DNA from: Comamonadaceae bacterium
GTDB taxonomy: Bacteria; Pseudomonadota; Gammaproteobacteria; Burkholderiales; Burkholderiaceae_C
Reading direction: 5' to 3'
Assembly: GCA_013823485.1 (NCBI GenBank)
Contig: PNMF01000017.1
Coordinates: 1-35,220 of the forward strand
Length of the DNA: 35,220 bases
Shown piece after piece: positions 1 through 35,220 of this stretch. Every line of letters begins with the position of its first letter. The first letter of the stretch is position 1. Below the pieces are notes generated by a model. The model ran no database searches, had not been told where the DNA came from, and saw only the letters and a program-made list of their open reading frames with translations. A program made the translations under genes and the position numbers.

Positions 1-1
1 C

Positions 2-295
2 GTCGGCGCCACCGAGCAGGCCCGCGACCGGGCACTGAGCGAGGCCACCGCCTATGCCATCCGCATCGACGTGGCCGAAGAGCTAACGCGACTGGGTTCC
101 CATCTTGAGGAAATCGAACGCCTCATCCGCAAGGGTGGCGAGATCGGCAAGCGGCTCGACTTCCTGATCCAGGAACTGCACCGTGAAGCCAACACGCTGG
201 GCTCCAAATCGTCCAGCATCGAACTGACCCGCATCTCGGTCGACATGAAGGTGCTGATCGAGCAGATGCGGGAACAAGTGCAGAACATCGAATGA
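2..295 (+). CDS. yicC: YicC family endoribonuclease, C-terminal part (partial, cut by window start)
   Basis: The frame is open from base 2 and ends with TGA at 293-295, giving the last 97 residues. The visible part is a charged helical segment with the family hallmarks near the end: [20 protein letters not shown] followed by a conserved SS.ELT.. stretch and EQVQNIE at the C terminus. This matches the DUF1732 C-terminal domain of YicC, a stress-associated endoribonuclease (E. coli YicC cleaves RNA, e.g. RyhB). It lies 7 bases before gmk, an arrangement common in proteobacteria, so the two are probably co-transcribed. The start and N-terminal domain lie outside the window. Confidence 0.9.
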
Positions 296-302
296 CCCCC
301 TG

Positions 303-923
303 ATGCAATACCCCGGCAACCTGTTCGTCGTCGCAGCCCCCAGCGGGGCCGGCAAATCCAGCCTGGTCAAGGCGCTGATGGAGCTGGACTCGCGCGTCCA
401 GCCCTCGGTCTCGCACACCACCCGCGCACCCCGAGGACAGGAACTGCACGGGCGCGAATACTATTTCGTCAGCAACGAGACCTTCGACCAGATGGTGGTC
501 CAGGACGCCTTCCTCGAATGGGCCAAGGTGCATGGCAACCGGTACGGCACCTCCAAGCAGGCCATCGAGCAGCGCATGAAGATGGGCGCCGACGTCGTGC
601 TGGAGATCGACTTCCAGGGCGCGATCCAGGTCAAACGCATCTTCCCGAACGCGGTGCTGGTGTTCATCCTGCCACCCAGCTGGGAAGAACTGCGGTCGCG
701 GCTGGAACGCCGTGCCGAAGACAGCGCCGAGGTGATCGACCTGCGCCTGCAGAACGCAGCCACCGAGATGGCCAATGCCCGCGAATTCGACTTCGTTATA
801 ATCAATGAGGTATTCGAGCGCGCCTTGTTCGACCTCAAGGCCATCGTGCACGCGCAAAGGTTGCGCTACTCCGCACAACGAATCGCACGCAGCGAGACGT
901 TCTCGGCGCTCAACATCCACTGA
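303..923 (+). CDS. gmk: Guanylate kinase
   Basis: Converts GMP and ATP to GDP and ADP; essential purine salvage enzyme in the cytoplasm. The 206-residue product has the P-loop APSGAGKS at residues 12-19, the GMP-binding region [18 protein letters not shown] at about 37-57, and the usual length of the family (about 205-210). The ATG at 303 places the P-loop at the normal distance from the N terminus. It sits between yicC and rpoZ, the usual proteobacterial order gmk-rpoZ-spoT. An unusual codon run GTT ATA ATC near 796-804 creates a perfect TATAAT inside the gene (see findings). Confidence 0.97.
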
Positions 924-944
924 CATCCCACCTGGAGCCCGCTC

Positions 945-1148
945 ATGGCACGCATCACTGTTGAAGATTGCCTGGAAAAAATCCCCAACCGCTTCCAGCT
1001 GGTGCTCGCGGCCACTTACCGTGCCCGCATGCTGAGCCAGGGCCACGCACCCAAGATCGAAAGCAAGAATAAGCCTGGCGTCACTGCCCTGCGTGAAATT
1101 GCCGAAGGCAAGGTCGGCGTCGAAATGCTGAAGAAGGTGCCGGTCTGA
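945..1148 (+). CDS. rpoZ: DNA-directed RNA polymerase omega subunit
   Basis: A 67-residue protein beginning [20 protein letters not shown], which is the conserved N terminus of omega, with the RA motif region and K[14 protein letters not shown] typical of betaproteobacterial RpoZ. Omega chaperones assembly of the beta' subunit and forms part of the ppGpp-binding site 1 of RNA polymerase. Its position directly before the (p)ppGpp enzyme gene is the usual one. GGAG lies nine bases before the ATG. A strong intrinsic terminator follows, so spoT probably has its own promoter or depends on read-through. Confidence 0.97.
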
Positions 1149-1181
1149 CCGCAGGTCACACCGCTCTGCGGCGCGACACCC

Positions 1182-1207
1182 AACACCGCTGCGGCGGTGT
1201 TTTTTTT
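1182..1207 (+). terminator. Rho-independent terminator after rpoZ
   Basis: Perfect 8-bp stem AACACCGC (1182-1189) / GCGGTGTT (1194-1201) with loop TGCG, running straight into seven T (1201-1207). It closes the yicC-gmk-rpoZ unit before spoT. Confidence 0.9.
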
Positions 1208-1268
1208 CGTCCGCCGATGCCGACCCGGGTGACTGCGCCGGTTTTGCATCTCAAGCTACAGTAACGGG

Positions 1269-3521
1269 ATGATGTCCGACGCGCCGACAGGCGCCCTGCC
1301 CTCCCCGACTGCACGGCCGGCCGACAGTGCGGCTGCTGCCAGCTTTGCCGCGCTCCTGGGCAAGCTTGACTACCTCGGTGCGGCCGACATCGAAAGCATT
1401 CGGCAAGCCTATCGATTCGCCGACGAAGCCCATCTGGGTCAGTTGCGCAAGAACGGTGATCCCTACATCACCCACCCGATTGCGGTGGCGGCCCAGTGCG
1501 CGGAGTGGAAGCTGGACGCCCAAGCCCTGATGGCGGCCCTGATGCACGACGCCATCGAGGATTGCGGCGTGACCAAGCAGGAGCTGGTGGAGCGCTTCGG
1601 GGCCCAGGTGGCCGACATCGTCGACGGGCTCACCAAACTGGAGAAGCTGGAGTTCGACACCCGGGAGCAGAACCAGGCGGAGTCGTTCCGCAAGATGCTG
1701 CTGGCGATGGCCAAGGATGTGCGGGTCATCCTGATCAAGCTCGCCGACCGCACCCACAACATGCGCACCATGGGTGACATGCCGCGCAGCAAGTGGCAGC
1801 GCATCAGCAGCGAGACGCTGGAAATCTACGCACCCATCGCCCACCGGCTGGGCCTGAACTTCACCTACCGGGAGCTGCAGGACCTGGCGTTCCGGTTCCT
1901 CAACCCCTGGCGTTACGAGGTGCTGTCCAAGGCCCTGAACAAGTCGCGCACCCGCCGCCGCGACCTGATCACCCGGGTGCAGCGCGAGGTGGAGGCTGCC
2001 TTCGCGAAGCAGGGCATGGCTGTTCGCATCATGGGACGCGAGAAGACCCTCTACTCGGTCTACCGCAAGATGGACAGCAAGCACCTGTCGTTCTCGCAGG
2101 TGACCGACATCTACGGCTTCCGCATCATCGTGCCGGACCTGACCGACTGCTACACCGGCCTGGGCACCCTGCACCAGCTGTACAAGCCGTTGCCCGGCAA
2201 GTTCCGAGATTACGTGGCCATACCCAAGGTCAACGGCTACCAGTCGCTGCACACCACGCTGATCGGGCCGTTCGGCACCAACATCGAATTCCAGCTCCGC
2301 ACCCACGCGATGGACGTGGTGGCCGAGTCGGGTGTGGCGGCCCACTGGCTCTACAAGGCCAGCGAGCCGAACAGCGACATGTCGCAGCGCCTGGGCACGC
2401 AATGGCTGCAGTCGCTGCTGGACATCCAGCAGGAAACGCACGACGCCAGCGAGTTCTGGGACCACATCAAGATCGACCTCTTCCCGGACGCGGTCTATGT
2501 GTTCACGCCCAAGAGCAAGATCATGGCGCTGCCCCGCGGGGCCACGGTGATGGACTTCGCCTACGCCATCCACAGCGATGTCGGCAACCGCACCGTGTCG
2601 GCCCGCATCAACGGCGAGGAGCGCCCGCTGCGCACCGAGCTGTCGAACGGGGATGTGGTGGAGGTCATCACCGACGCCAAGGCCCAGCCCAACCCGGCCT
2701 GGCTGTCGTTCGTGAAGACCGGTCGTGCGCGCTCGAAGATCCGGCATCACCTCAAGACGGTGGCGCAGGAGCATTCGCTGGAGCTGGGCGAACGCATGCT
2801 GGGGCAGGCGCTGCGCTCCGAAGGCATCGCACAGCTGCCGCCCACCGACGGAGAGCACGCCGGCACCTGGGAGAAGCTGCTCCGCTTCACCGGCAACCGC
2901 AATCTCGAGGAGCTGCTGTCGGACATCGGCATGGGCAAACGGATCGCCAGCATGGTCGGCAAGAAGCTGGCGGTCCTGCTGAGCGAGACCGGCGTCAAGC
3001 CGGACGCCCTGCTGATCAGCACCGAACGGTACGCCTCGGGGCAGGAAGACAACCTGGCGCATGGCGTCGTGACGCTCGATGGCAGCGAAGGCCTGTCGGT
3101 CCAGTACGCCAGCTGCTGCAAGCCCATACCGGGCGACCGCATCGTGGGTTATCTGGGCCGGGGCGAAGGTCTGGTGGTGCACGCCGAGGATTGCGTCGTG
3201 GCGCGCCGGCTCAGGGCCCGGGATGCCGAACGTTTCCTGGAAGTGGAGTGGGCCGACGAGCCGACCCGTCCGTTCGACACCACCGTCGTGGTCACCGTCA
3301 CCAACGGCAAGGGTGTGCTCGCCCGGGTGGCGGCATCCATTGCCTCGGCAGAAGGCGACATCACCCATGTGGACATGGGCGATGAACCGGCCCAGACCGC
3401 CACCGACATCCGCTTCTCGGTGGCCGTGCGCGACCGCCAGCACCTGGCCGATGTGCTACGCAGTCTCAAGCGCACGCCTTCGGTCATCAAGGCCCAGCGC
3501 TTCAAGCCGGCCAAGACCTGA
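1269..3521 (+). CDS. spoT: Bifunctional (p)ppGpp synthetase/hydrolase (RelA/SpoT homologue)
   Basis: Makes and hydrolyses (p)ppGpp, the stringent-response alarmone. The 750-residue protein has the full long-RSH layout: HD hydrolase domain with H93-D94 in MHDAIED and KLADRTHNMRT at about 157-167; synthetase domain from about 250 with GREKTLYSVYRKM and DYVAIPKVNGYQSLHTT; TGS domain near 405-465; a conserved CC pair in the SCCKPIPGD region near 620; and a C-terminal ACT domain. An intact HD motif and a basic KFRD (311-314) at the place of the RXKD motif of bifunctional enzymes, not the acidic EXDD of RelA, indicate a SpoT-like bifunctional enzyme. ATG occurs twice in tandem (1269 and 1272), so the exact start is uncertain by one codon. 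Confidence 0.95.
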   Translation: MMSDAPTGALPSPTARPADSAAAASFAALLGKLDYLGAADIESIRQAYRFADEAHLGQLRKNGDPYITHPIAVAAQCAEWKLDAQALMAALMHDAIEDCGVTKQELVERFGAQVADIVDGLTKLEKLEFDTREQNQAESFRKMLLAMAKDVRVILIKLADRTHNMRTMGDMPRSKWQRISSETLEIYAPIAHRLGLNFTYRELQDLAFRFLNPWRYEVLSKALNKSRTRRRDLITRVQREVEAAFAKQGMAVRIMGREKTLYSVYRKMDSKHLSFSQVTDIYGFRIIVPDLTDCYTGLGTLHQLYKPLPGKFRDYVAIPKVNGYQSLHTTLIGPFGTNIEFQLRTHAMDVVAESGVAAHWLYKASEPNSDMSQRLGTQWLQSLLDIQQETHDASEFWDHIKIDLFPDAVYVFTPKSKIMALPRGATVMDFAYAIHSDVGNRTVSARINGEERPLRTELSNGDVVEVITDAKAQPNPAWLSFVKTGRARSKIRHHLKTVAQEHSLELGERMLGQALRSEGIAQLPPTDGEHAGTWEKLLRFTGNRNLEELLSDIGMGKRIASMVGKKLAVLLSETGVKPDALLISTERYASGQEDNLAHGVVTLDGSEGLSVQYASCCKPIPGDRIVGYLGRGEGLVVHAEDCVVARRLRARDAERFLEVEWADEPTRPFDTTVVVTVTNGKGVLARVAASIASAEGDITHVDMGDEPAQTATDIRFSVAVRDRQHLADVLRSLKRTPSVIKAQRFKPAKT

Positions 3522-3536
3522 GGTCTCGTGACCGGG

Positions 3537-4094
3537 TCAGGTCGGTTCGGGGTAACGGACCGACAGGACTTCCAGCTCCTGCAGCCCGCCCGGCACGGCC
3601 AGCTTCACCACATCGCCCACGCGCGACTTGATCAGTGCGCGCGCCACTGGCGAGATCCAGCTGATCTGGCCACTGGCGCTGTCGGCCTCATCGACGCCCA
3701 TGATGGTCACCGTGGTCTCCAGGCCCTGCTCGTCAGCGTAGGTGACGGTCGCACCGAAAAACACCTGGTCGTTGCCGTGGTGCAGCGACGGATCGACCAC
3801 CTCGGCGATCTCCAGTCGGCGGGTCAGGAAACGGATGCGGCGGTCGATTTCGCGCAGGCGCTTCTTCCCGTAAAGATAGTCGCCGTTTTCGGATCGGTCG
3901 CCGTTGCTGGCAGCCCAGTGCACGATTTCCACGATCTTCGGCCGTTCTTCGTCCATGAGCTGGAACAGCTCGGCACGCAGCCGGTCGTAGCCGGGGCGGG
4001 TGATGTAGTTCTTGCCGCCCGGCGGCAGTGGCGGCAGGCCACCGGCTTCGTCATCGTCGTCCGCGTCGGACTCTTTGGTGAAGGCTTTGCTCAT
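3537..4094 (-). CDS. greB: Transcription elongation factor GreB
   Basis: A 185-residue protein with the GreA/GreB N-terminal coiled coil (ITRPGYDRLRAELFQLMDEE, then ASNGDRSENGDYLYGKKRLREIDRRIRFL) and C-terminal FKBP-like domain (DQVFFGATVTY, GVDEAD, ISWISPVARAL). Gre factors enter the RNA polymerase secondary channel and stimulate cleavage of backtracked RNA. The SENGDYLYGK and RFLTRRLE sequences fit GreB rather than GreA. It is longer than E. coli GreB (158 residues) because of an acidic, proline/glycine-rich N-terminal extension (about residues 1-28, with DADDDDE). It converges on spoT, with 15 bases between the stops. Confidence 0.93.
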   Translation of the reverse strand: MSKAFTKESDADDDDEAGGLPPLPPGGKNYITRPGYDRLRAELFQLMDEERPKIVEIVHWAASNGDRSENGDYLYGKKRLREIDRRIRFLTRRLEIAEVVDPSLHHGNDQVFFGATVTYADEQGLETTVTIMGVDEADSASGQISWISPVARALIKSRVGDVVKLAVPGGLQELEVLSVRYPEPT

Positions 4095-4130
4095 GAACGC
4101 ACCCGCATGAACGCAAGACAGACAGACAAG

Positions 4131-4164
4131 AAAAAAGCCTGCAGCTTGTGGCTGCAGGCTTTTT
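4131..4164 (-). terminator. Intrinsic terminator of tRNA-Arg, possibly bidirectional
   Basis: GCCTGCAGC (4137-4145) and GCTGCAGGC (4151-4159) form a 9-bp stem with a five-base loop, flanked by A on the left and T on the right. Read on the minus strand it lies 5 bases after the encoded CCA of tRNA-Arg and ends in a T run, so it terminates the tRNA transcript before greB. Confidence 0.85.
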
Positions 4165-4169
4165 CGTTT

Positions 4170-4246
4170 TGGTGCGGCTGGCAGGATTCGAACCCACGAC
4201 CCCTTGGTTCGTAGCCAAGTACTCTATCCAACTGAGCTACAGCCGC
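4170..4246 (-). tRNA. tRNA-Arg (anticodon ACG)
   Basis: On the minus strand a complete 77-base cloverleaf is seen: acceptor stem GCGGCTG/CAGCCGC, D arm with AGCTCAGTTGGA, anticodon stem CTTGG/CCAAG with loop CTACGAA (anticodon ACG), T arm with GGTTCGAATCC, discriminator A and an encoded CCA. The A34 would be deaminated to inosine by TadA so that it reads CGU/CGC/CGA. A promoter lies just upstream and a terminator just downstream. Confidence 0.97.
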
Positions 4247-4256
4247 GAAGCCTTGA

Positions 4257-4286
4257 AGTATAGCAGCATTTTTCGCGGTTTCGCAA
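4257..4286 (-). promoter_or_regulatory. Promoter of tRNA-Arg
   Basis: On the minus strand TTGCGA (4286-4281) and an extended -10 TGC-TATACT (the TATACT is 4262-4257) are 18 bases apart, and the -10 ends 10 bases before the mature tRNA 5' end. It is a sigma70-type promoter with an excellent -10 and a four-of-six -35. Confidence 0.7.
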
Positions 4287-4291
4287 TCTGT

Positions 4292-4600
4292 TCATGCGCC
4301 GGCCGGACCGGTACCCCGGTGACCATCGCTCCGGGGCAACGCTTGAGCGCAAAGCGCCAGTTCATGGGCGTGCGCAGCGGCCAGCACCTGCTCGAAGCTG
4401 TCGAAGGTCCGGCGTTCGAAGATGTACTTGCCCACGATCTCGTTGCGCTCCAGCCCGTGACGGCTGACCAGAAACTCACGGTAGCTGGCCGACTCCAGAT
4501 CGCGCGGCCCCTGGAATGTGTGCTCGGACAGTGGCCGCGCCGGGGAAGGGCCATTCGGTCGGGAACCGTCGGCAGGACGGCGTCGGGCGGGTTGTGTCAC
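4292..4600 (-). CDS. Small hypothetical protein (uncertain start)
   Basis: I do not recognise a family. The minus-strand frame encodes a basic, proline-rich N-terminal part and then a protein-like core (SASYREFLVSRHGLERNEIV, then a GKYIFERRTFDSFEQVL segment and AAAHAHELALCAQAL). The core uses G/C-ending codons like its neighbours, which favours real coding over chance. I chose the GTG at 4600 (102 residues); an upstream TTG-ATG pair at 4669/4666 would add a poor N terminus overlapping the predicted transcription start, and a start nearer the core is also possible. A sigma70-like promoter reading into it lies at 4669-4697. It is followed by tRNA-Arg. It could instead be a decayed gene. Confidence 0.4.
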   Translation of the reverse strand: MTQPARRRPADGSRPNGPSPARPLSEHTFQGPRDLESASYREFLVSRHGLERNEIVGKYIFERRTFDSFEQVLAAAHAHELALCAQALPRSDGHRGTGPAGA

Positions 4601-4668
4601 AGGGCAGCGAGGTGGTTGACTCAAGGCGCAGGCCGGCATCTGTAGGCCTGACCAGCAGGAGGCCATCA

Positions 4669-4697
4669 ACTCTAGAAGGGGCTCAATCCATTGTCAA
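4669..4697 (-). promoter_or_regulatory. Sigma70-type promoter reading into the small ORF
   Basis: On the minus strand a consensus -35 TTGACA (4697-4692) is followed after 17 bases by TAGAGT (4674-4669). The -35 is the inner half of a perfect palindrome (4691-4705), so a protein bound there would block RNA polymerase. The predicted start of transcription is near 4662. Confidence 0.5.
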
Positions 4698-4705
4698 ATT
4701 GACAA
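4691..4705. promoter_or_regulatory. Perfect inverted repeat, candidate operator
   Basis: TTGTCAA-A-TTGACAA is a 7+1+7 perfect palindrome in an AT-rich patch of an otherwise GC-rich genome. It overlaps the -35 element of the promoter above and lies 24 bases beyond the stop of the neighbouring winged-helix regulator gene, whose product is an obvious candidate ligand. Operator function is inferred. Confidence 0.45.
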
Positions 4706-4728
4706 CCTTCAAACCCGATGCAGTTGGT

Positions 4729-5091
4729 TCAGTTCTCGCTGGCACGGGTGAGGCACCGGCCCATTTCCTCGAAATAGCTCATCGCCGCCGGGGTGGGCAC
4801 CAGGTACTTCACGCGGCTGTCGCCGACATCGGTCTCGTTGGCCAGCAGCCCCTTGCCGCGCAAGGCGTTGAGTCGCCGGTGGACGGTGGTGGACGATGCG
4901 TCAGGAAGCATCTGCATGGCCTCCAGCACCGTGACACGCCGGCCGGCATGCCAGGCAGCGCCCAGCACATTGAGCAGGCGTTCCTCGGTGGTGTCGAGCG
5001 ACGGCAGGGCCGGGCTGCGGATGGCCTCCACCAGATTCAGGAACCGCAGGTACGCGGCTGCGCCAGGATGGCTCTTGGTCGATCGGGACAT
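4729..5091 (-). CDS. Winged-helix (MarR-like) transcriptional regulator
   Basis: A 120-residue basic protein. The middle reads as a winged helix: an entry helix (TTEERLLNVLGAAWHAG), a second helix (VTVLEAMQMLPDASS), a recognition helix (STTVHRRLNALRGKGLL) and a wing (ANETDVGDSRVKYLVPT), followed by a C-terminal helix. This is the pattern of MarR/HTH_27-type regulators. The ATG at 5091 is preferred over GTG at 5106 because GGAG at 5104-5101 sits nine bases before it. It is divergent from the MASE1-like membrane gene, with a 50-base gap that must hold both promoters. The ligand and targets are unknown; the 4691-4705 palindrome is a candidate site. Confidence 0.75.
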   Translation of the reverse strand: MSRSTKSHPGAAAYLRFLNLVEAIRSPALPSLDTTEERLLNVLGAAWHAGRRVTVLEAMQMLPDASSTTVHRRLNALRGKGLLANETDVGDSRVKYLVPTPAAMSYFEEMGRCLTRASEN

Positions 5092-5141
5092 GTCTAAGAT
5101 CTCCACATCGTCGGATGCTCGACGGGGGTACCGTTTCCAGT

Positions 5142-5720
5142 ATGACAGACCAGATCCGCCACCCAGAGTTCAGCGGCCCCTTGCTGGCCCTGCTCAGCTT
5201 CGGGGCCTACTGGGCCTCCTTTCGCCTCAACGGGCTGATCAGCCCATGGACCGAATACGCACCCGGGGTCTCGCTGGTGTTCCTGCCGGCCGGCGTGAAG
5301 CTGGTGGCGCTGCTCGTGGCTGGCGGCTGGGGCCTGCTGGGTCTGGCGTCGGCCGCCTTGCTGATGGCCACCGACGTCTGGACGCAATCCGGCATCGGTG
5401 AACTGGCGGGCAACATCGCGGTGTGGCTGGGGGTGCCTTACCTGGTCGTCGAGCTGATGCTGCGGGTGCTCGATGTCGACCGCGACCTCGGCAACCTGCG
5501 TTTCTGGCCACTGCTGCTGATCGTTGCAACGGCCACCGCCGCGGGCAGCTTCGCGTCGAGCGCTTACGCTGTGGCCTTTCACGGACGGCAGGAAACCGAT
5601 TACCTCGGGGCCGCCCTGGCCATGCTGCTGGGCGATGTCGTGGGGGCCGGGCTGGTGGTGATCCTGGCGGTGGTTGCGCTTCAGCTGCCGAGATGGCTGC
5701 GACGCCGATCGGGCGATTGA
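5142..5720 (+). CDS. Integral membrane protein with MASE1-like sensor region
   Basis: A 192-residue hydrophobic protein with about five to six membrane segments (near residues 14-30, 45-85, 88-110, 120-145 and 160-185) and a basic C-terminal end (PRWLRRRSGD). The segment GVSLVFLPAGVKLVALLV and the spacing of helices resemble the MASE1 sensor domain found at the N terminus of diguanylate cyclases and histidine kinases, but nothing follows it here: there is no GGDEF, EAL or kinase domain. I chose the ATG at 5142 (MTDQIRH) over the ATG at 5115, which would add nine residues unlike a leader and crowd the divergent promoter. Function is unknown; it may send its signal through a partner protein. 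Confidence 0.7.
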   Translation: MTDQIRHPEFSGPLLALLSFGAYWASFRLNGLISPWTEYAPGVSLVFLPAGVKLVALLVAGGWGLLGLASAALLMATDVWTQSGIGELAGNIAVWLGVPYLVVELMLRVLDVDRDLGNLRFWPLLLIVATATAAGSFASSAYAVAFHGRQETDYLGAALAMLLGDVVGAGLVVILAVVALQLPRWLRRRSGD

Positions 5721-5742
5721 AGTGCCCGCAGGAGGGGAAGGT

Positions 5743-5819
5743 TGGTAGGCCGTGTTGGACTTGAACCAACGACCAAGGGATTATGAGTCCCCTGCTCTGA
5801 CCAACTGAGCTAACGGCCC
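5743..5819 (-). tRNA. tRNA-Ile2 (anticodon CAT, lysidine-modified type)
   Basis: A 77-base cloverleaf on the minus strand with acceptor GGGCCGT/ACGGCCT, anticodon stem GGGGA/TCCCT with loop CTCATAA (anticodon CAT), T arm GGTTCAAGTCC and encoded ACCA. CAT tRNAs may be initiator, elongator Met or Ile2. TTAGCTCAG in the D arm, the anticodon-arm context GACTCATAATC..TTGGTCG and the GGTTCAAGTCC T loop match E. coli Ile2, and the three G-C pairs of the initiator anticodon stem are absent. TilS would convert C34 to lysidine so that it reads AUA. Pair 1-72 is a G-U wobble. Confidence 0.85.
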
Positions 5820-5830
5820 GAAAGCGGCGG

Positions 5831-5836
5831 ATTGTA
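5831..5836 (-). promoter_or_regulatory. -10 element of the tRNA-Ile2 promoter
   Basis: On the minus strand TACAAT (5836-5831) ends 11 bases before the mature tRNA 5' end. It lies just after the hrcA stop. No good -35 is seen at 16-18 bases upstream, so read-through from hrcA may contribute. Confidence 0.45.
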
Positions 5837-5841
5837 GGCGG

Positions 5842-6864
5842 TTACTTGCCGTGGCTCAGGGCGTTGCTGACCAGCTTGGCGGTGACGTCCACGATCTGGA
5901 TCATGCGGTCGTAGGGCATGCGCTGCGGGCCGATGACGCCCAGCGTGCCGACCACCTGGCCGTCCACCTCGTAGGGTGCGGTGACCACCGACAGGTCTTC
6001 GAACGGGACGACCTGGCTCTCGCCGCCGATGTAGATGCGCACGCCGTCGGCCTGGGCAGACACATCGAGCAGGCGCACCAGCTGCGTCTTCTGCTCGAAC
6101 AGGTCGAACAGGCGGCGCAGGTTGCCCATGTCGCTGGAGAACTCGGTGACCGACAGCAGGTTGCGTTCGCCGGCCACCACCACCTCCTCCTGACCGGTTT
6201 CCGCCTCGGTGCCGATGTTGACGGCCGCCTTCATCAGGTCGGCGATCTCGCCCCGCAAGGCGTCCAGCTCGGTCTTCAGGCGCTCGCGCACCGCTTCCAT
6301 GGTGAGGCCCGCGTAGTGGGCGTTGAGGAAGTTCGCCGCCTCCAGCAGCTGCGACTGCGTGAAGTTGACCTGGGTGTGGATGATGCGGTTCTGCACATCA
6401 CCGTCGGGCGAGACGATGATCACCAGCACGCGCCGGTCCGACAGGCTCAGGAACTCGATGTGCCGGAACACCGACGCCCGCCGGGGGGCCATGACCACGC
6501 CCACGAATTGCGACAGGTTGGACAGCAGGTTGGCCGCATGGCTGATGACGCGGTGCGGCTGGCTGGTGTCGATCTGCGGCGCGGTGATGTCGGACACCGG
6601 GGCCACCAGGCTTTCCCGGCGCACGGTGAGCATGGTGTCGACGAAAAGGCGGTAGCCCCGCGCTGTGGGAATGCGGCCGGCCGAGGTGTGCGGGCTGGCA
6701 ATCAGGCCCAGTTCTTCCAGGTCGCTCATGACGTTGCGGATGGTCGCCGGCGACAGGTCCATGCCGGTGGCCTTGGCGAGCGTGCGCGAGCCCACGGGCT
6801 GGCCGTCGGCGATATACCGCTCCACCAGGGCTTTGAGCAACAACTTGGCGCGATCGTCGAGCAT
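5842..6864 (-). CDS. hrcA: Heat-inducible transcription repressor HrcA
   Basis: A 340-residue protein starting [21 protein letters not shown] with the winged-helix DNA-binding domain at residues 1-75 ([47 protein letters not shown]), followed by the dimerisation/GAF-like region typical of HrcA. HrcA represses groE/dnaK-type chaperone genes by binding CIRCE elements and needs GroEL for folding. No CIRCE element or chaperone gene is seen near it, so it acts in trans. It is divergent from nadK, as in many betaproteobacteria. Confidence 0.95.
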
Positions 6865-6927
6865 GGGCGGGATTTTACGGAGGGCTGCGGGGCCTGGGGC
6901 GTCACACCCCTATGTTGTAATTTGTCC

Positions 6928-7845
6928 ATGCCTTCGAACGCCCCGCCACGTCCTGCCGTCAGCCGGCAGCGCCTACCGCTGCGATTCGCCCATGTGGTGA
7001 TCGTCGGCAAGTACCACGCACCGGGGTCGCGCAAGGCGGTCGACGAAATCGCGCACTTCCTGCAGGACGAGGGATGCGTGGTCTCGCTGGAAGAACAGAC
7101 CGTCCTCAACACCGGCCTGACCAACTTCCCGGCCCTGAGCGTGGCGGCCATCGGTGCCCAGTGCGATCTGGCGCTGGTGGTCGGCGGCGACGGCACCATG
7201 CTGGGCATCGGCCGGCAGCTGGCCCGCCATGGCGTCCCGCTGGTGGGCATCAACCAGGGCCGGCTGGGCTTCATCACCGACATCGCTTTCGAGGACTACC
7301 GCGACTCGCTGCGCGCGATCCTGCACGGCAACTTCGAGGAAGACTCCCGGGCCCTCATGGCGGCCAGCGTCTGGCGCGATGGCCGCTGTGTGTTCGAGGC
7401 CACCGCGCTGAACGATGTGGTGGTCAACCGCGGCGGCGTGGCCAGCATGATCGAGCTGCGGGTCGAGGTGGACGGCCACTTCGTGGCCAACCAGCGGGCC
7501 GACGGCCTGATCATCGCGTCGTCCACCGGCTCCACCGCCTATGCGCTGTCGGCCGGCGGGCCGCTGCTGCACCCCGGCATCGGCGGCTGGGTGATGGTGC
7601 CGATCGCGCCGCACACGCTGTCCAACCGGCCGGTGGTGCTGCCCTACACCTGCGAGATCGCGGTGGAGATCGTCTCGGGGCGTGATGCCAGCGCCAATTT
7701 CGACATGCAGTCGCTCACCAGCCTGTTGCACGGCGACCGGATCGTGGTGCGCAAGTCGGAACATGCGCTGCGCCTGCTCCATCCGTCGGGCTGGAGCTAC
7801 TTCGACACCCTGCGCAAGAAACTGCACTGGAACGAAGGGGGCTGA
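6928..7845 (+). CDS. nadK: NAD kinase
   Basis: Phosphorylates NAD to NADP. The 305-residue product has the two diagnostic motifs: GGDGT at residues 86-90 (catalytic Asp) and [11 protein letters not shown] near 160-170, plus the glycine-rich [14 protein letters not shown] segment. The open frame extends far upstream inside the hrcA region, but protein similarity begins only at [12 protein letters not shown] (residue 19 on), and the ATG at 6928 lies in the divergent hrcA-nadK gap, so I use it. The length fits the family. recN follows after 57 bases. Confidence 0.95.
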
Positions 7846-7902
7846 GCCTGCGTGACAATGGCGCTTTGCAAGCCGTTGCAGCCCCTTGTCACCAGCCCCA
7901 CC

Positions 7903-9546
7903 ATGAGCCTTCGACGCATCGCCCTGCGGGATTTCGTCATCGTGCAAAGCCTCGACCTGGACCTGTCGTCCGGGTTCAGCGTGCTCACCGGCGAGACCGG
8001 TGCCGGCAAGTCCATCCTGATCGATGCCCTGCAACTGGCGCTCGGCAGCCGTGCCGACGCCGGGGTGGTGCGCGAAGGCGCCCAGCGCTGCGAGGTGGCC
8101 GCCGAATTCGACAGCCCCGCCGCGCTGGCCCCATGGCTGGAGGAACAGGGTTTCACCGCCGACGAAGCCCTGCTGCTGCGTCGCACCGTCGACACCGAGG
8201 GGCGCAGCCGCGCCTGGATCAACGGCAGCGCCGCCACCGCCACCCAGCTGCGGGCGGTGGCCGATCACCTGGTCGACATCCACGGCCAGCACGCCTGGCA
8301 GAGCCTGACCCGCGCCGACGCGGTCCGCGAACTGCTCGACGCCTACGCCGGCACCGACCTGGCCCCGGTGCGCCACGCCTGGCAAGCCTGGCGCCAGCAC
8401 CGCAAGGCGCTGGACACCGCCCGGGAACAACAGGCCAGCCTGCAGCAGAACGCCGAGCGCCTGCAGTGGCAGATTGCCGAGCTCGACAAACTGTCCCCCG
8501 GCCCGGACGAATGGACCGATCTCAACACCCAGCACGGCCGGCTGGCCAATGCACAGTCGCTGATCGACGCCACCGCACTGGCGGTGCAGGTGCTTGATGA
8601 GGACGACGGCAGCGCCAGCACGCTGATCAGCCGCGCAGTCTCTGCCCTGCAAGGGCTGGTGGCGGTGGAGCCCCGCTTCGCCTCACCGCTGGAATCGCTG
8701 GAGACGGCCCTGGCCCAGGTGCAGGACTCGGTGCACGAACTGCACCAGCTGCAGCGCCACACCGACCTCGACCCGGCCCGCCTGGCGGTGCTGGACGAGC
8801 GGCTGGGCCAATGGGTGTCGCTGGCCCGCCGTTACCGCCGCCCCCCGGAAGAACTGGCCGCCCTGCATGCGCAATGGAAGACCGAGCTCGCCGGGCTGGA
8901 CGCTGCGCTGGACATGGCCTCGCTGCAGGCCGTCGAGCGGGCCGCCTGGAAAGCCCTGGAAACCGCCGCCCGAAAGGTCAGCCAGACCCGGGAGAAGGCC
9001 GCACCGCGTTTGTCCGAAGCGGTCACCGCCACGATGCAGACGCTGGGCATGCAGGGCGGGCGTTTCGAGGTCGGACTGATCCGCCAGGACGAGCCGCAGG
9101 TGCACGGCTGGGAAGCGGTCGAGTTTCGTGTTGCGGGCCATGCCGGCGCCACGCCGCGCCCGGTGGGCAAGGTGGCCTCCGGCGGCGAGCTGTCCCGGAT
9201 TGCGCTGGCCCTCTCGGTCGTTACCAGCCAGCTGGGACAGGCGCCCACCCTGATCTTTGACGAGGTGGACTCGGGTGTCGGCGGGGCTGTGGCCCACACC
9301 GTGGGCCGCCTGCTGCAGCAGCTCGGGCGGGACCGGCAGGTGCTGGCCGTGACCCACCTGCCGCAGGTCGCTGCCTGCGCCCATCACCACCTGCAGGTCA
9401 GCAAGCAGCGCCAGGGGCAGCAGACCTTCAGCACGGTGCAGCCCATCGACCACGAATCCCGCGTGCGGGAACTGGCCCGCATGCTCGGCGGCGGCGAATC
9501 CTCCGACATTTCGCTGGCGCATGCGCGCGAGCTGCTGGGCGCCTGA
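7903..9546 (+). CDS. recN: DNA repair protein RecN
   Basis: SMC-like ATPase acting in double-strand break repair; 547 residues (E. coli 553). It has Walker A GETGAGKS at residues 30-37, central coiled coil (about 150-360), ABC signature SGGELS at 426-431 and Walker B LIFDE with D453-E454, followed by a D-loop SGVGG. The start [14 protein letters not shown] is the conserved RecN N terminus, so the ATG at 7903 is preferred to the upstream one at 7858. RecN is SOS-induced in many bacteria; no convincing LexA box was found here. rapZ follows after 5 bases. Confidence 0.96.
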
Positions 9547-9551
9547 ACCGC

Positions 9552-10457
9552 ATGCACACCACTTCGCTCCATCTGGTGCTGATCACCGGCATGTCCGGCT
9601 CCGGCAAGTCGGTGGCACTGGCCGCGCTGGAGGACCTGGGCTTCTACTGCGTCGACAACCTGCCGCCCGAGCTGCTCAAGCCCTTCATGGCACTGGACCA
9701 GAACCAGCAGGCGCGTCGGGTGGCCGTGGCCATGGACGTGCGAAGCGCCGACGCCCTGCCCGGCCTGCCCGGCCGGCTGCAGGCGCTGCGGGAAAGCCAG
9801 GACCGGCCGCTCAGCATCACCTCCATCTTTCTGGACGCGACGACCGACACCCTGGTGCGCCGCTTCTCGGAGACCCGGCGCGCGCATCCGCTGTCGGTGT
9901 CCCGGGGGGCCACGGGTGATCCGCAGAGCGCGCTCATCGAAGCCATCGAACGAGAACGCGAACTGCTGGCCGAGCTGCGCGACCAGTCCCTGGTGCTGGA
10001 CACCAGCCTGGCCCGACCGACCCAGCTGCGGCAGCAGCTGCAGGACCTGGTCGGTCCGGAAGCCCGACCGCTCACGCTGGTGTTCGAGTCGTTTGCGTTC
10101 AAGCGCGGCATCCCGATGGACGCCGACTTCGTATTCGATGTGCGGATGCTGCCCAACCCGCACTACGAACCCGAACTCAAGCCCCTGACCGGCCGCGATG
10201 CCCCGGTGGTCGCCTACCTGAGTGCCCGGGACGAGGTGGGCCGGATGCAGGAGCAGATCACCGGCTTTCTGCAGGCATGGCTGCCGTCGATGGTCAGGGA
10301 CCACCGCAGCTACGTGACCGTGGCCCTGGGCTGTACCGGTGGCCAGCACCGGTCGGTCTATCTGGCGGAAGCGCTGGCAAAGCACTTTGAGGACCACTGG
10401 ACGGTGCGGGTGCGGCACCGCGAGTCCGACCACTGGCCCCGCAGCGGTCAGCACTGA
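9552..10457 (+). CDS. rapZ: RNase adapter / nucleotide-binding protein RapZ
   Basis: A 301-residue protein with P-loop GMSGSGKS at 13-20, the family sequence [17 protein letters not shown] at 27-43, [10 protein letters not shown] near 177 and the C-terminal RNA-binding domain ending [13 protein letters not shown]. In E. coli RapZ presents the small RNA GlmZ to RNase E and senses glucosamine-6-phosphate; outside enterobacteria the role is less defined. It follows recN with 5 bases between and converges on mutY (10 bases between the stops). Confidence 0.95.
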
Positions 10458-10467
10458 GCGCCGGCGG

Positions 10468-11553
10468 TCAGGCGACGAGCCAGGGGCGCACCGGCGCTGG
10501 CAGTCCCACGGCGGCGAGCTGGTCTCGGCGCACCCAGCGCCCGCCTTCTGCGCCAAGGGTCACCGCCATCGGCGGGTCGGCGTCGGGGGCACAGGCCAGC
10601 CGCACCGGATGCAGCCGCAGTTCTCGGTGCGTCAGTGCGTGCGCCACCGCTTCGCCGTCCTGCAGTTGCTCCGCGCACCCGGCTCCTGCGGCTGCGCACA
10701 GCGCATCGCGGCTGTCGAACACCGGGGGGCAATACAGGCCAGCCCAGATGCCCCGCTCCGGCCGCTTCTGGAGCCACACCTCAACCGTGCCGTGCTGCCC
10801 CGGCCGCTCCACCAGCAACAGCCACCAGGCTTCGAACCGGCGAGCCAGCTTGCGGGTGCGCACCGGAAATCGGGTCGGGTCGCCGGCGCGCCGGCCTTCG
10901 CAGAGATCGTTCACCGGGCACAGCGCACAGGCCGGTCGGCTCCGGGTGCACACGGTGGCGCCCAGATCCATCAGCCCCTGGGTGTAGGCGGCCATGTCGT
11001 CGCCCTGCGGTCCGGTCGGCACCAGGCCCTGGGCCAGGTCCCACAGCAGCCGCTGGGGAGCGGCCTGGGCCAGGTCCTGGTCGAAAGCCAGCAATCGGGT
11101 CAGCACCCGCCGCACATTGCCGTCCAGAATGGAAATGCGTTCGCCGAAACAGAAGGCGGCAATGGCCGCAGCGGTCGAGGCTCCGATGCCGGGCAGCGTG
11201 GCCAGATCGGCGGACGTCCGGGGGAACTGCCCGTCCCACTTCGCCACCACGTCCTGGGCGCAACGGTGCAGATTGCGGGCGCGGGTGTAGTAGCCCAGGC
11301 CGCTCCAGAGGGCCATGACGTCGTCCACCGCCGCAGCGGCCAGCGCCGACACATCGGGAAACCGGTCCAGAAAGCGCGGGTAGTACGACAGCACGGTGGA
11401 CACCTGCGTCTGCTGCAGCATGATTTCCGACAGCCAGACCCGGTAAGGGTCGCGCGTGCCCTGCCAAGGCAGCCCGTGCCGGCCGTCACGGCGCTGCCAG
11501 CCGATCAGCGCCTCGGCAAAACCCGCCGGCAGCGGCCGGCTCCCGCCGCTCAT
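10468..11553 (-). CDS. mutY: A/G-specific adenine glycosylase MutY
   Basis: Removes adenine mispaired with 8-oxoguanine. The 361-residue protein has E43 in the SEIMLQQTQV motif, helix-hairpin-helix LPGIGASTAAAI (120-131), catalytic Asp D144 in ILDGNVRRV, the [4Fe-4S] ligands C202-X6-C209-X2-C212-X5-C218, and a C-terminal NUDIX-like 8-oxoG recognition domain. Its ATG overlaps the stop of the dynamin-like gene (ATGA, 11553-11550), implying translational coupling. mutM is two genes upstream on the same strand. Confidence 0.96.
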   Translation of the reverse strand: MSGGSRPLPAGFAEALIGWQRRDGRHGLPWQGTRDPYRVWLSEIMLQQTQVSTVLSYYPRFLDRFPDVSALAAAAVDDVMALWSGLGYYTRARNLHRCAQDVVAKWDGQFPRTSADLATLPGIGASTAAAIAAFCFGERISILDGNVRRVLTRLLAFDQDLAQAAPQRLLWDLAQGLVPTGPQGDDMAAYTQGLMDLGATVCTRSRPACALCPVNDLCEGRRAGDPTRFPVRTRKLARRFEAWWLLLVERPGQHGTVEVWLQKRPERGIWAGLYCPPVFDSRDALCAAAGAGCAEQLQDGEAVAHALTHRELRLHPVRLACAPDADPPMAVTLGAEGGRWVRRDQLAAVGLPAPVRPWLVA

Positions 11554-13493
11554 ACCGGCAGCGGTTCGGTCGCGTCCTCGGCCACCGGGGCGGTGAGGAG
11601 TTCGGTCAGTTCGGCCAGCTTGGCATCGACCTCGGTGAGGGAAACCTGCATGGCCTGCAGCTCGGCGATGCGTTCATCGAGCCCGCCAGCGGCCTGCTGG
11701 ATGCGGGACACCGCCTCGATGCGGCGGGTGAAGTGCCGGCGGCGGTCGCGCAACTGGCTGTCGAACTGCGCCGCAGCCGACTTGTTCCAGATCTCGACCT
11801 CGTTGACCGCGCTGTCATAGACCGTGCGCAGCCGGCTCATCAGCGCCCGCGCCAGCCGTTCGGCAAATTCCGGCTGGGCCAGCCGCAAGGCATTGCCCAG
11901 GCTGAGGTACTGCAGATGGCTTTTCTCGATCAGCACCAGCTCCTGGCCGAAGCGGGCCAGGTCGGGCGGTGTGGGCACCTGGAGGGAGAAACCGTACTCG
12001 GCGTTCAGGCTGCGGAAGCTGCCGTCGAGCATGGCCTGGATGTCGGCCGCCATGCGCTGGGCCTTGTCCAGATCGGCGCGCAGCCGGCTGAAGGTGTCGT
12101 CGTAAGCGCGTCGCACGCCCAGCTTGATGCCGGGCGCCTTGAGCGCCTTGGCCAGTGCCGACACCTCGTTGCGCAGGTGGGTGGAGCCCAGCAGCGAGAA
12201 CAGGTCCTTGAGCAGACGCAGGTGAACCGAACGCACCGCCTGGATGCGCGCACCGCTGGCGTCGAATTCGGCCTGCTCCTGCTCGATGCGCAGGCGCATC
12301 TGCTTGATCACACCGGCGTTCTTGCCACGCAAGCCCTCCAGTTCCTGGATCTGCTCGACCAGGTCGCGGGTGCGGGTGTGCACCATGCGCCCGGTCTCCA
12401 CCTGCAGCGAGCGGATGCCGGCGGCCACCGCCGACGACAGGATGCGCCGGCGCTGGGCCAGCAAGTCTTCGCCCAGCGCGTGTTCCAGCTCCAGCAGGTT
12501 GCTGGCATCGAGCAGGTTGTCGTCGCCATTGACCTTGGCCAGCAAGCCTTTCTGGGCCGATACGGCCAGCACCTGGCGGGGCGACACGCCCAGGATCTCG
12601 GCGGAATCGACCCGCTGGGCGGCAATCTGCAGCTGCACCTGCTCGGGCGTGGAGAGCGCGTCCCAGAGGGTGTCGATCTTGTTGAGCACCACCAGCCGCG
12701 AGGCCGAGTCGGCCGAGGCCACGGCCAGGTGCTGGCGCCAGATGGTGAGGTCCGACTTGGTGACGCCGGTGTCGGCGCCCAGGATGAACACCACCGCGTG
12801 TGCCTGGGGCAGCAGGCTGACCGTGAGCTCGGGTTCGGCACCGATCGCGTTCAGACCGGGCGTGTCCAGAATGACCAGCCCCTGCTTGAGCAGCGGATGC
12901 GCCATGTTGATGAGTGCATGGCGCCACTTGGGCACCTCCACCAGGCCGTCGCTGCCGGGCAGGGGGTTGTCTTCGGGCGCCTCGTCGCTCCAGAAACCCA
13001 GTGAACGGGCCTCCTCCTGCGACACCCGCCGGACTTCGGAGACCTTCTGGATCGCCTTGGCCAGCTGCTTCGGATCGTTCACGTCCAGATCGACCCGCTC
13101 CCACTTGTCGGTCGCGTTGCGCCAGTCCAGCAGCGACTGGGGCTGCAGGCGCGTCTCGATGGGCAGCAGCCGCAGGCAAGGGGGAATCTCGGGGTCAAAG
13201 CCCAGCTCGGTCGGGCACATGGTCGTGCGCCCGGCACTGGCCGGCATGATGCGCCGGCCATAACCGGCGAAGAACATGGCGTTGATGAGCTCCGACTTGC
13301 CGCGCGAGAACTCGGCCACGAAGGCCACCATGATCTTGTCGTTGCGGACCTGGGCGTGCAGCTGGTCCAGCCGCTCGCGCACGCCCGCTTCCATCAGGTC
13401 GTTCTCGACCAGCCACTCGGACAACAGCTTGAGCCGCAATGCAAACTGGCGGCGCCAAGCGCCATGCTGGTCGAATTCCTGGATGAAGCTCAT
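11550..13493 (-). CDS. Dynamin-family GTPase
   Basis: A 647-residue GTPase-plus-helical protein. Visible G motifs: G1 AEFSRGKS at residues 60-67, G2 threonine in GRTTMCPTE (89-97), G3 DTPG at 210-213 and G4 NKID at 271-274. From about residue 330 the protein is almost wholly helical, with coiled-coil segments near 370-420 and 595-640. No clear membrane span is seen. This is the layout of bacterial dynamin-like proteins (Dynamin_N). The best studied E. coli relative in the broad family, CrfC, associates with replication forks, while others remodel membranes. Here it lies between mutM and mutY and overlaps mutY by 4 bases, so a link to DNA repair or replication is suggested but not shown. Confidence 0.88.
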   Translation of the reverse strand: MSFIQEFDQHGAWRRQFALRLKLLSEWLVENDLMEAGVRERLDQLHAQVRNDKIMVAFVAEFSRGKSELINAMFFAGYGRRIMPASAGRTTMCPTELGFDPEIPPCLRLLPIETRLQPQSLLDWRNATDKWERVDLDVNDPKQLAKAIQKVSEVRRVSQEEARSLGFWSDEAPEDNPLPGSDGLVEVPKWRHALINMAHPLLKQGLVILDTPGLNAIGAEPELTVSLLPQAHAVVFILGADTGVTKSDLTIWRQHLAVASADSASRLVVLNKIDTLWDALSTPEQVQLQIAAQRVDSAEILGVSPRQVLAVSAQKGLLAKVNGDDNLLDASNLLELEHALGEDLLAQRRRILSSAVAAGIRSLQVETGRMVHTRTRDLVEQIQELEGLRGKNAGVIKQMRLRIEQEQAEFDASGARIQAVRSVHLRLLKDLFSLLGSTHLRNEVSALAKALKAPGIKLGVRRAYDDTFSRLRADLDKAQRMAADIQAMLDGSFRSLNAEYGFSLQVPTPPDLARFGQELVLIEKSHLQYLSLGNALRLAQPEFAERLARALMSRLRTVYDSAVNEVEIWNKSAAAQFDSQLRDRRRHFTRRIEAVSRIQQAAGGLDERIAELQAMQVSLTEVDAKLAELTELLTAPVAEDATEPLPV

Positions 13494-13528
13494 GGATGTG
13501 GGAAAAAGTCTCGGGCAGGCTGCGGATC

Positions 13529-13537
13529 AATATAGCA
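13529..13537 (-). promoter_or_regulatory. Extended -10 promoter of the dynamin-like gene and mutY
   Basis: On the minus strand TGC-TATATT (13537-13529) is an extended -10 located 36 bases before the ATG of the dynamin-like gene. No good -35 is seen, which is tolerated for extended -10 promoters. Confidence 0.4.
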
Positions 13538-13586
13538 CCCGATACCCGACCGGGTGTGCGCTCCACCCGCCCGGATCGACCGGCCG

Positions 13587-14402
13587 TCAGGGCTTCTGAC
13601 AGGCCGGACAGAAGAAGGTGGAACGCTGACCCTGGCGGATCTGTCGGATGTCGGTGCCGCAGCGGCGGCAGGGTTCGCCGGCCCGTCCGTAGACCAAGGC
13701 GTCGAGCTGGAAATGACCGGTCTGGCCTTCGGCACTGGAGAAATCGCGCAGGGTGCTGCCGCCCAGCGCCACGGCCTTGTTCAGGACCTCAACGATGGCG
13801 CCGTGCAGCCGTGCCGCTCGGGGCCGGCTGATGCGGTCGGCCCGCACCGTGGGCCGGATGGCGGCCATGAACAGCGCTTCGGAGGCGTAGATGTTGCCCA
13901 CCCCGACCACGATGTCGCCCGCCAGCAGCACCTGCTTGATGGCCGCCCGCCGCGCCTGCAGGGCGCGGTGAAACTGGGCCGGATCGAAGCCGGCCTCCAG
14001 CGGCTCCACCCCCAGCCCGTCCAGCAGTTTCCGGGCGCGGGCATCGGCCAGGTCGGGCACCAGCACCACGGCGCCGAAACGCCGGGGATCGTGCAGGCGC
14101 AGCACGCCCCGGTCGGTGTGGAGCTCGAAGTGGTCGTGGGGTCCAGCCGGCGGCAGATCGGGGGCGAACTGCAGGCTGCCGGACATGCCCAGGTGCACCA
14201 GCAGCACCCCCGAGTCGAGCCGGACCAGCAGGTACTTGCCCCGGCGATCCACCCCGTGCACCGCCTGCCCCTGCAGCACCGCCGGGTCTGCACCCAAGGC
14301 CCAGCGCAGCGGCTTGCCCATGACGGCCTGGCGCACCTTGGCGCCGGCAATGCGTTCGGCAAAACTGCGGCGGGTGACTTCGACTTCGGGCAATTCGGGC
14401 AT
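13587..14402 (-). CDS. mutM: Formamidopyrimidine-DNA glycosylase MutM (Fpg)
   Basis: Excises 8-oxoguanine and formamidopyrimidines and nicks the abasic site. The 271-residue protein begins MPELPEVEV, giving the catalytic Pro2 and Glu3, contains a conserved lysine in [10 protein letters not shown] (near residue 57), a helix-two-turn-helix ([11 protein letters not shown]), and ends in the zinc finger C245-X2-C248-X16-C265-X2-C268. It is divergent from the TPR gene and is followed after 93 bases by the dynamin-like gene and then mutY, putting two enzymes of the GO system in one minus-strand run. Confidence 0.96.
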
Positions 14403-14496
14403 GCGTCCACCTGGAAATGCGACCGGCCCGCCGTGGCGCCAGGGGTGATGCCCGACCGCCCCCGGGGGCCTGAAAGCCTTCCATTATCATGGGCCG

Positions 14497-16314
14497 ATGA
14501 CTGCTCGCACCCATGGCGCCACCCCTCCCAAGAGTCCGATTCCAGGCCACCAGCGGCCTCTTGCGGGCGCCGGCGCGATCGCGCTCGCCTGCCTGCTGAC
14601 CCTGGTTTCGGTGCGGGCCGGGGCACAGGCCGCGCCGGCCGGGCAGGAGCCGCCGCCGGAGCCGGTGGTCAACTCCTCGCTGAGTGCGCCGCTGTTCTAC
14701 CAGCTGCTGCTGGGCGAGCTGAACGTCCGCGAGGGCGACCCCGGCGCCGGTTACTCCCTCATCCTCGATGCAGCACGCCGTACCCGGGACGCCCAGCTCT
14801 ACCAGCGCGCGGTCGAGGTCGCGCTGCAAGGCCGATCGGGTGACGCCGCCCTGGCCGCCGCCCGGGCCTGGGCCCAGGAACTGCCCGGTTCCCTGGAGGC
14901 CGACCGCTTCGCGCTCCAGATCCTGCTGGCCCTCAACCGGGTCGGAGAAACCGGATCGGTCCTGCGCGACCTGATCCGCGACACGCCGCTGGCCGAGCGC
15001 AGCGACACCATCAATGCGATTCCACAGACCTTCGGCCGTGTGCAGGACAAGGCACTGGCGGCCAGCGTGGTGCGCGAGGCGGTCACCCCCTCGCTGACCC
15101 AGCCGGAAACCGCAGCAGCCGCCTGGACCACGGTCGGGCGCATGGAGCTGGCACAGAACCGGAACGCAGCCGCCCTGGAAGCGGCCCGGCAGGGGCATTC
15201 GGCCGACCCCGCATCGCCCTACCCGGCCCTGCTGGCGCTGGAGCTGTTCGAACGCGGCGAGGCCAACGCCGAACCGCTGATCCTGCGGCAGATCAATGCC
15301 AGCAGCCGGCGCAGCGCCAACGACACCGCCGTGGCCCTGAATTACGCGCGTCTGCTCATCGACCTGCAGCGCAACGGCGATGCGCGCCGGGAGCTGGCAT
15401 CGCTCACCACCCGCCAGCCCGACGAAGCCGAGGCCTGGCTGCTGCTGGCATCGGTCCAGCTGCAGGACAACGCCCTGCCGGAAACCAAGGCCTCGGTCAG
15501 TCAGTTCCTGCGGCTGGCGCAAGGCAGCTCCGACCCCCGGCTGCGCCGGCTGCAGACCCAGGCCTACCTGATGGCCGCGCAGGTGGCCGAAAAGCAGGGG
15601 GACATCGCAGGCGCCGGCGCCTGGCTGGACCGGATCGAGAGCCCGGAGGATGTGTTGGCCGCACAGCTGCGCCGCGCCTCGCTGCTGGCCCGGCAAGGGC
15701 GGCTGGGCGAAGGCCGTGCACTCCTGCGCAGCCAGCCGGAACGGCGCCCGGGCGACGCGCGCCTGAAGCTGATCGCCGAAGCCCAGCTGCTGCGGGATTT
15801 CAAGGCCTACCGGGAAGCCTATGAGGTGTACGGAGAAGCCGTGCGCCGCTTTCCGGATGACGCCGACCTGCTCTACGAGCAGGCCATGGTGGCCGAAAAG
15901 TCCGAACGGCTGGCCGACATGGAGCGCCTGCTGCGTGAACTGATCCGCCGCAAACCGGACTTCCACCATGCCTACAACGCGCTGGGCTACTCGCTGGCCG
16001 ACCGCAACCTTCGGCTGCCGGAGGCCAAGGCACTGATCGAGAAGGCGGTGTCGCTGGCGCCGGACGATGCCTTCATCCAGGACAGCCTGGGTTGGGTTGA
16101 GTTCCGCCTCGGCAACCTGCCGCGGGCCATCGAGATCCTGACGGCGGCCTACCGCAAACGCCCCGACGCCGAAATCGCGGCCCACCTGGGCGAGGTGCTG
16201 TGGACCGCCGGCCAGCGCGACCAGGCCCGAAAGATCTGGCGCGAAGGCCTGCTGACGGCCCCCGACAACGAAACCCTGCTGTCCACCCTCAAGCGGCTGC
16301 AGGTCCAGCCATGA
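14497..16314 (+). CDS. Secreted tetratricopeptide-repeat protein
   Basis: A 605-residue protein with an N-terminal export signal (hydrophobic core GAGAIALACLLTLVSVRAGAQA, here about residues 24-45, with cleavage after AGAQA) and then helix-pair repeats throughout. The clearest TPR units are near the C terminus (HAYNALGYSLADRNLRLPEA, DAFIQDSLGWVEFRLGNLPRA and AAHLGEVLWTAGQRDQARKI). It overlaps lolB by 4 bases, and the trio TPR-lolB-ispE is a common betaproteobacterial arrangement. A role as a periplasmic scaffold in envelope biogenesis is inferred from the lolB neighbour. Confidence 0.85.
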   Translation: MTARTHGATPPKSPIPGHQRPLAGAGAIALACLLTLVSVRAGAQAAPAGQEPPPEPVVNSSLSAPLFYQLLLGELNVREGDPGAGYSLILDAARRTRDAQLYQRAVEVALQGRSGDAALAAARAWAQELPGSLEADRFALQILLALNRVGETGSVLRDLIRDTPLAERSDTINAIPQTFGRVQDKALAASVVREAVTPSLTQPETAAAAWTTVGRMELAQNRNAAALEAARQGHSADPASPYPALLALELFERGEANAEPLILRQINASSRRSANDTAVALNYARLLIDLQRNGDARRELASLTTRQPDEAEAWLLLASVQLQDNALPETKASVSQFLRLAQGSSDPRLRRLQTQAYLMAAQVAEKQGDIAGAGAWLDRIESPEDVLAAQLRRASLLARQGRLGEGRALLRSQPERRPGDARLKLIAEAQLLRDFKAYREAYEVYGEAVRRFPDDADLLYEQAMVAEKSERLADMERLLRELIRRKPDFHHAYNALGYSLADRNLRLPEAKALIEKAVSLAPDDAFIQDSLGWVEFRLGNLPRAIEILTAAYRKRPDAEIAAHLGEVLWTAGQRDQARKIWREGLLTAPDNETLLSTLKRLQVQP

Positions 16315-16808
16315 TCCCGGGTGCCCGGCGGATCTGGCTGGCGGCGCTGCTGTCGTCGGCCCTGCTGGCGGGCTGTGCCGCCCCACCGAGGGCGACCCCG
16401 GGTGCCGGCGATGAAGCGGTCTGGTATGGCCGTCTGGCGCTCAAGGTGGCGGCCGACCGGCCGCAGTCGTTCGCTGCCGGCTTCGAGCTCCGTGGCTCGG
16501 CGCAGGCGGGCGAACTGCTGCTCACATCGCCACTCGGCCAGACCCTGGCCCAGGTGACCTGGTCACCCGCCGGCGCCGAGCTGCGGCAGGGCGACACTGT
16601 CACCCGCCGTGGCAACCTTGACCAGCTCACCACCGAGCTCACCGGCACCGCTGTGCCGGTGCAGGCCTTGTTCGACTGGCTTCGCGGCACCGGCACCGAG
16701 GCGGCCGGCTGGCAGGCCGACCTGGCTGCCTTCGGCGACGGGCGCATTCAGGCACAGCGACGCAGCCCGCTGCCGGAAGCCGAGCTGCGCATCATCGTCC
16801 GACCGTGA
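16311..16808 (+). CDS. lolB: Outer membrane lipoprotein receptor LolB
   Basis: A 165-residue lipoprotein: signal peptide with lipobox LLAGC, so C22 would be lipidated, then a LolB-type beta-barrel half (VWYGRLALKV, SFAAGFELRG, GELLLTSPLGQTLAQVTW, ALFDWLRG). LolB accepts lipoproteins from LolA and inserts them in the outer membrane. The ATG at 16311 overlaps the TPR stop (ATGA) and the stop overlaps the ispE start (GTGA at 16805), suggesting coupled translation. It is shorter than E. coli LolB (about 207 residues). Adjacency to ispE and prs supports the call. Confidence 0.9.
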   Translation: MIPGARRIWLAALLSSALLAGCAAPPRATPGAGDEAVWYGRLALKVAADRPQSFAAGFELRGSAQAGELLLTSPLGQTLAQVTWSPAGAELRQGDTVTRRGNLDQLTTELTGTAVPVQALFDWLRGTGTEAAGWQADLAAFGDGRIQAQRRSPLPEAELRIIVRP

Positions 16809-17731
16809 ATCCACCCCCCCTGACCGAGCTTCTGGGCGTTCCCGCCCCGGCCAAGATCAACCTGTTCCTGCACATCGTCGGCCGGCGGGACGACGGTTAT
16901 CACCTGCTGCAATCGGTGTTCGCGCTGACCGACTGGTGCGACCACCTCGATTTCCGTTGGCGCGCCGATGGCCAGGTGATACGGCACGACGCCCGGCCCG
17001 GGCTGCTGCCGGACAACGACCTGTGTGTGCGGGCTGCGCGTGCGCTGCAGGAAGCGACCGGCTGCCAGCAGGGCGTCGACATCACGCTGGACAAGCAGCT
17101 GCCGGCCGAGGCCGGGCTGGGCGGCGGATCGTCCGACGCGGCCTCGACGCTGCTGGCGCTCAACCGTCTCTGGGGTCTGGGCCTGTCGCGCCGTTCGCTG
17201 ATGGACATCGGGGTCCGGCTCGGCGCGGACGTGCCCTTCTTCATCGGCGGACATGCCGCCTGGGTGGAAGGCATCGGCGAGCAGATCACGCCGGTCCGGC
17301 TGCCACCGGCCCGGCTGCTGCTGGTGAAGCCGGCCACCGGCGCGTCGACGCAACGCATCTTCGGCTCGCCTGAGCTCAAACGGGACACAAAAACTGCTAT
17401 ACTCCAAGGCTTTGCTGCAAACGACACACAAAACGCTTCAAGCGTGGGTGGTGCAGATTGGCAGATCCCGGACCTGAAGACGCTTCTGGACTGGGGTCAC
17501 AACGATCTGCAACCGGTGGCGCAGGCGCTTTGCCCTGACATAGGGCTCTGCATTCGGTGGCTCGAAAGCCAAGGTCTGCAGGGGCGCATGAGCGGGTCGG
17601 GAACGGCGGTGTTCGCGGTGCTGCCGGCGCAATGGCCGGAAGTTACAACGGCGCCTCCCGCATCCGACTGGGCCGTGAAGTTCTGCAGCATGAGGGATGT
17701 GCATCCTCTGGCCGGCTGGGCAAGCGACTGA
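16805..17731 (+). CDS. ispE: 4-diphosphocytidyl-2-C-methyl-D-erythritol kinase
   Basis: GHMP kinase of the non-mevalonate isoprenoid pathway. The 308-residue product has PAPAKINLFLH (K17 region), the GHMP ATP loop LPAEAGLGGGSSDAAS (about 99-114), FFIGGHAAWVEGIGE and the C-terminal MSGSGTAVFA motif. It starts at GTG (16805), inside the lolB stop. The stretch 17380-17560 is visibly less GC-rich than the rest of the gene. tRNA-Gln and prs follow. Confidence 0.95.
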   Translation: MNPPPLTELLGVPAPAKINLFLHIVGRRDDGYHLLQSVFALTDWCDHLDFRWRADGQVIRHDARPGLLPDNDLCVRAARALQEATGCQQGVDITLDKQLPAEAGLGGGSSDAASTLLALNRLWGLGLSRRSLMDIGVRLGADVPFFIGGHAAWVEGIGEQITPVRLPPARLLLVKPATGASTQRIFGSPELKRDTKTAILQGFAANDTQNASSVGGADWQIPDLKTLLDWGHNDLQPVAQALCPDIGLCIRWLESQGLQGRMSGSGTAVFAVLPAQWPEVTTAPPASDWAVKFCSMRDVHPLAGWASD

Positions 17732-17820
17732 ACCGTCGCCCTCTCAGTCGGTGGAGTGGATGCGCAACCTGCGACAATATCGGTGGTCTGCCGGACGTCA
17801 GTCGGGCAGATTTCCTGAGT

Positions 17821-17897
17821 AGGGGAGTCGCCAAGTTGGTAAAGGCACCGGATTTTGATTCCGGCATGCGAGGGTTCGAGTCCTTCCTCCCCTGCCA
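17821..17897 (+). tRNA. tRNA-Gln (anticodon TTG)
   Basis: A 77-base cloverleaf: acceptor AGGGGAG/CTCCCCT, D arm TCGCCAAGTTGGT, anticodon stem CCGGA/TCCGG with loop TTTTGAT (anticodon TTG), T arm GGGTTCGAGTCC, discriminator G and encoded CCA. It lies between ispE and prs, the usual place in this group, and is followed by a terminator. Confidence 0.97.
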
Positions 17898-17929
17898 AAC
17901 CTTTTTTTCACGGAACACGTGATGTCCAG

Positions 17930-17960
17930 GCCGCCTGCACGAACTGCAGGGCGGCTTTTT
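17930..17960 (+). terminator. Intrinsic terminator after tRNA-Gln
   Basis: GCCGCCTGCA (17930-17939) pairs with TGCAGGGCGGC (17945-17955) with one bulged G and a five-base loop, then TTTTT to 17960. It separates tRNA-Gln from prs, whose ATG is 28 bases further on. Confidence 0.8.
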
Positions 17961-17987
17961 CATCGCCGAAGCGAAGCTGGGATCAAC

Positions 17988-18962
17988 ATGCAGATTCAAC
18001 CCCCGGATTTCATGATCTTCACCGGCAACGCCAACCCGGTGCTGGCAGCCGAGATCGCCCAGCACCTGGGCACGCACCTCGGTGCGGCCAACGTGGGCCG
18101 CTTCTCCGACGGCGAGGTCACCGTCGAGATCACCCAGAACGTGCGCGCCCGCCACGTGTTCGTGATCCAGTCCACCTGCGCTCCGACCAACGAGAACCTG
18201 ATGGAGCTGCTCATCATGGTGGACGCGCTCAAGCGCGCGTCGGCCGAGCGCATCTCCGCCGTCATCCCCTACTTCGGCTATGCCCGCCAGGACCGCCGTC
18301 CGCGTTCGGCCCGCGTGCCGATCTCGGCCAAGGTGGTGGCCAACCTGCTGCAGACCGTCGGCGTCAACCGCGTCCTGACCATGGACCTGCACGCCGATCA
18401 GATCCAGGGCTTCTTCGACATCCCGGTCGACAACATCTACGCCTCCCCGGTGCTGCTGGGCGACCTGCGCACCAAGAACTACGAAGACCTGCTGGTGGTC
18501 TCGCCCGACGTGGGCGGCGTGGTGCGGGCCCGCGCGCTGGCCAAGCAGCTCGGCTGCGACATGGCCATCATCGACAAGCGCCGTCCCAAGGCCAACGTGT
18601 CGGAAGTCATGCACGTCATCGGCGACATCGAAGGCCGCAACTGCGTGATCATGGACGACATGATCGACACCGCCGGCACGCTGGTGAAGGCGGCCGAGGT
18701 GCTGAAGGAGCGCGGCGCCAAGAACGTCTACGCCTACTGCACGCACCCGATCTTTTCCGGTCCGGCCATCGAGCGCATCGCCAAGGGCAACGCGCTGGAC
18801 GAGGTGGTCGTCACCAACACCATTCCCCTGTCGCAGTCCGCTCAGGCCTGCGGCAAGATCCGCCAGCTCTCCGTGGCGCCGCTGATGGCAGAAACCATCG
18901 CGCGCATTGCTTCGGGCGAGTCGGTCATGAGTTTGTTCGCCGATCAGGACAATCTGTTCTGA
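17988..18962 (+). CDS. prs: Ribose-phosphate pyrophosphokinase
   Basis: Makes PRPP from ribose-5-phosphate and ATP for nucleotide, His and Trp synthesis. The 324-residue product shows [17 protein letters not shown] near 42-48, [18 protein letters not shown] and the PRPP-binding loop [11 protein letters not shown] chose the ATG at 17988 ([11 protein letters not shown]); the ATG at 18012 (MIFTGNANP) would give 316 residues, close to the typical length, and is also possible. It lies after the tRNA-Gln terminator and before rplY. Confidence 0.96.
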
Positions 18963-19049
18963 GGCGACAAAAAGCAGGTTGCGCCATCCGGTGCGGCCTT
19001 TATCAACCCGAGGCGTTCTGGTCGCGGAACCCCTCAACAGGAGTCAGTC

Positions 19050-19670
19050 ATGCAATTCGTCGCTTTTGAGCGCGCCAAGCAGGGTACGGGTGCGAGCCGC
19101 CGTCTGCGCAACACCGGTCGCGCGCCCGGTATCGTCTTTGGTGGCATCGCCCCGGCCGTCACCATCGAACTCGATCACAACGCCCTGTGGCACGCCCTGA
19201 AGAAAGAGGCGTTCCACTCGTCCATCCTCGACATGGAACTGGCCGGCACCGTGCACAAGGTGCTGCTGCGCGACGTGCAGTACCACCCGTACAAGCCGCA
19301 GGTGCTGCACGTGGACTTCCAGCGCGTCGACGAAAAGACCCGCCTGCGCAAGAAGGTGCCGCTGCACTTCGCTGGCGCCGACGAGTCGCCGGCCGTCAAG
19401 ACCGACAAGTGCCTGATCAACCACGTGATGACCGAGATCGAGATCGAGTGCCTGGCCACCCAGCTGCCCGAGCACATCACCATCGATCTGAGCAAGGTTG
19501 AAAAGGGTGCCACCATCCACACCGGCGACATCCAGCTGCCCAAGGGCATCAAGCTGGTGACCCATGGCCGCACCAACCTGACCGTGGCCACCGTGGTGGA
19601 GCCGGTCGAGGAAGTGGTGGCCGCTCCGGTTGCCGCCCCGGCCGACGACAAGAAGAAAAAGAAGAAGTAA
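19050..19670 (+). CDS. rplY: 50S ribosomal protein L25 / general stress protein Ctc
   Basis: A 206-residue protein of the long (CTC) form of L25, which binds 5S rRNA: an N-terminal L25 domain (residues 1-95, with [20 protein letters not shown] and [19 protein letters not shown]) plus the C-terminal TL5-like beta domain ([30 protein letters not shown]). It ends in a lysine run (DDKKKKKK). AACAGGAGT lies just before the ATG as a good ribosome site. It is followed by a GC-rich repeat and a terminator, then pth. Confidence 0.96.
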
Positions 19671-19672
19671 GT

Positions 19673-19760
19673 AGAGCCCCCACGCTCCGCCGCTTCGCGG
19701 GTCGCTGCCCCCCAGGGGGGGCGCGTTCCGGCTTGGGGCGGCCCGGCGCCGGAACCCTGC
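19673..19760. repeat. GC-rich palindromic intergenic repeat (dispersed type)
   Basis: The gap after rplY holds a string of inverted repeats: a CGCCGCTTCGCGGG block, GCCCCCC-A-GGGGGGGC, and the palindrome CCGGCGCCGG (19743-19752), joined by CTTGGGGCGGCC. From memory, very similar blocks beginning near CCCCCACGCTCCGC occur many times between genes in Comamonadaceae and related genomes. Only one copy is seen in this window, so repetition must be confirmed genome-wide. Confidence 0.55.
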
Positions 19761-19770
19761 TCTTCGCTCA

Positions 19771-19800
19771 CAAAGGCCCGCTCATGCGGGCCTTTGTTTT
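19771..19800 (+). terminator. Intrinsic terminator between rplY and pth
   Basis: CAAAGGCCCGC (19771-19781) and GCGGGCCTTTG (19786-19796) form an 11-bp perfect stem with loop TCAT, followed by TTTT. It closes the prs-rplY transcript 16 bases before the pth ATG. Confidence 0.9.
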
Positions 19801-19815
19801 GGATAATCGCGCCCC

Positions 19816-21237
<1,422 letters not shown>

Positions 21238-21244
21238 GGCGGGA

Positions 21245-21859
21245 TTATCGGCCGGTCGGCTCCAGCAGGTGAAAGGCCACGGCGCCGGCGCGGGCGTGCC
21301 GGTGCAGCCTGAGGCCCAGGGGGGCCAGCTCGTCGTCGGTCCAGGGCCGCGCGGCTTCGAGGTAGACCAGCCCCTGGGGGCCGATGGCGGCCGCGGCGGC
21401 CTGCAGGGCCGGCAGGAACAGGGCTTCGGCGTCGAAAGGCGGGTCCAGAAAGACCACGTCCCAGCCCTGTGTGGCGCGCGTCCGCAGGGCGCTCAGGCCG
21501 TCGCCCCGCTCCACCCGGACGGCGGCGGCCTTCAGGCGCACGCAGACCGCCTGCAGCGAAGCCACCAGCGCCGGCGCCTGCTCCACCATCACCACCTCGG
21601 CGGCACCGCGCGATGCCGCCTCCAGGCCGAGCGCGCCGGTGCCGGCAAAGGCATCGATGCAGCGCAGGCCGCTCAGGTCCTGGCCGAGCCAGTTGAACAA
21701 GGTCTCGCGCACCCGGGATGGCGTGGGCCGCAGGCCGGGCAGATCGGCCACCGGCAGCTTGCTGCGCTTGAACTGCCCGCCCAGGATGCGCACCTCGTGC
21801 GGTGCCTGGACGGTGGCGGATCGGGGGGTCGGGGTACGGGGGCGTCGCGGGGGGCTCAT
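21245..21859 (-). CDS. rsmD: 16S rRNA (guanine966-N2)-methyltransferase RsmD
   Basis: A 204-residue SAM-dependent methyltransferase with VRILGGQFKRSKLPV (RsmD N terminus), RPTPSRVRETLFNWL, motif I DAFAGTGALGLEAASRGA (69-86) and the catalytic DPPF at 139-142. It modifies G966 of 16S rRNA in the small subunit. It lies nine bases after the M16 pair and before coaD, as in many proteobacteria. Confidence 0.94.
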   Translation of the reverse strand: MSPPRRPRTPTPRSATVQAPHEVRILGGQFKRSKLPVADLPGLRPTPSRVRETLFNWLGQDLSGLRCIDAFAGTGALGLEAASRGAAEVVMVEQAPALVASLQAVCVRLKAAAVRVERGDGLSALRTRATQGWDVVFLDPPFDAEALFLPALQAAAAAIGPQGLVYLEAARPWTDDELAPLGLRLHRHARAGAVAFHLLEPTGR

Positions 21860-21868
21860 GCCCCGAGC

Positions 21869-23251
21869 TTACCGGGCCACCGAGGCCTGGGGGGCGTCGG
21901 CCGGCACACCGACCACCACGGTCGCCATGCGATCGGGCTGCACCACGCGGGCAAAGGCGCGCTGGATGTCGGCCCGGGTGACGCGGTGGATCTGCGCGGT
22001 CCAGGTGTCGAGGTAGTCCAGCGGCAGGCCGCTCCAGGCGATGTTGGCCACGTTGTCCAGCAGCTTGCGGTTGCTGTCGATGCGCAGGCCGAAGCCGTTG
22101 ACCAGGAAGGCCTTGGCGGCCTGCAGCTCGTCGTCGGTCGGGCCGTCCTGCACGAAGCGCTGCACCACGTCGCGCGCCACCTGCACCGCCTGGCGGGCCT
22201 GGTCGGGCCGGGTGGTCAGGCCGATCTGGAACGGGCCGGCGTGCCGCCCGGGCGAAAAATAGCTGTAGACGCTGTAGCTCAGGCCCCGCTTCTCGCGCAC
22301 CTCGGTGGTCAGGCGTGAGACGAACCCGCCCCCACCCAGGATGTAGTTGCCCACGAACAAGGGGAAAAAGTCCGGGTCGTTGCGGGCGATGCCGGGCTGA
22401 CCGATCAGCACCTGGGCCTGGGCGGCACCGGCAAACGGCAGCCAGCGTTCGACCCCGGCCTGCAACGGCGCCACCTCGGCCACGGCGGGCAGCGGCTGGC
22501 AGCCGTTCGGCTCGATGGCCTGCAGCAGCCGCTGGGCGATGCGTTCGGCCATGGGTCGGTCGATGGCGCCCACCAGCGTGACCTGGGCCCGGCAGGCCGC
22601 CGCATGGCGGCGGTAGAAGCTGCGCATGTCGTCGATGTCGATCGCGCGGTAGCTGTCGGCCGTGGGCTGGTGACCGTAGGGGTGATCGCCGAACACCGAG
22701 CGCGAGAAGGTGCGTGCGGCCAGCGTGGCGGGGCGGGTTTCGGCCTGCTGCAGGGCGGCCAGCATGCGCTCGCGGTCGCGCTGCCACACCGACTGCGGCC
22801 ACGCGGGTGCGGCCATCTGGCGCGCCGCCAGCGCCACCGCCCGCTCCAGCAGGTCGGGCTGGGTCAGGGTGCGCAGCTGGAGGGTAAAACGGTCGCTGCC
22901 GGCACTGGCGCCGAACTGCGCGCCCAGATCGACCCAGGCTTCGCTCAGCGCGTTCTCGTCCAGCGCCGGCTGGCCGCCCTGGGCCGCCACGCCACCCGAC
23001 AGCAGCCCGGCCGTGGCCGACGCCAGGCCGGCCTGGCGGGCGGATTCGCGGCGGCTGCCGCCATCGAAGTCGATCTGCACGTCGAGCATGGGAATGCTCG
23101 GGCTCTGCACCAGGTACACGCGGGCGCCGGAGGGCTGGGTCCAGTGTTCGATGGGGATGGCGGCCAGGGCAGTGGCAGAGAAGGTGGCAGACAGGGTGGC
23201 CAGCAGGCCGGTCAGCACGGCGCGCGGCAGGAAGGTCTTGAGGGCGGTCAT
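21869..23251 (-). CDS. M16-family peptidase-like protein lacking the zinc motif
   Basis: A 460-residue exported protein: signal peptide about residues 1-31 (ending ATALAA), then an M16 fold (EHWTQPSGARVYLVQSPSIP, FDGGSR near 62, KRGLSYSVYSYFSPGRHAGPF in the C-terminal half). At the place of the HXXEH zinc motif it reads GLASATAGLL (75-84), with no His or Glu, so it cannot bind the catalytic zinc in the usual way. The C-terminal substrate-binding half looks intact. It follows the active M16 gene by 10 bases; such pairs form heterodimers in which the inactive subunit helps hold the substrate. Confidence 0.88.
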   Translation of the reverse strand: MTALKTFLPRAVLTGLLATLSATFSATALAAIPIEHWTQPSGARVYLVQSPSIPMLDVQIDFDGGSRRESARQAGLASATAGLLSGGVAAQGGQPALDENALSEAWVDLGAQFGASAGSDRFTLQLRTLTQPDLLERAVALAARQMAAPAWPQSVWQRDRERMLAALQQAETRPATLAARTFSRSVFGDHPYGHQPTADSYRAIDIDDMRSFYRRHAAACRAQVTLVGAIDRPMAERIAQRLLQAIEPNGCQPLPAVAEVAPLQAGVERWLPFAGAAQAQVLIGQPGIARNDPDFFPLFVGNYILGGGGFVSRLTTEVREKRGLSYSVYSYFSPGRHAGPFQIGLTTRPDQARQAVQVARDVVQRFVQDGPTDDELQAAKAFLVNGFGLRIDSNRKLLDNVANIAWSGLPLDYLDTWTAQIHRVTRADIQRAFARVVQPDRMATVVVGVPADAPQASVAR

Positions 23252-23261
23252 GTCGGGCCAA

Positions 23262-24665
23262 TCAGGGTTGTGCGGGCACCAGCACGCCGGTGGTGAGCTG
23301 GTCGTCGGAGAAATAGCGGGTGGCCACGCGCTGCACGTCGGCCGGGGTGATGGTGTCCAGTGCAGCCATCAGGCGGTCGCCGCCATCCAGGCCCAGGCCC
23401 TGCACCCAGTAGCTGCCCAGTTCCTGGGCCTGACCGAACACCGAGTCGCGTTTGTAGACATCGCTGGCGCGCCACTGGGTCTTCACCCGCTGCAGTTCGG
23501 CGGGTCGCACACCCTCGCGGGCAATGCGGGCCACCTCGGCCTTGAGCGCTGCGCTGGCCATCTCGGGGGTCACGCCCCGGGCCGGGACCGCCGTCATGGA
23601 GAACACCTGCGGACCCCGCCCCAGCAGACCGAACGAGGCGCTGGCGCTGTCGGCCACCCGCTTGCCGGCCATGCCCTGCCCTTGCACCAGGGCCCTGTCG
23701 AGGCGCGCACCGCTGTAGCCGTCGAGCACGGCGGCCAGCATGGTCAGCGCCAGGGCATCGCGGTCGGTGGCACGGCTGGCTTCGGCGGCGCCACCGGTCC
23801 AGCGCGGCGCCTTCCAGGCCAGCGTCACCAGCGACTGCTCGGTGACGGCGCGGTATTCCATGCGGCGCGGACCGGTCTGGGCCACCTCGTCGCGCGGCTT
23901 GCGCGGCGGCACCGGTCGGGCCTCGATGCGGCCAAAGTGCTTTTCGGCCAAGGCCCGCACCTGCTCCGGCTCCACATCGCCGGCAATCACCACGGCCGCG
24001 TTGGCCGGCACATACCAGCGCCGGTAGAACTCGCGCGCGTCCTGGGGGGTCATGGCGTCGAGATCGCTCATCCAGCCGATGATGGGGCGGCGGTACGGGC
24101 TGGTCTGGAACAGGGTGGCATTGAAGGCCTCGAACATGCGGGCCTGGGGCGACTCCTCGGTGCGCTGGCGGCGCTCTTCCTTGACCACCTGGATTTCCCG
24201 GGCGAACTCGGCATCGTCCCACTGGTTGCGGGCAAAGCGGTCGGCCTCCAGGCGCATCACGTCTTCGAGCCGGTCGGCCGGCACCTGCTGGTGGTAGGCC
24301 GTGGCGTCCCGGCTGGTGAAGGCGTTGTCGCGCCCGCCCAGCGCTGCCACGCGGCGCGAGAACTCGCCAGGCTTCAGGTCGGGCGTCCCCTTGAACATCA
24401 TGTGCTCCAGCACATGGGCCACGCCGGATGTGCCATCGACCTCGTCGATGGAGCCCACCCGCACCCAGACCATGTGGGCCACGGTGGGCGCGCGGCGATC
24501 CGGCTGCACGATCAGCGTCATGCCGTTGGACAAGGTGTACTGCACCGGCCGGGCGGCGGCGGTGGCCGCTGCGGTGGCGGTCATCTGGGCATGGGCGGCC
24601 GGCACGGACAGGGCGCCGGCCAGGGCCAACAGCAAGGCAGACAGGGGGAGTGAAAGGCGTTTCAT
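23262..24665 (-). CDS. M16-family zinc metalloprotease (active subunit)
   Basis: A 467-residue periplasmic protease: signal peptide 1-26 (ending PAAHA), M16 N-terminal domain with the inverted zinc motif H84-V-L-E87-H88 in GVAHVLEHMMFKGT and a downstream Glu region (EFAREIQVVKEERRQ, about 157-172), and the second M16 half. The ATG at 24665 (MKRLSLPLSALL) is chosen because it gives a clean signal peptide. It is divergent from ftsY with only 29 bases between start codons, so the promoters must overlap coding DNA. The substrate is unknown; the paired arrangement resembles other bacterial M16 heterodimers. Confidence 0.9.
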   Translation of the reverse strand: MKRLSLPLSALLLALAGALSVPAAHAQMTATAAATAAARPVQYTLSNGMTLIVQPDRRAPTVAHMVWVRVGSIDEVDGTSGVAHVLEHMMFKGTPDLKPGEFSRRVAALGGRDNAFTSRDATAYHQQVPADRLEDVMRLEADRFARNQWDDAEFAREIQVVKEERRQRTEESPQARMFEAFNATLFQTSPYRRPIIGWMSDLDAMTPQDAREFYRRWYVPANAAVVIAGDVEPEQVRALAEKHFGRIEARPVPPRKPRDEVAQTGPRRMEYRAVTEQSLVTLAWKAPRWTGGAAEASRATDRDALALTMLAAVLDGYSGARLDRALVQGQGMAGKRVADSASASFGLLGRGPQVFSMTAVPARGVTPEMASAALKAEVARIAREGVRPAELQRVKTQWRASDVYKRDSVFGQAQELGSYWVQGLGLDGGDRLMAALDTITPADVQRVATRYFSDDQLTTGVLVPAQP

Positions 24666-24694
24666 AGAATCCGGATGATTCCAGAGACCGCCGA

Positions 24695-25708
24695 ATGTTC
24701 TCCTTCTTCCGAAAAAAATCCCCTGCTCCAGCCGAACCGGCCGCCGCTCCTGCAGCGCCTGCAACCCCGGCCGGGTCCGCCCCGGCCACCGCTGCGCCGG
24801 CCGACAGCCCGCGCCAGGGCTGGCTGGACAAGCTGCGTGCCGGCCTGCGCAAGACCGGCGGACAGATCGCCACCGTCTTCACCGGCACCCGCATCGACGA
24901 TGCGCTGTACGAGGAGCTGGAGTCGGCCCTGCTGATGGCCGACACCGGTGTGGCCGCCACCACCCACCTGCTCGACGACCTGAAGCGTCGCGTGAAGGAG
25001 GCCAAGGCCACCGACCCGCAGGCGGTCAAGGGCCTGCTGGCCGATGCCATCGCCGACCTGCTCGCGCCGCTGCAGAAGCCGCTGGTGATCGGGGAACACC
25101 AGCCCACCGTCATCATGGTGGCGGGCGTCAACGGCGCCGGAAAGACCACCTCCATCGGCAAGCTCACCCGGCACCTGAGCCAGGACGGCGCCACGGTGCT
25201 GCTGGCCGCCGCCGACACCTTCCGTGCCGCCGCCCGCGAGCAGCTGGCGGTCTGGGCCGACCGCAACACGGTGGAGATCATCACCCAGCAGGGCGGCGAC
25301 CCGGCCGCCGTCAGCTTCGATGCGGTCACCGCCGGCAAGGCCCGGGGCCGCGACGTGGTGCTGGTCGACACCGCCGGCCGCCTGCCCACCCAGCTGCACC
25401 TGATGGAAGAACTGCGCAAGATCAAGCGGGTGGTGCAGAAGGCCGAGGCCACCGCGCCGCACGAAGTGCTGCTGGTGATCGATGGCAACACCGGGCAGAA
25501 CGCGCTGGCCCAGGTGAAGGCGTTCGACGATGCACTCGGCCTGACCGGGCTGGTGGTGACCAAGCTCGACGGCACCGCCAAGGGTGGCGTGCTGTGCGCG
25601 ATTGCGCGTCAGCACCCGGTGCCGGTGTACTTTGTCGGCGTGGGCGAAAAGCTGGAGGACCTGGAAACCTTCGACGCCCGCGAGTTCGCCCAGGCGCTCC
25701 TCAACTGA
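24695..25708 (+). CDS. ftsY: Signal recognition particle receptor FtsY
   Basis: Membrane-associated SRP GTPase that docks ribosome-SRP complexes at the translocon. The 337-residue protein starts MFSFFRKKSPA, has a short Ala/Pro-rich A domain (10-40), N domain (about 42-130) and G domain with G1 GVNGAGKTT (144-152), G2 DTFRAAA (174-180), DTAGRLPTQ, TKLDGTAKGG and the closing FVGVGEKLEDLETFD. The A domain is short compared with E. coli FtsY, as is usual outside enterobacteria. Confidence 0.96.
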   Translation: MFSFFRKKSPAPAEPAAAPAAPATPAGSAPATAAPADSPRQGWLDKLRAGLRKTGGQIATVFTGTRIDDALYEELESALLMADTGVAATTHLLDDLKRRVKEAKATDPQAVKGLLADAIADLLAPLQKPLVIGEHQPTVIMVAGVNGAGKTTSIGKLTRHLSQDGATVLLAAADTFRAAAREQLAVWADRNTVEIITQQGGDPAAVSFDAVTAGKARGRDVVLVDTAGRLPTQLHLMEELRKIKRVVQKAEATAPHEVLLVIDGNTGQNALAQVKAFDDALGLTGLVVTKLDGTAKGGVLCAIARQHPVPVYFVGVGEKLEDLETFDAREFAQALLN

Positions 25709-25715
25709 GGCCGGG

Positions 25716-25922
25716 TCAGTCTTCTTCGGTATAGGCGCGCCAGCGGCCCATGGCCTGGCGCATGGTCAGCAGCTGCCGCTCGAACGCCGGGCAGGCCTCG
25801 CACATGGCCAGGTGCAGCTTCAGCCCGAGCCGGTCCTGCCAGGGCAGGTCGCGGTCCTCCCGGGCAATCAGCAGGGCGCTGACTTCCTTGCAGGTTCGGC
25901 GGAAGGGGTATCGGGGTTTCAT
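25716..25922 (-). CDS. Zinc-finger anti-sigma factor (zf-HC2/ZAS type)
   Basis: A 68-residue soluble protein with H37-X3-C41-X2-C44 (HLAMCEAC) and an upstream Cys C11 in TCKEVSALL, the ZAS layout of zinc-binding anti-sigma factors. There is no membrane segment, so it should act in the cytoplasm, releasing the sigma factor when its zinc site is oxidised or remetallated. The ATG at 25922 overlaps the stop of the sigma gene (ATGA), and the two are co-translated. Function is inferred from the motif and the pairing; the inducing signal is unknown. Confidence 0.85.
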   Translation of the reverse strand: MKPRYPFRRTCKEVSALLIAREDRDLPWQDRLGLKLHLAMCEACPAFERQLLTMRQAMGRWRAYTEED

Positions 25923-26500
25923 GGGCGTCGGGTACGGGCAAACCGGTTCTGCTCCAGACACTCGCGCAGCCTCAGGCGTGCACGGTGGAGCAGGACGTAA
26001 AGATTGGTCGGGGTCAGGGCGAGTTCCTTACAGATCTCGTCGGTCGAGAGTTCCAGCCACTCGCGCATCAGGAACAGCCGGCCCTGCACCGCCGGCAAGC
26101 GTTCGGTGCAGGCCTCCAGGATGGTCATGAACTGGCGGTTGTCCAGGTCCTGCTCGGGGTTGCCCCAGTCGGCCGGCGTCTCGGCGAAGTGCCCGTCGGC
26201 CTTGAACGCCATGTGCTCCAGCGGGTCCTCGCGCGCATCGTCGGCGTCTTCGCCCACGCAGATTTCACGGCCGTGGTGGCGCAGGGCATCGACCACCTTG
26301 TGCTTGAGGATGCCGACCAGCCAGGTCTTGAGCTGGGAACGGCGCTCGAACGACTGCGGTCTGGCCAGGGCGGCCAACAGGGTTTCCGACACCGCGTCCT
26401 CGGCCCAGGCCTCGTTGCGCAGCTGCAGTCGGGCGAACTTCATCAGGTAGGGCCGAAGGTCCGCCACTTGCTGATCGAATGGGGTGTCTGGTGTCGGCAT
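25919..26500 (-). CDS. ECF-type sigma-70 family RNA polymerase sigma factor
   Basis: A 193-residue sigma factor with region 2 (about 16-85: LRPYLMKFARLQLRNEAWAE, AVSETLLAAL, LKTWLVGILKHKVVDALR) and region 4 (about 128-187: LPAVQGRLFLMREWLELS, then TDEICKELALTPTNLYVLLHRARLRLREC as the helix-turn-helix). Regions 1 and 3 are absent, as in group 4 sigma factors. It looks like the betaproteobacterial set described as TIGR02943. It is divergent from the TlpA-like and bufferin genes with 62 bases between starts. Those two units share the upstream element GTAA-N17-CGAC, suggesting they are its targets. Confidence 0.9.
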   Translation of the reverse strand: MPTPDTPFDQQVADLRPYLMKFARLQLRNEAWAEDAVSETLLAALARPQSFERRSQLKTWLVGILKHKVVDALRHHGREICVGEDADDAREDPLEHMAFKADGHFAETPADWGNPEQDLDNRQFMTILEACTERLPAVQGRLFLMREWLELSTDEICKELALTPTNLYVLLHRARLRLRECLEQNRFARTRRP

Positions 26501-26511
26501 GGTCGCGCAGT

Positions 26512-26536
26512 GTAATGAAACGGGGCCGGGCCCGAC
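26512..26536 (+). promoter_or_regulatory. Candidate ECF sigma promoter of the TlpA-like gene
   Basis: GTAA (26512-26515), 17 bases, CGAC (26533-26536). The same arrangement occurs before bufA at 27082-27106. The known Caulobacter SigF promoter (about GTAACC-N16-CGAA), which drives a bufferin operon, is similar in form. The -10 lies 26 bases before the ATG at 26563. Confidence 0.55.
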
Positions 26537-26562
26537 GAATACCTATTTGAAGGAGCCCGTCC

Positions 26563-27063
26563 ATGCCGACCCGTCGTCACATGCTGGTCATGCCGCTGTC
26601 CATCGGCCTTCCCGCCCTGCCCTCCTGGGCGGCCCAGGGGCCGGTGTCGCCAGTGCTCAGGGGCACCACGCTGGAGGGCCGGGCCTTCGACCTTGCGGCG
26701 CTGCGCAACAAGGTGGTGATGGTGGTGTTCTGGTCCACCGGGTGCCCGGTCTGCCGCGACAAGATGCCCGAGCTGCGGGCCAACGCCCGTGGCTGGGCCG
26801 GCCAGCCGTTCGAGCTGGTGACCGTCTGCACCGATGCCGACCGCAGCGAGCTCGACGTCTACCAGCGCGCGGTGCTGATCACCGTGCCGCCGGCCCAGCG
26901 CCACGCCGCGCTGTGGCGTGGCGCGCCCGGTCACACCGACAACTTCGGCCAGACCGGCCTGCTGCCGGCCACCTGGCTGATCGACAAGCAGGGCCGCACC
27001 GCCGAGAGCTACCACGGCCGCATTCCGCCCGAGGCCTGGGACCGCATTGCCGACCTTCTGTGA
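26563..27063 (+). CDS. TlpA-like periplasmic thiol-disulfide protein
   Basis: A 166-residue thioredoxin-fold protein with an N-terminal export signal containing an RR pair (MPTRRHMLVMPLSIG, possibly Tat or Sec, cleaved near PSWAA) and the redox motif C61-P-V-C64 in FWSTGCPVCRDKMPEL. Later segments fit TlpA/ResA: LVTVCTDADRS, GLLPATWLIDKQG. AAGGAG seven bases before the ATG is a good ribosome site. It is the first gene of the bufferin side of the locus, with its own candidate ECF promoter. It may keep the bufferin cysteines reduced or repair thiols under metal stress; this is inferred from position. Confidence 0.85.
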   Translation: MPTRRHMLVMPLSIGLPALPSWAAQGPVSPVLRGTTLEGRAFDLAALRNKVVMVVFWSTGCPVCRDKMPELRANARGWAGQPFELVTVCTDADRSELDVYQRAVLITVPPAQRHAALWRGAPGHTDNFGQTGLLPATWLIDKQGRTAESYHGRIPPEAWDRIADLL

Positions 27064-27081
27064 AATTTTTTTCGGCAGCCC

Positions 27082-27106
27082 GTAAGAACCCGGCCCGGCC
27101 CGCGAC
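27082..27106 (+). promoter_or_regulatory. Candidate ECF sigma promoter of the bufferin operon
   Basis: GTAA (27082-27085), 17 bases, CGAC (27103-27106), aligned base for base in spacing with the element at 26512-26536. It lies 79 bases before the bufA ATG in a 121-base gap, leaving room for a leader of about 70 bases. Confidence 0.55.
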
Positions 27107-27184
27107 CCACGATCAGCCAGGGCGCGTGATCGACGACACAGGCAACGCCAGGGCTGGTCCTTCCACCTTCACCGGAGTCATTCC

Positions 27185-27463
27185 ATGAACCAACGTCAAC
27201 TGATCGCTGCTGCTGCCACCACCCTGATGTCGATGTCGCTGCTGACCGCAGCACCCGCCATGGCGCAGTCCAAGGAAAAGTGTTTCGGCATTGCCAAGGC
27301 GGGCCAGAACGACTGCGCCAGCATCAACGGTGCCCATTCCTGCGCCGGCCAGGCCAAGGTCGACAACGACAAGGGCGAGTGGAAATACGTGGCCGCCGGC
27401 ACCTGCGCCAAGATGGGCGGACTCTCGCTGGAACAAGCCAAGGCAGCCGGCAAGAAGGGCTGA
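27185..27463 (+). CDS. bufA: Bufferin precursor peptide, DUF2282 (BufA1) type
   Basis: A 92-residue precursor with a Sec-type signal peptide (cleavage near AMA-QS, residues 27/28) and a mature part of about 64 residues holding exactly four Cys: C33, C44, C53 and C74, in the family contexts [28 protein letters not shown] and AAGTCAK. DUF2282 proteins are now known as bufferins, RiPPs whose cysteines are converted by an MNIO enzyme to 5-thiooxazoles that bind copper. The signal peptide sends the product to the periplasm. The maturase gene bufB starts two bases after its stop. It ends in a lysine-rich tail (KAAGKKG). Confidence 0.93.
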
Positions 27464-27465
27464 CC

Positions 27466-28368
27466 ATGAACAGGCCCGCGCTCCCGCGCTGCGGCATCGG
27501 ATGGCGCCACCCGCACCGGCAGGCGCTGTTCGACAGCGCGGTCGAGCCGGGCTTCATCGAGGTGCACAGCGAGAACCACTTTGCACCCGGTGGCGCGGCC
27601 CGCGCCACTCTGCTGGCGGCCCGTGAACACCACGAGGTCAGCCTGCACGGGGTCGGTCTGGCGCTCGGCTCGGCCACCGGCATCGACCCCACGCATCTGC
27701 GGCAGCTGGGCGACCTGGTGCGCGCAGTGCAGCCGGTGCGAGTGAGCGACCATGCCAGCTTCGCCCGGGCCGCGTGGTCGGGCGCTGCCCCGGTGCACGC
27801 CGCCGACCTGCTGCCCACTCCCTTCACCCGCGAGGCGCTCGATGTGTTCTGCGCCAACGTCCAGCGGGTGCAGGACCACCTGCGCCGCGAGATCGCGGTG
27901 GAAAACCTGTCGTCCTACCTGCGCTGGCGCTGCGACGAAATGGACGAACCCGCCTTCCTGTGCGAACTGGTGCGGCGCACCGGCTGCAACCTGCTGCTGG
28001 ACATCAACAACCTGGTGGTGAACGCCCTGAACGACCAGCGCTGGGGCATGGGTGGCGACCCGGCCGCTGCCGCCCGCGCCTGGATCGACCGGCTGCCGGC
28101 CGGCATCGTCGCGGAGTTCCACCTGGCCGGCCACACCGATGCCGGCGACATCGTGATCGACGACCACGGCAGCCCGGTGCCGCCCGCCGTGTGGTCGCTC
28201 TACCGCCACGCGGTGCAGCGGCTGGGGCCGGTGCCCGCCCTGATCGAATGGGACACCGACCTGCCACCCTTCGAGGTGCTGATGGCGCAGGCCCTGGAGG
28301 CCGACCGCATCCAGCAGGCCGTGCTGGCGCCGCTGGGCCAGCCACAGCCGGCCGAGGTGCCGGCATGA
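27466..28368 (+). CDS. bufB: Bufferin maturase, MNIO family (DUF692)
   Basis: A 300-residue TIM-barrel enzyme of the multinuclear non-haem iron oxidases. Candidate iron ligands fall in family motifs: E37/H38 region in EVHSENHF, H61 in SLHGVGL, D95-H96 in VSDHASF, E146 in AVENLSSY, D179 in LLLDINNLVVNA, H219 and H223 in FHLAGHT, and E261/D263 in IEWDTDLP. Such enzymes oxidise precursor cysteines, here expected to be those of the preceding bufA. The ATG at 27466 is used because the first conserved motif (GIGWRHPH) follows directly. It overlaps bufC by 4 bases. Confidence 0.93.
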   Translation: MNRPALPRCGIGWRHPHRQALFDSAVEPGFIEVHSENHFAPGGAARATLLAAREHHEVSLHGVGLALGSATGIDPTHLRQLGDLVRAVQPVRVSDHASFARAAWSGAAPVHAADLLPTPFTREALDVFCANVQRVQDHLRREIAVENLSSYLRWRCDEMDEPAFLCELVRRTGCNLLLDINNLVVNALNDQRWGMGGDPAAAARAWIDRLPAGIVAEFHLAGHTDAGDIVIDDHGSPVPPAVWSLYRHAVQRLGPVPALIEWDTDLPPFEVLMAQALEADRIQQAVLAPLGQPQPAEVPA

Positions 28369-29159
28369 GCGCGCTCGCCCTGCAGCAGCAGTTGCTGGTG
28401 CAGAGCCTGTTCACCCACCCGGCCAGCGAAGAGCGGCAACGCGCCGAACGGCGGCTGGCGCCCTGGCTGCATCCCGGTGCCGATCGCGGGCTGATGGCCT
28501 ACCGGGCCCACGGACACGCGCTGGCCGAACGCTGCCTGGCGGCCGCCTACCCGGTGGTGACCCAGCTGGTCGGCGAGGCCACGATGACATCGGTGGCCCG
28601 CGCGCTGTGGCACGCCCACCCGCCGGCGGCCGGCGACATCGGCGAATGGGGCGAAGCCCTGCCCGCCTGGCTGAGCGCCTGCGACGACCTGCGGTCGGTG
28701 CCCTACCTGCCGGACGTGGCCCGGGTGGAGTGGGCGTTGCACCGCGCCGCCAGCGCCGCCGACGCGGTGCCGGACCTGCCCAGCCTGGGCCGCCTGGCCG
28801 GCGAAGGCGCCGATGCCCTGTGCCTGGCGTTCGCGCCCGGCACCGCCCTGTTCGACAGCCCCTGGCCGGTGGCCGACCTGATCAACCACCACCTGTCGGG
28901 CCAGCCGACGCTGGACCGGCTGGTGTCGGAACTCCACACCCCCGGCCAGCGCCATGCGCTGGTCGTGCGGGAGGGCTGGCAGGTGTCGGTGCTGTCCGTG
29001 GGCCCGGCCGAAGCCGCACTGACCGCCGCGCTGCTGGCGGGCCGGTCGCTGGGCGAGGCACTGGATGCCGCGGCCCTGGCCGATCCGGCCCCTTTTGATT
29101 TTTCGGCCTGGCTGCTGCCATCGGTGCAGCGCGGCCGTGTCACCGGAGTCCTGCCATGA
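28365..29159 (+). CDS. bufC: Bufferin maturation partner, DUF2063 (BufC) family
   Basis: A 264-residue protein whose N-terminal third has the DUF2063 helical pattern (LQQQLLVQSLF, GLMAYRAHGHALAERCLAAAYPVVTQLVGE, ALWHAHPPAAGDIGEWGEALPAWL) and whose C-terminal part looks like a small winged or peptide-binding domain (LVVREGWQVSVLSVGPAEAAL). Partner proteins of this family deliver the precursor peptide to the MNIO enzyme. Both ends overlap neighbours by ATGA (28365-28368 and 29156-29159), indicating tight co-translation with bufB and bufD. Confidence 0.9.
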   Translation: MSALALQQQLLVQSLFTHPASEERQRAERRLAPWLHPGADRGLMAYRAHGHALAERCLAAAYPVVTQLVGEATMTSVARALWHAHPPAAGDIGEWGEALPAWLSACDDLRSVPYLPDVARVEWALHRAASAADAVPDLPSLGRLAGEGADALCLAFAPGTALFDSPWPVADLINHHLSGQPTLDRLVSELHTPGQRHALVVREGWQVSVLSVGPAEAALTAALLAGRSLGEALDAAALADPAPFDFSAWLLPSVQRGRVTGVLP

Positions 29160-29644
29160 ACACCTTTGCCGCTCCCCTGCACCGCAGCTGGTGCGTGATC
29201 GAACGGGGCATCGCCGCCCTGCAGCCCGCCGGGGCGCTGGCGGCGCGTCTCTACATCGCGCAGGTCTTCTGGCTGGCCGGTCTGACCAAGATCCGCGACT
29301 GGGAGACCACCCTGCTGCTCTTCACCGAGGAATACCGCGTGCCGTTGCTGCCGCCGGCCTGGGCGGCCGTCTCCGGCACGGCCGGCGAACTGCTGTTGCC
29401 GGTGCTGCTGGTGCTGGGCCTCGGCGGCCGGCTGGCGGCCCTGGGGCTGAGCGTGGTCAATGCGGTGGCGGCCATCAGCCTGCCCGACATCGCCCCGGCC
29501 GCCTGGCAACAGCACCTGACCTGGGGCGCCCTGCTGGCCGCGCTGGTGCTCTCGGGCCCGGGCCGGTGGTCGGTCGACCGGCTGTGGGCCTCGATGCGGG
29601 GCCACAGCCGGCCACCGGCCGACAGCTCAGCCGGCGCGCCCTGA
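29156..29644 (+). CDS. bufD: DoxX-family membrane protein of the bufferin operon
   Basis: A 162-residue protein with four predicted membrane segments (about 22-45, 66-85, 92-112 and 120-140) in the DoxX pattern: LAARLYIAQVFWLAGLTKIRDW, then AGELLLPVLLVLGLGGRLAALGL. DoxX proteins are common last genes of bufferin-type operons; their task (redox or export support) is not settled. The last 18 bases overlap the 3' end of the glycosyltransferase gene on the other strand. Confidence 0.88.
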   Translation: MNTFAAPLHRSWCVIERGIAALQPAGALAARLYIAQVFWLAGLTKIRDWETTLLLFTEEYRVPLLPPAWAAVSGTAGELLLPVLLVLGLGGRLAALGLSVVNAVAAISLPDIAPAAWQQHLTWGALLAALVLSGPGRWSVDRLWASMRGHSRPPADSSAGAP

Positions 29645-31027
29645 ACCGGCGGCGGGTTCCTTCACCCGCCGAGCCTGCTGCCAGCGCGCGTGGTCCGCGG
29701 GTTCGTCCACGTCCCACATCACCGGCCCTTCCCACAGCGTCAGGCCGGCGCTGTGCAGGCGGTCACGGGTCTGCTGCGCCACCGCCGAGGTGCTCCAGGC
29801 CACGCCTTCAAACACCCCTGGCGCCGGCGCGCGCAGGCCCAGCAGCACATAGCCGCCGTCTTCGGCCGGCAGCAGGGCGGCGTCGTGCGACTGCAGCGCA
29901 TCGGCCACCGCCTGCAGGTGCTCCGGGGTCAGCGCCGGGCAGTCGGTCCCGAGCAGGATCAGCGGCACGCTGCTGTGCGCAAAGTGGTGCTGCACGGCAG
30001 CGGCCAGTCGCTGCCCCAGATCGCCGCCGGACTGCGGCCGCAGCGTCACGCCGTGCACCTGGCGCCAGGCCTGGAAATGGCGGTGCGTCTCGTCCGGGGC
30101 GCACCACAGCGTGAGCGGCCCGATGGCGGCCGCGCGCACCGTGAGCAGGGTCTGGCGCAGCAGGGCGCGCTGCGCGCGTGCGGCGCCGGCGGCACCCAGC
30201 AGCGGCGCGAGCCGGGTCTTGGCCAGCCCGGCCACCGGCGCCTTGGCCAGCACCGCCACCGCCGCAGCGGCGCGCGGCCGGTAGCCGTAACGCCGCGCCA
30301 GCTCGGCCGGGTCTGCACCCAGCGCCCAGGCGGCGCGAAGCCGCCACATCAGCCCGATGGTGCGCCACAGGCCATGGCGGTCCCAGCGGCGGCCGGCGGT
30401 CTGCACCCGTTCGCGCAGGCAGGCCGGCGGTGCGATGCGGCGCAGACGACGGCTCAGGTCCAGGTCCTCCATCAGGGGCAGCGCGGCAAACCCGCCGGCG
30501 GCCAGGAACAGGCGCCGCTCCACGAACAGGGCCTGGTCGCCGGTGGCCAGACCACTCCAGCGCGACCGCACATTCATGAGCGCGGCCACCATGGGCAGCA
30601 GGCGGTGACGCCCCTCGATACGCACATCGAAGCGGCCCCAGCGGGCGCCGGTGGCCATCGCCTGCTCGATGGCGCGGTCGGCTTGCGGCGGCAGGGTGGT
30701 GTCGGCGTGCAGGAACAGCAGCACGCGCCCCCGCGCGGCATCGGCGCCGGCGTTCATCTGCGCCGCGCGGCCGCGCGGTGCCCGCAGGACCCGATCGGCC
30801 CAGGGCACGGCCAGCCCGGCCGTGCCGTCCTGGCTGCCGCCGTCGACCACGATCACCTCGGCGCCCCGCTGGCGAAACGGGGCCAGCGCCTGCAGCCGGG
30901 AGACCAGCGTGGCGGCTTCGTCCAGCACCGGCACGACGATGCTCAGACCGGGCACGGCATTCAGGGGGAACGGCGAGGAAGCGGCGGGTGTGACGGGTGC
31001 GACGGGTGCAGCAGGTTGATCGGACAT
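29627..31027 (-). CDS. Fused glycosyltransferase: TIGR04283-like plus TIGR04282-like (DUF2064)
   Basis: A 466-residue protein made of two transferase domains. Domain 1 (about 27-250) is a GT2/GT-A fold: LSIVVPVLDEA, VDGGSQDGT (61-69), LHADT (106-110) and GDQALFV. Domain 2 (about 256-455) is the DUF2064/TIGR04282 nucleotidyltransferase-like fold: VLAKAPVAGLAKTRL, GTDCPAL (360-366) and PAEDGGYVLLGL (387-398). Both families are named rSAM/selenodomain-associated or arsenosugar-biosynthesis transferases and are often separate neighbouring genes. The ATG at 31027 is chosen since the frame further upstream is antisense to DUF3047. The nearest gene is DUF3047, divergent, then the selenium genes 1 kb away. 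The sugar acceptor is unknown. Confidence 0.85.
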   Translation of the reverse strand: MSDQPAAPVAPVTPAASSPFPLNAVPGLSIVVPVLDEAATLVSRLQALAPFRQRGAEVIVVDGGSQDGTAGLAVPWADRVLRAPRGRAAQMNAGADAARGRVLLFLHADTTLPPQADRAIEQAMATGARWGRFDVRIEGRHRLLPMVAALMNVRSRWSGLATGDQALFVERRLFLAAGGFAALPLMEDLDLSRRLRRIAPPACLRERVQTAGRRWDRHGLWRTIGLMWRLRAAWALGADPAELARRYGYRPRAAAAVAVLAKAPVAGLAKTRLAPLLGAAGAARAQRALLRQTLLTVRAAAIGPLTLWCAPDETHRHFQAWRQVHGVTLRPQSGGDLGQRLAAAVQHHFAHSSVPLILLGTDCPALTPEHLQAVADALQSHDAALLPAEDGGYVLLGLRAPAPGVFEGVAWSTSAVAQQTRDRLHSAGLTLWEGPVMWDVDEPADHARWQQARRVKEPAAGSGRAG

Positions 31028-31189
31028 CGGGCCTCGTGCAGTTGCGTGGTATGAAGGACCGGCACAGCACATGAATGCGCCCGGCGCCGGCCCCGAAGAT
31101 CGATTGTCGTGAATCCCGAAAAGACCGGCGGGCCGCAGCGGTCCAGGCGCTACCATTCGGCAGTTCCGCAAACGAGGACGTTCCAGACC

Positions 31190-31990
31190 ATGCGACCGAC
31201 ACCCCGTCTGCCCCGACCGCTCCGATCTCCGTTGCTGGTGGTCCTGAGCCTGATGGCCAGTGCCCCCGCGCAGGCCCAGGACGTCGCGGCCACGCCGCTG
31301 CCTTCGTTGCTGGGTCACTCCGGCATGCTGGGTCCGGACTGGCGGATGGTGGGTCTGCCCTCGCGCCACCGCGAGGTGCCGCTGACCACATTCGATCCGG
31401 GACAGGTGGACGGGCAGGAGGGCGTGCGCATCGGCACCGATGCTTCTTACGGCACGCTGGTGCACGCGCTGCCCGGCAGCGTCCTGCCGACCCTTCGCCT
31501 GTCGTGGCGCTGGCGGCTGGACCAGCCGCTGGTGGGCGGCACGGCGGCCCCCGACATCATGAGCCGTGGCGGCGACGACGCGGCGCTCAAGGTCTGCGCC
31601 ATGTTCGACCATCCGCTGGACCGGGTGCCCTTCGTGGAACGGCAGCTGCTGCGCGTGGCCCGCAGCGTGAGCGGCGAAGACCTGCCCGCTGCCACCGTCT
31701 GCTATGTGTGGGACAGCACCTACCAGGCTCCGCTGCAGGCCGCCAACCCGTACACGCGGCGGGTGCGCTTCATCACGTTGCAAGGGCGCAGTGCCCCGCT
31801 GTCGCGTTGGATCACCGAGTCGCGCGATCTGGGGCGCGACTTCCTGACGCTGTTCGGCGACGAGCAGTCGCAGGACGCCGCCCTGCCGCGGATCACCCGC
31901 ATCGTCATCGGCGGTGACAGCGACAACACCGGCAGCAAGAGCCTGGGCTGGGTGGCCGACCTGCGCTGGCAGCCGGCAGAACGCCGCTGA
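31190..31990 (+). CDS. Secreted DUF3047 family protein
   Basis: A 266-residue exported protein: signal peptide about 1-29 (ending APAQAQ) and then a DUF3047 domain with PDWRMVGLPSRHREVPLTTF, LSWRWRLDQPL, GGDDAALKVCAMFDH, PAATVCYVWDSTYQ and ITRIVIGGDSDNTGSKSLGWVADL. The function of DUF3047 is unknown. The ATG at 31190 gives the clean signal peptide; an upstream ATG at 31109 would bury it. A GAGGA lies about 12 bases before the start. The 162-base gap to the divergent glycosyltransferase (31028-31189) shows no clear consensus promoter. Confidence 0.8.
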   Translation: MRPTPRLPRPLRSPLLVVLSLMASAPAQAQDVAATPLPSLLGHSGMLGPDWRMVGLPSRHREVPLTTFDPGQVDGQEGVRIGTDASYGTLVHALPGSVLPTLRLSWRWRLDQPLVGGTAAPDIMSRGGDDAALKVCAMFDHPLDRVPFVERQLLRVARSVSGEDLPAATVCYVWDSTYQAPLQAANPYTRRVRFITLQGRSAPLSRWITESRDLGRDFLTLFGDEQSQDAALPRITRIVIGGDSDNTGSKSLGWVADLRWQPAERR

Positions 31991-31995
31991 GGCGC

Positions 31996-32700
31996 TCAGC
32001 AACCGAGCTGATCGGCCAGGTGCAGCAGGTCGCGCGCGTGCAGCGTGTTGGCCGGGTCGGGCGACACGTCCTTGATGTGGGCCGCGCCGAATTCGGTCGG
32101 CCGCTCGATGTAGGCCGTGGCCAGACCGCAGGTGCGGGCAGCGGCCAGATCGTCCTGGTGGGCCGCCACCAGCATCACCTGCGAAGGCGCCAGGTCGAAG
32201 GTTTCGACCACGCCGAGGTAGGTGCGCGGATCGGGCTTGTAGGCCCGGAACACCTCGGCCGACAGCACGCAGTCCCAGGGCAGACCGGCCCGTCTGGCCA
32301 TGTGGGTGAGCAGGCTGATGTTGCCGTTGGAGAGGGTCGTGATCAGGAAGCGGGTCTTGAGCCGCTGCAGGCCGGCCACGCTGTCGGCCCAGGGGTCGAG
32401 CCGGTGCCACACCCGGTTGAGGTGGCGGCGCGCTTCGTCGTCCAGGTGGGCCAGACCGAAGCCGGGCAGGATGCCGTCCAGGATCTGGCGGTGCAGTTCG
32501 TCGATGCGGGTCCAGCCCTGCTGCCCCGAACGCACCCGCTGCATGGCCGGCTGGTAGCCGGCGCGCCAGGCCAGCGCAAAGGCATCGGCATCGACCTGCG
32601 GATACAGCGCCTGAACCTCGCGCACGATGCTGCCGTGCCAGTCGACCACGGTGCCGAAGATGTCGAAGGCCAGGACGCGGATGTCATCGTGCCGCGCCAT
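31996..32700 (-). CDS. HAD hydrolase of the haloacid dehalogenase type II family
   Basis: A 234-residue HAD enzyme: nucleophile D13 in LAFDIFGTVVDW, motif II serine in TTLSNGN, motif III Lys in AYKPDPRTY and acidic motif in VAAHQDDLAAA. It fits the 2-haloacid dehalogenase type II family by overall sequence. In true L-2-haloacid dehalogenases the last motif reads S-x-N-x-x-D; here the Ser is replaced and the Asn is absent, so dehalogenase activity is doubtful and a phosphatase-like role is possible. It starts 3 bases after the selD stop, so it is co-transcribed with senB and selD. Confidence 0.85.
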   Translation of the reverse strand: MARHDDIRVLAFDIFGTVVDWHGSIVREVQALYPQVDADAFALAWRAGYQPAMQRVRSGQQGWTRIDELHRQILDGILPGFGLAHLDDEARRHLNRVWHRLDPWADSVAGLQRLKTRFLITTLSNGNISLLTHMARRAGLPWDCVLSAEVFRAYKPDPRTYLGVVETFDLAPSQVMLVAAHQDDLAAARTCGLATAYIERPTEFGAAHIKDVSPDPANTLHARDLLHLADQLGC

Positions 32701-32703
32701 GGA

Positions 32704-33777
32704 TCACTCCACCGTCAGGCGCACGCCGCTGCCGTCGGCGGCCACGATCGAGCCGACCTCGGCCGCCTCGGCAAAACCGTGGCGGTGGAAGATGGCCAGC
32801 ACCTCGTCCACCGAAGCGGCGTCGCACGACACCAGGAGGCCGCCGCTGGTCTGCGGGTCGGACAGCAGCGCCTGGTCGACCGGCTGCAGCCCCGCACCCA
32901 GCCGCACCTCATGGCCGTAAGCGGCCCAGTTGCGGCCCGATGCGCCGGTGACCATGCCGGCGCCCGCCAGCTCGCGCACCGCCGGCAGCAGCGGCACGCG
33001 CGCCATGTCGATGTGCACCGCCGCGTTCGCGCCACGGGCCATCTCCAGCACATGGCCGGCCAGGCCGAAGCCAGTGATGTCGGTCAGCGCATGCACGCCG
33101 GGCAGCGCAGCCAGATCCGGGCCGGGGGTGTTGAGGCGGGTGGTGTTCTCGATCATGCGGGCGTAGCCCTCGGCATCGAGCCGGTCCTTCTTGAGCGCGG
33201 CCGACAGCACACCCACGCCGACCGGCTTGCCCAGGATGAGGCGGTCGCCGACGCGGGCGTCGGCGTTGCGCTTGACCCGCTTGGGGTGCACCAGACCCAG
33301 CGCCACCAGCCCATAGATCGGCTCGACCGAATCGATGGTGTGGCCACCCGCGATCGGGATGCCGGCGGCACGGCACACGTCCTGCCCGCCGGCCAGGATG
33401 CGGCCGATGGTGTCGGTGGACAGCACCGAGATCGGCATGCCCACCAGCGCCAGCGCCATGATGGGCGTGCCGCCCATGGCATAGACGTCGCTGATGGCGT
33501 TGGTGGCGGCGATGCGGCCGAAGTCGTACGGATCGTCGACGATGGGCATGAAGAAATCGGTGGTGGCGATCAGCGCCTGCTCGTCGTTGAGCTGGTAGAC
33601 CGCCGCATCGTCGGCGGTCTCGATGCCCACCAGCAACTCCTTCGGAATGGGCATCTGTGCCGTGCCCTTGAGGATCTCGCTGAGCACGCCGGGGGCGATC
33701 TTGCAGCCGCAACCGCCGCCGTGCGAAAGGCTGGTCAGGCGGGGCTGGGTCGGGGGGGTGGCGGATGAAGTGGTCAT
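32704..33777 (-). CDS. selD: Selenide, water dikinase / selenophosphate synthetase (SelD or SenC)
   Basis: Makes selenophosphate from selenide and ATP. The 357-residue protein has the N-terminal catalytic motif GGGCGCKIAPG with C23 and C25, where C23 and K26 correspond to E. coli SelD Cys17 and Lys20, and then the AIRS-fold motifs DDAAVY, TTDFFMPIVDDPYDFGRIAATNAISD (here about 82-107), GGHTIDS and DPQTSGGLL. The active residue is Cys, not selenocysteine. Its ATG overlaps the senB stop (ATGA, 33777-33774). Selenophosphate feeds selenocysteine, selenouridine tRNA and selenosugar pathways; coupling to senB argues for the last, in which the gene would be called senC. Confidence 0.93.
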   Translation of the reverse strand: MTTSSATPPTQPRLTSLSHGGGCGCKIAPGVLSEILKGTAQMPIPKELLVGIETADDAAVYQLNDEQALIATTDFFMPIVDDPYDFGRIAATNAISDVYAMGGTPIMALALVGMPISVLSTDTIGRILAGGQDVCRAAGIPIAGGHTIDSVEPIYGLVALGLVHPKRVKRNADARVGDRLILGKPVGVGVLSAALKKDRLDAEGYARMIENTTRLNTPGPDLAALPGVHALTDITGFGLAGHVLEMARGANAAVHIDMARVPLLPAVRELAGAGMVTGASGRNWAAYGHEVRLGAGLQPVDQALLSDPQTSGGLLVSCDAASVDEVLAIFHRHGFAEAAEVGSIVAADGSGVRLTVE

Positions 33778-34787
33778 GCGGGGGCTCCGGCAGGCGGGTG
33801 GGATGGAGAACGGGAGAAGTCCAGCGCGCGCAGCAGGGCGGCACGCTCGGACGCGGGGTCGAACAGGTGGGATCGCGCTTCGCATTGTGCGTGCAGGCCG
33901 GCCAGGCTGAACGCGGCAGGCCCCTGCTGGCTGGCCCTCAGGGCACGCAGGGCATCGGCCAGGGCGGCCGGGTCACCGGCCGGAAAATAGCCGCCGTAGC
34001 CTTCACCCAGCATGCCCATATTGCCGTCGATGAGCGACGCCAGCACCGGCGTGCCGGACCGCACCGCTTCCATCACGACATGGGCACCCCCTTCCATGCG
34101 GCTGGTGTGCACCAGCAGGTGGGCGCGCTGGATGCGGTCGCGGGTGCGGTCATGGGGCAGCGCACCCAGCCAGCGGTAGTGCGGGCACTCGGCGGCGGTG
34201 CGCTCTGCGGCTGCCCCGAGCGCAGGGTCCAGGGCGGCGCCGATGTGGTCGACCCGAATGCCTTCGTCCGGCCGCAGGCGGCGCACCGCTGCCAGCAGGG
34301 TGGCCGGGTCTTTTTCCTCGCGCAGGTGACCCACCGCCACCACCCGCAGGCGATCGGCCGGCTTGTCCAGGGTGCGCCGGGCGGTGCACGACTGCAGCAC
34401 CACCTGGCAGCGCCCGCGCAGCGCCTCGGGCAGGCTGAGCGGGCCCCGGTCCTGCAGGACGATCAGGCGGTGCGCCAGCCGCAGCGAGGCCTGGGCCGAC
34501 GCATCGACCGCGATGTCGCGGTACAGATCGGTGCCGGTCAGCGCCAGCACCAGGGGCCGGTCCGGGTGGCGCTGCGCCCACGCCGCCACGCTGGCGGCAG
34601 AACGGCGGGCGTGCAGGGCCAGCAAGGCGTCGGGCACCGGTCCGGGCAGGTCGGGCGACCATTGCTTGAGCAGCGTGACCCGCCAGTGCGCCGCCAGCAG
34701 CCGTGCCCAGCGGCTGGCGGTCTGCCAGTTGCCGTTGTTGGCATCGGCCAGTGCCGGCGTGACGATGACGAGCGACGGTTTCGACAT
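33774..34787 (-). CDS. senB: Selenosugar synthase SenB family glycosyltransferase (TIGR04348)
   Basis: A 337-residue GT-B glycosyltransferase. Motifs seen: VTPALADANNGNWQTASRW at 9-27, LTGTDLYRDI (83-92), AVGHLREEKDP (151-161) and the donor-binding E-X7-E pattern E232 to E240 in SRMEGGAHVVMEAV. The opening motif and the HLREEKDP segment match the TIGR04348 family that includes SenB of Variovorax, which uses selenophosphate and a UDP-sugar to form a selenosugar in selenoneine synthesis. Overlap with selD supports this. I assign the family from remembered motifs; substrate use is inferred. It is divergent from a PhnD-like binding-protein gene. Confidence 0.82.
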   Translation of the reverse strand: MSKPSLVIVTPALADANNGNWQTASRWARLLAAHWRVTLLKQWSPDLPGPVPDALLALHARRSAASVAAWAQRHPDRPLVLALTGTDLYRDIAVDASAQASLRLAHRLIVLQDRGPLSLPEALRGRCQVVLQSCTARRTLDKPADRLRVVAVGHLREEKDPATLLAAVRRLRPDEGIRVDHIGAALDPALGAAAERTAAECPHYRWLGALPHDRTRDRIQRAHLLVHTSRMEGGAHVVMEAVRSGTPVLASLIDGNMGMLGEGYGGYFPAGDPAALADALRALRASQQGPAAFSLAGLHAQCEARSHLFDPASERAALLRALDFSRSPSHPPAGAPA

Positions 34788-34944
34788 GGATGTGTGGATT
34801 CTCCCCCGGGCATCGGGCCACCCCGGTCACCCGGGTGAAAGCCCCTGCCGCCCGCACCGCCGTTGATCCGGTTCTAATACGGGCGGCCGCGATTTCCCCG
34901 GCCTCCCGCACCACCCCGTTTTCACCCTTTAGCCTGGAAACACC

Positions 34945-35220
34945 ATGACCCTGCTGACCACCCTGCGCCGTGCCCTGGCCGCCGCTGCCCTGCTGGCCAC
35001 CGCCACCGCCGTGCACGCCCAGACCCTGCGCGTGACCACCATCCCCGAAGAAGCCGCCACCGAGCAGATCCGCAAGTTCACCCCGCTGGCCAGCTACCTG
35101 GAGAAGCAGCTGGGCATGAAGGTGGAGTTCACCCCGGTCAGCGACTACCCGGCCGCCGTGGAAGCGCTGGTCAACAAGAAGGTCGATCTGGTGTGGTTCG
35201 GTGGCTTCACCCATGTGCAG
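34945..35220 (+). CDS. PhnD-like ABC transporter substrate-binding protein, putative selenate/selenium type (partial)
   Basis: The first 92 residues of a periplasmic binding protein, cut by the window end. Signal peptide 1-26 (ending AVHA-Q), then LRVTTIPEEAATEQIRKFTP, a YLEKQLGMKVEFTPVSDY segment and LVNKKVDLVWFGGFTHVQ, the opening lobe of the phosphate/phosphonate-binding (PhnD) superfamily. These segments resemble the group labelled putative selenate ABC transporter binding protein (TIGR04553), which occurs beside selD. Being divergent from senB-selD supports a selenium role over phosphonate or phosphite uptake. The 157-base gap to senB contains a TAATAC (34875-34880) without a fitting -35, and the palindrome CACCCGGGTG (34828-34837). 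Confidence 0.85.
   Translation, partial: MTLLTTLRRALAAAALLATATAVHAQTLRVTTIPEEAATEQIRKFTPLASYLEKQLGMKVEFTPVSDYPAAVEALVNKKVDLVWFGGFTHVQ

Follow-up and report, generated by a model that had tools for sequence, protein, structure and literature searches.

A senB-selD locus beside a putative selenate transporter gene as one arm of a probable split selenoneine pathway in a Comamonadaceae bacterium

Selenoneine is an antioxidant containing selenium, and Kayrouz et al. 2022 reportedly described the sen cluster of Variovorax paradoxus as responsible for its biosynthesis. The accessible portions of PMC9814287, PMC10702425 and PMC10891094 likewise assign selenoneine biosynthesis to this cluster, senA-senB-senC. 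The window examined here, the whole stretch of 35,220 nucleotides on contig PNMF01000017.1 (C17), ends in a locus carrying senB and selD/senC, and a preliminary description correctly stated that senA is missing from it. The locus therefore raises the question, posed in that description, of whether SenA is encoded elsewhere in the genome or whether SenB serves a different, new selenosugar-derived product.

The senB-selD locus and its enzymes

The senB gene (33774..34787, minus strand, 337 aa), coding for a selenosugar synthase of the GT-B Se-glycosyltransferase type, overlaps the selenophosphate synthase gene selD/senC (32704..33777, minus strand, 357 aa) by four bases, the selD start codon and the senB stop codon sharing the motif ATGA. 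Three bases of the window sequence separate the selD stop from the start of a HAD type II hydrolase gene (31996..32700, minus strand, 234 aa). On the other side of senB, a divergent intergenic region of 157 bases (34788..34944), read directly from the sequence like the overlap, leads to a plus-strand gene (34945..35220) for a putative selenate ABC binding protein of the TIGR04553 type, of which the window contains the first 92 aa. Its reading frame begins with an ATG at 34945 and is still open at 35220, where it is broken by the end of C17. The positions, the overlap and both spacings given in the preliminary description agree base for base.

The identity of SenB was borne out by several lines of evidence. 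In a profile search, the protein scored 421.7 bits against the TIGR04348 equivalog (cut-off 300), and phmmer matched it to the SenB crystal structures 8jjq, 8fbx, 8jjn and 8k5u with E-values of 1e-102 to 1e-105. It keeps the V. paradoxus residues N20, T23, H58, R61, T83, T85, D86, R155 and K158 and the EGGAHV motif, as well as E231. According to the accessible text of PMC10891094, N20, T23 and E231 are involved with the sugar donor, H58, R61, T83, T85 and R155 form the selenophosphate (SeP) pocket, and K158 is involved in Se-P cleavage. Across an alignment of 78 of the 80 senB loci, 14 of 17 checked positions are invariant, while R61 differs in one locus, H235 in one and V236 in six. In a phylogenetic tree that left out L026 and L051, 85 SenB-like rows split from six GT4 rows at 100/100, and the window protein falls inside the SenB group, which also holds V. 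paradoxus SenB, pairing at 100/99 with the proteins of two genomes of the same genus, G013 and G009.

Similarly, SelD exceeds the cut-offs of NF002098 (537.8 bits, cut-off 299) and TIGR00476 (428.3 bits, cut-off 125). With both enzymes genuine, the selenium activation and selenosugar formation proposed earlier hold up; by analogy with characterised homologues, SelD would convert selenide and ATP to selenophosphate, and SenB would move the selenium onto a UDP-sugar to give a selenosugar.

The second arm of the pathway and its separate location

A search of the genome, as the preliminary description had suggested, found both senA and egtD on contig C21, where they are convergent. SenA scores 502.1 bits against NF041186 (cut-off 420) and EgtD 350.1 bits against TIGR03438 (cut-off 290.9). 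EgtD is common to the selenoneine and ergothioneine pathways, and SenA is a relative of EgtB; however, the C21 enzyme fails the EgtB model TIGR03440 (242.5 bits, cut-off 360), and no separate EgtB-like protein appeared among the FGE-sulfatase matches of the draft genome. By the same analogy, EgtD would trimethylate histidine to hercynine, and SenA would join the selenosugar selenium to hercynine, with elimination and reduction yielding selenoneine. Since SenA and EgtD are both encoded, no new selenosugar-derived product is needed, and the first of the two alternatives stands. We regard the opening question as closed: senB-selD and, elsewhere in the genome, senA and egtD are very probably the two arms of one complete selenoneine pathway.

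As in V. paradoxus, SenB, SelD/SenC, SenA and EgtD all score above curated cut-offs, and the SenB active-site residues are kept; the difference lies in the arrangement, senA-egtD being apart from senB-selD. The two pairs occupy separate contigs here (C21 and C17), whereas in G009 and G013 a single contig carries both, separated by about 60 kb, which indicates that the split is inherited. The contiguous order at the senB locus of both genomes is DUF3047-HAD-selD-senB followed by SBP-ATPase-permease-permease, and their senA-egtD regions are syntenic with parts of C21. On this synteny, C21 as contamination was rejected. Composition agrees without discriminating: the C17, C21 and C36 pieces have a G+C content of 0.68-0.695, and the tetranucleotide profiles of the C21 and C36 pieces correlate with the window at r 0.992 and 0.986, but other contigs of this genome (0.985-0.989) and the G009 and G013 stretches (0.986-0.993) score alike, so that composition reveals no mismatch but shows nothing beyond that. 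As a draft in 218 contigs (88.8% complete, 4.2% contamination), the assembly gives weak evidence of absence. Taken as a whole, the pathway is one already known, and its split arrangement is uncommon.

The association of SenA with SenB was followed in 100 relatives, 60 of which, this genome included, belong to one genus. SenA was above cut-off in 45 of the 49 genomes with SenB above cut-off and in 4 of the 51 others, although such statistics overstate the case because the relatives are not independent. Out of the 45 relatives with both above cut-off, 41 carry senA within 2.5 kb of senB; SenA was not seen in the compared DNA of 22 of the 80 senB loci, some of which are incomplete. Searches restricted to contiguous clusters would score such split genomes as incomplete. 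The senA-senB layout is a usual feature and no part of the pathway chemistry.

The divergent transporter

The 92-aa fragment of the binding protein scores highest on TIGR04553 (89.3 bits, model positions 1-66) and lower on TIGR01098 (80.6 bits) and PhnD (62.7 bits); as a fragment, it does not reach the TIGR04553 cut-off of 250. The permease and ATPase genes expected past position 35220 were found at the start of contig C36, which carries the end of a binding protein, an ATPase and two PhnE-like permeases. C36:1-405 matches TIGR04553 model positions 127-265 (168.5 bits), with no model overlap with the C17 piece, and in G009 and G013 the gene is intact, its two matched pieces being 174 bases apart. 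The window copy is thus broken over two contigs, each piece below cut-off, unlike its intact orthologues, which pass at about 354 bits (353.6 in G013, 356.2 in L008) and, like other members of this type, belong to a four-gene ABC operon near selenium genes. TIGR04553 is itself an NCBIfam hypothetical equivalog. A literature search found no demonstration of its substrate, including in the accessible parts of PMC13077682, PMC7278568 and PMC10295655; PMC13077682, the single paper encountered that names a protein of this type, offers, in the text available, a selenite export role guessed from annotation only.

For this four-gene ABC transporter, divergent from senB, we consider import of a selenium oxyanion the most likely function. 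The principal alternative, import of phosphonate or phosphite by a system that lies beside the sen genes by chance, is a reading we judge doubtful but still worth serious consideration. The transporter belongs to the PhnD/PhnE superfamily and shares the operon make-up of PhnD/PhnE phosphonate and PtxB phosphite transporters, permease 2 passes PhnE (257.9 bits, cut-off 216.7), and the solved chains nearest to the intact binding-protein orthologue carry the names of phosphonate and phosphite binding proteins, the closest, 7s6g, that of a phosphonate binding protein. Additionally, a 2026 review, in its accessible portion, states that no dedicated prokaryotic selenium transporter, or specific high-affinity selenium transport system, has been identified (PMC13188914). 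The same orthologues that pass TIGR04553, however, fail PhnD (cut-off 261.1) at 169.0 bits in G013 and 163.4 in L008. On C36, the PhnC score of 174.8 bits is below its cut-off of 266.1 and permease 1 fails PhnE at 196.9 bits; with PhnD (tested on the G013 orthologue), PhnC and permease 1 all below their cut-offs, the PhnCDE set does not pass jointly. The one gene scanned past the operon resembles a PQQ-type dehydrogenase (93.5 bits, below cut-off) and is no phn or other phosphonate-breakdown gene. Judged by its remaining genes, as proposed beforehand, the system therefore gives a divided answer, the binding protein fitting the putative-selenate model and permease 2 passing PhnE.

Linkage to the sen genes, kept through several gene orders, also argues against a chance neighbour. 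The transporter adjoins senB in the window, L055 and L078, lies beyond egtD-senA in many loci, and is on the opposite strand in L071. In the same sample of non-independent relatives, TIGR04553 occurs in 37 of the 49 SenB genomes (counting the split copy of this genome) compared with 9 of the 51 without SenB, and of the 38 other genomes with both above cut-off, 26 carry it no more than 20 kb from sen genes; 14 genomes have sen genes without TIGR04553 above cut-off, and 7 show the reverse. Of the 45 genomes with TIGR04553 above cut-off, 43 also have SelD, but SelD is above cut-off in 87 of the 100 relatives and so is no discriminating test for the transporter. On the importer reading that we favour, the system stands out as a candidate dedicated selenium transporter of bacteria, its tie to selenoneine genes recurring across several gene orders.

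Neighbouring genes and other roles for the enzymes

The HAD type II gene (TIGR01428, 168.3 bits, cut-off 125.4) is probably a co-transcribed neighbour. HAD phosphatases carry Asp two residues after the nucleophile, whereas the motif here, FDIFGT, has Phe at that position, which counts against a dedicated pathway step, such as a phosphatase acting on a selenophospho-sugar, a reading that we judge very unlikely. The three-base, same-strand spacing to selD, an adjacency kept in G009 and G013, would suit such a step, as would close relatives (70-83% identity) found in the same orientation downstream of senB in 20 of the 80 loci. Their distance from senB varies, however, and no close relative was seen in the compared DNA of the other 60, some of them incomplete (a 29% HAD match occurs at two further loci), so that a role in the pathway is unsupported. 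Moreover, SenB itself reportedly cleaves the Se-P bond, probably via K158, according to the accessible text of PMC10891094.

Regarding SelD, the genome search for other selenium genes proposed earlier found MnmH on contig C138 (TIGR03167, 343.7 bits, cut-off 219.75); in the draft genome (88.8% complete) SelA had no match and SelB only matches below cut-off (best 112.1, cut-off 242.25). SelD probably also supplies MnmH, for selenouridine in tRNA, but, given the lack of a SelA match, not selenocysteine. That SelD chiefly serves MnmH, with its linkage to senB incidental, appears even a shade less likely than a HAD pathway step. The presence of MnmH, and SelD being above cut-off in 87 of 100 relatives while SenB is in 49, would fit this view; the ATGA overlap counts against it, as do a SelD match near senB in most loci (close in 44 of the 80, distant at 33-40% identity in 28 more) and selenophosphate being the known SenB donor in the available portions of PMC10702425 and PMC10891094. 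Across the 80 senB loci, no MnmH match at 1e-20 lies beside senB.

Least probable of all is a SenA-independent use of SenB to make some other selenosugar-derived product, since, although senA is absent from the window and G073 and G087 have SenB-type proteins above cut-off without SenA above cut-off (their SelD on another contig or more than 500 kb away), the finding of SenA and EgtD above cut-off here, in a split layout common to G009 and G013, led us to reject it for this genome.

The newest lead is an undescribed ATP-grasp gene that adjoins senA on C21. Speculatively, and with a low likelihood in our estimation, its product, a putative ATP-grasp ligase, might link an amino acid to selenoneine or to hercynine, giving a new conjugated selenometabolite; if true, this lineage goes past selenoneine. 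The gene is a concrete target for finding a further selenium metabolite. A literature search that included the accessible parts of PMC13077682, PMC7278568 and PMC10295655 found no report of an ATP-grasp gene beside senA, nor of selenoneine together with Hydrogenophaga. Gene order near this gene was read by eye with a crude frame-composition caller, not a true gene finder, and a clustering of the surrounding ORFs was set aside as mostly shadow ORFs of G+C-rich DNA. The predicted structure of the ATP-grasp relatives matches the folds of L-amino acid ligases and carboxylases, which, at a mean pLDDT of 64.4 with 151 of 447 residues below 50, tells little beyond “ATP-grasp.” About 4.6 kb of C21 that includes the gene (L087:3623-8239) has no counterpart in the G009 and G013 stretches compared. 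In other families, relatives of the ATP-grasp gene recur beside egtD and sen genes.

A predicted split selenoneine pathway

The pathway found here is a known one whose genes are split in an uncommon way, and it is accompanied by a well-linked candidate selenium importer. The window spans contig C17 entirely; the draft genome to which it belongs totals 2.97 Mb in 218 contigs, with 88.8% completeness and 4.2% contamination. On its reverse strand, senB (33774-34787) overlaps selD (32704-33777) by four bases, and a HAD gene (31996-32700) follows after a 3-base gap; on the forward strand, an ABC binding-protein gene starts at 34945, 157 bases past the senB start, and is truncated by the contig end. 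Re-reading these coordinates confirmed the positions in the preliminary description.

The SenB protein scores 421.7 bits on the curated SenB model (cut-off 300) and its closest solved chains are SenB structures, while SelD matches two SelD models at 537.8 and 428.3 bits. The residues that an excerpt of PMC10891094 links to SenB catalysis or donor choice (N20, T23, H58, R61, T83, T85, R155, K158, E231 and EGGAHV) are all kept. Across 78 aligned loci of the 80 best among 528 confirmed senB loci, 14 of the 17 positions checked are invariant, the exceptions being R61 and H235, each differing in one locus, and V236, differing in six. In a 91-row tree, from which a filter removed the loci L026 and L051, the window protein groups with those of G013 and G009, two genomes of the same genus (100/99), amid SenB proteins including that of V. 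paradoxus, and the SenB group splits from six ordinary GT4 enzymes at 100/100. This position argues against a GT-B protein outside SenB, and the originally proposed identity stands.

For the senA missing from the window, the preliminary description had offered two explanations. Screening the genome for the FGE-sulfatase domain turned up three matches. Two of them are parts of one 432-aa protein on another contig, C21, that scores 502.1 bits as SenA (cut-off 420) and 242.5 as EgtB (cut-off 360); its convergent neighbour is EgtD (350.1 bits, cut-off 290.9). Thus senA lies elsewhere, and a new selenosugar-derived product is not needed. On predicted gene content, the selenoneine pathway is complete in this genome.

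In G009 and G013, DUF3047, HAD, selD, senB and the entire transporter are contiguous, with senA-egtD about 60 kb off on the same contig; the parts of C21 flanking senA-egtD on both sides are syntenic to that stretch. SenB and SenA are both over cut-off in 45 of 100 relatives (window genome counted), lying within 2.5 kb in 41, about 60 kb apart in G009 and G013, and on separate contigs in the window genome and G061. These layout counts and the 60-kb distance indicate that the split is inherited within a small clade. SenA alone passes in four of the 100 genomes, as does SenB alone; in two of the latter (G029, G041) a SenA piece adjoins SenB, and the others (G073, G087) lack one.

Seven further loci (L030, L032, L040, L048, L070, L077 and L083; three from Curvibacter, one from Hylemonella) carry egtD immediately upstream of senB with no senA match in the stretches, some of which, including L030, are short; they represent another split or a SenA-poor layout. 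The SenB-family proteins of L167 (G073:C69) and L168 (G087:C1) score 444 and 418.7 bits, over the TIGR04348 cut-off, and SenA over cut-off was not found in these near-complete genomes. In both, senB and an HDOD-like gene converge, as read by eye, while selD is located elsewhere; the catalytic residues are kept, but with EGGANV in place of EGGAHV. Such proteins are possibly other users of a selenosugar, or TIGR04348 may be over-wide.

The candidate selenium transporter

The 92-aa binding-protein fragment best matches the putative selenate model TIGR04553 (positions 1-66), and a complementary piece (127-265) occupies the first bases of contig C36; a weaker, separate match lies on C9 (104.3 bits). 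On C36 the piece is followed by an ATPase, two permeases and an opposite-strand PQQ-type dehydrogenase-like gene (93.5 bits, below cut-off). The identical transporter order is unbroken in G009 and G013, where 174 bases separate the two matched pieces.

With moderate confidence, the transporter is likely a selenium importer. Of the 49 genomes that have SenB, 37 carry TIGR04553 over cut-off, against 9 of the 51 without SenB (the window genome's split copy counted), although these counts are not independent because most genomes are close kin. Sen genes occur without TIGR04553 in 14 of the 100 genomes, and the reverse in seven. In 38 other genomes with both over cut-off, transporter and sen gene lie within 20 kb in 26, far apart on the same contig in two and on different contigs in 10. 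The binding protein was found in 44 of the 80 best loci, directly beside senB in L055, L078 and the window, past senA-egtD in many, and reversed in L071.

A phosphonate transporter is a less likely alternative. On TIGR04553 (cut-off 250) the two intact binding-protein orthologues reach 353.6 and 356.2 bits, and on PhnD (cut-off 261.1) they fail at 169.0 and 163.4, yet permease 2 passes PhnE at 257.9 (cut-off 216.7); permease 1 fails at 196.9. The nearest solved chain also bears a phosphonate-type binding protein name. An excerpt of PMC13077682 names a protein with the putative-selenate annotation and guesses selenite export, testing nothing about it.

An ATP-grasp-like gene beside senA

Divergent from senA, 90 bases away, lies a gene for an ATP-grasp-like protein of about 432 aa (C21:18732-20027, equivalent to 6733-8028 of the stretch L087; ends set by hand within a longer open frame). 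It has no Pfam match at 1e-3 and a single weak NCBIfam match (42.6 bits, far below cut-off). A profile of seven relatives has weak hits to carbamoyl-phosphate synthase and to BL00235, an L-amino acid ligase; a structure model, of low confidence, is similar to L-amino acid ligases and to carboxylases. Seven of the 80 best loci carry a relative within 10 kb of senB, four times (L042, L052, L065, L069) close upstream of egtD, and the protein occurs in 21 of 100 genomes (1e-20). By-eye comparison placed nine of the 16 closer copies (53-60% identity, plus the window genome) within about 20 kb of a SenA/EgtB-like gene, and one at about 30 kb; the other six are on contigs that carry no such gene. The ATP-grasp-like gene itself is absent from G009 and G013. 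In the loci viewed, reading by eye also placed a YHS-type lipoprotein and a patatin-like protein among its companions, so the partner may not be selenium chemistry. An ATP-grasp enzyme making a tailored selenoneine is possible but weakly supported.

Further selenium genes and window neighbours

Of the other selenium genes named in the preliminary description, MnmH was found (343.7 bits); in this 88.8% complete draft, SelA gave zero matches and SelB only sub-cut-off ones. Selenophosphate is likely used here for selenoneine and tRNA selenouridine. A distant SelD match (33-40% identity) occurs in 28 of the 80 best loci, and in many relatives a SelD match sits in open frames of 760-890 aa. The 762-aa frame at L042:8235-10523, which has a distant SelD-like match and a 4-base overlap with senB, and whose start looks by eye like an NAD(P)H dehydrogenase, is a fused SelD-like gene.

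The HAD protein scores 168.3 bits on haloacid dehalogenase type II (cut-off 125.4), with a motif that we take to be dehalogenase-like rather than phosphatase-like. Of the 80 best loci, 20 have a close relative (70-83% identity) on the senB strand, downstream of that gene and tens of bases to a few kb beyond selD; these are from Hydrogenophaga and other Burkholderiales, and two Limnohabitans loci show only a 29% match. We treat this gene as a neighbour of the pathway genes.

Separated from the HAD end of the selenosugar operon by a single gene (DUF3047), a reverse-strand gene (29630-31027) fuses TIGR04283 and TIGR04282, both "arsenosugar biosynthesis glycosyltransferase" (269.4 and 193.3 bits, over cut-off). 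A bufferin-like copper RiPP operon on the forward strand (27379-29644) encodes an MNIO maturase (BufB 297.7 bits, slightly below the cut-off of 310), a DUF2063 partner and a DoxX protein.
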